In this document: piece after piece, positions 1 to 64,000 of the stretch
Numbering within the stretch: the stretch's first letter is position 1
Layout of the letters: each line of letters begins with the position of its first letter
Assembly: GCA_032622095.1 (NCBI GenBank)
Contig: CP136063.1
Coordinates: 280,047,426-280,111,425 of the forward strand
Direction of reading: 5' to 3'
Source of the DNA: Siphonodentalium dalli
Lineage: Eukaryota; Mollusca; Scaphopoda; Gadilida; Siphonodentaliidae
DNA length: 64,000 bases
Position numbers and translations under genes: made by a program
The notes under the pieces: model-generated
What the model saw: the letters and a program-made list of their open reading frames with translations, nothing else
What the model was told of the DNA's origin: nothing
The model's database searches: none

Positions 1-69
1 CTGGGGAGCAGTAGATGGTCACTGAGAGTTTAGGCTCATCAGGGTAATAATTGTAATAATTTGGGCCTC

Positions 70-106
70 ATGGGATAAGGCACTTTACAAATGCTATATA
101 TTATTA

Positions 107-137
<31 letters not shown>
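70..137 (+). repeat. SINE or LINE 3' end with TTA microsatellite tail
   Basis: The segment around GGCACTTTACAAATGC, followed by a run of TTA repeats, is the usual 3' end of L2-type LINEs and of SINEs that borrow it. The 5' part is not recognisable. Confidence 0.5.
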
Positions 138-303
138 CAAGATAGTCTGTGTTATCTCAGTAGTCTTTGTTGTAACTACTTGGCATTCACAAATCTATTT
201 TTGATGTTTGCAGAAATGCCACATGCAACACTAAAACAATCCCCACAGCAATTTGTATAAATTTTGTACAATACAGTGGCAGGTAATGAAATGATGTACC
301 AAT

Positions 304-451
304 AATTTTAACTATAAAACCATCTACATGTGATGTACAGTGTTCACGCTGTCGGTAACCATGGTGATGTACTAACCAGTTTAACTATAAAACCATCTAC
401 ATGTGATGTACAGTGTTCACGCTGTCGGTAACCATGGTGATGTACTAACCA
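304..451 (-). repeat. 73-bp tandem duplication covering the USP24 exon 24 donor
   Basis: Two copies of a 73-bp unit start at about 304 and 377 and are nearly identical. The unit contains the last exon bases and the donor CTG|GTTAGT, so a second donor sits 73 nt inside the intron. Splicing there would shift the frame and hit TGA. Confidence 0.85.
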
Positions 452-548
452 GTTTTTCGTTAGCAAACAGCTGAATGTTCTCAAGAGAAATCTGTAATCT
501 GTGACCAACTTTCTGCCTCACCGACTCCAGAGTCTCATTGCTGTGGCA
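450..548 (-). CDS. USP24: USP24 exon 24 (last exon in the window)
   Basis: Encodes 33 residues (934-966), [19 protein letters not shown] and [14 protein letters not shown], the central part of the ubiquitin-like domain; it matches the family's HSNETIGSVRWKIAKQL. Acceptor TTTTTTTTCAG, donor CTG|GTTAGT. The donor is duplicated 73 bp downstream. The following exon is outside the window. Confidence 0.92.
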
Positions 549-3500
549 CTGAAAAAAAATAACTAGACTTTGTAGATCATTTCGATTGGGCACCAGTGTT
601 CATGTAAAACAAATACATTGGAAAGCCAAGACAAAACATAGTCCCATATAAATGGCCTTAATAACCAGATCTGATAATATGGTGCTGGACAGTGGGCTAG
701 CATCACCAATTCATCCTCTGTGGGCCTCAATCTGCATGGCCTCATTTGCTATGAGAGACCAAGACTCAAGATTTAAGTGCACCCATTGGGCATTGTGTCA
801 TCTACCAATTTAGACCTCATTCTGCAAATTTATGGCACCATATTTTTAGGCCTTTCAATAACCCTTATTCATGCTCAATGTGCATATGTGGTCACTTGTT
901 AGGGGTCCTTTGAGGAAATTAATGCATCTTCAGGGACTAGTCTACATGGCGAGATGAACGGCTTCACCATATGGTTGCTCTATTTCAACTTCATTTTGCA
1001 GCTGGGCAAAGTGGAAGTCACCCAGAAAATTTCAAAGTTAGCCGACGGAAATAGGAAAAAGGTCCTCAAAAACAACTTCATCTTATTTTTGTGGCAGGAA
1101 GAAGTCACTACTCCTTGAAAATAAGCTAAATGCTGGTCTGTATGCATCCTGTTATGTTTATAGGATTTGAGCATAAGAAACATTTGTGAAGGAGCAGCTC
1201 GTTCGTCTCGGGCATAACAGCTCTTTATAAAAGTAACTGATACTATTAAAGATATGGGCAGCATTCACGGTAGGTATTGCTGTTAAAATAGTAATATCTA
1301 CATTTACTATGATACTATCGTGAGTTGTAAGTTGTAGATGCACCACATTAGGGGTTTTACAACCGACGTATATTGCACGCAAATCTTAATAAGGAAATGC
1401 CGCAATATCGTGACTCTGCTAATAAACAATTCACTGTGGTTTTTGTAAGAAAAAATAAAATAAAATTGACCTTCTTTTTCTCTGACACAAATCCTGTTTT
1501 GTGAATAATATCGCATCCATATAATCATTATGCAATACTATTAGTATATCTTGAGGAAATTATCATAATTTTATGAATGTTTATATTTCTAAATTATAAC
1601 CTACAACAAAGGCCCACCCCTTTAACCCTTTACCCAACAGAAGGGCCCTGTGCCAATGCATTCTCTTATATATGCGAGTCGACCATAGGTCGCCTCGCAT
1701 ATATAAGAGAATGCATTGGCTTAACACATTAAAAATTATAAAATTGTTAAAGAATGTAAGAAAAAATGGTGAAAAGTGTTAAAAAAAAGATTTTTTTTAG
1801 GCCAATGCATTCTCTTATATATGCGAGGCGCCCTATGGTCGACTCGCATATATAAGAGAATGCATTGGCACAGGGCATAACTGTAACTATCACAATGTGG
1901 TCAAGGAGCCGGTTCCAATGATATCCATATTTGTATGGTTCTATTGAGACAGGCCGAAGATATTTTAGGCTGTTGAAGCTTTATTTGGCCGGTTTGTTGG
2001 GTAAAGGGTTAATTGATCACGATGAGATAATTAGGTCTAAGTTTATGTTTAGGACACATTAACTTAATTATATGTTTCTCAGGCACCGCCGCCCCCCCTT
2101 AAAAATACGCCGCTGGAAGCTTTTTATTCGACAACGAAAATCAAAAGTATATAAAGTGCCCGCCGCCTGCTATAAATGTGCACCCGCGTGTTCCGTTTAT
2201 ATCATGTGTGTAACTGCAGTTAGCCGGTCATTGAGTAAGGGCTATTTCCAACTACTCCGAACGCATATCGAACGCACCACCTCAAAAACATGGCGCTGCT
2301 AAATATTTGCGTGATTGAAAATGGACATGTATTGATTCCATGGAGGATAATCAACATAGACACTTCCGACACAACACAAACGGTTGCTGATAATTTTATG
2401 AAGGATAATTCCATTCATTGTGAATGTGATGAGAGTTCCGTAAATGTCAGTGTTTCCAAACGAAAGAGGGATGAGTTCGACCGTGCATCGATGGAGCTGA
2501 AGACGGCTGAAGTTGCGGACATATTTGGCCACTTCTTCCAAATAAATATACGAAAAACCTGCACCTTCCATTCACTTTTTATTTTACATTAAAATTTCAA
2601 TCAAAATCAAAACAGCCAGTCATATTTTAATTTAACCCCAAAATTCAAGGGTTTTCAATCTGCAAACATGAAACTACAAGTTCTTCTCGTTCCTACAGGA
2701 AGCTCAATACTATGATATGATGATGAATATATCTCCATGCTGTATATTAAAAGCTAGTTTTAAATTCTACTACATGCAGTACATGTATGGCAAATTGATA
2801 TTAATAACATTGACTGAACTGAATACTTTAAATATCACTTAAATAATTCAGTTCAGTCAATGTTATTAATATCAATTTGCCATACATGTACTGCATGTAG
2901 TATATTATATATCAATTTTTTCATCCACCTATGAAGGGAGACACATTTTGGCATCATCTTGAATCTTGAACAGGCATCTTGTAGCGCACCTCCCAATATA
3001 AAATTTGTTGTAAAAAGTCACGTATAAAAACCTGCCTCCCGCAAAATTTCCCCATAAAAATTAAGACATAAAAACCTGCTTTCCGGTAAATTTTGGTCTA
3101 AAATAATAAAAATAAATACCTACCTCCCCCCTTGTTTTGAAAATAAAAGTGCCTGAGAAACATATAATTAAGTTAATGTGGCCTTATATGTCACTTTAAA
3201 ATGCGTATCCCAGCCATCTCATATTTATTATTCACAGTTCACCTCTTGTTCTTTCTATGTTTTGTATGTATATGTGTATGTTGGAAATAAATTATCTTAT
3301 CCTTAAAATGTTCTGTGCGATCATGCACAATTACAATGTTACTCACCACAAGAACGAACTCTTGTTTATTTGATTCACATGTGACGAATAAGTTGATTGG
3401 ATAACCTTGGAATGAAGCACCATGGGGAGGGATTCCTCGTGGGCTCGTGTGAGATTCCTCAACTGTTAGAATGTACATCTCCGCTATCCATAAGAGTCGC

Positions 3501-6500
3501 TCGATGTTCAGTAGTACCTTCCCTCTGAAAGAATAACATTTAATATAGAAAGGGTAGAGACACAGGCAATTCACTGGGTTCAGAATGACGGTTCTATATT
3601 ATGAAATGTCTCAACTATGCGGGATGAACTATATCATAATTCTTTACGGAATGAATTCTCCCTTTCAGTTATATAAGAACATTGTCCAGGTCTATTCTTC
3701 ATTTGAACAGATTTTCAGGAAATCTAAGCAGACGACAGACAGACCAACAAATAATATGATTGCATAAAGATTTCTATTCATTAGTGGGAGATGTTCAGAT
3801 AACAACTTCAACAAACATCCTATTCTAAGGGAAGAGCTAGTCAATGAGTATTTAGCAAAGAAAAAGTTTTATTACAATCCTATGCGCGATTTCCATTGAA
3901 AATGCTGTTAATTAAAAATGGTAATGTCACTAGTGAATTATGTCATTTCTCGTGACGTCATTGACATTACGTCGCTCACTGATCTAACTGAATTTTCATG
4001 AATCCTGTGAGTTTTAATCTTATTTGGCGAACCAAATTGATGCAAAAGTGTAATTAATAGAGTAATCAATTAGTTCTGAGATTTACGTTCATAATTCACT
4101 CGAGGTGAGAGACGTTTGGATAAGAAACTTGTGCGCTAACGCACACTCGTTTCTTACCGACATCTCTCGCCTCTCGTGAATCATATAACGTAATTATCGG
4201 AACCAATTGATTACTCTCTATTTAACCATTTATATACTGAATACTCATTGATGAGTAGTTATCCTTTAGGAAATGTTCATATAATAAGATCTACAAATGA
4301 CAATTATTGAACTTATTATCTGAACATTTCCCATCAATGAAGAAGATTCCTTCTGCACTTTGTATTGTCTGTTGACTGCTCATATTTGCTGAACATCCCT
4401 CCAAATGAATAATAGACCATTCCAATGTATACGTTTATGACTGTGGGAGAATCCATTTAGTACAGAAAGGGTTAATAGAGAAGATCAACCTCGGATTTGT
4501 CTCTTTTCAGTAAAATAGTTCACAAACAAATAGATATTGCTATTCAGGCGACCTCTGGGAACAATTTGATTATAATATTTGGTTTTATACAGCGCTTAAC
4601 CAATTACTTGTTCTTTGTCTAAAACAGTCAATGAATTGACTGCGGCCTTTGTAGATGGCAGATATCCAATGCTCACAGTTATTGTTGCATTGGCATTAGA
4701 CCATACAATTCTCTCATAGCAAATAATGAATATTGAGGATCTCCAATGAGTTATATTGGGATATAAGATTTTATGAAACAAGTTTGTTAAATTTGATTCA
4801 CAAGGAGTAGACGAGTTGTGAATCAAATTTATCAATTGAGTTTCATAAAATCTTGTATCCCAACATAACGAGTTGAAGATCTTGTATATCACATTAAAAA
4901 ACTTTAGCTTTATGACTTTTTAACAAATCAAAATCCTTAACAGAAGATTAAAATTGCACACATTTCCATTGTTGGCTGAGATGCTTCACAACCGTATACA
5001 ACAGTATTGAGCACTCCAGCTGCCAACGGAAAATATAACGGCCCAATTTGCCTCTTTGTTTTTGTGTCTATTTTGGTTAGTGCACGAAGTTAGACAATAA
5101 TTTAACTTTAATGAACAAAGCAATCATTTTGCATTGTCTGGTGTTGTTGCCATGTGGGACTTTACGAAATAGTATTAATCTGCCTGATTCAATGTAAAGT
5201 CATTAGTTGGTGCCTTGCCAAGTTGGCGGGAAGCCCGCACTTATTCGCCACTAGTGAGAGATAAGAAAATATCTAATGGCTTTTTTAATGATATAATATG
5301 TGTTTCATGTGATATAGGCATACATACCCAGTAGGTAGAGGGATATTACCACCTCTGGCACTATTGCTGCGAGTAATGAATATAGGTATACATACCCAGT
5401 AGGTAGAGGGATATTAGCCACCTCTGGCACTATCGCTGCAGTCAATGTTTTTGTTGCACTTGACACAGTTTTAGCTATCACAGTTCCCCCAATACCAAAA
5501 CGGGCAATCTGGAAAAAACATATAAACCTTAACATCATCACTGCTATACTTCAGTACTGAGTCGTGTGCAATATATCACCACTAACATATAAACCTTAAC
5601 ATCTTCACTGCTATACTTCAGTACTGAGTCGTGTGCAAACATATAAACCTTAACATCATCACTGCTATACTTCAGTACTGAGTCGTGTGCAAACATATAA
5701 ACCTTAACATCATCACTGCTATACTTCAGTACGGAGTCGTGTGCAATATATCACCACTAACATATAAACCTTAACATCATCACTGCTATACTTCAGTACG
5801 GAGTCGTGTGCAATATATCACCACTAACATATAAACCTTAACATCATCACTGCTATACTTCAGTACTGAGTCGTGTGCAAACATATAAACCTTAACATCA
5901 TCACTGCTATACTTCAGTACGGAGTCGTGTGCAATATATCACCACTATTATACCCAAGATGTTCCTAATGTTTAGGAAAGCCTGTAATTCAGTGTTTTAT
6001 TGAGTGCAAGATATCGAAATGGAGTTTCTGATAATTGTCTACAACTGGGAACAGTTTTAGGATTTTAAGATAATCTCTGCAACAATTATCTGAATGTTTA
6101 GCAAATGACGTCATGACAATAGTTGGTAGTTAGAAGGTTAAACAAAGGATCATTATAATTTGAAGAATATAACATTTGGATCACATGAGAAATAAATTTT
6201 GAGATCAAACATTCATTAAAATTTTTCATTAAAGCTATAAATCTTTATATCTCTAATCAAAAGAAGAGAACTATATTAGAAATTTTAAAGAGTCTGCAGA
6301 AAAAGACATGTCAAATCGACAACAAAAGTGAAAGTACTCATATTCTGAAGAGTAGATTCCAAAAAAATTATTATTTTAAATAATGTATGGTGCAGAATAT
6401 CAAAACAAATATGTACCATAATATTTAGGTTATTTAAAGGCACGGATGGCCTCGGTTGTAGGTTATTAGTTAGAAATAAAAGTTTAGTATAATGATAGTA

Positions 6501-9500
6501 TGAATACGATATTATCCACAAAGCTCATTTGTGCGAGCCAAGCGTTTGTTTATATACAGCACATAAAAAGTGTGCGATATTAAAGCAAAACACTCAACAC
6601 CGTGGTGATTATTTTGGAAGAATGATTCACTATGACCCGTTCCAACACCAAAATACTGAGTGGTGAGGATTAGCGAGCGCTATAATGGTATGTTGTAACA
6701 GGGTTTCCGCTATGGGGGCAGCGGATCCCTTTTAAGTCCACTTTCCCCATATCCAAATTTACTCTCCAACTTACTTTCTTACCCGATCCACAGGTTAATA
6801 TCTACAACACATGTGTATATCTGCCGCTAAATAAAACCAACAGGGATTAATAAATAAAGATAATTTTATTTGCCCATTAACCCTTTACCCAACAGAAGGG
6901 CCCTGTGCCAATGCATTCTCTTATATATGCGAGTCGACCATAGGTCGCCTCGCATATATAAGAGAATGCATTGGCTTAACACATTAAAAATTATAAAATT
7001 GTTAAAGAATGTAAGAAAAAATGTTAAAAAAAGATTTATTTTAGGCCAATGCATTCTCTTATATATGCGAGGCGACCTATGGTCGACTCGCATATATAAG
7101 AGAATGCATTGGCACAGGGCATAACTGTAACTATCACAATGTGGTCAAGGAGCCGGTTCCAATGATATCCATATTTGTATGGTTCTATTGAGACAGACCG
7201 AAGATATTTTAGGCTGTTGAAGCTTTATTTGGCCGGTTTGTTGGGTAAAGGGTTAACGCTGACCACAAGTGAACCATTTGGCAAAATAACGAATGCTTTT
7301 CAGGGCTACACAAATTGACAATTGTATTAACGTATTCTAAAATACATCTGTCATGACACATTGCGATTATGTTCACAATGAACACTATGTTCTGACTGGT
7401 TCTCATTAATGAATATGTAGATGAGCTCCAGATGTTAGCCACTGAAGAATGATCAGGAATATTTCATGGTATAACATGTTGTTATGGATGTAGTGAAGTC
7501 TGATGTCATAATAAATTGATAATTTTAGGCCAAAAAAAAAAGTGTTTTGATTCTCGGGCATAGCCTCGTCTGGAAAAATGGCCCTCGTTGAACCATTTTA
7601 TTACGAATTTCAATTTGACCGAAGCTGTCAAATTAAAACACGAAAATAGGAAACTAGAAAACATAAATTATTTGTTTCAAACATCGAATATTATAGTCTG
7701 TACAGACATACAATGGTGTATGTGTTAGTATTCAAAAAACAGACACTAGGCAAGATAACTACCAGGTATATTGTCACCACAAGCTGCCCAAACCCCAAGT
7801 ATTGGCGATGTGTTTGCTGGTTTAATATAATAATATTTGAAGTTTTTATGGCTAGCATGTATAGTTACTATAGTATAGATGGATAAATATTAAAGTATAT
7901 AGATAGATATAAATAGATACATGTATATACTATAAAAGGTACATACATATTTCAAATATATCAACAATAGTAATTTGAAATATACATTGTATATATATAT
8001 CATTCTGGTAAATCCTATAATAGGCTATATGATGTAGGATAGTACAATGTCATATTTATGTCATTCTTTATTTAGATTTGATGAATGGGTACGCTGTGAT
8101 AATTGGTAATTCTGTATAGTGGAATACATTAGTTTATACAAAACAATGTTCTCCTTACATTTTCTTAACCTGGGAAGGTATAATAACCCATGCTATCTAT
8201 GGGCATTATCCCCATAACAAAAATAAAAAATAAAAATAAAACCCTCGCTCCCTCATCGATTCTCAAAAAAAATTGCCCGAGAATCAAAATACTTTTTTTG
8301 TTTGGCCTTAACATAACTATTTCCTCTACCAATGATGGCGGCTGCACAAAAAATTGTCAGTACACTTATTTTACCTACGAATTTAACTTGAAGTTTTGTT
8401 GCACAGTTTCCGGTACCTAAATACTAGTAGATATTCGTATATGGACTGAGTGGAAATAGGGGTACCATTCCCCCAAACCATAATATACCACAGTACAGTT
8501 TTAACCAAATTTCATGTAGTGGGATCTCCCCGGTGTTCAGTATTTTGCTTATCGCACACTCGTTACATACCGTACTGTAACATAACATGGCTTTTGTTTA
8601 GTAACACTGCATACAATCTTGACAATAACATGCTATTTATATGATATTTATGATCGGTATAACAACAAAATCTGTCTATATTTTAATACTCTTTGTTTAT
8701 GATGGTTTTAACAGATGTGACTATTTTAACAGCGATCCATATCTTTAATAAGAAGAGATGTATAGTTACAAATCTAGATATGATTGGGATAAACTAACCT
8801 CTAACCGCTGGTAACACTCAGTAATGAATTTCTTGTGAAGACTAAGAGGATCCTAGAGAAAATAAAATAATTGTTTTTAGTTCTCTGTTTATCTCAGTAA
8901 ATACACTGTTTATGACAATTGTATGCTGAAGGATTAGAGTAAGTCACAAAATTGTGACACAAATAATGGAGAAGAGATCTCCCATGTCTCCCTTTAGGAT
9001 GATCTATATCTTGGAGAATTGAGGTCAGGCAGATTTAACACCGCTTAACCTTTCATGATGCGAGCCTCGCATATATAAGAGAATGCACTGACTTGCAATG
9101 TCAAGGTAAATATTGTTAGGCCAATGTATTCTCTTATGTATGCGAGGCTCCCTATGGGACTGGCACATGATCTTTAATGCTGCACCAGCACAGCTCCCGT
9201 AATGAAAGGGCTAATCTTTCTCTGTTCAGTATCTTTCTGCCAGTATATACCATTTGGCTTACAAGGTCATGGTAATTATTATTAGGCCAATGTATTCACT
9301 TATATAGATGAGGCTCCCTATGGGAGACTATATAAGAGAATGCATTGGCACAGGGTTTTCAGGAAGCTCCAGTCAAGGAAGGGTTACTATTAATAGAACT
9401 GGTTTAGTGACATTAGAAATTGAAAAATATAGTTATATTATGGCTAAGATGCTGAACATTACAGCCAGCATTATTGCACAGCATCCATTAAGAACAATTT

Positions 9501-12500
9501 AACAACAATCTTCAGAAACGCTTCAGTGACAACTGATGAAGGCTTTAAAACAATTGAATTTTTACGTTGACCCAGACAACCCTAAAGTTCTGAACATAAC
9601 TTCGGTTTCTCAAAAACATTGACCCAATTAAAACATTGAAGCGCATGAATGTGTATGGCAGACCAGAACATCCACCTATTCGAGGCAACTATATAGAAAT
9701 TTACAAGAAAACCTGATACTGTACCAATGCAAAAATTCATAGGAATGTATTGACATTGACAGCTTTGGTACTCTTGAATACTATGGGTGAATTTTATTTA
9801 TGCCATAATTATTAATTTTGATTTGTTCAGCAAATTTATCTGCTCTGCTATTTACTTATAATATGTATTTATATCGAGTAACCCAAAAAACGAGGCCATA
9901 AGGAATGTGAGTCACACGTAGCAATAGACAATTCAACGTCATCTGCCTATTTCTAAGCCATCAGTCAGTTGATATTCCCTTTCATATTTCCCTTGTCCAC
10001 CTTACATGCTACGTTTGATTGAAAAGCAGGTAATTTTTCTCAAATTCAATTGATATTTCAGATTTTAAATGAATGCAACATAGGAACTAATTTTGTCAAC
10101 TATGATGTAGTAAAGGTATATCAGTTATAGGAGAAACATTTACACTCATAGTAGAAATTTATACCCACAGAAAGGTGTAAAGCTGAAATTTACGAAATAG
10201 TTGTTACACACACATTAATTATAACATAGGTGTGATTGTGGTATAAATACATGAATCTCACCTTTTTGTACCTGGCACTGAGGTTAGTATAGGACATGAA
10301 TCTCACCTGGCACTGAGGTTAGTATAGGACATGAATCTCACCTTTTTGTACCTGGCACTGAGGTTAGTATAGGACATGAATCTCACCTTTATGTACCTGG
10401 CACTGAGGTTAGTATAGGACATGAATCTCACCTTTTTGTACCTGGCACTGAGGTTAGTATAGGACATGAATCTCACCTTTTTGTACCTGGCACTGAGGTT
10501 AGTATAGGACATGAATCTCACCTTTTTGTACCTGGCACTGAGGTTAGTATAGGACATGAATCTCACCTTTTTGTACCTGGCACTGAGGTTAGTATAGGAC
10601 ATGAATCTCACCTTTATGTACCTGGCACTGAGGTTAGTATAGGACATGAATCTCACCTTTTTGTACCTGGCACTGAGGTTAGTATAGGACATGAATCTCA
10701 CCTTTTTGTACCTGGCACTGAGGTTAGTATAGGACATGAATCTCACCTTTATGTACCTGGCACAGAGGTTAGTGTAGGACATGAATCTCACCTTTATGTA
10801 CCTGGCACTGAGGTTAGTGTAGGACATGAATCTCACCTTTATGTACCTGGCACTGAGGTTAGTATAGGACATGAATCTCACCTTTTTGTACCTGGCACTG
10901 AGGTTAGTATAGGACATGAATCTCACCTTTTTGTACCTGGCACTGAGGTTAGTATAGGACATGAATCTCACCTTTTTGTACCTGGCACTGAGGTTAGTAT
11001 AGGACATGAATCTCACCTTTTTGTACCTGGCACTGAGGTTAGTATAGGACATGAATCTCACCTTTTTGTACCTGGCACTGAGGTTAGTATAGGACATGAA
11101 TCTCACCTTTTTGTACCTGGCACTGAGGTTAGTATAGGACATGAATCTCACCTTTTTGTACCTGGCACTGAGGTTAGTATAGGACATGAATCTCACCTTT
11201 TTGTACCTGGCACTGAGGTTAGTATAGGACATGAATCTCACCTTTTTGTACCTAGCACTGAGGTTAGTATAGGACATGAATCTCACCTTTTTGTACCTGG
11301 CACTGAGGTTAGTATAGGACATGAATCTCACCTTTTTGTACCTAGCACTGAGGTTAGTATAGGACATGAATCTCACCTTTTTGTACCTGGCACTGAGGTT
11401 AGTATAGGACATGAATCTCACCTTTTTGTACCTGGCACTGAGGTTAGTATAGGACATGAATCTCACCTTTTTGTACCTGGCACTGAGGTTAGTATAGGAC
11501 ATGAATCTCACCTTTTTGTACCTGGCACTGAGGTTAGTATAGGACATGCTGAGTAGAAGTTGGATAGCAGTGTTAGCTATAGACTCGTCTAACGTATTCA
11601 GGCAGATCTCCCACAGGAAGTCAAGACCCAACAAGTCAGACTTCTCTACTGTCTAAAAACAAAAGGAACAACATTCAATGAAAAAGGTAGTGGTACACAA
11701 TTTCCTCCAATATTATTATGTAAAGGTGTACTATACTTTGAATTTACTTTGAACCATTTTGGATGGCAAAATGGATGTTGTTTGTTTTATACATAACTTG
11801 TCAGAGCAATCATCTGTTGTGCTACTTATTACTAAACATGGCATTCGAATTGCATTTGACCTACATCAGACAAAACATTATTGACTAAAACTGACCTTTT
11901 CAGTCCTAAAGCGAACCATGATAAAGCGATTGTCAGCAAATGAGCATTTGCTCACCTGATAGAAATGGTAAAAGAACATTTTTTTTTATTTAAATCTTCA
12001 AAATTAAGGGGTTCTTGCAAAGTTTGCTGATTTTTTATCGTGGTCAAAACCCATGACCACATTGAATCTGCTGTTTATTACTTATATATTTAATACCAAA
12101 TTCATTATGAATTAGGATTGCTTTATATCTTTCCCACTATTTAGCCAACTTCATTTTAATCCATGGATTGGATAATCTCTCAATTCTTCCAATTAAAACG
12201 CAAATATTCTGAGAACAAAGGGCCAAAAATCAAATTTGAGCTCGACCTGTATTTTGGGGTAGTAAACATTCCATTCAGTTCAAACTTACTAAGGTTATCA
12301 TCTGGAAACGAAAATTGAGTGCAAATTCAGACCAAAAGGGCCATAACTCTGGTGAAAATTGGCGGGCAGACCCAAATTCGAACTTGACCTGTATTTTGTG
12401 CAAGTGAACCCACATACCAAATTTCATTCCATTCAGTTGAGATTATCTCAATTTATCATCTGGAAACAAAATGCAAACAGATGGAAGGACAGATGCCCCA

Positions 12501-15500
12501 ATGGACAAGACAGACCAATGACATAAATGGGCGTATAAAAAACTAGTCAAAGGAAAAGAATAGTAGTATATACCAGCTGCCCTGCTAACATCCTCAGCTT
12601 CTGTTCATATTTGTTGACATATTCAAAGTAACACTGGAAGCATTCAAATCCTGCAAAGCAATAGGATGTCAATTATTATCAGAAACCTAACAAAATATCA
12701 TGCTGGATATTTGCAGAATGAGGTCCCCAGATGGTTAATTTAGAATTTCTCTGAAAAGTAACCACAATTACCGGTACCTAAAAATGCTGGAGAAAAAGTT
12801 TTGAAAATAAAGTGAAGATCTTTTGTGGTTGAATACGACTCAAATTTGACCTCAAACCACACAGGCTAAACACCAATACGAACCCCTTACCCGCATTTGT
12901 TACCCGCATTTCCGAGCATCCTTTTCACAACCCCTTGACCCCTCTACACTGACCAATCAAATTGGAGACTCATAACACACAGTATATAAGGCGAGCAAAA
13001 TCCTCAAAAAATCACACGCCAAACTCGGTCCTGATGAAGTTAAACAATAACGAAAGCGCTCGACCTTTACTGCAGGTTATCTGAGGGTTGAATTTTTTTT
13101 CAATTTTTTTGTCTCAAACAATGAGCATTGAATATAATTGAGTGGGCAACATTCCATGGGCAACTAGCAAAATAATATATAATTCCAGAATAACAACTGT
13201 CGGATTTTATATTCAACGAAGTATGCAAAGAAATGTTATATTCAGATACAGTTTAACAAACAGCCTAGGAATAAAGTGATCATTTGTACTTGGATAGATG
13301 TGCCAAAAAAGAATTGACCATTTTTTAAACTTATTATCTGAACATTTCCCACCAATTAATAGAAATCCTTAGTGATGTTCCGATAATCGGAATCGGAATA
13401 GGCCGATGATAGCCCATCGGAAATTAATCGTACCTCGCAGTTGAACATCGGCTTTTACCGATTGTCAAAATAAATAAAAACGTTCTAGTATCTAAGCGCA
13501 ATGTGCACGCTTTAATAAACATACGCAATACAACTGTAGTATTGAATGTAAAACGCAGTTGTAACAGCCTAAAAAGAAGCCATTGGCATCATCAAAGCAG
13601 TCTGATATGATGATATATTATAAGAATGGCAATACACATGCACGACATCCCGTGTAATATGAAGTTATTGGTTCAATCGCGTTGACACGAAATAGATTCA
13701 AAGAAAGCTTTAATTAAAAAGCTGACCTGATTACAGTGAGGCTTCCTCTAGAGCACGTGTCATGTGACGTCACATGCTATGTAAATAACTTGAAGCACAC
13801 AATGAATGAATTAATACAGTTGTTATCAGAACTGTCTTCAATAACGATCAACGTTAGTAGGGGCATAATTAGCTTTTTCGTCTGTACAACGTATGCTATG
13901 AAATACGCTTAGCTCCACGTTGAACTTGCGAAACAAAAATTGAGCAGGCGGAACTATAAAAGCTTCCGAGTTGTTAAAAGATAAAAGGTGTGACCAATGG
14001 AAACTTGGGAAATCTCAGACAAATATGACAGCAATTATTATCCATCAATCAAAATTTAGTTAATAATCATCGCCATTCCATGCATTGTTGCAACTTACAA
14101 GTATTCAATCAAGACTTTTACTCCACATGCAAGTGTTCCACACATGGTCATAACGTTACTCTGAGTCGGCACCTTTGATCTCTTTGTCAAAACAACTACC
14201 GGTATACATCAAAGGAAGCACACAACCGACGTCGGCAGAAATACTGTCACGACAGTGTGTATATATTTCTTTGATGTATTTGGCTTTGAAACTATGCGGG
14301 ATATGGAGTGCATTGGGTGTATATAAGTCCATTATAGGAACAAACGCACAATATATATAAACATCGGAATCGGAAATCGGCCGATTGTGCCTCCAGTTAT
14401 CAGAAATCGGTCCGATAAGCTTTTTCATTATCGGAACATCACTAGAAATCCTTCTGCACTTGTATTATCTTTTTGTTTGTATTTCATCTGTTCATATTTC
14501 CAAAACACCCCTCTGTGCAGATGAATAATGGATCATTTTAATTTATACTTTTATAACTGAAAGGAGATTCCATTTGATATAGACAGGGTTAATACTAACC
14601 TTTTGGGGAGAGCTTAGCAACATCTAAGTGAAGTAATTCCTTTTGAAAGAACTGATTCTGAGTTTCTGCTTCCAAATCTTTAATACTCTTTTTAAACCAT
14701 TCGTAACATGTCTGCATTATAAAAATGTGAATTAAATACCATATAATCGTAACCCTTTCTTCACTGGAGCTTCCTGAAAGTTTACGAAAACCCAGTGCCA
14801 ATGCATTCTCTTATATATGCGAGTCTCCCATAGGGAGCCTCGCATATATAAGATTATGTGCATTGACCTAAAAATATTTACCTTGACCTTGTAAGCCAGA
14901 GCATTCTCTTATATATGCGAGACTTGCATATATAAGAGAATGCATTGGCACATGATCTTTTATGTTGCACCAGCGTAGCTCCTGTCATGAAAAAGTTAAT
15001 TAAGAATAAAAATGAGCCGCATATTATCATAAATGTTTGTTTTCTTGCATTGATATAACTTGAATAGTATATAATATATAGAGAGTAATCAATTGGTTCC
15101 GAGAATTATATAATTAATTCACGAGAGGCGAGAGACGTCGGTAAGAAACGAGTGCGCACTAGCACACGAGTTTCTTACCTAAACGTCTCTAGTGTAATAT
15201 ATTCATTTAATTTCTTCATATAAGTTAAACAACCTTACCTAAGTAGTATAAATTTATTAACTGCTTACAACTCTCTGCAGAGCCATGAGCTGAACACTAA
15301 TTATCATTCAACGTCCAATCAAGCGACCAAGTTTGAAAACAATTAACTGGAAAATGAAGGAATACAACTTTTTGTAGATAGACAAATACATGAACAGTGA
15401 ATAAACTTTCTAAATATAACTTTAGCAAAATAATTTCTAAATTAAGAGTATAATAATACAGAAAAAAATGCATGTAAGTGTCAAAATGCAATAGATAATA

Positions 15501-18500
15501 CTTTTAAAATCAAGTGGAACAGAGTCCAAATACTTTTTTCTACTAATGTTGAATCAACAGTTTAAGTGCTCAACAAGCCTTGAAATAGTGTGTCTGTCAT
15601 TTGCAGAATGAGGTCCCCAGAGGGTGAATTTAGTGATGCTACCCCGCATAGCCCACAGGGAGCCTCACATAGAAGGAAGCATGCACTGCAGAGTGTCATC
15701 TGTTCCAGTCTAAATGGGGCTCCCTATGGGTTTCAATATGCTTGAGTAGCAGGTTTTTTGGGGACGAGGCTTTCCCTGAGAAACGCACTATTTTGTTTAT
15801 CTGGCCCAATATATATGTTTGCTTATGAGATCCTTTGCCATGTTATCTGTGTTGTCCACAAGTGTGGAAATAGTGTATCTGCAGAATGAGGTCCCCAGAG
15901 GGTGAATTTGGTGATGCTAGCCCACTATGCAGGGTAGCATCACTAAATTAACCCTCTGGGGACCTCATTCTGCAAATGACAGACACACTATTTCAAGGCT
16001 TGATCTCATTCTGGATTGCAGATCTATTATGAAGTTTATAAATGTTAAATATTGTTCAGAAAGAAAAAAATCTTAACCATACTGATATATATATTTTGGT
16101 TTTCGATAGAGACAATAATTAACTTCTTGAGATAAAGTCCACGGACCCTGGGAGAACAGAACAGATCTCACCTCTCTATCCCAGTTACATGCCTCAGGAG
16201 TAGATACAAGTGTCGTCCATATATCTCTGGCCCTGTTCCATGGCAGGTAGAATACTCCTTCTTGTAATAAGTATTGCAGAAACGAGAGGTGTGCTGTGAC
16301 ATACTGTGAAAGTAAAATAAAGTGAATGGCTCATGATATATGTGTATGGTTTAAAGGGCTTTGGCACTTACAGTGGGTAAATATGAAAAAAATATAAAAG
16401 TCTGTAAAAACATCACCACTAAAGGGACCCAAGGTACTCGCAGTGGGTAAATGTGAAAAAAATATAAAAGTCTAAAAACATCACCACTAAAGGGACCCAA
16501 GACACTCGCAGCGGGTAAATGTGAAAAAAATATAAAAATATGTTAAAACATCAGCACTAAGAAGAACATAAACTTCGCTCTTATATTCATTATTGATAGT
16601 TCTCAGATAACGATATTTCAAGTGTTGATAGCATTGTATGTAAACAAAACTGTTACAGTGATTTGTCAACAAACATCGCAAATCGTGCAGTAAGTTCAAA
16701 TATTTTAGAAGGAAAAAGATTTTCAGAAATTTTTTCCATACTGCCCCTTTTCCAATATTTAATGTTAAAGGGGGACTGTACACTAAATCCGACCATTTAT
16801 GGGAATATCTCCTATTATACTCAACAGAATATAATGAACTTGAGCCATGGATGATTTGAGTAAACTAGAAAGATTTTAGCTATAAAAAGTCTCCCGAATT
16901 TGAGCCAGATCTCCTAAATTTGGAAGATCAATCTCCAGAAATTGGCACTCCAGAAGTAAACATGCCTGGTCCGTAGTTGCATACTTGAACTAGCTAAGCT
17001 AGCGATAATGACTTTTGAATATCTGCTGGGTTGGTTTTTGCAGGATCAAGCACAGCAGTGGTGGAGTTACTTACACTAGAATGCTTGTATCGACTATCAA
17101 CAATCGTCTCCTCACAGAGCTGGCCGTCACCCACACTCCCGACAGCTTGCTTGTGGCACTTCATTAAACTGGCCGTTAAAAGCTTAATAATCTCACTGCT
17201 TTTAAGCTCTTCTAGTATGCTCTGAAATGATGAACATAGATTGTTCCAACAAGAGTTCACACTGTCAGACCAAGTATAGTCGGTCCACAACAGCTAAGGA
17301 TATCGGTTGGGTTGATGCTGTTTTGGACTGAGTCCCATTCCATTACTCTTCTATAACGGACTTTACACCCAGAATTTTGTGTGGGAGTTATCTTGCTTGT
17401 ATGCCTTCGGATGGAAGCTTTGTGTCTATGAACAGGGCAGCCATTCCCAAGAATGATCATATCAAACATGCGTGTATAAGAGGTCTGTTGAATGTCAAAG
17501 CAACATGATTAATAAGCAAAGAAAGTCTTGTTTTCCAGAGAATTTTGATTTGTCGCGCTATCAGAAAATGTATATAAACAATACATTAAATGTTCATATC
17601 ATCACTGTACCTCTTTCTATGACGGTAAATGATATATCATTTTGCAGATTAATAGCGGAAATGTCAGGTGATTAATCACAGTCAGGTGTTTATGTGAATG
17701 CCCGGGCTCCATGTGTTCATGTAGTACATCTTTTGAATGAAAGTCCATTATAGAAGAGCAATGGGGATGGACTCGGTCCAAAACAGCATCAACCCAACAG
17801 ATATCCCAAGCTGACGCACAGCGTATCTCCCACAGATGTGGCTTTCACTGAGGTTTATTAATTTTCTAAGGTGGCTTATATTTGAAAGCAAACATATATA
17901 AAAAACAATTCCAAAACTACAATACAATTAAACATGATGATCCCATTTAGATAAATTGTTGCCTATTTTAATGTAATATGTATGCTTATAATGCAGTATT
18001 TGATAGTTTTGTGATACCAATCCGTGAAAACAAATATTAATTTTGTTTCCTTAATTTGAAATCTCATAAACATGGCTTACCTTATCGGTCTTCTGGAAAT
18101 TCTGCTTCAGGATACTCATGCTGATAAGATGTAAATGTTTGAGGAACGGAAGAACACATCCACCCTACAATGAGAAATAATGAAAGTGTCAATCCGGCTC
18201 AATATGGAGGAAAATGTTTGTTTGAAGTAATGTTTATTAATGTGGTACTCTGAAAGGACAGGGACAGAAAATAATGAAAAACACTCACCTGTTATGGTAA
18301 TTAGTAGGTTGTAGGTTGGTATGAATTGTCGTAAGTAAATTGCTTTTTAAGTATGATAACTTAGATCAGGCCTCAGCCTAGGGGTTCAGAACAGGGAGAC
18401 TTGAAGTCTCCCTCCAGGAAATTTAGGGAGACTTCAAGAAATTTATGGGGGGACTTCAGGGAGAAGTGGGGAGACTACCAAAAATTGACAATTTTCAAAT

Positions 18501-21500
18501 ATCGCTTTATTTTATAACATCAATAAAAAATTTAAAAAGTTAAAATAAGAAATAAAACTAAAAGTTTTTGACTTCATCTGAAATTAGTGTAATTAATTGT
18601 TATTATACATTTAACAGTCTGAATCATGATCAGCCGTGCTCTGATAATTAATGTCAGATTTGGGGACTAGATCAGATGATGCATGTAACTTTTTAAGTTT
18701 AATTTGGTCACGGCTATAATGTGGGTGTCCGCTAAAATAAACAATAAGGACTAACTAACAAAGGAGTTGCTAAAGCTTTTATTAATTAATGGCCTCCCTT
18801 AATTAATGCCAACATCACTGGTATAATCCGATTAAAGCAATAAACTTGACATTTATTTACGGCTACGGAAGCAGTCTATTCAAAAAGTGGGACGCGCTCT
18901 CTTCAAAAAGTACGACGCGTTACCGAAACGAACTTCCGAACATACTCTGATAATTGCGTAATTGTTTTTATATCTGAAAAGCGGGATGGCGGTCTTTTAA
19001 GTTAATTAAAACATTTATTTGTGAACCTCACGATGGTCAGTAACAACACAGATGCGAACATATCGTGTTTTCAGCGTGTCAAAACATTCGTGATTAACAT
19101 TCATTACCGCAAAGCGAACAAAGGCGACTGAATAACAACACAAAACAATAGGTCATATTTTATTTTTTATTTTAAACACTTGGGTCTTTGTCTCTGAATC
19201 GTCTGTTTCTTTTTGGGATGGCCGCCACAATTTATCTATATACGGACATGTCTGGGGGAAAAAACTAGAAAAAAATTAAGAAAAAAAATCCCCCTAAAAT
19301 TGAAGGCGACTTCGATTTCGCCTTAGAGCGACGATAGGGCGAAGTCAGCGACAGTAAGGCGACAATCTCGCCCGAGTCGCCTTGTGATCTGAGGCCTGAC
19401 TTAGGTATTTAGGTTTTTGGTGTACCAATACTTTTTGTTATTAAAATATAGTGTAACTGATTTTGCCTGTGTTAAGCTCTTCAGGTGAATTGTCACAAAG
19501 CCACCATAAATGAAGGAGAACACAACATCTGTGACCTCTCATACCATGTCATACAAGTCTCACATATGGACCCATATATCGAGACCAACATTCGACAGGC
19601 GAAACACAGAATATAACTGGATGTTACTACTAAGGACATTATATCCAGAGGGCACGAACAGGTCAGACATCTTATGGTGAATAATATTAATCTATTATAT
19701 CCATAGGGCACGAACAGGTCAGACACCTCATGGTGAATAATATTAATCTATTATGGTACTTAGTCGACATATCATGTTCAGTTTAATAAGGGTAGATAAT
19801 CAAAATAGTTTGTTTCTCAGGGAATATTTTCTTCAAAGTGAAAACCCATCCCAGATGTATATTAGACCATTCTAATGTATACTTGTTTAACTGAGTGGGA
19901 AAATCCATTTAGTATATAAAGGCTTAATTCCCAGGAAACAATTTGACCTCAATGAATACACAGAAAGAAGCAAGGACGTAAGTCGGTTTTTGGGCAAACA
20001 CTTTCCCACCAAAGCATCCGCTTGTTGCAAAACCAGGGCCTTGGCCAGTGACCAGTCCACCTGTAATTTTGGACGAGTAGTTTACAGAGTGGACGGGAAG
20101 TTTAAAAAAATATATATTATTTTTTGTCATGTTTTTTACCACCAATGTCCATAAGTAGTGATTATTATTAGTGCGCAGAACACATGGTTTCTATCATATC
20201 CTTGTGTAAAGTGTATGCACATAACATGTAGAGTAAAGTTGTCTTTCACTTCTTCAAGTAGATATAAACTACATTTAGGAAAATAAGTAGGTGATCCTAA
20301 TTTCAGCCTACCTATGACAGGGGGATGGCCCCTCTCATACTCTCCCCCTCCTATATGTACTGTGTCGGCCATCGCTTCACGATGGATTTGGACACCCTAC
20401 TTCCAATTTCTGGCTAAGGCCCTGGTCAAAAAGTCGCACCTCTAGTTGAATCAGAGCCTTGTGTTTAATCCCTGATAAGACATTTTACATCAATTTTATT
20501 GTTGATCTACAATGAAAAAATAGTGAGATGTGTCCTTTTGATACTAAAACATCTTCTCTTAACAACGAATTCAACGAAATAGCTCTAGCAAAAACTTGTA
20601 AAAAAATATTTTGAGTGATTACCTGCAGCATATTACAGTAGGTCAGCTAGGAATCAAGTCATATATTCTCAAGGGGTATGTTTTGCCTCCCTTCAGACAT
20701 TAGTTTATAAACAACGGCCAAAATATTAAAATAACTTAAATTTTTCTCTCCTGAACAATGACCGAATCAGCTTGTTGTCATAACAACTGAATGCAAAAAG
20801 CAGCTTAATACCTACCTTCTTAATGTCTTCAACACACTTGAAAACATACTGTTTTTTCACTTGATCCCTGACAGTGTCTGAATCACTCAGAATAGCGAGG
20901 TGTTCATCAAGAGCATGCTCAATCAACCTTGTAGATAACACAGGCAAGTGTGCCAAGTCCCAAAGCAGTTCTAGGGCCTGAAATTATTGAGCGAAAGATG
21001 GCTGATATCAGACAGTCTGTAAAATGTTATATACACTGCAGCCAGCTATAAATGTGATGCTTTATTTAGTGAATGAAGGGAATCATGAGCATAATTGTCA
21101 ATCTCAACAGATTTAATATTGTGATATTGTTTCAACGGAAATTCACCTCTGCCAGGACTTGCACTGTATCATGAAAAAGAAGAGATGACCACAAAAGTTG
21201 GGAGAATTTGATAATATGCCACTCTTGGCACTTCGGAACAGTGAAAGTCTATTCAATTATTTCACACAAAAGGGCGCTTAAATTCTTGAGAAGCTTTCTA
21301 TAGTAAACATTTTTATTACTACTTTCATAACTAAAACTAGCCTAAGATTAATGCCATATGTTCAGATTCTTCTAACAGATACTTTTTTCCACCTTGATAA
21401 TATAAATGTGAGAACATTATGAGGGCCTATATGAGGGTATATGAACATACCTTAGTTGTGGTTTTAGTGAGTTTGGCATCCTTCCCAATTCTCCCTATTA

Positions 21501-24500
21501 AACTTAATAACTTCTCTTTCATTCTGTCTGTCTCTTCCTGCCATTTCTGCAAGAGAATATATCCACAAGGTTATATACAGCAGTCTTTGGAAAAGTCCGC
21601 AAAATAAATTAAGACGGCATTTGCCATCGCAACTTAATGAGATTTGTTCTAGACTTTCCTCTGTTAACTAGGGCTCCATTCATCAACTCACATAATTTAA
21701 CAAGCTCATGTGTCTTTATGAGATAGAAAACTAACACCCACTTGTATGTGTATGTCAGCAGATACGAAGGATATTATTAGGGCCCAAGGAATATTTCGCT
21801 CTTGGTAGATTATGTCAACTATAAATCTTGTTTTCGTTTTAAATGAACTCCAGTATGTGACAAGCATCTGTTAAGAAATACATTTTGTCTGTGGGCCTTG
21901 ATATATATGGTGCTCGAATATTTGAAGAGACCAATTACTACCTAACTAACTATATAAAACAATTACTACCTAACTAACTATATAAAACAATTACTACCTA
22001 ACTAACTAACCTGAACTAACTATATAAAACTTATTAGGAAGAGATACATATATAATACGAGTGTTTCCATTACTACGGCTCAGCGTCCGTGGAACGGCCT
22101 CATTCCCTTCACTGATGATCTGTTTGAGACATACATGTACCTAAAGTCAATAGCAATCTATCATAAAAAGAATCCTACCCCAACGGGAGTTTTGTTATCC
22201 CGCGTGGAGCCCCAAGCACAAACAACAATGCACGTTTTCACATTTCCCAAAATTTGTCAACACTTCCAACATCTGTGGACCCGCTGTAACTCAGAACATT
22301 AGTAGTTTTACCTAGCATAGGGATATAACACCTGAGGGAATTAGTTTTACCTAGCATAGGGATATAACACCTGAGGGAATTAGTTTTACCTAGCATAGGG
22401 ATATAACACCTGAGACCTAGCATAGGGATATAACACCTGAGGGAATTAGTTTTACCTAGCATAGGGATTTAACACCTGAGACCTAGCATAGGGATATAAC
22501 ACCTGAGACCTAGCATAGGGATATAACACCTGAGACCTAGCATAGGGATATAACACCTGAGGGAACTATGAAAAAAGCCATTGAAATTTAGGATAAACTT
22601 TTTTGGCCTCATAATATAACAGATGTCAAGGTGTGAAAAATTAAAGTATAACTAACATTATTGTTTATTAACGTGTCAACTTGGAACTATATTTAGCAGA
22701 CATATGCTGGTCATTTCCGTCAACATGCAATGGCTATAAATAAACAGAGCAACCTCACTGTGTTGTGGTCACAAGATGACACAAGCATTGTTGTCCTTAC
22801 TGTAGGTATATCACTTTGCCGTTCAAAACATATGAGAAATGTTTATACTTACAACATGCCTGTAAACCTACAGCAGTGATAAATTGAAAGACAAGAATGT
22901 AACTGAATGTCAACTAAAACAGGTGAAAAAGGAGAACGACATAGGGGTAACTAGGGCTTCACGGTTTTTCGTGTAGTCGGTATTGGATTTCTTGAATAGT
23001 CGGTATACCGCTGCACACTATATTTTCTTTTTTAGTCAGTTTTACGACAGCAAATGTCGATAAAATACATATTCTGAGGCACTAAAGCGTGCCTGTAAGT
23101 TATGAACGAAAACGAGAACTAGCGAGACGAAATGAGAACCAGAACAGATTAAACGAGAATCAACGAGACGAGACGATAACGAGCCATCGCCCAGAGCGTA
23201 ACTGCAGAAAGTGCGAAAATCAATTATCACAAAGGAAGTGCCAACACGTTGTACACTGATGGGTGTGTGTTTATAGTCGTCTCATATGCACTTCAAATTA
23301 GTGTACACAAAGCAATAATTAGACAAGGTCGCCATCCATACAATTACGAAATGTAAATTATACTCTCACAATTGTTTTCGTGCTAATGTTTATCCACTAT
23401 CGAGACACCACGGATAAATACTATTGTTTGGGGACCTTTTTAGTATAATCTGGACTTAAATCCCCCCATGGTATAAATTATTTAGAAAACGAACCAAGAG
23501 ACATATCAATTTGATTCTCGAAATGGAAAAGTTAAAACCACCGCCTGTGACTGAAACTAAACACGTGATTTAATTTCAAAATCAAACACAACATCGCCAG
23601 TTTGGATTCATTTCGGCTTAAAATCAGCGACCGAAGGTAAACCAAAAGATGATTCGCATGCCATATGTCGCCTTTGTTCTAAAAAAGTTGCAGCGAGAAA
23701 TGGCAACACATCAAATCTCATCGCTCACCTCAGAACAAATCATCCTACAACCTATGGCAAACTAGACACTGTTCGTAAGAGGAAACGAGAAGATCCGCAC
23801 ACGCCATCCAAACAACAAACGATTACTAGTGCAGTTCACGTGGCAACGTCTTATGAAAAAAATTCCCATAGATAGAATGTGCTGACATCAGCTGTGACAG
23901 ATTTCCTGGTTGGTGATATGGTTCCGATCTACACAGTTGACAAAAATCACTTCAGAGACATGCTACACAAATTTGATTCCAGATACAAACTCCCAAGGCA
24001 GAATTATTTTGGTGACATTGCAATTCCAAAGCTCTACAATAATGTGCGCGAACGTGTGGCCAAAGAATTGAGCAAAGTTCCATACTTCTCCGCGACCACG
24101 GAAATGTGGAGTTCTATAGGCATGGTTCCTTATCTCGGATTAACTGTTCATTTCATAGATAATGAATGGAAAGTACAATCGCGAGTGTTGGAAACCTTAT
24201 ACTTCCCGGAATCACACACTGGATCAAATATTGCAGAAGTGCTGAAGGATGTTCTCTCTTCATGGAAGTTGGACAGTTCGCAGTTAGTATGTATGACCAA
24301 TTAGAGTGGAACCGCCTCTCGTGCTTTGGACATAACCTTAACCTGGCCGTCAACAATGCTATCAAAGATGATAAGCGAGTTACAAGAGCGCTCGGCGTGT
24401 GTCGGTCAGTGGTTTCTGCCTTTTCAACTAGTTGGAAGCGTCGTAGGTCTCTTATGTCCGCACAAAGCGACATGGGTTTGAGCCAACATTCTCTGGTGAC

Positions 24501-27500
24501 CGACTGCCCAACCAGGTGGGGAGCAAAGTTCGCGATGTTGAAAAGGATCTCTGAACAGGAGGATCCTATTCGGAGAGTGTTGAGTTTTAGCAACAAAACA
24601 TCACATCTTGTTCCGACATGGCAAGAAAATCAGGTTATAGAAGGCATTAGTCAAGGGCTTGAACCTGTTTCCGAATTCACGGATATATTATCGGCCGAGA
24701 ACTATGTAACTGTTTCTTTGCTCAAACATATGATGACCCACCTCTCGGAGGAGTTAATGAACACAGCAGACAACAAACACAAGTTAACGCGAGACATTAA
24801 AAAACAGATTAAATCCTACATGGATTACGTTGTCTTGACGGTTTTTAGTCATACCGCGGTATTGATTTCAATACCATAGTCGGTATTGTGAAGGTGGATA
24901 CCGTGAAGCTCTAGGGGTAACCACAGACAGTAATTTAACATTTGAAGACCACATAAATGAAAAAAATACAGAAAGCTAACAGTGTTATCGGAGCTTAATT
25001 CACCTAATTGGACTACACCACAATGGCAAAACTATACTAAGGACTAGTAAGACGATTTCTCGAGTATGCTCACCTACAAAAGGACACAGTTCCAATGGTA
25101 AAAGTTCAAAAGAGAGCCACTAAATTAATACCAGGACTAAGCAATATGGAAAATACGAAGTCAGGCTGAGAAAGATGGACCTACCAAACCACCTAGACTG
25201 GATGGCCACTGGAAAAATCAGGATGTTAACCCTTTACCCAACAGAAGGGCCCTGTGCCAATGCATTCTCTTATATATGCGAGTCGACCATAGGTCGCCTC
25301 GCATATATAAGAGAATGCATTGGCTTAACACATTAAAAATTATAAAATTGTTAAAGAATGTAAGAAAAAATGGTATAAAAGTGTTAAAAAAAGTTTTTTT
25401 TTAGGCCAATGCATTCTCTTATATATGCGAGGCGACCTATGGTCGACTCGCATATATAAGAGAATGCATTGGCACAGGGCTAACTGTAACTATCACAATG
25501 TGGTCAAGGAGCCGGTTCCAATGATATCCATATTTGTATGGTTCTATTGAGACAGACCCAAGATATTTTAGGCTGTTGAAGCTTTATTTGGCCGGTTTTG
25601 GCCGGTTTGTTGGGTAAAGGGTTAAGTATGACTACCAAGCAGAATCGGTGATGGATCCAGAACCACATCAGGAAACTGGTCTAAAGATGGGGCCGATTAC
25701 AGTGAAAACACACAATACAAGGTGGAAAAAGTGGCTACCAGGGTCCACTACAGACATATAAAGGTAAGTTCCTAAGAGTAGATAATCATCAATTGCAATT
25801 TGGGTTTGGTCGAATCTGATCATCTGGTTATAATATTCTTTGTTACTCTCAGTAAATATTATGATATGATTGACTTACTTTTTGAAACAGAAGAAATAAA
25901 TGTTCGAGCTGTTGAGAATCAAATTTAACAGCTGCAGCTGCGATTATGCTGTGGATATTGTCAATAACGTTATTCGTCTGGCCAACCTGTAATAAAAACA
26001 GAAGTTCTTAATAAGAATCCATAATTCATTGTATAGCTAATCTATGAGAAATTCACTGTGTTAGAAAATTTAATTTAATTCTCGTGAATTTAGAGACATA
26101 TAATTATCAAGCATCAAATTAAAATTAGTAATGACTCACTTTTGTCACAACCCTGTTGACCCTTTCTATACTAAATGGATTCTCCCATTCAGTTATAAAA
26201 GTCTGCATTGGAATGGCCTATTATTCATTTGGAGGGAATTTCAGGTAATAAAAGCAAACGACAGACAGAAAAACAGATAATACCAGTGCAGAATAATTCA
26301 TATTCATTGGTGGGAAATGTTCAGATAATAAGTTCAACAACGACCTAAGGGAACTACTCGTCAATGAGTATTTAATATAGCAAGGGTTAGTTTGCAGGAA
26401 TATCCCTAGGCTAAAAAATTGCCAAGGCCAGAAATGTTGCCTTGGATAAAAGTCTAGGCGCCATTGAGTCTGGGGTTGTATGGGGTTTAATTGTCTCAAA
26501 ATATTAAAAGTAAGAAGTTAATCAACATGATACCCAACATGTTGTTGGAGTTAACAATAGCCCAGATGTTGGCATTCTTGGAATAACTTTGCTATATTTC
26601 CAGGCAGTGGATCAGATTACTACAATGATTATGTATTAGGATCATGCGTGTAATGAATATACTGTATCAGCAATTTCTATGGCGAAAAAGGGGCATAACT
26701 TGAGCAGCTAATTACCATAAAAAACTTTAGGCCACATAAAAATGCAACTTCGTTTCTCAAGGACCGCCGCGTCTTAAAAAACTGTGCGCATTGGCACTTT
26801 TTATCGCCGGCTTATAATAAGCTTACGATCCTACCGCACGTTCCCAATTTTCACTGTTGAGATTGGCAGGATGAAAGCAATGTAAGTATATAGAGTTATG
26901 CCTCTTTGGTGGTAAAAGTACACCGGATTCCGGGTTGCGAGATCGAGCGCACCTCCTGGTTGTTTCCGGTATGAAAAATGGCCACGCTCGTAACTAATAA
27001 ATGTTGCCGTGTTTGGAAAGAAGCTGGGAGCACCTCTTCAACACCTTGTACCATGGACAGTTATACCATGCCCTAATACACATTCTTTTCAATTCCTTCG
27101 GGAGAAAGATATTGATGAAAACAAACGGATAATTCTTACTGAATACCGAGAGGAAACTCAGGCGAACAATTCTGAAATAACTTTTCACACTGTTTCAAGT
27201 TCGCGTTTCAAAATTGAAAACATCGGATTTTTATTGTGTTGATGAACAGTTAAATGCCTCTGATGTTGCAACAACGTTCGGATGTTCGGTCGATACATAC
27301 AACTCGAAATAATTATAAAAAAAGGATGACATTGATGTTACAGTTCCAAATTATGCTGGTGATTCATGTATTTAAAAAAAAAAACGCTTTTGAACTTCTA
27401 TTCTAATGAAGAAGGAAAGTACCACATTTCCAACATACAACAGCAAACCAAGAAGAGATGATTTATCGAGAGACTTTGTGTGTTTCAATGAAATGAGAAC

Positions 27501-30500
27501 ACTTGGATTTCAAAAGGCATGCTCTTTATCAAAAATGTTGGAACATTTCATTGGGTATAATGACCCCATAAATTAAAAAATAATAAAATTTGTCTGCTTC
27601 TATATCATTTCTAATTGCATATATAAATTCCTTCCCAAATGGAATATAGTTCCAGACTTTCAGATACTTTCCCATTTCAGATCTGTTATCATTTAGCTGC
27701 ATGTACTCTGTCCACCACCTAAGGCTTTCCATGTTATATGATAAATTTGAATAAGGAGTGTTTTGTTACACGGTATCATTAAAATAAAATTATAAAAAAC
27801 AAAAACCTGCCTCCCTCATCTGAAAAATTTGAAATAAATAATAATAACATATACCTGCCTCCCTCATCACTTTTGATTATATACTATACCTGCATCTTCC
27901 AGATCATAGTGAGTTCCTCTGAGAGTAATTTGGCACCGAGGAATTCTACAATTCCCTTTATTTTATCACAGTATTGTACCTGATCTATACTACCTGTAAA
28001 ACAGATGATACTGTTTATTGAAGGATGTAAAACAGATGATACCGTTACTGGAGGATGTAAAACAGATGATACCATTTATTGAAGGATGTAGACATTAAAC
28101 AACAATACAACTTTAGCTAACTCTCTTTGTGCCAGTAGAGCCATTTGAAATAATTAAACAAGAGCACCTCCAGGACAAAATACGCTAGGGCTGAAATGGT
28201 TACAGGATTTTCATGACCGGTTTACCATTTGAATTAACCGAGGTTAACTGGTTGACCACAGGCCTATATTGACATATGATGTCCATATGAAGTCTATTAT
28301 ACACAACAAATGATTCAACTTAAGTCAAACAAAGGCATGGAAAACAAACACCGAAATTGTCGCTAACTTGTGAACGTTCGTGCATATTCAGGGAAATCTG
28401 CAAACCTTGGCAATTTCTGTTCTGCAAATGCGCAAATGAGTTCCATATGAAACTTGAGTGGTTCCTACAATCTTTACTGCACAGTAATATACCATCCATA
28501 CATATGTGGACATAGGTAAGTAGTACTGCGAGTATGCAGACAGTAAGATTAAATATTAAAACAAAATAAAGATGACTGAATATAATTTCCAATATGAATA
28601 AATCACAAGTTTTAACATGTACCATTAACCCTTTACCCAACAAACCGGCCAAAAACGGCCAAATAAAGCTGCAACAGCCTAAATTATATTGGGTCTGTCT
28701 CAATAAAACCATACAAATATGGATATCATTGGAACAGGCTCATTGACCACATTGTGATGGTTACAGTTATGCCCTGTGCCAATGCATTCTCTTATATATG
28801 CGAGTCGACCATAGGTCGCCTCACATATATAAGAGAATGCATTGGCCTAAAAAAAATCTTTTTTTAACACTTTTTACCATTTTTTCTTACATTCTTTAAC
28901 AATTTTATAATTTTTAATGTGTTAAGCCAATGCATTCTCTTATATATGCGAGGCGACCTATGGTCGACTCGCATATATAAGAGAATGCATTGGCACAAGG
29001 CCGTTCTGTTGGGTAAAGGGTTAACAACATACTAGTAATCTGGAGTCATGGGATTATATTATATTATTGTAAGATTTATCTGAGTGATTAATCAAAGAAG
29101 CTGTCATATATAGGCCTACTACAAGTAGTCACATTATAGAAATAGACTTCAGGTTTAATACATCCTGTCGGAGCACATGCTTTTTTCCTGCTAAAATCAT
29201 AAAGGTCATACATATATAGGTCAGGTGTTAATTATCGATATCGATCCCTATTATTTAATATTTATATAGCAGACAATGGTTCTCAGTCAGCATATTTTGC
29301 TCCTTTTCCAGTTTGCACTGACACCGAAATTGACACATTAACACTCATTGATAAACATTGTGATGTTAGTTATACTGTCAGGAGTATGTCATGAAGATCA
29401 AAGACCCCCTGTGAGCTTTGATGTAACAACATTGCTGACTTAATACATTGTGTTATCAAAATTATTCTCATTGTCATAACACTTTGACTAAGGTGAGTTA
29501 ACCCTTGGGATCCCAGCATTTGGCTACATTCATCTGGCTATATGTTGGTGCTTAATCACTGCACTGTCTGCTTATGGTTAACCTGTCATGCAAATTTCAT
29601 GACCGGTCATGGTTGCGGTGACCGGTTAACCAATTGACAGGTTAACCGTTTCAGCCCTAAATTACATCCATGATAATTCCAATAAAGGACCATGATTCTG
29701 GTGAATATTGGTGGGCAGATCCCAAACTCGAACTTGATCTGTATTTTGGGCTAGTAAACTCGCATACCAAATTTATTCCATTTAGTTCAGACTTGCTAAA
29801 TTTATCATTCGAAACGAAAATTGAATGCAAATTAAAAAAAAGGGGCATAACTCAGGTAAAATTTGGCAGACCAAACCCAAATTCGAACTTGACGTGTATT
29901 TTGTGCTAGTAAGCACACATGCCAAATTTCATTCGATTCACTTCAAACCTTCTCAAGTTATCATCTAGAAAACAAAAAAGAGAACGGATGGACATATGGA
30001 TGCCATAATGATGGACCAATAACACGTCCCGTTTTTTTAAAACAGGCATAAAATATATAGAACTAGACTGAAATCCAAAACTCCTTTCTGATCACAAACC
30101 AAGTCTTACAAGTTGATTGTTTCCAAACTAGGTAAAAAAACACCCTGTGGCAAAAGAGTCTTAAAAGTTTCAGCGTGTCATATTTTTTTAGCTGTTTCCG
30201 ACATGTGAATGTCAACCAAAATATTGCCAATAAAATAAATTTTTTATAATTTACATGGGATCATTAAAAACACATTGCCAAAATTGGAAGCTAGTATTAG
30301 AAAATTATGTTGTGGATTACATAATTATTGTTGTCATAATCATTTAAAACATGCTAGTTTGTGATTTTCGAAGATCAATATCAATTTGTCATGTGGTAGA
30401 ATTTTAAAAGAATACTACTGACCTTCTAATGCTATAGATAATAGTTTATTTTGAAGCAGCCATTCCAGTATTTTGTCAGACTGTATTGCGGTTTTAGGAA

Positions 30501-33500
30501 GCTTGGCAGCAGAACAGTCCTCTATTAGTTTTGTGACCTGTAAAGATATGAGATAAAATGCTATTAGAGTGGTAAACTGGTGTAGTGAAGTAGTGAATTT
30601 GCGTTCCAATTTTTGTTTATAAGTTCACAGAACTAAACAAAAGTTGTGTCAAACACAAATTCTTTCTTTTAACCCTTTACCCAACAGAAGGGCCCTGTGC
30701 AAATGCATTCTCTTATATATGCGAGTCGACCATAGGTCGCCTCGCATATATAAGAGAATGCATTGGCTTAACACATTCAAAATTATAAAATTGTTAAAAT
30801 TGTTAAAGATTGTAAGAAAAAATGGTAAAAAGTGTTAAAAAAAGATTTTTTTAGGCCAATGCATTCTCTTATATATGCGAGGCGACCTATGGTCGACTCG
30901 CATATATAAGAGAATGCATTGGCACAGGGCATAACTGTAACCATCACAATGTGGTCAATGAGACGGTTCCAATGATATCCATATTTGTATGGTTTTATTG
31001 AGACAGACCGAAGATATTTTAAGCTGTTGAAGCTTTATTTGGCCGGTTTTGGCCGTTTTGTTGGGTAAAGGGTTAACTTAAATCTTAAATCTGAATACAT
31101 TTACAGGAAAATATTTTTTGGAACAATACAGACTTGAAGATTAACATAGTGCCACGTTTTTCATGTGATAATCCACCACAATGCAGCCGATAAAACTTCA
31201 TTTTCAGTTTGTCAATTGCATAAATTCAGTCCAATTCATATGCCCTCAGCCTTTTTAATATCATCTTCTTTGTCAATAATCGTCAACAGTCATGATTATT
31301 TTCATCATAATCATCATCATTATTATATTCACCATAATCATCATCACAGCATGATTATTTTCATCATAATCATCATCATATTCATCATAATCATCATCAT
31401 AATTGTCATAATCATCATCATAATTGTCATTAATGATTGCCATCAGTCATCATCATTGTCATTATCATCACCATAATCATCACCATCATTGTTGTCATCA
31501 TCATCATTGTAATAGGAGTTATAAATATCAACATATAAATTCAGGTCAATTATTTATTACCTAAAGTTTATTGACTGTTGAAATTACTGTTCCATCTACC
31601 TGTTGGAGAGTTCAATTGCCAACTTGGTGGAAATACGGGATGCCAATCACCTACATGTATATACTACAAAGTGCAAGTAGTAATTGAGGAATAGTCTTGG
31701 TTCCTAATGTAACAAGAGGTGTGCACTCGGGTGCTAGCATACCCCCACCATGGCAAATTCAACCCGCATTATCTGTAAACCCTAACTTGATAGCATCCAA
31801 AAAAAACAAATCCCAAAATTTTCCAAGTCAAAATAAGTCGAAAATGAAGTGTAATGTTAGGAAAAACAGTCCGAGCCAACCCTGAGCAGCATAATGTAGA
31901 GAGGATGTTGTGAGAAGCATGTATACCATAAATTATTGAAATCGGTTCATATTTGTTAAAGTTATTAAGTCGGACAGAATTTTCTAAGTCAAAATAAGTT
32001 GAAAAGTAAGGCGTAACTTAAAAAAAGAAAGTCGCACCGCACCGCAATTAGCATCATGCGTAGAGGCGGTCCTAAGGAGATTGCATACAAAAACTTATTG
32101 AAATCGGTTCATAGTTGTTCGAGTTATGAGGTCGGACAGACGGACACATGGAGGGAGAAAGTGTGACGACGGACAGACAGACGGTACGACAGACGGACGG
32201 ACAGACGCAGTCAATCCAGTATACCCCCATTTTCTTCGAAAGTGGGGGTATAATTACACAGTTTAAAGGCATCTAGCAGAAATACAAATTTATTAATTGC
32301 GAAAAAATAGAGTATTATTCATAATTACATCTGAGTGAAATAATATCTACATGGAAATCAATTGTGTGGTTTGAAATATCATTACATATTGGGAACTTTA
32401 TAGTGTTGTTGCCGTGATGCCGAGTGTTGTTGTGAAAAAGATTCTACATACATGTCTGCCCATAATATAATTATCCCATTCAAGTTCATTAAGCATTTGC
32501 AAATGTTAGACCACCAAGACGCAATCTGCATTTGATTATTTGAACACTGATGACAAACAGAATCACAAAAGATTGCCAAGGTGTATATCAAAATATAATT
32601 AATTAGCAGTAATACAAGAATAATATTTCAATGTAGCTAAATACCTCTTTCAGGGAGTTCATTTTCGCATTGAAATGAGGACACTTGAGCATTCGTAGGG
32701 CTACGTCCAGTCGTAGTTCATCCAGTACGTCAACATCCTTCGGCCATAAGTACATACACAGAAGCTTCATTGATGCTAGTAGATCCGACACACTTCCTAT
32801 TTTCTAAAATAAAATAGACAACAAATATTTACTTAGAATTGATGGGAACATAACCCGACTCAGGACAACCTGACCCTGAGGTATTTTGGGTTCGTTTGCC
32901 CAGATTTTCAGGGTCGGGTTGTCTTGTATTTTGATTACATATCTTTTTTCATATTAGCAAAATTTTTCTTCATATTTCCCTCTAAATGTTAAGGTACACA
33001 TCATTGAAACGTAAATTAATTACTTGATTTGTCCCAATAGACAGTGTTTTTCAGATCCTGATATGTGATATTCTTGTAGAGAGCAAGATATAGCCTGTGT
33101 CCATTCCTAAGAATCAAGCCTGAGTTTAGTGTGCCTGTCATTTGCAAAATGAGGGCCCCAGAGGGTGAATTTAGTAATGCTATCCCACATAGGGGGCTAG
33201 CATCACCAAATTCACCCTCTGGGGACCTCATTCTGCACGGCCTCATCTGCTATGGGAGACATAAACTCAGATTGAAGTTCCCAAATGGTGAATATTGTGA
33301 TGTACACCCATTGGGAACCTCAATTATGCAAAGTTGAGGCCATGCTGAATGAGGTCACCACAGGATGAATTTAGTGATGCTAGCCCACTGTGTGGGGTAG
33401 CGTCAGTAAATTTGTCCTCTGGGGACCTCATTCTGCAAATGACCAGCACCATATTTTGAGGCCTGTTACCTTTTCTTTGAAGTGATCGTTCTCGAGACCC

Positions 33501-36500
33501 TGAACATATTTGATGACCTTTTCCATTCCGGGAGCTAACAAGGCTTGCACGACATTAGGGTTCAGGTATTCAGCGCAGGTACCTAGTGGCTTCAGCAAAG
33601 CAGCCATCTTCTGCAAATATTTAATGTATATCTTGTATGTTATATCAAAAAAATTTAATTAACCCTTTCAGTGCCAGGGGCCGATCTCATCGGCCCTAAT
33701 TTACGGTCTGTAAAATCAGCCCTAAAAAATAAAAAAAATTAAAAAAAAATTATTTTCAATTTCTTTTTTTTTTTGGTTGAATTTTTTTTGGGTATTCTTA
33801 AAGGGGTACTGTACGCCATTTTCAATAAATTTCCGGTGATAACAACGATCTATTATCGATAATATATAGAAACATAAGTAATTTGAGTCGAAGATGTATT
33901 CTGTAAGCGCTCAGGTTAATAGGCTATCTTAAAATTTAATAATTTAAAAGTTAATAATTTAATATAAATTGAATTTATGGCTGGAGCCATAAAATGGCGT
34001 AAATTAAAATACGAATTTCCTTGTTCAAGACGTAATCAAATTATAATTGAGGGATACTGGATTAGTAAACCCATTGCACACACGATCGTTTGAAACATTA
34101 TGCTGATACGGGGAGAAAACTCAAGCCACTCATTGACTAGTGACGATACAATAACATAAATGAGTACATGGGACTAGTATGCATATATAATACTAGCCGA
34201 TGAGCCCGACGTTGTCCGGGCTATTCAAAAACCAAATTTCAAGTCGATAGCTCTACCCGTTTCCGAGATCTGGTCTGCGCATGCGCGAAGCTTGCGTCGC
34301 ACGGGCTCGGCGACCCGATAAAATTCGTATCCGGGGCAAGATACATTCACATACCAAATTTCAAGTCGATAGCTCCACCCGTTTCCGGGATCTGGTCTGC
34401 GCATGCGCGAAGCTGGCGTCGCACCGGCTCGGCGACCCGATAAAATTCGTATCCGGGGCAAGATACATTCACATAGCAAATTTCAAGTCGATAGCTCCAA
34501 CCGTTTCCGAGATCTGGTCTGCGCATGCGCGAAGCTTGCGTCGCACGGGCTCGGCGACCTGATAAAATTCGTATCCGGGGCAAGATACATTCACATACCA
34601 AATTTCAAGTCGATAGCTCCACCCGTTTCCGAGATTTTTTTCTGCGCATGCGCTGCACGGGCGTCGCACGGGCTCGCCAATACGACAACGACGACCGCCT
34701 GGTCAAACTACACACACGTACCAAGTTTCGTCCCGATCGGTCGAGAATCGTAGATTTGTATAAATGACAGACAGACATACAGACAGACAGACAAACAGAG
34801 GTCTTCAAAATATATATGAGATAACTTTTATTTGATACATTTGGTTGAAAACTGTACAAAAATTACTCGACAACAACAATTTGTATTTTTGCATTCCGGT
34901 AAATTTGCCATCCGTAACACTACTTCGTACTCAACAGACTTTCAAATAATGGAAAAATTGTTACCTTATTCTCCGACTCAGAGACTATAGAAACCAACAA
35001 CAACATTTGGGTACAGTATCCCTTTAAGCATGCTATAGCAAATTTAAAAACAAACTGGATAAAACCTTAGGGCATGTTATAACTCAAAACTGTCACCAAG
35101 TATTCATAGTAATAATTTTGATGCCCATGAAAAACGTAAGATTCCCTGGCACTAAACCAACAAAATAAGTCTGTTAAAGAATATAAGAAAAAATTATTAA
35201 AATTGTAAAAAATTGTAAAAAATAATAACAAATGATGAAAAATTGTTAGGCCAATGCATTCTCTTATATATGCGAGGCGACCTATGGTCGACTCGCATAT
35301 ATAAGAGAATGCATTGGCACAGGGTATATGGGTTGATACAAAAATCGGACCTGGCACTGAAAGGGTTAAAAGAAAACTGCAGTGATAATTACTCACAATA
35401 TCTCACAATACTAAAGTCGGAAAATCCACCAGATCTCTGACTATACTAAACTGCACCAAATATTGGCCATCAACTATGGCAATTTGGTCCAAAATCAACT
35501 TCTCATCAAATGTGGAAAGTATATTGTGTGAATATCATCTTTTCATAGGAATGAATGTTTTTGTGATTGCTTTTGTATCCTCATTTTGCTGCCGATAATG
35601 CTCACATCTTAATAATTTGAAGTTAGGAAAACTATGTGAGGCTATATTAATTATGTTAACTTATTTTTGAAAAATTAAGATATCTCAGGCAACAGCAATT
35701 TAATAGGCTGGTTTACACATCCCTCCTACAAATTAGTCCTCAATACTGTAAACAATAATAAATTTATATGGTTGGTTTATGATCATGATGATTAAAATAT
35801 AAAGCATGTGGTCACATTGGTAAGAAAATATTTGATGGTCGAGTCTCCTTTTTGCTTTCAACTTCTTTTCCAGTATTTATACAGTTTTATGGGAAGAAAT
35901 ACCTTGATTTTTTGTATAATTTGAGTAAAACTTATCGTATTCAAAAATCTTGTGAAATTCATGGTCAATTCTGCTATTTGTCACTTGTTGATTGATTGAT
36001 TGGGGGTTTTTATGTCGCTTTAGCCACTAAGGCCATATCACGACATTGCCAGTTTTAATGGTGGAGGAAATCCGCACACTTACGGCTAATCTAACAGTGA
36101 TTTCAATGGCTGATAAACTCGTCGACCATGTGCGGCAAACCACCGGCCATCGGCAAGTAACTGACAACTTTCCCAGATAACGATTTCGAGTTACAAAGTC
36201 CACGATGGAAACATGTGGATTTGAACCTTTATCGCCAGCGCTGGAAGGCGAAACGGTTTGGAGTTGTACCCCTAACCGATTGAGCCACCGAGGCCCCATT
36301 TGTCACTTGTTGTGGTGGTAATGCATAATTTTATTTTTATTTTTTACCCTCCTGCATCTAAGTTTTTTCAACCCAAATGTTCCTAAACCAGGCTATTTTA
36401 TTGTTGTGGCCTTATCAGTAAAACTAACTGATTTGTCCCATGGTCTAGTGGTGAAGGTAGAGTTGGCCATGTACGGGAACAGTAAGAGTCCAGAAGATTC

Positions 36501-39500
36501 AATAACTTTTATATTCTTAACCCTTTGAGTGCCAGGGGCCGATATTATCGGCCCTAAACCTAACAATAAGTCTGTTAAAGAATATAATAAAATATATTAA
36601 AATTGTAAAAAATTGTAAAAATAAAAAAATGTTAAGCCAATGCATTCTCTTATATATGCATATATAAGAGAATGCATTGGCACAGGGTATATGGGTTGAT
36701 ACAAAAATCGGACCTGGCACTCAAAGGGTTAAGTAAGTCTCTGTCGATAAGCACAGTATAGGTAGATGAACAGAGGAGTGAGTTGTTCGGTGGTCTAAGC
36801 GGGAGTGTCTCTGTATCCCTCGATACGAGTAGTCATTCCAACGTATGGTGTATCATGAATTATATCCAAATAAGGTCTGAGATACCATGATACCCTTGTC
36901 TATGACGTGTACCATACTATTGTTTAATATAGAATGATACTGGTTTGGTCCTCCCTCAATTGTACACTGGTTGCTACCAGTCATAACCAATAAAGAATAT
37001 GATCTTGTTAATTATGCTTGTGTGTTCTTATACTATATCATTTACATTTACCACGTATTGTGGTTATCTATACCCTATCATTACAATCACTGGGGAAAGG
37101 AAATGTATCCATATAACAATAACTATACTATCTTATGTACTATCAGACAGATTATTTTCTGCATAGATTATAATCAAAGTTCAATACTTACGGGCGCATC
37201 CAAGCCATCACCTTCTAAAATCCTTCTTATAATTTCAAAACCACCTTTGTGTGCAAACTGTAAAAAATGAGTGCAATATTTGTTACATGTATCAGCAGAA
37301 AATATAAAGAAAACTGATTGAGAAAAAAAACAAATATCAGGAATTGATCAATGAGAATTCTAGCACTAGCGCTTTATGCTTCCCCAAATTCAATGTTATG
37401 TTGTCAGTCATGAGATAATTCCACTATCCAATCATAAAGTGGACAGTATTCTATATAATGATCAAAGGGATAATTTAGCTACCAGAAATTTTCCACAAGC
37501 CTAGTTATACAAGTGGTATGAACAACATCTCTCAACTCTTAGTGGTTATACATTATACAGTTACAATTTCCAGATCTGTCATCAAGAAAAGTCCACAACA
37601 TAAGCATTTCTTTTCAATGTCATAATTATTTGACAGATTTTGAAAGATGCATGACTGTTTTTTCATCATTAAATTGTTCAAACAATTTAAATGTTACCAA
37701 ATGAAATATTACGGTGAGATACAATCATTTCTTCTGCAATGGATCACGACATCAAGACCCATATGAATACACATAAAGATTTCATATTAGCTCACACCTT
37801 ACAAGTCATAGGTTATATCACAAGAATATACACAGAAAATAAGAAGATTATACATACCCTGTTAATAAGATGTGTCAGCCATCCATATGGATCCTAGAAG
37901 TAAACAAGGTATTCATATTATTCTATGGTAGAAAGACTCATACATTTTTAAACAAATTATTTATTCAATGAAATGCAACACAAGGACATATTAAATCAGG
38001 TGATAGTTACGATATCCTTCAAACATTGGATTTATTATAGTAAAACATCCAAGCATGGTATGACTGGGTGTGGGGGTGAGGCCTTTCACATATTTTAAGC
38101 ACTCCTTTTACACCAATGGAGATACTGATAGGCATAAGTATCGTTATCATACATTGTTTAATTCAGAGATCTGTGTAAGTAAAATTAAGTTAATTTCACA
38201 TTGGATATGTAAGAACATTTGGGGAGTAGTCTGCATTTGTCGGTCATGGTATTGAATGCAGTTTACCTTACTAGCATATTTATTCATAATTACACAGACC
38301 AATCTCTCTCGTAGAGTAACTGTAATCAGGTCTGAATTTAATGTGTCTGACATTTGCAGAATGAGGTCACCAGAGCGTGAATTAAGTGACACTTTCCTGT
38401 ATAGTGGGCTAGCATCACCAAATTCACCCTCTGGGGGCCTCATTCTGCTTAGGCCTCAACTGCTAAGGGAGAAATAGGATGAGATTGAAGTTCCCCCAAT
38501 TGAAGTTGGTGATGTTCACCCATTATTCACCTCGATTATGCAATTTAGCTTCTGCAAATTAGGGGATATAGAAAGTGAACAGAAGGAAAAAGTAACTAAA
38601 ATATGTTAATTTGAGACTTTAGATAATTACCAGAAGATGAGGTCTAATCAGAATGAGGTCCCTCGGAGGGTGAATTTGGTGATGCCAGCCCACTGTGTGT
38701 GATAGCATCACTAAACTCACCCTCTGGGGACCCCATTCTGCAAAAGTCAGACACACTAAATTCAGGGATGATTTGCTCATAATTACACAGACTCTCTGGT
38801 AGAGTAACTATAAAAATAAGCTGATTAAAATAATGTCAAAAACATACTTTCCTTCTTGAGGGATTCTTAACATAGCTATCTTCTGATAATATACAGCTCA
38901 AGTTTACCTCATTCACGGGTCAATTTGCTAACATTTTCCAACATAGAATCCATAACAGTTATTAAAAATATTATGGCCTCTACATTGACAAATTTAGCAA
39001 ATTCACAATTTTGATTGAATAAAATTTGATGCGCGGTAATTATATCTTCGAAATTGAAAATTTTATCGGCAGCTTTAAAAAATTGAATAATCAATGCTTC
39101 ATAAAACTAAAGTCTAACCGGTTTATATGATCCAGATGGGATGACAGCATATGGTTGATTCGTTTCCATCTTCTCTTCCCAATTTGTTCTATCACGCCGA
39201 GCTCGGTTCTTGAAATGGTAAGCACTTTCTGGGCTGAACACCTAAACAAAACAATACAGAAATTTCAAGAGTTGTGCTAAAGTTTCTATTTGATATAGGA
39301 TGAGAACATAAACCTCAAAGGCTCATTTAACCCTTCGACGACTGGAGCTTACTGAAATTTGGCGAAAACCCTGTGTCAATGCATTATCTTATATATGCGA
39401 GTCTTAAACAATATTTAACTTGACCGTGTAAGCTAGTGCATTCTCTTATATATGAGAGGCTCCCTATGGGAGACTCGCATATATAAGAGAATACACTGGC

Positions 39501-42500
39501 ACAGGATCTTTAATGCTGCACCAGTGCATCTCCAGTCATGAAAGAATTAACAGTACCGGTATACAAAATTGCAATAGAAGAATAAAAAAAACCTTTTTTT
39601 TAATATACTGGATAGGATAATTAGATATGGTTCATGAATGTGTAGTAAATTTCATCTAACTCAAAAAAACTAATTTTGATTTATTATTCAGCTTGAGACA
39701 AGAGTTCCTTGTAATGTGTGAAAAGCTATTTGAGGCGGGGTATAATAGATCAGCCAGGTAACAAAGTATCACACTCCTTATTTAAAATTTAGGAAAGCAG
39801 ATTGAAGCTGGAATAATTCTCTTTTCAACCCTTTCATGATGGGAGCTGCGCATTAAAGATCCTGTGCATTATCTTACATATGCGAGTCTCCCATGCGAAG
39901 CTTCGCATTTATAAGAGAATGCACTGGCTTACAATAATAATAATGACCAGTTTTATATAGCGATTAACCAATTACTTGCTCGAACACGCTTGGTACAATA
40001 TTATCCCAGTCATTTGTACAAGCCAACCAATGAACCGGCTGCAGCCATTGCAGGCGCTGCTCTAGTTTGATCAGAACATGCTCTGATACTCATCAGTATG
40101 ACAAGCTGACTGATACTCTTTTAACACATTAGTGATGCGAAGCAGACACAGTACGAGCGACCTTGCTCAAGGGTCACAACATGGCACGGGTTTTGAAACA
40201 GCGAGCAATCCGACAATTGCACGTCGATCAAAGCGGCCAAGCCGCTGCTATGTGGAGACTCAATGACCGGCGACACGCTGTGAACCCATATCGATGTGTT
40301 TACAGCGAATACAAGTCTGACACGCTAACCACCGGATCACGGAGCTCCACACAAGGTCAAGGTAAATATTGTGTTAGGACAATGTATTTTCTTATATATG
40401 CGAGGCCCCATGTATGGGGACTTTCATGTTTTATTGTTATTTTTCGACAAAGTAGCCGATTCATAACAGTGTGTTTGTGCGAGGTCGAGCTAGCTGGTAT
40501 GTTGTTTAAAAGTTCACAGCTCATTTGAACCTACAAATTTTCATACATAATTTTTTAGAGCAATATTCAAGAACGTGATACGTAATGCATCAAGAGCCCT
40601 GGAACAAAAGAAAAATCTAAAAACTGGTTCATGATCGGGTGTATTTTACATTCCCAAATCCCAATTTCTTAACATGCTTAGCCACTACAAGCAAATTTAA
40701 TTTTTTAATTATATCTGATGGGATTTCTTGTAGTATAAGTGCCAATAACTACATAGCCATACTTTCAAAGCTTGTGGAGAATAATAAGAGGCCAAAACGA
40801 AGAATACCTGTGTTTAGGGTAACCCGCCCGCCCCTACTCAAAACCTGCCGCCAAATTCCATTTTATCATTTTTCAAAAATTTCCTCAGACTTCATTTTAT
40901 TTTTTTGTAATTAGGAATTCGCGACTACGGAATTAGCTTAAACAAGTAAACCATTTCCTTGCAAATATCGTCAATTCACGAAAAACGGAAGTGCTGCCAT
41001 TGTTGTTGTAGTATATTCGTATTCCCTCGTCATTGTTCGGCAAACCTCGCCGAATTCTCGAAAGCGGAAACCAGAAAACACGCGATATGTATTAACTAGC
41101 AAATCGAAAGTAACCGGATATTTTGCCGATTGAATATGGCGGAAACACTTCCGTGTGCGGATAGATCCTGCGTTTTAGCTATTAAACTTCACAAATGCGT
41201 TCATATGAATCAGAATAGAAACATGGCGCCTGTCAACTATAGCACAGACATGTTGTCGTGCGTGAACCGGTACCACACGGATTCTGAACTGACAGAAAAG
41301 GACATAGTAATAAAATGTCAGATTAAAAATAATTATGTACGTCACGGTCGCCTTGCCGCATATATGTGCTATTTCCAATGGAGGAACTCTTGTTAAATTC
41401 ACCTTCTGAGTTGAATATTTCGCAAAATTTCTTAGTATTCGAGTCGGTGGATAAACAAAATATCATAAGTGTCTTGTGTGGGAAATTGAACAGTAATATG
41501 TCCACTCGTAGGATTTGGCCTGTAATATCCGAGCTTCAGCGTGAACATAAACTGTTTAATTTCCAACACTAGACACTTATCTATTATATATTTTGGAAGA
41601 TATGTGTGTGTGTGTGATCGCGATGAACTCGAAAACTGCCGGACGGATTGAGCCCAAACTTCCTATCTAAGGGTAAAATACCAGATGAAGTGGCATCGCA
41701 TCGCTTCTGAGAACGTCAGAGCACCCATTCTCCACCCCCAGTCACAAAAATTACCGCCATTGGCACGGTGGGGTTAATCGCGTTGATAGTTAAAGAGCGT
41801 TCGTATCCGCAGTGTCGTCGATAAAGAGCGTATGTGTGTAATGTGATTATTACATCTGGGCGTGTGCGTGTAAGACTGCATCCAGACATGAGCGTGTTGT
41901 GTGACGTACTTAGGGCCTTCTTCCCGAGGTGATCTTCACCTTGAAACGGGTACCCACAAACGTACCTATTTTAGGGACGGGTACCATCACGGGACGGCTA
42001 CCATCATGTCTCTTGATTAAAAAGGCAGAATTAACTCAAAATAAATTAAACAATTAACGGATTTCGACGAAATTTGATACCTACGGATACTTTTATCGGG
42101 GGAGTGTTTTCGACGGGTCAAATTGTGACCCCGAACTGACCTTGACCTTCAAAATTGTCAATTCAAGGACAAAGCCCGGACGAAGTCGGGTCACCTTCTA
42201 GTTCTATATATAACTAGCAGGTTAGCCCGCCACTGGCGGCATTCGTCTCATGGCTTTGTTTCAGAAACATGACATTTTTTTTAATTTAACCAAATTTCAA
42301 ATCGATAGCTCCACCCGTTTCCGAGATCTGGTCTGCGCATGCGCGAAGCTTGCGTCGCACGGGCTCGGCGACCCGATAAAATTCGTACCCGGGGCAAGAT
42401 ACATTCACATACCAAATTTCAAGTCGATAGCTCCACCGGTTTCCGAGATCTCGTCTGCGCATGCGCGAAGCTGGCGTCGCACGGACACGGCCACCCGATA

Positions 42501-45500
42501 AAATTTGTATCCGGGGCAAGATACATTCACATAGCAAATTTCAAGTCGATAGCTCCACCCGTTTGCGAGATAACGCATTCTTTGTTTTTCAATGAGTTAA
42601 TTCATGGTACCCGTCCTGCCCGTCCTAAACTTCAGAGCGGACAGTCAATTAATCCCGTCGTGAAATCCCTCTGCATAATATTTCGAGCTCTTAGATCAAT
42701 TCTGCCTTTTTAGTTGCATTTCGTCTGCATCCGTATTTCGGACGCATGGGGTCAGTCGTTTAGCCACGTCCATTGGAGTCCGCATCGGACGCATGGGGTA
42801 TCGTTTAGCCACGTCCATTGCAATAAAGAGCGTTAATTGTTAAAACCTCTGTATAAGGTATAGATAAAGAGCGTTGTTGCCTTAACCCCCACCGTGCCTT
42901 TGCAGTGATTTGGGAGTGGATAAAGGGTGCTCAGAGCTTCTCGAAAACACGACTACGGCGGTGTCGGTGGGATTTTACACTTACATACGAAATTTGATCT
43001 CAATCTGTACACGCGTTTTGGATTCTATGAAGTACACACACACACATATACGAAGTCTCAAAATATATAGTATAGATATCATTTAATATCATGCTGTATA
43101 CATGTCATTGAACTTCTGTAACACCATTAAACTGATTAAAGCTACCATGACATTGGTTAGTGTGACAATGACTTGCCCAAGCTTTATACGAGTGACACTG
43201 GCAGACGATTAGAAGGCACGAATACTTAAATACTATCCCCCGTAAAAAATAAAATGAAAAAATAAAATAAAATGAAGTACCGCCCGCCCGCCTCTGTTTT
43301 TTTCCTTCATGTTACCCTAAACTCAGGTATTCTTCCTTTTGGCCTAAGACAAAAAGCTACGAACGAAAGTTCTGAAAATGGCATACCAAACTACATTCCC
43401 ATGTCAAACATGTTTGAAAATTTAAAATCGGGAGATGGGGTTCGAGTTGTAATCAATTTCTCCTGGCGACTGGTCGATTTCTGAAAACCCCCAATAGCTT
43501 CAACACTAATTATAATGGCCCATGGTATCAAGAAAACACACATAGACCGATCTACATACATATGATCTCTGAAAAAGACTAACCAGTGAAAGAGTTTCGA
43601 GTAGATCCAACGGCATAGGGTCGTGGTCTAGCCTTGTAACAATCAGATCAATCAGCAGTTGCAGCATGTTGAAGACACCCTCCTGGACTTCTGTTACCCA
43701 TCCATGAACAGCTGGAGCCGTCAATAGCTAAAATATCAATTGATTTTCAATAAAGGTCCAACAAAAAATGACCTATTTATGATTATTTATTGTTTTTTGA
43801 CACATCAATATCTCCATAAGTCATCTCAATTTGCAGATAAATTACAATATAAAGCTCTTCCTGAATGGGTCACGTAACACTAATCCTCAGGCAGAAACAT
43901 AACACAAAGGAGAAGACACCAGTCTAAATGATAGATAAATAGACTGGGCATAAGATCACTCCTAGAAATGGCAATCGTAGTCAATCGTAAGGGAGAGGAA
44001 TTAATCTAAGTTACCTAACTTGTGTTAAACTCTCCTGTGCACCCTAATTTTAATGATTTTATTAATCTGTTTGTCATTAATCTATGTTGCAACTTGTAAC
44101 ATTTGGGTCACAATAAATATGTTCAAACAAAATACTGCACAAGTAATTGTACTCAAATTCTATTGGCCGATGTTTTCAAAGAAGGTCATCAGTATTACAA
44201 AGAGACTAAAAGTTGAATTAGCTGTTACCTTCTGGAAAGCTTCAGTAAGGCATCGCTCCATGAATCTCTTGCAGTGTTCATTACTCTCACATAAGCCTAT
44301 CAAAATAGAAAGAAATTTATAAATGTGTATGTCACTTTATCTATTGATTTGAGTGTTATCTTCAAATTGATTGGTTGATAGCTACACAAGATAAACCCTT
44401 ATTGTGTGGTCAACATCGAACCCCATGATAAATCTGTGAACCACATAGAAACTGCCTCGATTCCAGAATATCATATTGTCGCTTACGTCACAACACAGAA
44501 GTAAACTCCATGATATTTCTGGGAACCACATGGAAACTGCCTCGATTCCAGAATATAAATATTGTCACTTACGTCACAACACAGAAGTAAACTCCATGAT
44601 ATTTCTGGGAACCACATGGAAACTGCCTCGATTCCAGAATATCATATTGTCGCTTACGTCACAACACAGAAGTAAACTCCATGATATTTCTGGGAACCAC
44701 ACAGAAATTTGTATATTTGTCAAACAAAGAAGAGGAATGATTTCAGTTTCAATCTGAGTCAAGAGTGTGATATCAGTGATTCAGTATTTGTTAATACTTG
44801 CGATAATTCAATTTGTGTTATGTCAAACGATCAATATGAATTTGTGTTCATTTATATATGGTGAAATCTGTTATGGTAAAAATATCAATAATCATTGATA
44901 GGTGTCTGGTGTTGTACAATTTAGTTCCTACTTTTTTTTCATGTGTGGGATTGAACTGTAAGTAAAGACGGAAGAGTTTGTGTTTCAAGTCACAAAAGTA
45001 GATTAACCCCAATTTGCACAGATTTTTATTATCTCAAGAGCCAGGGAATTATGATCATTTATAAGATCATAACAGGTGTGCCTCGTCTGCGCAAATTGAC
45101 GGTAGGAGAGCAAATAAGACTGCCTTAATTTAATCAAAAATTTGTCGGAATGCTACTTGTAGGTGAAATACAGAAGGGAATAGTGTATAGGTTTGCCGAA
45201 CATTCGTATTTTCGGATATTAAAATACATGTGTAAAAGTGCTTTTGAAAGAGATTCAAATACCCCAACAATGTTCATTTAACACGTGCTATCAAAATAAT
45301 GATAATCCAGCCAGGCGCTTACAATAAATTTCAACGTTAACGCAGGGACAAGTCTCAATTCATGCGGTGATAACGTACACACGATGTTGAATTAACATCA
45401 TCACTGCGTTGATAACTGCCAAGTACCACATAAAAATTACAAAGGGGCACTTGTATTGAGAAACACTGAATAAATGGCTTTAAACAGAAAATGTGACCAT

Positions 45501-48500
45501 CACTGCAATAAACTAAATCTCACCATCCTCTGCAAGCTTTGTCGCAGCCAACAAACATTTGCCAAGCGATTCATCTTTCCGGAAAGGAATGGACCATCGG
45601 TCTGTAAACACCCTGCCTTCAAGCTCATAGAGATTTGTGACAGGAAACTCAAACCCATTCGATTCAAACTGTCCACTTGTATCTCCAGTCCCTTCTCGCT
45701 CAGGCTGAAATTATAAAGGCGGCACATACCAATAAACTAGTATCGCAAGTAATATCCAAGGTAAAAAAGACTGAACATCATCAACTCAACAAAAGATCAG
45801 CTTGGGGTTGTGGGAATGGGAACCCTATAGCCGCTGGGTGAAAATGTTAGTCCCCACAACCAATTAGTAATCAGTAATTGCAGGTGATGTTTCAATGATC
45901 TCTAAGTATGCTCATGAGGTAGCATACATGGAACAATGTCCATATGTAAACGTGCTAGTCCATTTATTTTGTCCGTTTATTTCTTCTTCAGGAGTGTAAA
46001 ATATATTCATTCCTATATCTTCATCATCTTACTAACATCCATAAATCTTAATTAATGCATGTATTTCAAATAAATGTTGCATCAAAATTGCCAGAACACT
46101 GTGCCATTCTTTAGTATAAATTAAAGTGACTCTCATTGGCAAAATCATTGTTTTTTTTATCGGTTATTTGTTAAGGATGTATGAAGTTTGTTTACATTTC
46201 TGCGAAGTTCAGACATTGTGTTTTACAAAATTGTTCAATACATGTAACGTAACAAACATTATCAAATCATATCCTGAATCAAGCCCAAATTCTATAGCAA
46301 GATACAAATGTAGATGTTCATGTAGGTAGAGAAAGTAAAGGAATTATATACCGGTAGAGAGTAATCACTTGATTGAACTAGTGACATGAAATAATTCATG
46401 AGAGGCAGCGACATGTACAAAGATGTGAGTGCAATGCGCTCGAGTGTTTGCAAAATAGTCCCTGCCTCGAATGAATTATTTCACATCAGCAGTTCAATCA
46501 ATTTATTCTGTTTCCTATATCTATATATCTAAATATCTACTAGTAATTTACCTGAAATCCGAATAATACCATAACACATCAATTTTGAATACATAAGTCA
46601 ACCCTTTCATGACTGGAGCTTCCTGAAATTTTACGAAAAAACCTGTGCCAATGCATTCTCTTAATTTATATGCAAGTCTCCCATAGGAATCCTTGCATAT
46701 ATGAGAGAATACGCTGGCACATGATCTTTAATGCTGCACCAGTGCAACTCCCGTCATGAAAGTGTTAAAGTGACATAATTCACCTGTAAAATTATTGTTT
46801 ATAATAATCACTTGAGAAATCAAGGTAAATCACACATAATAGTACTAGTAGGAATGTAATAAAATAATTTTATGTTAAAGGCACGTGAGGCCTTAGTTGT
46901 CGAAAATATTCATATTTGTTCCTATCACCGTAAACAGAAAAACATTAAAACGCATACAGTTTCGTTCATATATATACCATGACCATCGCGTAAACAGCAT
47001 GTTATCATAAATATTTACTATATTTTACCTAAGCAAGAGCCTGATTGTGTTACAGAAGACAGCACAATGCTGCTGGCTAATCACACACATATGGCATAAA
47101 CGCTCTTTATTCGTTCCATATCAGGAATTCACCAACAAAGAACGCTCTTTATGTTTACCATCATAATATAAACAAACACCAGAAAAGTAACTTTCTATGC
47201 TTTTGTTTACATAACAATGGTCAAAGATATGACAATAACATACTGTTTATGCGATATTTCTTATTTGTATACGGACAAAGTATGTATACATTTTGTTGTT
47301 CTTTCTGTTTGTGGCGGTTTTTGACGGGTGGAAATATTTTCACAGGATACCCACAGCCAAGGCCAACCGTACCTTTAATCTCAGCAAACTGAAAGATTTT
47401 GATTTCATTTACACTTTATTACATTTAGATATTTTGCAAACAACAAGACAATATGCACACAAACTACTTGTACTGACAATTATTTGTATTGCCACCAACA
47501 TTAGTAGGGAATTTTTTCTTAATTTTCAATTATGTTCATGTCCAACTTCACTAAATTCATGCAAACATTGTTATGCCTTGAAATATTCTCCAAATCAACC
47601 TTTTCCGAATAGCATACTCTCGGGCTCCAAATAAAAGTGCAGGCCCCAATAATAGTGCAGGGGGGAAATTCCATTGAAAGTTAATAAAAGTGCAGACCCA
47701 AATAATAGTGCAGGGGAAACTCTGAGCAAGCAAAACATCAACTGTTAAACATATTATTTTTACAGTTCGTGCACCGGTAGGTCAAGTATAGGAATCAACA
47801 TACTGGTAGTATGGTACATGTATGTGTCATTTTATTCAGTATTTAAATGTTCACATGTGTGTCATATATATTTGTTTATAAAAGATATAAACTCATCATT
47901 TTGGTATCGGAGTCATATAGAAATCTTGAGTTTGTGCTGATTTCAATTTTCATAGCCTCAAAATTAATAAACGTGCAGACCCAAATAAGCACTGTGCAGG
48001 GGGGAAATTTCCCAAGAAAATAATAAACGTGCATGCATGTTTATTTGGAGCCCAAGAGTAGGGTCTTCATCATCTGTCTGTATCTGTAGTTGTTACGTCC
48101 TAGTGACCAAAGCTGGCTTTTACAGGACGGTGTGAGGAGCGCTATTTTTGTTCTCCTAGAGCCGCCTTGAATGTTTCTAGGTCGGCGGGATACTTTGTAC
48201 TATAAACAGGCTAATTAATGGCGCTATTATTTTTGGAAAATGATAATTTTCAGTTTTGGTCATGTGTGTTCTGTTATGATTGAACCATATTGCATACATT
48301 TAGAGAGGTATTACTATTAAGAAATATATTCCTCAAATATTTTTTGTCTTTATAAGATTCCTTGTCAAAACTTTTGTACTGATCTCTACTGGAATACGTT
48401 AGCCATAGTAGAGCTTCATGGCATGATCTAATGTCTTGTGTGATCACTGATGTTATTAGTTACTAGTCAGTCCTCGGGTACTACCGGATAGTGACCGATT

Positions 48501-51500
48501 ATGGGGCAATGCTAAGTGTGACTCCTGCATTTCTCTCTCGACGTACTCATTATGTTTCTACACATCAAATTACCTGTGTCAAATGTATGCCACTGGTAGT
48601 ATGACTGACCAGTGATCTCATGCTGATAGACATTAAGAAGGACAAAAAGAAGAGTTCTAACAGTAGGGATGTACCAACGTCACGACGTAAAATTAAGATT
48701 TTGGTAAAAAATCACAAAAGTGGACACTTTTTATTTAATCATATCTCCAGATTTGATTGTCTTAACAAAATGGCAATTGGGACTTTAATAGGAATTGATC
48801 TCACCATGCTGACGTTATAAAAAAAATATCGAGTTTTTGTTTTTAAGTATTTTTTCGGCGACGTCGAAGTTTCCGAATTTCGACGTATTTTATGCGTAAA
48901 AAATCTTTGTGACTTTTTGACATATGTTTTTGAATAAAAATCCGGAGGGGGATACTTCATGTCATCAATAACAGGTCAGTAATTCAAATTAGAGCACAAT
49001 CAGACCTTTCTAATGGTTATTGATACTTTTGGATCCATAAATTATAAATAGCATTTTGAAAAGTATAAACACTTCTAAGTCACGCCCCAGAAGCATCATT
49101 CAAGATTTCCTTAAGTATCACTCGGTATCGACAATAGGGGATTCCCATCTATTGAATAAAACAATTCCTGATTGGCTGGGAATCAGATTAGTCATACGGA
49201 AATGACCTATCAAAACGCGCCTCCCTCATTCGCTGCTTAAAATAACGCTGTTCCAGTAATATGCCTGTTACCCGACGCCGTTATTTAGATCACTAAGTAT
49301 GCGACGTCAAACTAAATCATAAATGCCAGTTTCAGTGATTATGCGTCAACGTATACGCGTTTCCCGGAGTCATCATTATTCATCTCAAATTACAAAAAGA
49401 AAAAGATTCCGAGGTCGAGGATTAAATATATGTTTTGTCACTCAACCAAGCAAATGACCGCGGTGACCTTTGGCCGATTACTCTGGAGTGTTCCGACAGC
49501 GACTCGGCAAGCTGGTCGAAGTAGCGGTCTCAAACTTTTGACAACTTCAAATAAATTTTAAGTTGATTTTGCCTACAATTCGAAAGAATATCGTGCGCGT
49601 CAACCAAGCTCTTTTAATTGAAATAAATAGTTATATCTGATGCAATAATGTTGACACAGTCACACAGTGCATTTGATTGTGTTGGCTGTTGAACCGGCTG
49701 TTCCAAACTCCTCCCCATCGACGTCGATGTAAACATGCATGGTGCTTATAAACAAAAAAACACGTGTGATTGTTTACACAACGAGCTTTGTTGAATGCTT
49801 GGCTATTGTTTTATTTTCTTATTTGGGGAGGAGGGCATCAATTAAATTCTTCAGTGGATTCAACAGCTACATGTATTGTTTATTTTAAATAGTTATTTAC
49901 CAAATAGATATAATATTTTTGTATTTAATTAAATTAATTTTATTTATTTTGGTGGTGGTGGGAATTTGGCAGTGGTGTGGAATATATATGATGCAGGGAT
50001 GTATAAATGAGAGTTCAAAATTGTGTGGGGTTGGGTGATTGATAGCCTTTTATTTTTAAGATTGACACTTTTATCCATTATTTCTATGAATCAAAGAAGT
50101 ATTTTATTCACTAGGTTTTTATACGCACTTTTTGAAAAAAGGTTGTATTATGTAATCAGTCTGTCCGCCGTCCGTCTGTCTGTCCGTCCGTTAACATTTT
50201 TGGTTTCCGATCGATAACTCCAGTTTGGATTATTTGATCTGAACCAAAGTTGGTATGTGTATTTCCCAGCTAAAGATACAGGTCAAGTTCGAATATGGGT
50301 TCCGTCCAATTATTTTTACATGAGTTACGGCCCTTTTTCGACTTAGAAATTGACCATCTGTTAAAATTTTTGGTTTCCGACCGATAACTCCAGTTTGGAT
50401 TATTTGATCTGAACCAAAGTTGGTATATGTATTTCCCAGCTAACGATGCAGACCAAGTTCGAGTATGGGTTCCGTCCAGTTATTTTAGTGTGAGTTACAG
50501 CCCTTTTTCAACTTAGAATTTGACCAATTTCATAACATTTTGGTTTCCGACCGATAACTCCAGTTTTGATCTGAACCAAAGCTGGTATGTGTATTTCCCG
50601 GCTAAAACTACAGGCCAAGTTCGAATATAGGTTCTGTCTAATTATTTTTACATGAGTTACAGCCATTTTTCGACTTAGAATTTGACCGCATTTTGGCATT
50701 GAAATTAGGGATATATCAGATATTCTTCAAATGTAAGCCCAAAGTATTATTTTATTTTGCGGTAGTAAAATTCGAAATAGCTAAAGGGCGTATTTTGCCA
50801 CGCCCTAGCGATGCTCTTGTTATACAACTATTTCTATTCCCAAGTTTTCAAAATAGTGCAATCAAATAGCCTACCCCAGATATAATACCTTAATCTCAGG
50901 GTTCTGATTTGAAGAGTGATTTCCAGTTCCTGGAAGGACCAAGCAGTTAGTCTGTCATGAGCTGTTCAGAGTAAATTAGGATCACCATGACCATGGTATG
51001 GGTGGATGGAGATGGATGGGTGGATGGATGTGGATGGGTATGGATGGATGGGTATGGGTGGATGGGGATGGATGGATGGATGGGTATGGATGGATTGGTA
51101 TGGATGGAGATGGATGGATGGATGAGTATGGGTTGATGGAGATGGATGGATGGGTATGGATGGATGGGTATGGATGGATGGGTATGGGTGGATGGGTATG
51201 GATGGATGGGTATGGGTGGGTGGAGATGGATGGATGGAGATGGATGGATGGAGATGGATGGATGGGTATGGGTTGATGGATGGATGGGTATGGATGGATG
51301 GGTATGGGTGGATGGGTATGGATGGATGGGTATGGGTGGGTGGAGATGGATGGATGGAGATGGATGGAGATGGATGGAGATGGATGGATGGGTATGGATG
51401 GATGGAGATGGATGGATGGGTATGGATGAAGATGGGTATGGATGGATGGGTATGGATGGAGATGGATGGATGGGTATGGATGGATGGAGATGGATGGGTA

Positions 51501-54213
51501 TGGATGGATAGGTATGATGGAGATGGATATGGATGGATGGAGATGGATGGATGGGTATGGATGGAGATGGGTATGGATGGATAGGTATGATGGAGATGGA
51601 TGGATATGGAAGGATGGAGATGGATGGATGGATGGGTAATGATGGAGATCGATGGATGGGTATGGATGGATGGATGGAGATTAGTATGGATGGAGATGGA
51701 TGGATGGATGGATGGAGATGGATGGATGGAGCAACGTTAATGAGTAACGGTCAGCAAGGGTTTTCCAGGCTATCCCAAGTGAAAACTTTTGTTGATAAAA
51801 GGTATGTAAGCTGTACCCTATATTTGATTAGCTGTTGATGATATTGATGATTCCATTGATTTCTAACAAACTTGTTGTTTATTATATACATGTAGATTTT
51901 ATAAGTAGGGAACATTTCTCTCAGAGCAACGTTAGTGAGTAACCTTGGTCAGCAAGGGTGTTCCAGGCTATACCAGGTGAAAACTTCAGTTGGTACAGGT
52001 TATGTAGGCTGTAATGTTTGATTGTTCTGCTGATAATATTAACAATTCTTTAAATTATGTTAATGCTTATCATGATTCTAATATATTTTAATAAGATGGT
52101 TCTAGTTGATTAACCAATCAAATTAACCAATCAAAGTTAACGTTACAATTAGGTGGAGTAATTGTAAAGGTTCATACTTTTGTATCATCTCGATGTAAAT
52201 TCTAAATATCAAAAATATATATTAAACAATCACGTATATGAAGTGTTGTTTTTCTTCTCCTGAGAGGTGGCAAGGCTGTGGCTTTAAGGGGAGGTTGGAG
52301 GCCACACACCCTAACCCATTTAAACTAACCAATCAAAGTAAACGTTACGATTAGGTGGAGTAATTGTTGAGGTTCGTACTTTCGTATCATCTCGATGTAA
52401 CTATTTCTCAATATCAAAAATATATATTAAACAATCATGTATCTGAAGTGTTGTTTTTCGTCCCCTGAGAGGTGGCAAGGCTGTGGCTGTAAGGGGAGGT
52501 TGGAGGCCACACACCCTAACCCATTTAAACTAACCAATCAAACTTAACGTTACGATTTGGTTCGTACTTTCGTATCATCTCGATGTAAATATTTCTAAAT
52601 ATCAAAATATATACTAAACAATCTATCTGCTGTGTTATTTTTCTTCCCTGGAGAGATCGTAAGGGTTGCCTTCTGAACCTTGGTCACTTGTATGTGACTC
52701 CCGGTGTACCGACGATATTTTATGAGATTGCAAAATATAGGGGGAGGGTAAGCTTAATGAGAATAACTTATAAATATTAAATCACAAAGCATAATGCTTT
52801 GTAATAAACAAACCAAGCATACATTTTTCTACCTAACAAACTATACCGCATCCATTTTCGATGTACGGTCTCCAAGTTATGACAAATTTTACTCCGTTTC
52901 GGACGCGAAATGGCAATTTGGTGTTTTGGCTACTTTTCAACAACATATACTGATCATATAGCCTTAAATATCCAAATAAACCTGAGATGATGTTTAGTAT
53001 GTTTTATATAAAACAATAATAGTGTAACCAAGCATAAAAAAACAACCTTTTGTCTCCAATATGTCTAATATTGGATCATGGATAATTTTTCTGGTTTGCC
53101 CTACCCCTATAACAGCAGTCAAATTTGGGGTCAGTTGACAACAAAAAGTGACGAAATCCATAAACTTACAATAGAATAATCAACAATATGACTTAGTTTT
53201 AACTAAAATATGATTTCAGATGAAAGTTCAACTAGTTTTAACAACTTATGATCACTTTTTTATTTTTTATACACAAAAAACCAAGAAAAATGGCAAAAAA
53301 TGCAAAAAAAAACGACAATTTTGAATATAAGAGATTTTCAATAACCCATAGGGCCATAACGAAAATATTTCGCATCCAATAGTAGAAATTTTCTCACAAT
53401 ATAGTTAGTCAAACATATAGAATATGTTGTGAAAACATCAAGATGTATGGATATCAATTTACTGAGTTACCAGACCTCAAATATGGCATTTCGTCACAAA
53501 ACCCCATGTCACAAAGCCAAATTTGACTAAGTCCATGTTACGGAACACACATTTCGTTGGTAGAATTCTTTTCGTTCTTGACCATTAAGGTATGAAATAG
53601 TGTATTATTGTGCTCTACCCAGTAGGTTAACCACTTATTTAGTGAAAAAAAAACAAAATTATTGTCTATTTTTAAAAATAATTGACCCTAAAATCTGCTT
53701 TTTATCCTATTTTGACAATATGGCAAAATTAGGGACTCGGAAATCTTAAAAACGACCCATTTTTGGGGTACTAAAATGTCCGTAACTCAAAAAATATTTG
53801 ACGAATCTGAAAAAGGTTTTCGGTTCTGTAACCAGCATGGTGAGATCTACAAAATAAGCACAAAAATGAATAGATTATAACAATTTGAATTTTTCATGAA
53901 CATCCCTACTAACAGCAAATATAAGTGGGATAGTTGTTATTCTTCCTAAGCTTACCGACTCTGTATTTGAACCTGGTGGTAAATCGGGACCATAAGTTTG
54001 TGTTGAGCCTGGCTTTGCATGCAAATCCTTCATTTCAACATCATGAATAACCACATCATCAAGATTCCCATAACTCGTTGTCGGATGATCATTTGTCAAA
54101 ACTGCAACTGCATCATTGAGGTCATTTTTGGCGATTTTCAATGCCCTTCTAATGTCAGTTTCGCAGAACCCCATGGCCAGAAGGGTGTTGACATGTTCCT
54201 CGCTCGTTTCCAT
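450..54213 (-). CDS. USP24: Ubiquitin-specific protease USP24, N-terminal half (24 exons, 3'-truncated by the window)
   Basis: USP24 is a very large cysteine deubiquitinase that removes ubiquitin from substrate proteins. The call rests on recall of the vertebrate protein: exon after exon aligns in order, with blocks such as [31 protein letters not shown] and AKMNSLKE nearly identical. The 24 coding exons total 2,898 nt (966 codons). All junctions are GT-AG and all phases are compatible, so no frameshift is needed. Residues 1-45 form a UBA domain, about 87-900 a helical repeat scaffold, and about 900-966 the start of a ubiquitin-like domain. The Cys/His catalytic domain lies past the left edge. 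The linker between exons 14 and 15 lacks about 20 residues present in vertebrates; a missed exon or a real difference would both explain this. The start is the ATG at 54213, which matches the family's N-terminus. An in-frame ATG at 54300 is possible but would add residues not seen in the family. Intron 1 is over 8 kb. Confidence 0.93.
695..868. repeat. Partial copy of the GAGGTCCCCAGAGG MITE family
   Basis: Contains the family's right-hand segments CCTCATTCTGCAAAT and ACCATATTTTTAGGCCT and the internal block also seen at 33195-33330. The left inverted repeat is missing. Confidence 0.5.
1626..2008 (+). mobile_element. TTAA-flanked piggyBac-like MITE, family A, copy 1
   Basis: Flanked by TTAA on both sides, with terminal CCCTTTACCCAACA and its inverse. 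It holds two back-to-back perfect hairpins whose arms begin GCCAATGCATTCTCTTATAT, separated by an AT-rich spacer. There is no coding capacity. TTAA targets with CCCTTT ends are typical of piggyBac. Confidence 0.85.
2290..2592 (+). other. 100-codon open frame inside the Harbinger-like element
   Basis: Starts ATGGCGCTGC and encodes an acidic protein with a basic patch ([10 protein letters not shown]) and a pattern [12 protein letters not shown] recognise no domain. Two other elements of the same type carry an ATGGC-initiated frame at a similar place, so it may be the first exon of a transposon gene, or captured DNA. Confidence 0.3.
2768..2902. repeat. Perfect 57-bp inverted repeat (hairpin)
   Basis: The arms 2768-2824 and 2846-2902 are exact reverse complements with a 21-nt loop. 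They lie inside the 2052-3183 element. Confidence 0.9.
3347..3524 (-). CDS. USP24: USP24 exon 23
   Basis: Completes the split Gly codon and encodes [36 protein letters not shown] and [21 protein letters not shown] is identical in the family. The last part begins the ubiquitin-like domain. Acceptor CTTTCAG, donor GTG|GTGAGT, ending in phase 0. Confidence 0.95.
3652..3855 (+). repeat. Partial family F TTAA-type MITE
   Basis: Shares with 26160-26386 the blocks TTCAGTTATA, GGGAGATGTTCAGATAA and GTCAATGAGTATTTA. The CCCTTT terminus is lost. Confidence 0.55.
4059..4220. repeat. Hairpin element with GAGTAATCAATT ends
   Basis: A near-palindrome of about 160 bp. The ends AGAGTAATCAATTAGTTC and its inverse surround a core with GAGAGACGT and TTTCTTACC. 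A similar hairpin occurs at 15081-15195 and a diverged one at 46357-46503. Confidence 0.7.
4225..4470 (-). mobile_element. Family F TTAA-type MITE
   Basis: Runs between TTTAACCATTTATATAC and AGTACAGAAAGGGTTAA, giving degenerate CCCTTTCTGTACTAAAT termini next to TTAA. It is inverted relative to the copies at 3652 and 26160. Confidence 0.6.
4738..4881. repeat. Imperfect palindrome of about 144 bp
   Basis: Arms of about 65 bp, beginning GATCTCCAATGAGTTATATT and ending with its near-inverse, around a short centre with GAGTAGACG. There are a few mismatches. It may be an old foldback element. Confidence 0.7.
5316..5452 (-). repeat. 68-bp tandem duplication covering the USP24 exon 22 donor
   Basis: Two copies of the exon end and donor ACTGG|GTATGT lie 68 bp apart, differing by a few substitutions and a 1-nt indel. 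The downstream copy cannot be used without losing frame. Confidence 0.85.
5396..5508 (-). CDS. USP24: USP24 exon 22
   Basis: Encodes 37 residues plus two bases, [20 protein letters not shown] and [17 protein letters not shown]. It matches the family's LTHAVTRATKMLTATAMP. The acceptor TTTTTTCCAG lies next to a minisatellite. The donor ACTGG|GTATGT and about 60 nt of exon end are tandemly duplicated 68 bp downstream. Only the first donor keeps the frame into exon 23. Confidence 0.9.
5518..5947 (-). repeat. Minisatellite of 7 copies (54 or 67 bp) at the exon 22 acceptor
   Basis: Units begin ACATATAAACCTTAACATC at 5518, 5585, 5639, 5693, 5760, 5827 and 5881. Long units (67 bp) carry an extra ATATATCACCACTA that short units (54 bp) lack. 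The first unit starts 9 nt upstream of the exon 22 acceptor and provides part of its pyrimidine tract. Confidence 0.9.
6434..6580 (+). repeat. One-sided copy of a TTAA element starting AGGCACGG
   Basis: TTTAAAGGCACGGATGGCC matches the ends of the elements at 46879 and 63796 (family G). The other end was not found. Confidence 0.45.
6891..7252 (+). mobile_element. TTAA-flanked piggyBac-like MITE, family A, copy 2
   Basis: Bounded by TTAA at 6887-6890 and 7253-7256, with CCCTTTACCCAACA termini, two hairpins, the same spacer, and the right-hand block with GGTCAAGGAGCCGG. Nearly identical to copy 1. Confidence 0.85.
7528..8307 (+). mobile_element. PIF/Harbinger-like MITE, TTA target duplication
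   Basis: Terminal inverted repeats GGCCAAAAAAAAAAGTG... and its inverse extend about 33 bp to TTTGATTCTCGGGCA. TTA flanks both sides (7525-7527, 8308-8310). The interior of about 700 bp is AT-rich with TAGATA-type simple sequence and no coding signal. Confidence 0.75.
8799..8852 (-). CDS. USP24: USP24 exon 21
   Basis: An 18-codon exon, [18 protein letters not shown], almost identical to vertebrate DSVSLHKKFIADCYTRLE. Acceptor TTCTCTAG, donor GAG|GTTAGT, phase 0/0. It follows exon 20 in frame, which supports the normal splice from that array. Confidence 0.94.
9046..9209 (+). mobile_element. Family C TTAA-type MITE
   Basis: Left end TTAACCTTTCATGATG, right end GTAATGAAAGGGCTAA, with the hairpin core arms ATATATAAGAGAATGCACTG and its partner inside. 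Decayed. Confidence 0.6.
9262..9395 (+). repeat. Partial family C MITE
   Basis: Carries AGGTCATGGTAATTATTATT, the hairpin core, and the terminus TCAGGAAGCTCCAGTCAAGG, but no left end. Confidence 0.5.
10249..11548 (-). repeat. USP24: 45-bp minisatellite, 29 units, built from the USP24 exon 20 / intron boundary
   Basis: Units start at 10249, 10294 (35 bp, 10-bp deletion) and then every 45 bp from 10329 to 11499. Read on the minus strand, each unit encodes [15 protein letters not shown] and includes the exon 20 end and donor AAG|GTGAGA. Units are almost identical; common variants are AAA to ATA (Lys to Ile) and a few single changes. About 27 units are continuously open in the USP24 frame. The unit also holds TACTAAC, CTCAG and CAG|GTACAA. 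Confidence 0.97.
11512..11652 (-). CDS. USP24: USP24 exon 20 (shortest form, first of about 29 donors)
   Basis: Encodes 47 residues (772-818), [32 protein letters not shown] and [12 protein letters not shown]. It matches the family's YINLNPRLKK, where the vertebrate exon also ends. The acceptor is TTTTTAG|ACA. The last 12 codons and the donor AAG|GTGAGA are the first unit of a 45-bp array that continues to 10249, so this exon has many alternative ends. In-frame extension by n x 15 residues is open for about 27 units. I chose the donor that gives the family's usual length. Confidence 0.9.
12180..12545 (+). repeat. Dispersed repeat with GACAG-rich end, copy 1
   Basis: Contains AAATTTGAGCTCGACCTGT, a second diverged block CGAACTTGACCTGTATTTTG, and GGACAAGACAGACCAATG near the end. 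The copy at 29665-30055 shares this order. It resembles old retroposon fragments common in marine invertebrates. Confidence 0.55.
12574..12650 (-). CDS. USP24: USP24 exon 19
   Basis: A 77-nt exon completing the split Gly codon and encoding [18 protein letters not shown] then RMLAGQL. It matches the family's FNLFKTFFENVNLCDHRL. Acceptor TTTGCAG, donor CTG|GTATAT. Confidence 0.9.
12835..13100 (+). repeat. Retroelement-like segment with TATA box and ribozyme-like motif
   Basis: A GC-richer block with TATATAA at 12983-12989, followed 40 bp later by the hammerhead-like core (13027-13065), then CTGCAGGTTATCTGAGGGTTG and a T-rich tract. This arrangement resembles terminal regions of Penelope-like elements or retrozymes, but I see no coding remnant nearby. 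Confidence 0.35.
13027..13065 (+). ncRNA. Candidate type I hammerhead ribozyme
   Basis: CTGATGA (13031-13037) and GAAA (13052-13055) are the invariant core boxes. Stem I pairs GGTC (13027-13030) with GACC (13062-13065). Stem II pairs GTTA (13039-13042) with TAAC (13048-13051) around a 5-nt loop. Stem III is the palindrome AGCGCT, with CTC before the predicted cut after 13061. One extra A (13038) lies between the core and stem II. Very short, self-complementary stem III is known from Penelope-type hammerheads, which work as dimers. Confidence 0.5.
13321..14592 (-). repeat. Family F MITE interrupted by the hAT element
   Basis: The left part (13321-13369) has TTATTATCTGAACATTTCCC. The right part (14445-14592) continues with CCTTCTGCACTTG to the terminus AGACAGGGTTAA. 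Removing the insertion restores the order seen at 4313-4470. Confidence 0.75.
13370..14444. mobile_element. Non-autonomous hAT element, 8-bp TSD GAAATCCT
   Basis: Termini TAGTGATGTTCCGATAAT and its inverse end in CATCACTA. GAAATCCT occurs directly before (13362-13369) and after (14445-14452). The element, about 1.07 kb with no transposase, split a family F MITE whose halves flank it. Confidence 0.88.
14600..14711 (-). CDS. USP24: USP24 exon 18
   Basis: Encodes [20 protein letters not shown] and onward to SPK plus one base (phase 1). It matches the family's MCFEWFTKGQHDLES. Acceptor ATGCAG, donor AAAG|GTTAGT. A TTAA-type MITE sits about 40 bp upstream of the acceptor. Confidence 0.92.
14753..14995 (+). 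mobile_element. Family C TTAA-type MITE with hairpin core
   Basis: CCCTTTCTTCACTGGAGCTTC at the left and TCCTGTCATGAAAAAG before TTAA at the right. Two hairpins carry the arms CCAATGCATTCTCTTATATA. The left flank is a degenerate GTAA. Confidence 0.7.
15081..15195. repeat. Hairpin element, same family as 4059-4220
   Basis: Begins GAGAGTAATCAATTGGTTCC, with AGAGGCGAGAGACGTCGG and TAGCACACGAGTTTCTTACC inside. The right arm is cut short. Confidence 0.6.
15574..16002. mobile_element. MITE with GAATGAGGTCCCCAGAGG inverted repeats, copy 1
   Basis: Terminal inverted repeats of about 70 bp begin CAAGCCTTGAAATAGTGTG and include TTTGCAGAATGAGGTCCCC, with the exact inverse at the right end. No coding capacity. 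Further copies lie at 33118 and 38327. Confidence 0.8.
16172..16303 (-). CDS. USP24: USP24 exon 17
   Basis: Encodes 44 residues (665-708), [20 protein letters not shown] and [13 protein letters not shown]. It matches the family's EAHLKFLAFFLQEATLYLG. Acceptor TTCACAG, donor GAG|GTGAGA, phase 0/0. Confidence 0.94.
16362..16566 (-). repeat. Three tandem units of 67-70 bp in a USP24 intron
   Basis: CAGTGGGTAAAT occurs at 16371 and 16441, and CAGCGGGTAAAT at 16508, each followed by AAAAATATAAAA and ACATCACCACTAA. Confidence 0.8.
17075..17221 (-). CDS. USP24: USP24 exon 16
   Basis: Encodes 49 residues (616-664), [29 protein letters not shown] and [12 protein letters not shown]. It matches the family's IVKLVTGSLIACHRLA...STLVDGRY. 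Acceptor ATTTCAG, donor AGT|GTAAGT, phase 0/0. Confidence 0.92.
17291..17813. mobile_element. TIR element of about 520 bp
   Basis: Left CAGCTAAGGATATCGGTTGG and right CAACCCAACAGATATCCC are inverse. The repeats run about 75 bp, including ATGCTGTTTTGGACTGAGTC. A related single arm occurs at about 61680-61735. The target duplication is unclear. Confidence 0.6.
18081..18164 (-). CDS. USP24: USP24 exon 15
   Basis: Encodes 28 residues (588-615), [16 protein letters not shown] and [11 protein letters not shown]. The match to vertebrate USP24 resumes after a gap of about 20 residues found in vertebrates between exons 14 and 15. Acceptor ATTGTAG, donor AAG|GTAAGC, phase 0/0. Confidence 0.88.
18366..19405. 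mobile_element. Possible TIR element with CAGGCCTCAG ends
   Basis: CAGGCCTCAG at the left and CTGAGGCCTG at the right, with a possible ACTTAG on both sides. The interior is AT-rich with GGAGACTT and GGCGAAGTC blocks. The inverted repeats are short, so this is uncertain. Confidence 0.4.
19638..19752 (+). repeat. 56-bp tandem duplication
   Basis: GAACAGGTCAGACA occurs at 19656 and 19712, each followed by TATTAATCTATTAT. Confidence 0.8.
19838..19925 (-). repeat. Partial family F MITE
   Basis: Carries TTAGACCATTCTAATGTATAC and GGAAAATCCATTTAGTATA, then AAAGGCTTAA. Confidence 0.45.
20816..20977 (-). CDS. USP24: USP24 exon 14
   Basis: Encodes 54 residues (534-587), [32 protein letters not shown] and KCVEDIKK. 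It matches the family's LWELAHLP...ALEEHLTILSD. Acceptor TTTCAG, donor AAG|GTAGGT, phase 0/0. Confidence 0.95.
21451..21546 (-). CDS. USP24: USP24 exon 13
   Basis: Encodes 32 residues (502-533), [20 protein letters not shown] then [21 protein letters not shown] is identical in the family. Acceptor TTGCAG, donor AAG|GTATGT, phase 0/0. Confidence 0.94.
21937..22035 (+). repeat. Short tandem repeat of about 28 bp
   Basis: TTACTACCTAACTAACTA is repeated three times, each followed by TATATAAAACAA. Confidence 0.85.
22296..22566 (-). repeat. Minisatellite with 39- and 27-bp units
   Basis: ACCTAGCATAGGGATATAAC recurs eight times. Long units include GGGAATTAGTTTT; short units join directly through CACCTGAG. 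Confidence 0.9.
22860..22951 (+). pseudogene. Non-LTR retrotransposon RT relic, segment 1
   Basis: Ends in KKENDIGV, the start of the motif LGVxxDSxLxFxxHI near the C-terminal end of non-LTR reverse transcriptases. It is continuous with 24914-25229 once the hAT insertion is removed. Confidence 0.6.
22952..24913 (+). mobile_element. hAT element with broken transposase, 8-bp TSD GGGGTAAC
   Basis: Termini TAGGGCTTCACGGT and ACCGTGAAGCTCTA. GGGGTAAC is found directly before (22944-22951) and after (24914-24921). It is inserted into an RT relic and carries a decayed BED-type transposase. Confidence 0.9.
23582..24876 (+). pseudogene. hAT transposase relic with BED zinc finger (ZBED-like)
   Basis: Frame 2 encodes a BED finger: [11 protein letters not shown], then CRLC and HLRTNHP, with a basic KRKRE tail. 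After an in-frame TAG at 23873 it continues with [15 protein letters not shown] and [17 protein letters not shown]. Near 24300 a deletion shifts the frame, and the protein resumes as [17 protein letters not shown] and [18 protein letters not shown], both hAT core motifs. It ends at SYMDYVV without the C-terminal dimerisation region. It resembles the ZBED1/4 group and is inactive. Confidence 0.9.
24914..25229 (+). pseudogene. Non-LTR retrotransposon RT relic, segment 2
   Basis: Carries [16 protein letters not shown], then [21 protein letters not shown] and [15 protein letters not shown] with frameshifts. Order and motifs are those of the RT C-terminal region of CR1-like or related LINEs. Interrupted at 25229 by a MITE. 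Confidence 0.8.
25230..25621 (+). mobile_element. TTAA-flanked piggyBac-like MITE, family A, copy 3
   Basis: TTAA at 25226-25229 and 25622-25625, CCCTTTACCCAACA termini, two hairpins. An extra GGCCGGTTTT near the right end. It splits the RT relic. Confidence 0.88.
25626..25765 (+). pseudogene. Non-LTR retrotransposon RT relic, segment 3
   Basis: After the MITE, reading frames give [18 protein letters not shown]-like sequence ending at the 3' end of the relic. The match is weak; the assignment rests on continuity. Confidence 0.4.
25879..25986 (-). CDS. USP24: USP24 exon 12
   Basis: Encodes 36 residues (466-501), [18 protein letters not shown] and EHLFLLFQK. It matches the family's [17 protein letters not shown]. 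Acceptor ATTACAG, donor AAA|GTAAGT, phase 0/0. Confidence 0.95.
26160..26386 (+). mobile_element. Family F TTAA-type MITE, fullest copy
   Basis: Left CCCTTTCTATACTAAATGG, right ATTTAATATAGCAAGGGTTA, with flanks TTGA and TTAG that look like decayed TTAA. Confidence 0.6.
26730..27880 (+). mobile_element. Harbinger-like element, right end unclear
   Basis: Starts GGCCACATAAAAATGC after TTA, then TTTCTCAAGGACCGCCGC, like the element at 2052. An ATGGCC at 26974 opens a frame, followed by frames with [19 protein letters not shown] and, after a shift, [12 protein letters not shown]. It shares CCTGCCTCCCTCATC blocks with its relatives. I cannot see the right terminus before exon 11. Confidence 0.45.
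27890..27993 (-). CDS. USP24: USP24 exon 11
   Basis: Completes the split Gly codon and encodes [19 protein letters not shown] and ELTMIWKMQ. The match to the family's DQAQYCDRIKGIIELLGSK is close. The donor is CAG|GTATAG. The acceptor GTTTTACAG is itself the proximal copy of a 31-bp tandem repeat that extends into the intron. Confidence 0.95.
27994..28092 (-). repeat. 31-bp tandem repeat abutting the exon 11 acceptor
   Basis: GTAAAACAGATGATAC recurs three times, each followed by GGATGTAAAAC. On the minus strand the proximal unit supplies GTTTTACAG, the exon 11 acceptor. Confidence 0.88.
28629..29020 (-). mobile_element. TTAA-flanked piggyBac-like MITE, family A, copy 4 (inverted)
   Basis: TTAA at 28625-28628 and 29021-29024. 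Same structure as the other copies, in the opposite orientation. Confidence 0.87.
29665..30055 (+). repeat. Dispersed repeat, copy 2 of the 12180 family
   Basis: CGAACTTGATCTGTATTTTG and CGAACTTGACGTGTATTTTG recur, then GGACATATGGATGCC. Confidence 0.55.
30423..30537 (-). CDS. USP24: USP24 exon 10
   Basis: Encodes [15 protein letters not shown] and [16 protein letters not shown] plus one base of the next codon (phase 1). It matches the family's VTKLIED...LLDWLVEN segment. Acceptor TTTACAG, donor GAAG|GTCAGT. Confidence 0.94.
30673..31072 (+). mobile_element. TTAA-flanked piggyBac-like MITE, family A, copy 5
   Basis: TTAA at 30669-30672 and 31073-31076. Two hairpins and the usual right-hand block with a GGCCGGTTTTGGCCG variant. 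Confidence 0.87.
31262..31515 (+). repeat. ATC/ATA-rich microsatellite
   Basis: Imperfect runs of CATCAT and AATCATCATCAT with several short duplications. Confidence 0.9.
31705..32252 (-). repeat. Dispersed repeat with CCCCCAC ends and GACAGACGG tract
   Basis: Left GCTAGCATACCCCCACC, right GAAAGTGGGGGTATAAT, with AAATCGGTTCATA twice and a GACAGACGGACGG tract at about 32145-32215. This layout is common in marine invertebrate genomes. Confidence 0.55.
32645..32803 (-). CDS. USP24: USP24 exon 9
   Basis: Encodes 53 residues (340-392), including [13 protein letters not shown] and [17 protein letters not shown] then NAKMNSLKE, among the best family matches in the window. Acceptor ATTTTAG, donor GAG|GTATTT, phase 0/0. 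Confidence 0.95.
33118..33463. mobile_element. MITE with GAATGAGGTCCCCAGAGG inverted repeats, copy 2
   Basis: Left AATGAGGGCCCCAGAGGG, right CTCTGGGGACCTCATTCTGC, with internal inverted blocks. It ends 6 bp from the exon 8 donor. Confidence 0.7.
33470..33610 (-). CDS. USP24: USP24 exon 8
   Basis: Encodes 47 residues (293-339). [19 protein letters not shown] is strongly conserved in the family. Acceptor TTTGCAG, donor AAG|GTAACA, phase 0/0. The right end of a tandem-inverted MITE lies only a few bases beyond the donor. Confidence 0.94.
33802..35023 (+). mobile_element. Second TTAA-flanked element nested in family B
   Basis: TTAA at 33798-33801 and 35024-35027, termini AGGGGTACTGTACG and GGTACAGTATCCCT. 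A single related end occurs at about 16768 (TTAAAGGGGGACTGTAC). Confidence 0.7.
34191..34821 (+). repeat. Element of family J with four 122-bp tandem units
   Basis: Starts CTAGCCGATGAGCCCGAC. Units begin ACCAAATTTCAAGTCGATAG at 34231, 34353, 34475 (variant) and 34597. It ends in a GACAGACA tract and CTTCAAAATATATA. The units are GC-rich compared with the neighbourhood. Confidence 0.8.
35987..36297 (-). mobile_element. tRNA-derived SINE
   Basis: The minus-strand 5' end has an A-box-like TGGCTCAATCGGTTAG and a B box GGTTCAAATCC about 40 nt on. The 3' end has a GATT tetranucleotide tail at 35988-36003. Confidence 0.75.
36521..36728 (+). mobile_element. TTAA-flanked MITE family B, short copy
   Basis: TTAA at 36517-36520 and 36729-36732, termini CCCTTTGAGTGCCAGGGG. 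One uninterrupted hairpin has arms GCCAATGCATTCTCTTATAT. Confidence 0.85.
37192..37257 (-). CDS. USP24: USP24 exon 7
   Basis: Encodes 22 residues (271-292), [18 protein letters not shown] then LDAP, matching the family's KFGELGGFAAIQ region. Acceptor TTTTTTACAG, donor CCC|GTAAGT, phase 0/0. Confidence 0.9.
37858..37893 (-). CDS. USP24: USP24 exon 6 (36-nt microexon)
   Basis: A 12-codon exon, [12 protein letters not shown], equivalent to the family segment PHGWVVDLVNK. Acceptor CTTCTAG, donor AGG|GTATGT. It is too short to find except by homology, but both phases (0/0) and the neighbouring exons fit. Confidence 0.85.
38327..38770. mobile_element. MITE with GAATGAGGTCCCCAGAGG inverted repeats, copy 3
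   Basis: Left TTTGCAGAATGAGGTCACC, right CTCTGGGGACCCCATTCTGC, and TGTGTCTGACATT at both outer ends. Confidence 0.7.
39119..39241 (-). CDS. USP24: USP24 exon 5
   Basis: Encodes 41 residues (218-258), [17 protein letters not shown] through GSYKP, phase 0 at both ends. The YHFKNR motif matches vertebrate USP24 at the same position. Acceptor TTTGTTTAG, donor CCG|GTTAGA. Confidence 0.9.
39331..39546 (+). mobile_element. Family C TTAA-type MITE
   Basis: TTAA on both sides; CCCTTCGACGACTGGAGC at the left, GCATCTCCAGTCATGAAAG at the right. One arm of the first hairpin is deleted. Confidence 0.7.
39826..40420 (+). repeat. Family C MITE split by a SINE
   Basis: The left half reads CCCTTTCATGATGGGAGC to GCACTGGCTTACA. 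The right half resumes at CAAGGTCAAGGTAAATATTG near 40352. Other family C copies have these two parts joined. Confidence 0.6.
39922..40352 (-). mobile_element. tRNA-derived SINE with ATT tail
   Basis: The minus-strand start has a tRNA-like segment with TGGTTAGCGTGTCAGACTT (A-box region). The other end has GCTATATAAAACTGG and an ATT repeat. A related 3' part occurs at 4584-4660. Confidence 0.65.
41585..42206 (-). repeat. Family J element with CCCGACTTCGTCCGGGC end
   Basis: The right end GGACGAAGTCGGGTCACC and internal ATTGAGCCCAAACTTCC match the copy at 61968-62512 in reverse orientation. Confidence 0.65.
42212..43075 (+). repeat. Family J element with three 122-bp units
   Basis: Starts CTAGCAGGTTAGCCCGCC. 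Units at 42289, 42411 and 42533 match those at 34231-34720. It ends in AGTCTCAAAATATATAG. Confidence 0.65.
43584..43727 (-). CDS. USP24: USP24 exon 4
   Basis: Encodes 48 residues (170-217), phase 0 at both ends, including [20 protein letters not shown], a conserved helix pair of the scaffold, and [13 protein letters not shown]. Acceptor ATTTTAG, donor CTG|GTTAGT. Confidence 0.93.
44229..44296 (-). CDS. USP24: USP24 exon 3
   Basis: A 68-nt exon completing codon 147 and encoding [15 protein letters not shown] and LTEAFQK. It matches the family segment around a conserved Cys-Arg-Phe-Met motif. Acceptor TTGATAG, donor AAG|GTAACA; it ends in phase 0. An 85-bp tandem repeat lies 120 bp upstream in the intron. 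Confidence 0.9.
44417..44706 (-). repeat. 85-bp tandem repeat, about 3.4 copies
   Basis: GAAGTAAACTCC occurs at 44498, 44584 and 44669. Units hold AACTGCCTCGATTCCAGAAT and CTTACGTCACAACACA. Confidence 0.9.
45524..45704 (-). CDS. USP24: USP24 exon 2
   Basis: Encodes residues 87-146 plus the first base of codon 147. The acceptor TTTCAG|CCT and donor GATG|GTGAGA are clear. The block [19 protein letters not shown] is one of the most conserved stretches of the N-terminal USP24 scaffold, followed by [16 protein letters not shown]. The intron before it is the longest in the window. Confidence 0.93.
46357..46503. repeat. Diverged hairpin element
   Basis: AGAGAGTAATCACTTGATTG and its near-inverse surround a centre with TGAATTATTTCA. 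Related to 4059-4220. Confidence 0.5.
46602..46764 (+). mobile_element. Family C TTAA-type MITE
   Basis: CCCTTTCATGACTGGAGCTTC to CTCCCGTCATGAAAGTG, then TTAA. The left flank is TCAA. One hairpin. Confidence 0.7.
46879..47374 (+). mobile_element. TTAA-flanked element with AGGCACG ends (family G)
   Basis: TTAA at 46875-46878 and 47375-47378. Left AGGCACGTGAGGCCTTAG, right CAAGGCCAACCGTACCT. Truncated relatives at 6434 and 63796. Confidence 0.7.
47615..48060. mobile_element. TIR element with TACTCTCGGGCTCC ends
   Basis: Left TACTCTCGGGCTCCAAATAA and right TTATTTGGAGCCCAAGAGTA are inverse. Internal AATAGTGCAGGGG blocks recur at both ends. No coding capacity and no clear target duplication. Confidence 0.65.
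48061..50114. other. Intron 1 stretch without recognised features
   Basis: I see no coding exon, known repeat or structured RNA in this stretch of USP24 intron 1. Confidence 0.5.
50115..50821 (+). repeat. Dispersed repeat with GTCCGTCTGTC tract and three 170-bp units
   Basis: A CCGTCCGTCTGTCTGTCCG tract is followed by three units carrying GATAACTCCAGTTT and GTGTATTTCCC, ending in GCCACGCCCTAGCGATGC. Confidence 0.7.
50998..51732 (+). repeat. GGATGGATG minisatellite
   Basis: About 735 bp of variant GGATGGATGGGTAT and GGAGATGGATGGAT units, open in all three plus frames over long stretches because no unit contains a stop. Confidence 0.95.
51735..52060 (+). repeat. Diverged tandem duplication of about 185 bp
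   Basis: GAGCAACGTTAATGAGTAAC and GAGCAACGTTAGTGAGTAAC head two units with GTCAGCAAGGG and TTCCAGGCTAT. Confidence 0.7.
52110..52670 (+). repeat. Three tandem units of about 200 bp
   Basis: Each unit has ACCAATCAAA, ATCATCTCGATGTAA and GAGGTTGGAGGCCACACACC; the third is truncated. Confidence 0.8.
52671..53955. other. Intron 1 stretch without recognised features
   Basis: AT-rich sequence next to exon 1. I found no exon or repeat structure. Confidence 0.5.
53956..54213 (-). CDS. USP24: USP24 exon 1: start codon and UBA domain
   Basis: Encodes residues 1-86 from ATG at 54213. The start [16 protein letters not shown] is the opening helix of a UBA domain with its MGF loop, followed by [20 protein letters not shown], the third helix. 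The UBA domain binds ubiquitin. The rest is an acidic and polar linker ending TES. The donor is strong (TCG|GTAAGC) and the exon ends in phase 0. Vertebrate orthologues have a longer Gly-rich linker here. An upstream in-frame ATG at 54300 cannot be excluded as the start. Confidence 0.92.
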
Positions 54214-54690
54214 CCTAATTTCGATGCATTCAGAAAACCAATGAACAAACAAATTGAAGCATCGTAACTGCACAAGATATGGCACCCCTTTATTTGGCAA
54301 AAAGAAGCCAAAAAGTGTGGAATAACTTTGAAATAACGTTGAAAAGTTCCGAAAGTCACATTTTCAATTCTTGGAGTCCATCTAGAAAGTACTTCCGGTA
54401 AGGAAGATAACTCGTGTCTTTACATTCAGCTCTTCTTCTACGAGGTGCAACCTCATTCTTCGGGATCAAACTCTCGGATCAAGTTTGAAAGGCGGCTGAC
54501 TGGAGCTGTTGACTTTTACAGATTCTATACTAGATTGCTGGAACTTGCTGTTCGATAACTGAGAATTTCTCAACACAATTTTGTTCAGTTCTCAAGGATT
54601 TTCCCAGAATTATACGTCGAAGTGCCAAAACTATATTTTGAAATCACATGTAATCAATCAATTATAAGTTATTTTGATATCGTAGTATTG
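54214..54690 (-). other. USP24 5' flank
   Basis: Expected to hold the 5' UTR and promoter. No TATA box or obvious initiator was found. An upstream in-frame ATG lies at 54300. Confidence 0.4.
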
Positions 54691-54697
54691 TACGTCC

Positions 54698-55172
54698 GTA
54701 TCTATGGGAGGCCAAATTCACTTTTAATAAATATTTGCGCTTAAGCGCAATTATTTCTACTGAGGCACAATTATTTGCGCTTAAGCTCAATTATTTGCGC
54801 TTATTATAAGCACAAATAATTACTCTTTGAACAGCGCACAAATTAGCTATTATGCTTAAGCACAATTATTTTTCGCTTAAGCACAATTAAGGAAATTAAA
54901 AACCATTACCTAACACACACTGTTGATATATATTGGCAGATTCCATCACACATATAAGATCAAACATGACCGGGGAAGCCTACTATTTCTTAGGGAAGAT
55001 CTATATTGATGGGGAATGAAATGTACTTATTGCATGTGCTTGAGCGCAAATATTTGTGATTAAGCGCATATATAATTGTGCTTGAATGCATTTTTTACGC
55101 TTAATAGTAATTAAGTAATTGTGCTCAAGCGCAAATAATTATAAAAGTAAATTTGGTCTGCCATAGATATCA
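54698..55172. mobile_element. Palindromic element rich in GCGCTTAAGCGC
   Basis: The ends TATCTATGGGAGGCCAAATT and its near-inverse surround many copies of TTGCGCTTAAGCGCAATTAT variants in both orientations. A one-sided relative is at 63757-63800. Confidence 0.7.
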
Positions 55173-55497
55173 TTGCAAACGAGCGGTCGAACCTATAATT
55201 ATGGAAAGACTATTTCCGTAAATTTGTTCTTAAATCGATCGACATCGACTGTTTCAAATTCATCAATGGACGTTCGGCTTCGTGACTGTGAGTGACAATT
55301 CACAATACTATTATTAATGCATGTGTCACGTACACAAAGATGACTGGTAATAATTGTACTTTGCGATTGGTTACACTTTTGGCATCGCAAATTGATTTAC
55401 TTAGCGGAATATAAGGCCCATGTAAAACCCTGGCAAACGAAGACACTTTGCATGTTACAACCCAAACCAGCATATACATGTATCAGGATATATTTGG

Positions 55498-55720
55498 GTA
55501 AAATCACCGCGATAAATTACCCTGGTAAAATGACCTCGGTAAAATAACCATGGTAAAATAACCATGGTAAAATCACCCAAGTAAAAGCATCCCGACAAAA
55601 TAATCCAGGAAAAATTACCCTAATTGTAAATCACCTGAGCAAAATAATCACCCTGATGAAAAAATAACCCCAACGAAAAGCACTAATGTGGGATAATCCC
55701 TGTAGGATAACCACGTAAAA
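55498..55720 (+). repeat. Degenerate 14-bp tandem repeat
   Basis: Variants of GGTAAAATAACCAT repeat with a period near 14 bp, degrading toward the right end. Confidence 0.8.
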
Positions 55721-56761
55721 CCTGATAGAATCACCATTTGTGTTTACGAAGGTTGTGCAAACCCTGGTAAAATATTGTGAATAGTAACCACTTGATTTTA
55801 GAGTTATCCATCTTAAAACCGCAATTTGTCCGTTTTTATCACGAGGTCCTCGAAAAGATTGGTCAACAAACAATAGAAACAGCAAATTTCACACTGTCCA
55901 ATCGGCTCGCGGAATACCAGTGTGAACGGCGGAATACCAGTGTTGTACAGGAGAATACCAGTGTTTTTAAGCGATATGATGGTACCATAATTAGAACTGG
56001 ACGGCTAAATAACATGACAAAAGAAAATGGAAAGGTATGAGCGATCCATTTTACATTTACCCAGTGGAGAGGTCACCTGGTGATGTTCAGTTCGACTCTT
56101 GTCGATCTGGCCTTTGTTTAAAGCAGAAAAATAGGGTCTACAAACTCGTAGGGTGGAGATCAAATTTTGCCCTAATCGGTATTCTAGTGCGTTTTGTTTA
56201 ATTCCTGGGCATAACTTGCGGAATTTTTTATAAAATTCCGACAGCGGAATATATTGGAAAAACGTGCACATCGAAATCACTGGCGTGTATTAGTTTGAAA
56301 TACACGAAAATAAATCGAAACGAGGGACGGTGATCACGGAAAATGGCACGGCGAACTACCAGTGCATGCCAACGAGGGCTACCAGTGCCAAATTTTCTTT
56401 ATATGGTAAGTTATATCGGGTATATGTCGATGAACGCATCATACAGAGCACCGGGCACCCGAAATGCCTCACCATTCCCAAAATAACGACAAAGTTGATC
56501 TAGAAGGGTAAATATGTGGATCTATAATAAGAAAGTACGAAACTTCAACTATATATGTCGATACTCAAAGTTAGTGTAAAATATAGAACAAATTTCATGA
56601 TGTCCAGGTCAGAATATGGCGTTTTTGTAGAATTGATGTTCTTAAAACTATTGGGATACGTCAGTTTAAAGACATATTGTGTACTTATTCGGGTGCCTGA
56701 AACTGATAAGTTAGCATTAATGTGCTGCCAACAGTTTCTGGAGGGATGTATATAGCATTAT

Positions 56762-56838
56762 ATTAACATAACCGAAACTTCAAGCAAATCAACCGTACCG
56801 CTCCATAGAAAACATTGTCAGAACTACGCTAAATTGTA
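56762..56838 (+). repeat. Short dispersed repeat, copy 1
   Basis: CAAATCAACCGTACCGCTCC and CAGAACTACGCTAAATTG are shared with 63675-63757. Confidence 0.6.
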
Positions 56839-57431
56839 AATATTTACTACTCGATTCGGGACGCATCTATCGGCGATAAACTAACGAAAATGATTTCGTC
56901 GTCGACAGTCACTGCATTTAATTAATATATAAGAATGACGATATGTGTTGTCAATATACATATAATATTTGTAAACATAACTACTTTGAACAAGATTGTT
57001 CTCCATTTCTATTTGATCACCCTACCGGAGTGTTTCATATCACTTTAAATGCAATTTTCCGAATTTGTACAGTAGCTGAACAATTACATTATAAAATGCC
57101 AAAATCTGTTTGGCCTAATGGTGAGTGGCGAATAAATCAATTGCTTTAAATATAATCCGTGGTGATTGGTTGCGACATCTATCAGTTATGCTGCCTTGTT
57201 TATATGTTTATATTGTTTATAAGCAAGTTGATTTGTTCTCCAAAAAGCCTGTATCCTGTTTTCCAGAATGCCGTTGTCTCCGCGGATTATCTCATTTGCG
57301 TGGTTGAATTTAGGGAAAACAACCGAACTGTCTCGATAAATACACGGAATGAAATGTTCTCCATCGGGAATTTTTCTTTAGCAATCAGATCGAAAAAAGT
57401 TTTTATGTCTTTCAAGTATATCCAGTTCCTT

Positions 57432-57711
57432 TTAAGGCGGTTGTTGCTTTAGCTGGTATTGGATATCCATCGTGCCTCCTTGTTGAAAAAGCACTCTCCT
57501 TGCTGGGATGATCCCGCGGTTATAGATCGCTCTCTTAAAGGGCGCCCATGAAAGTTGCTTGCTGAGCACACCTGACTGTGACCCCGGTGTTACTGGCCCA
57601 GTCACATCTGGCTCCGCATTTTCACTATCGTGTCCGTTTCCGCTGTCACGTTTTTTTTCTTCAAATTTTCTTCTTTTCCTCTTGTCCCATTGATTGCCAC
57701 GCTTTCCCTTT
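57432..57711 (-). CDS. Exon-like segment in the long-TIR element, unknown product
   Basis: A strong acceptor (TTTTCTCTTTTCAG) is followed by one frame open to TAA at 57432. It encodes GKRGNQWDKRKRRKFEEKK, then DSGNGHDSENAEPDVTGP and FKRAIYNRGIIPARR. The basic run could be a nuclear signal. The matching donor in the arm (58398) does not give a compatible frame, so this may be decayed or not a gene. Confidence 0.3.
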
Positions 57712-58996
57712 CTGAAAAGAGAAAAATAAAGAGAAAATTAGGTATGCATAAAATAAACCCCTAGATTTATCCATATGCACACTCAGTCATAAAATATATC
57801 AATCTATTTGTACACGTATCCACAACATACGTCCAATCACCACGCAACGATCAACCAAAAATAATCCAGCCAACCATCGACTCGCCAATCACTCACTGAT
57901 TCATCAGCACATACATATAATATACACACATATATATAACTCATTCATCTTTAGTTAAGACATCCAATACATCAAATAATGACACACACATATCCATGCA
58001 TGCATATACATACAGCAACGCCTTAAAATCGACGAAGAACTCAACATATAGGCAAAGATATGCATGCCCCATAATATCAATTACTTTCTAAATTTTGGGA
58101 ACAAGTCTACCCCATATATGCAACATATTGATATGGAACTAACTCAGTGCCAATACCGAATAAAGGGAAATTTAAACTCTTGTCAACTAAATTGTTACTT
58201 TATGTTCCACCAATGTTGAGTATCGCCGTACTTAAAATTTCGAACTTTCATATCAAGAGACCCACACATGTACCATTCTAGATCGATTGTGCCCAAATTT
58301 GATGAGGGGATGAGACATTCCTATAGCTTAAACCGAATCTAAAACATCCCCCGACATATACCCGATATAACTTACCATATAAAGAAAATTTGGCACTGGT
58401 AGCCCTCGTTGGCATGCACTGGTAGTTCGCCGTGACATTTTCTGTGATCACCGCCCCTCGTTTCGATTTATTTTCGTGTATTTCCAACTAATACACGCCA
58501 GTGATTTCGATGTGCACGTTTTGCCAATAGATTCCGATGTAGGAATTTTATAAAAAATTCCGCAAGTTATGCTCAGGAATCAAACAAAACGCACTAGAAT
58601 ACAGATTAGGGCAAAATTTGACCTCCACCCTACGAGTTTGTAGACCCTATTTTTCTGCTTTAAACGAAGGCCAGATCGCCCAGAGTCGAACTGAACATCA
58701 CCAGGTGACCTCTCCACTGGGTAAATGTAAAATGGATCGCTCATACCTTTCCATTGTCTTTTGTCATGTTATTTAGCCGTCCAGTTCTAATTATGGTACC
58801 ATCATATCGCTTAAAAACACTGGTATTCTCCTGTACAACACTGGTATTCCGCCGTTCACACTGGTATTCCGCGAGCCGATTGGACAGTGTGAATTTCAAA
58901 CATCGATATCTAATCACTCTGAACTTTGATGGGTGGGTTCCTCGACTCGAATCAAATATTTTTTTACCCCCCCCCCCCCCGAAGACAAAGAAATAG

Positions 58997-60095
58997 TAAT
59001 TTATGAGCGTCTGATCGGATTGAGTACCTTTGACCGGATAAAGACTACGTCGTGGTGCCCCCCAAAAACATTCAAATAAAACTGCACAAAAATGTTGGCA
59101 AAAATCTTATATATTTGGGATAACAAATCTAATTTTTCTATTTTCTTGAGTTTGTTTTACAGGCTGTTGACCGGATACACAGTACAGCATTGTGACCCTA
59201 ATCATACGCCCAAAATGGCACCGAACAGTTGCAAAATTGTTAAAACATTTCGCCAAAATTTGGGATTAAATAATGTTGAATTTTCCAATTTTCGTGGTTT
59301 TGACGGGATATAGACTACGATAGGGTCCCCAATTCCAATTTTCGACAATATTTGGGGTCAAAAATCGAATTTTCCTATTTTCATCGATTTTTTTTGCCGG
59401 ATAAAGACTACCATACTAGTAGATTGGCACCCACGATACAACAAAGATTGCACCAAAACGTTGTTTCCAATTTTTTTCAAAATTAGGGGTAAAAAATCGA
59501 ATACATATATTCCTATTTTCGTGGTTTTGACCGGATGTTTGACCATATACAGGCTACTTTATGATGGCCCCGAACAAATAACTATAAGATGGCACCAAAG
59601 TTTGAGGTAATAAATCGAAGTTTCCTATTTTCGTGGTTTTGACCAGATAAAACCCCCCCGACCATATACAACTAAAACGGCACCAAAAAGTTTCCAAAAG
59701 TTTTCCAATAATTACGGTAGGTCATAAATAGATTTTTTATATTTTCGTTGTTTTGACCGGATAAATACTACCGAAGTGTGGCGTCCGACCATACAACTAG
59801 GGCACCAAACAGTTGCCAATTTCAAAACTTTATACAAATTTTGTTATAAAAACTCGAATTTTCCTAACTTTCGTAGTTTTTACATGATTTTCACCTGATA
59901 AAGACTACCATATGGTGGTCCCGACTATACAACTACTTAAAGGTGGAACCAAATAGTTTGCAATAAATTTGATGACATTTTGGAAACTTTAAAAAACTTA
60001 TTCGTGCCATATCTTAGTTGCATTATCCGTGGCCACCGGATAGTAGTCTTTATTATGTCAAAATCTGGTGAAAACCACGAAAATAGGAAAATTTC
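58997..60095 (+). repeat. Degenerate array with GACCGGATAAAGACTAC units
   Basis: Nine or so units of about 110-130 bp carry TTTTCGTGGTTTTGACCGG, ATAAAGACTACCATA and GGCACCAAACAGTTG variants. The last unit is inverted. A C11-12 run lies just before the array. Confidence 0.75.
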
Positions 60096-60603
60096 GGGGC
60101 TCTGATTTGAATTATCCGACCAGTTAGAATGTTTGATGTATCAGTTGGACAATTCCAACCCAAAGGAGCTGCAAATGAAGATGATTTGTTTTATAGAGAT
60201 GGATCTTCAAGTGGCGAATGTGCATTTGGACATTATAATTAGTTGAACATCTGCAACAAACACAACGGAATATGCCTCGATATGCCCTTTACTGGTGGCT
60301 ATATACGTCGCTGCATGGTGGCGGCATGGATGTTTGTGTTGGGATTAATTTATTACCCAATATTATTTGGTCGAGTGATTACACTCCAATAACCTGGTAT
60401 TGGTAATCGCGGTATTGGTTTTTCGCTCTTCCCCTATTGACTACGATATACCAATATAGTGCATGCTGGCTTGACTGCATACCGCATACTCGCAATCCGT
60501 CGTCAGATTGCCTGACAGAGTAATTGTATACGGGACGTACTTTATGTTTTTCCGACATTAATTTTGTTGTTCCTGATTCGATATGGGAATTCCGTAAACG
60601 GAA
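60096..60603 (+). other. Upstream region of the small plus-strand gene
   Basis: Less AT-rich than its surroundings and without recognisable repeats. A promoter is expected here but no element was identified. Confidence 0.4.
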
Positions 60604-60696
60604 ATGGGATCCTCCGCTAGCAGGAACCCAGTAATTGGCGTTCCGGCAAATCCCAGACTTGTGTACAGCTCATCTTTAGCTAAGAAAGACGGAGAG
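60604..60696 (+). CDS. Unknown small gene, exon 1
   Basis: 31 codons from ATG at 60604, MGSSASRNPVIGVPANPRLV then YSSSLAKKDGE, ending at GAG|GTAAGA in phase 0. The local sequence is less AT-rich than its surroundings. No TATA box was seen immediately upstream. Confidence 0.55.
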
Positions 60697-61913
60697 GTAA
60701 GAGCCTAACTGTACATATGCATGTATGCTATATATATATATATATATATATATAACCTTCTGTGTGATTAATGTTCATAATATGATATGAGTCTGTATAA
60801 TTTCAACACCAGTTTGAAAAATCAATAATTAATCATTAAATCAACATTAGGTATGTTATCGTTGCACAACATGCACGTAGATCGGCGCTTTGTGGAAAAA
60901 GATAAGGTGTGTTGGACATGTTGACAATTATATACTAGTGACAAGGATCAAATTGTCAAAATTCAAGTATATGAACTGTTTAGTAGACAGATATTCGTCA
61001 AACATAATGCATAGAAGTATAACGTAGAACTGAAAATACGCCATGTATAACTTAACACAACAGACATCCATCCGCTCAACATTTGACGTAATGCATTGTG
61101 GTTCACAAGATGGCTGTCAATATGGCCGCTAGTTGACATATATATTGACAACACTGAGCTGGGGGTGGTCAAAACAATTTAAATGTACTAGCCCCAAGGC
61201 GAACAACATCTAACAGTAAGAATTGTTGTCATAGTAACGATTATGGCCTATTTCCTCACCAACATTCGGACATATATATCGTTAGCTATTATGTATACTT
61301 TTTAATTAAATGTAAGGCTCATACACATGCTATGCATGTCGGTAATTGCGCTATACTAATTTATTATCCAGTCCACCATCATCGATGCTCCGGTGCTAGT
61401 TGACTTCCAACATGGCTCCATCAGATACAGGCATACGTCACGTGACAGCGACCCTAAGAACACACAGAACAGAATCGAGTACCCTCATGAGTACAACGAC
61501 AATCAACATGGGCCAAAACGAGACTATTTCTATCATACACGAATCCAAGATACCGTCCAAAGTATGAGATATTGTTATTTGCCGGCAGTTACGAATGATA
61601 TACATGCATATTGCATGCACACCACATGAACCATTATTGTGCAAAAAAAGACGGAGGAACATGACCAAGTCTTTTCGGCCCACAACAATGATGCATTATC
61701 CCAACTGATATCCCAAGATGTTGTGGACCGAGAATACTTTGTCTAGGAGGAAACATGACCAAACTGTTGTGTATATATGTACAATACTAGCCTATGTCGC
61801 ATCCTGCCACAGTGCAATACATGTGCATGCATGTAACTCGTCTTATGTCCGATCTTGTCGATTCTCCAGGACGAAGACTCCTTTATCGTATAGTACCAGA
61901 CAGATGACTCTTA

Positions 61914-61965
<52 letters not shown>

Positions 61966-62656
61966 TAGCAGGTGACCCGACTTCATCCGGGCAATTTTGA
62001 AGGTCAAGGTCTGGTCGGAGTCGCTATTTGACCCGTCCAAAACACTCCCCGGACAAAATAACCCGTAGGTATCAAATTTCGTCGAAATCCGTCCAGCAGT
62101 TTTCCCGGCCATATAGCTAACAGACAAACAAACTGACAGAAGTCCCAAAATATATATTAGATCATTTGTGGGTACCCGTTTCAAGGTGAAGGTCACCTCG
62201 GGCGGACAAACTGACCCGATGAAAATCTCCCCCATTCACAGGAACCCCTAAGTACGAACACAGACAACACGCTCATGTCTGTACACGGACACTACACGCT
62301 CATGTCTGGACACGCAGATTAACCCATGAATTCCCATTGCGGTGGCGGGGGATTGGAGAATGAGTGCTCTGACGTTCTCAGAAGCGGTGCGATGACAATC
62401 CATCTGATATTTTACCCTTAGATAGGAAGTTTGGGCTCAATCCGTCCGGCAGTTTACCCGGCCATAGCTAACAAACAAACAAACAAACAGAAGTCCCAAA
62501 ATATATATTAGATATATATATATATTTTTTTTAATTTTTTTTTGCACAAGAACCATAATAAAATGAATATGACATAAGGCATATACTAATATGTATTTCA
62601 CAGGACTCCTGCATGATGCACAGGAGCAGTATGGCCATAGTTGGTCGTCTTCTTGA
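60604..62656 (+). CDS. Small three-exon gene, about 111-residue protein of unknown function
   Basis: Three plus-strand exons (60604-60696, 61372-61561, 62604-62656) join in compatible phases to 112 codons ending in TGA. The start has a purine at -3 and G at +4. The protein opens MGSSASRNPVIGVP, where Gly2 and a Ser at position 6 fit an N-myristoylation signal, which would place it at membranes. The middle is polar and rich in His, Tyr, Arg and Asp; the end is RLLHDAQEQYGHSWSSS. There is no transmembrane segment or Cys motif. I do not recognise the family. Support comes from splice quality (each acceptor follows a TACTAAT branch-like box and a pyrimidine run), frame continuity and amino-acid composition. 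It is divergent from USP24, about 6.4 kb away. A possible AATAAA lies at 63088. Confidence 0.6.
60727..60757. repeat. TA microsatellite
   Basis: An uninterrupted run of TA dinucleotides in intron 1 of the small gene. Confidence 0.95.
61372..61561 (+). CDS. Unknown small gene, exon 2
   Basis: Begins after TTATTATCCAG, with TACTAAT 9 nt before it. Encodes STIIDAPVLVDFQHGSIRYR and further polar sequence to DTVQ plus one base. The donor is CAAA|GTATGA (phase 1). Reading through instead would reach a stop at about 61627. Confidence 0.55.
61916..61966. repeat. TA microsatellite
   Basis: About 25 TA dinucleotides directly before a family J element; it may be the element's target or tail. Confidence 0.95.
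61968..62512 (+). repeat. Family J element
   Basis: Starts TAGCAGGTGACCCGACTTC. It contains AGAAGTCCCAAAATATATAT twice (62139 and 62489) and AGTTTGGGCTCAATCCGTCC. It matches 41585-42206 in reverse. Confidence 0.7.
62604..62656 (+). CDS. Unknown small gene, exon 3 with stop
   Basis: Begins after TGTATTTCACAG, preceded by TACTAAT. It completes an Arg codon and encodes LLHDAQEQYGHSWSSS, then TGA at 62654-62656. Confidence 0.5.
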
Positions 62657-62876
62657 TGCCACTAGCACGATTAAACGATTATATATACAATAGATGACGA
62701 AATACATTTATGAATATGCATGCATGAAGTATAAATTCTGTTCCAAAATTGAATAATAGGCGGCTGTTATTGAAACGTATAATTATTAGCAATAATGGTA
62801 ATGTGTCATTTATGCAGGTTTGCGCACCGCAATATAATTCCTGTTTCCAACAGATAATTACTAAACAATCCCAAGA

Positions 62877-62964
62877 TGAATAAGAATGGCGAGACATTCC
62901 GGGAGAATAAGAATGGCGAGACATTCCGGGAGAATAAGAATGGCGAGACATTCCGGGAGAATAG
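62877..62964 (+). repeat. 27-bp tandem repeat, three copies
   Basis: AATAAGAATGGCGAGACATT then CCGGGAG, three times. Confidence 0.92.
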
Positions 62965-63674
62965 TATATAGTTAAATGCCTACTTAATTTTAGAACCTTC
63001 AGATAACATTATATAAAATATATGCCATATTATATACCATTTCAAAGAGGAAGCTCTAAAAGCGTTGTATTATCAACTTATCCGGTGTAATAAACTGTAA
63101 ACATATTGTTTTTGTTGAGGTACCGACGTGTTTTCTGCGCTTACGTTTCGTCTGGACTGTACTTCAAGTTATATTATTTTCAAAGGAAGGGGGGTAACTC
63201 TATATCTTAGTTTGAATTGTGTTGTATTCTGGTAGCGCAACGGGGGAATGTTTCTATGATTTCAGCTATTTTCTATTACTATATTGACACCTTCTGAAAC
63301 GTTCCAAATGGCGATGAATTATAGTATTTTAATCATATTTTATATCATAGATTATTATTAAAACCGTATATATATATCAAGGCACTATAAGATATATCGT
63401 TGAATCGACAATTAAATGGGCCTTTAAGGTACTTCGTATGCTATATATGTATTTTTATTACATATCTATCAACGTATAATTCGCATGATCGCACAAGTTT
63501 CCAGGCGTGTGATAATTCTCAGAATCGCACCAGTGCAATCTGTCGACGGAACTATATTCATTCAGTGTTGTTAGACTGGTTCTCGCCGTTACTATTTTAA
63601 CTTTTTCAATCACGACAATAAAGAAACAATAAGCGATCAATCGATGAGATGATTCATTCAAGTGAATACAACAT
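62965..63674. other. Stretch without recognised features
   Basis: Downstream of the small gene. Contains AATAAA near 63088, which may serve it. No exon or repeat was seen. Confidence 0.4.
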
Positions 63675-63757
63675 TCTACTAACACCGCCGAAAATATGAA
63701 GCAAATCGACCGTACCACTCCATAAAAAAAAACATCGTCTGAACTACGCTCAATTGT
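63675..63757 (+). repeat. Short dispersed repeat, copy 2
   Basis: CAAATCGACCGTACCACTCC and CTGAACTACGCTCAATTG match 56762-56838. Confidence 0.6.
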
Positions 63758-63795
63758 ATGGGAAGCCAAATTGAGATTTAATAAATAATTGAGCT

Positions 63796-64000
63796 TAAAG
63801 ACACGGTTGGCCTTGGCGGTGGGTATCCTGTGAAAATATCTCCACCCGTCAAAAACCGCCACAAACAGAAAGAACATCAAAATGTAGATAGACTTTGTCC
63901 GTATACAAATAAGAAATATCGCATAAACAGTATGTTATGGTCATATGTTTGACCATTGTTATGTAAACAAAGGCGTAAAAAGTAACTTTTCTTGTGTTTG
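63796..64000 (+). mobile_element. Family G TTAA element, cut by the window edge
   Basis: CTTAAAGACACGGTTGGCC starts a segment that is the inverse of 47170-47374, including TGACGGGTGGA-type and TTTGTGGCGG-type blocks. Confidence 0.65.

Follow-up and report, generated by a model that had tools for sequence, protein, structure and literature searches.

The window, a stretch of 64,000 nucleotides of Siphonodentalium dalli DNA, carries on its minus strand a USP24-like gene in which the end of one exon is repeated in tandem together with its 5' splice site, as the sequence-only reading of this DNA had proposed. Seven exons of the gene match the Pfam family PF25010 (ARM_UBP24_USP9X-Y) over the cut-off, and this ARM scaffold is found in the exons neighbouring the array; by itself the array exon has no Pfam match. 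We take the gene to be probably USP24 rather than USP9X, a label that rests in part on the presence of a distinct USP9X-like gene on C4. The UCH catalytic domain is expected beyond the low end of the window. The features at the array are as follows, with a stroke marking the exon-intron border here and below.

12574..12650, minus strand: exon before the array exon, 77 nt, 26 residues, joining TVEK in phase 0 (from splice sites in the sequence)
11512..11652, minus strand: array exon, 141 nt with the first donor (GT at 11511-11510), 47 residues (sequence and USP9X match)
10249..11548, minus strand: tandem array of 29 units of exon end plus donor, the donors of units 1-27 being in frame (TRF and sequence)
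10241..10253, minus strand: intron at the far end of the array, CATGTATTTATAC, a near copy of the unit start CATGTCCTATAC and the likely seed of the first slippage (sequence)
8799..8852, minus strand: exon after the array exon, 54 nt, 18 residues, in phase 0 with the donors of units 1-27 (sequence and USP9X match)

At 10249-11548 TRF finds 29.1 copies of a 45-bp unit with 97% matches. Read in the sense of the gene these are 29 head-to-tail units, all 45 nt long except unit 28, which has 35 nt. The unit length is the one originally read from the sequence, although its division into 33 nt of exon and 12 nt of intron is not: in all units but unit 28, 36 nt of exon end (12 codons) are followed by 9 nt of intron at the donor AAG/GTGAGATTC, so that a single unit reads ATGTCCTATACTAACCTCAGTGCCAGGTACAAAAAG/GTGAGATTC. 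The units are nearly identical, as had been noted, with 21 of the 29 belonging to the main type A, and the variants are ordered along the array (AAAADADAAAAAAAACEFAACAAAACABA, where B is the 35-nt unit, number 28). With a 5' splice site in each unit and unit 1 continuous with the exon, the array has the make-up of a splice-donor minisatellite. Within the exon part of the unit (for example 11512-11547) lies TACTAAC, which is the branch-point consensus of yeast, with CTCAG and TGCCAG after it, so that each unit also resembles a branch site with an acceptor.

The same reading had pointed out that the period is a multiple of three and that the frame is open for about 27 units, and this holds. As in a coding VNTR, the frame of the gene runs through units 1-27 (27 of 29); it ends at an in-frame TGA in unit 28, which is without 10 nt. 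Because of this stop, use of the last donor was set aside. An overlapping gene on the plus strand was likewise rejected, the 418-aa frame found there being a by-product of the period. Two of the six frames of the main unit are open, and for a unit that keeps the 36 exon nucleotides the chance of an open intron part together with a period divisible by three is about 0.30. As a repeat the array is far beyond chance, but judged from the sequence the openness of its frame is unremarkable and can be chance.

An open frame of this kind had suggested that donor choice gives graded proteins. In that case several of the 27 in-frame donors would be used, and between 0 and 26 extra 15-residue copies would lie between two ARM helices, with a length dependent on the allele. 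Consistent with this, the frame is open in 36 of the 64 units of a second copy of the gene, described below, by unit order; every unit of the array keeps its GT in both copies, and strength does not separate donor 1 from donor 27. There is also a known parallel. Human IFI6 (6-16, G1P3), whose unit is 12 nt, reportedly has a minisatellite with multiple splice donor sites, an account that goes back to Turri in 1995. According to one report, two downstream repeat units of IFI6 are used as donors, giving three mRNA species (PMC4526556). Single-sequence AlphaFold2 draws the S. dalli repeat as regular strands, with a mean pLDDT of 73 in the best of five models and of 48-65 in the others, a prediction that carries little weight for identical repeats. 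However, an open frame is likely enough by chance, and insertion of units breaks the alignment to USP9X. When unit 1 is joined at KK/D to the exon at 8799-8852 the product is collinear with USP9X 784-844 over the junction (E 5e-8), with two one-residue gaps that both lie upstream of the border, whereas with three units joined to the next exon the match is split into two weak pieces (E 0.005). The border KK/ is therefore taken as ancestral. Considered together with the order effect among donors and the disruptive effect of most second donors, both set out below, this makes graded proteins an unlikely outcome. A common exon border in the C4 paralogue was rejected, as the C4 exon reads as ending earlier, at ..YLWR. 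The next exon has the donor GTTAGT (8793-8798) in the window copy, against GTAAGT in the second.

A search of the array against its own genome, in which the best candidates were scored, gave one other place, at C3:281.235-281.238 Mb in inverted orientation. This second array belongs to the same exon in an inverted second copy of the gene, which lies 1.2 Mb from the first, and the idea of a satellite that has spread apart from the gene was accordingly set aside on the best candidates scored. The two gene copies are collinear, with 1.4% mismatches over 49 kb aligned and many insertions present in one copy only, on either side. More widely, C3:279.70-280.11 Mb and 281.19-281.52 Mb are inverted near-copies, a partial 90% match tying 279.70 to 281.52 Mb; no partner was found for 280.25 Mb among the 40 of 3028 candidates scored. 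A genome search with window positions 1-20000 did not return the second gene copy among the matches listed, which were filled by a repeat. An element of about 1.08 kb lies at 13369-14444 and shows 97-99% identity in all 38 places scored genome-wide, and is probably a recent mobile element; the window at 55.9-58.9 kb likewise has many near-identical copies in the genome.

The homologous arrays have 29 units in the window copy and 64 in the second copy, in line with the expectation of variable length as far as these two copies go, which may be alleles or paralogues. The 64 units run as 26 A, C, five A, C A C A, twelve 35-nt units and sixteen more. Since a C-A-B run of units is common to both arrays, the sequences suggest that the array probably predates the separation of the gene copies and has changed since in at least one of them. 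Alleles misplaced in series by the assembler seem a likelier account of the two gene copies than a true duplication into paralogues, partly because chaperonin matches in this genome also occur in close pairs. Chaperonin genes are normally single-copy, and such pairs indicate that the assembly may be imperfect, which would allow that the assembler also inserted units into the array. The array is not an obvious artefact of this kind. The second array has its own variant order, the variants in both are ordered, twelve 35-nt units lie next to one another in the second copy, and the lengths differ at two places with common flanks. Units inserted by the assembler would seem highly improbable.

The ends of the array suggest how it may have begun. 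Before the first duplication a distance of 45 bp would have separated CATGTCCTATAC from CATGTATTTATAC, which makes them plausible partners in slippage, and the start would have been a 45-bp tandem duplication over the exon-intron border, probably through slippage between the exonic and the intronic CATGT..TATAC. The resulting minisatellite could then have expanded and been homogenised through unequal exchange or slippage.

TRF was run on both gene copies (84 and 80 kb) and the output was combined with reading of the sequence. Beyond the array at 10249-11548, four exon ends have donor-spanning tandem repeats, one of them in the second copy only, making five in total; the copies at the five ends, window gene against second gene, are 29/64, 1/4, 2/2, 4/5 and 2/4. 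The further repeats in the gene are the following.

21450, window gene: 63 bp at ..TTTK/GTATGT, one copy here and four in the second copy, in an exon with a PF25010 match
5312..5447, minus strand: 68 bp x 2.0 at ..LPTG/GTATGT, 2 and 2 copies, which reads as an exon end from the frame and splice sites
46 bp at ..SKD/GTAAGT: 4 copies in the window gene and 5 in the second copy, from frames and splice sites
37 bp at ..EEDR/GTAAGT: 2 copies in the window gene and 4 in the second copy, from frames and splice sites
27995..28090, minus strand: 31-bp x 3.1 array adjoining an exon acceptor without copying the AG, x5.1 in the second gene copy

The exon ends LPTG, SKD and EEDR lack a family match and were placed by frames and splice sites, and the SKD exon could end earlier, at CAG/GTGCGA. 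Both copies have GT at the first donor of SKD, with AT in units 2-3 of one copy and units 3-4 of the other; unit 2 of the second copy retains GT, and the last unit is GTGTTAGT. Like the array at 27995-28090, a 40-bp x 8 array at a kinesin exon on C6 (L094, C6:198652020) adjoins the acceptor without copying the AG.

Exon ends elsewhere in the genome were sampled with 300 bases upstream and 400 downstream, at 100 kinesin exons of 123 listed matches and 40 chaperonin exons of 53. The kinesin loci were hand-picked before the arrays were seen, omitting eight near-duplicates, the 14 weakest matches and one long open frame (similar ones were kept), while the chaperonin criterion was written before the loci were fetched and omitted two long single-exon matches, nine near-duplicates and two loci for the size limit. 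Myosin matches were left out of the sample; at C4:274.2-275.5 Mb myosin heads occur in eleven copies of similar score, on both strands over 1.3 Mb. Donors were called by a simple score, and arrays spanning them were accepted at a period of at least 20 and a TRF score of at least 90. The script found such arrays at 9 of 100 kinesin and 3 of 40 chaperonin exons. It misplaced the donor in L051, which is still counted, and missed L079, which was added by eye to give 10 of 100 kinesin exons and 13 of 140 in total; L029 (31 bp x 2) is possible and is uncounted. Roughly one in eleven sampled exon ends therefore carries donor-spanning repeats. The units, of 30 to 95 nt, look unrelated between the sampled loci. 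Acceptors were called by a cruder script, and the four flagged loci were read by eye, the array in L094 merely adjoining its acceptor; arrays that include an acceptor numbered 2 of 140 by script and 3 of 140 after this reading (L067, L098, L109), with none among the 40 chaperonin loci. Such arrays are rarer in the sampled exons than those spanning a donor (3 against 13 of 140).

Arrays also appear to start more often just before donors than elsewhere. With L079 uncounted, the 105 bases before the donor hold 12 array starts (9 kinesin and 3 chaperonin) and the three following 105-base intron bins hold 10 (1+1, 3+2 and 3+0), giving 3.3 expected per bin; the binomial p for the excess is 0.003 for both sets, 0.0075 for kinesin and 0.17 for chaperonin alone. 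The density over longer stretches gives 4.7 expected against the 12 observed. An excess of this sort would be predicted if arrays were kept because many donors recruit U1 better or protect against mutated donors where, as in this genome, introns are long. The excess comes mainly from kinesin, however, with 3 of 6 starts in the chaperonin set, and the bins were fixed after the kinesin output had been seen and, in outline, ahead of fetching the chaperonin loci. Coverage shows no excess, as arrays occupy 9-13% of the two gene stretches and 13 of 140 donors lie in arrays. Nor are array donors significantly weaker than others (p 0.30, comparing 13 with the 110 of 127 other exons that have a donor call near the match end), and compensation for weak donors was set aside for this reason. 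The excess upstream of donors is suggestive only, and that arrays are retained as a reserve of donors appears improbable. A more general possibility, which we put forward tentatively and hold to be somewhat doubtful, is that in this animal the 5' splice site is a preferred spot for tandem amplification, with about one in eleven internal exons carrying a donor array, copy number in the USP24-like gene mostly differing between the copies and a natural set existing genome-wide. If so, such natural donor arrays would allow the choice of donor by order to be read, along with the decay of donors and the occasional extension of the protein.

Among the 18 donor arrays considered (13 sampled and five in the USP24-like gene) are 13 in which splicing from donor 2 would change the reading frame or introduce a stop; a normal protein is compatible with these 13 only through donor 1. 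The remaining five are L067, L105, L134, L137 and the array at 10249-11548, and two of them have lost the second GT. Outside the two arrays of 29 and 64 units, GT is lost in 10 of 64 later units, the first donor being GT by selection; four of the ten losses are in L137, where the array continues as a second stretch of the same 39-bp unit. The period, by first spacing, is divisible by three in 9 of the 18 arrays against six expected (p 0.11), which is a weak hint that a later donor may occasionally be used. When human reporters carry two equal donors, it is predominantly the first that is used, and acceptors show no order effect (PMC6783452), a result obtained in human cells with two sites.

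It would seem likely, from these sequence features, that the array is a minisatellite lying over the exon-intron border, of which the first donor is spliced and the rest is intron, leaving the protein normal. The spliceosome would take the first donor, beside the body of the exon, the exon would stay at 141 nt and the other 28 units would form part of the intron; later in-frame donors may serve at a low level, giving rare isoforms with 15 more residues per unit. If the first donor is used, and acceptors have no order effect, arrays at donors could build up at little cost. Such a first-donor rule would make them nearly invisible to selection, which would explain why they recur in the genome, and the repeated exon ends found here are probably harmless, the first copy being the one spliced.

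The nearest relative in layout is the IFI6 minisatellite, the one precedent found for the class. Both are tandem arrays whose units hold splice donors, two downstream units being used in IFI6 mRNA (PMC4526556). The S. dalli array differs in having 45-nt units, far longer than those of IFI6, in 29 or 64 copies, and in lying in a conserved scaffold gene; arrays of the same layout but with other unit sequences are found in further genes of this genome. In the literature on donor-spanning tandem repeats beyond IFI6, in which few subscription papers were covered, no genome-wide set is reported. The layout also resembles tandem 5' splice sites used on a 'first come-first served' basis, with equal donors in series after one exon, although those are two designed sites in human reporters (PMC6783452) and the S. 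dalli arrays are natural. As in intron gain by tandem duplication, a duplication copies splice-site sequence; there the duplication lies inside an exon and makes a new intron, whereas in S. dalli it is an existing donor that is duplicated, and no gain of an intron is invoked.

The choice of the spliceosome among identical donors has been studied with designed pairs, and in S. dalli many conserved exons of a single genome apparently carry natural arrays, with between 2 and 64 donors each and with decay of the later donors in some of them. Gene predictors may mistake such arrays for coding sequence. If the first donor is always used, this would explain both the tolerance of arrays at donors and their rarity at acceptors; if it is not, the arrays would be a large natural source of variation in protein length.
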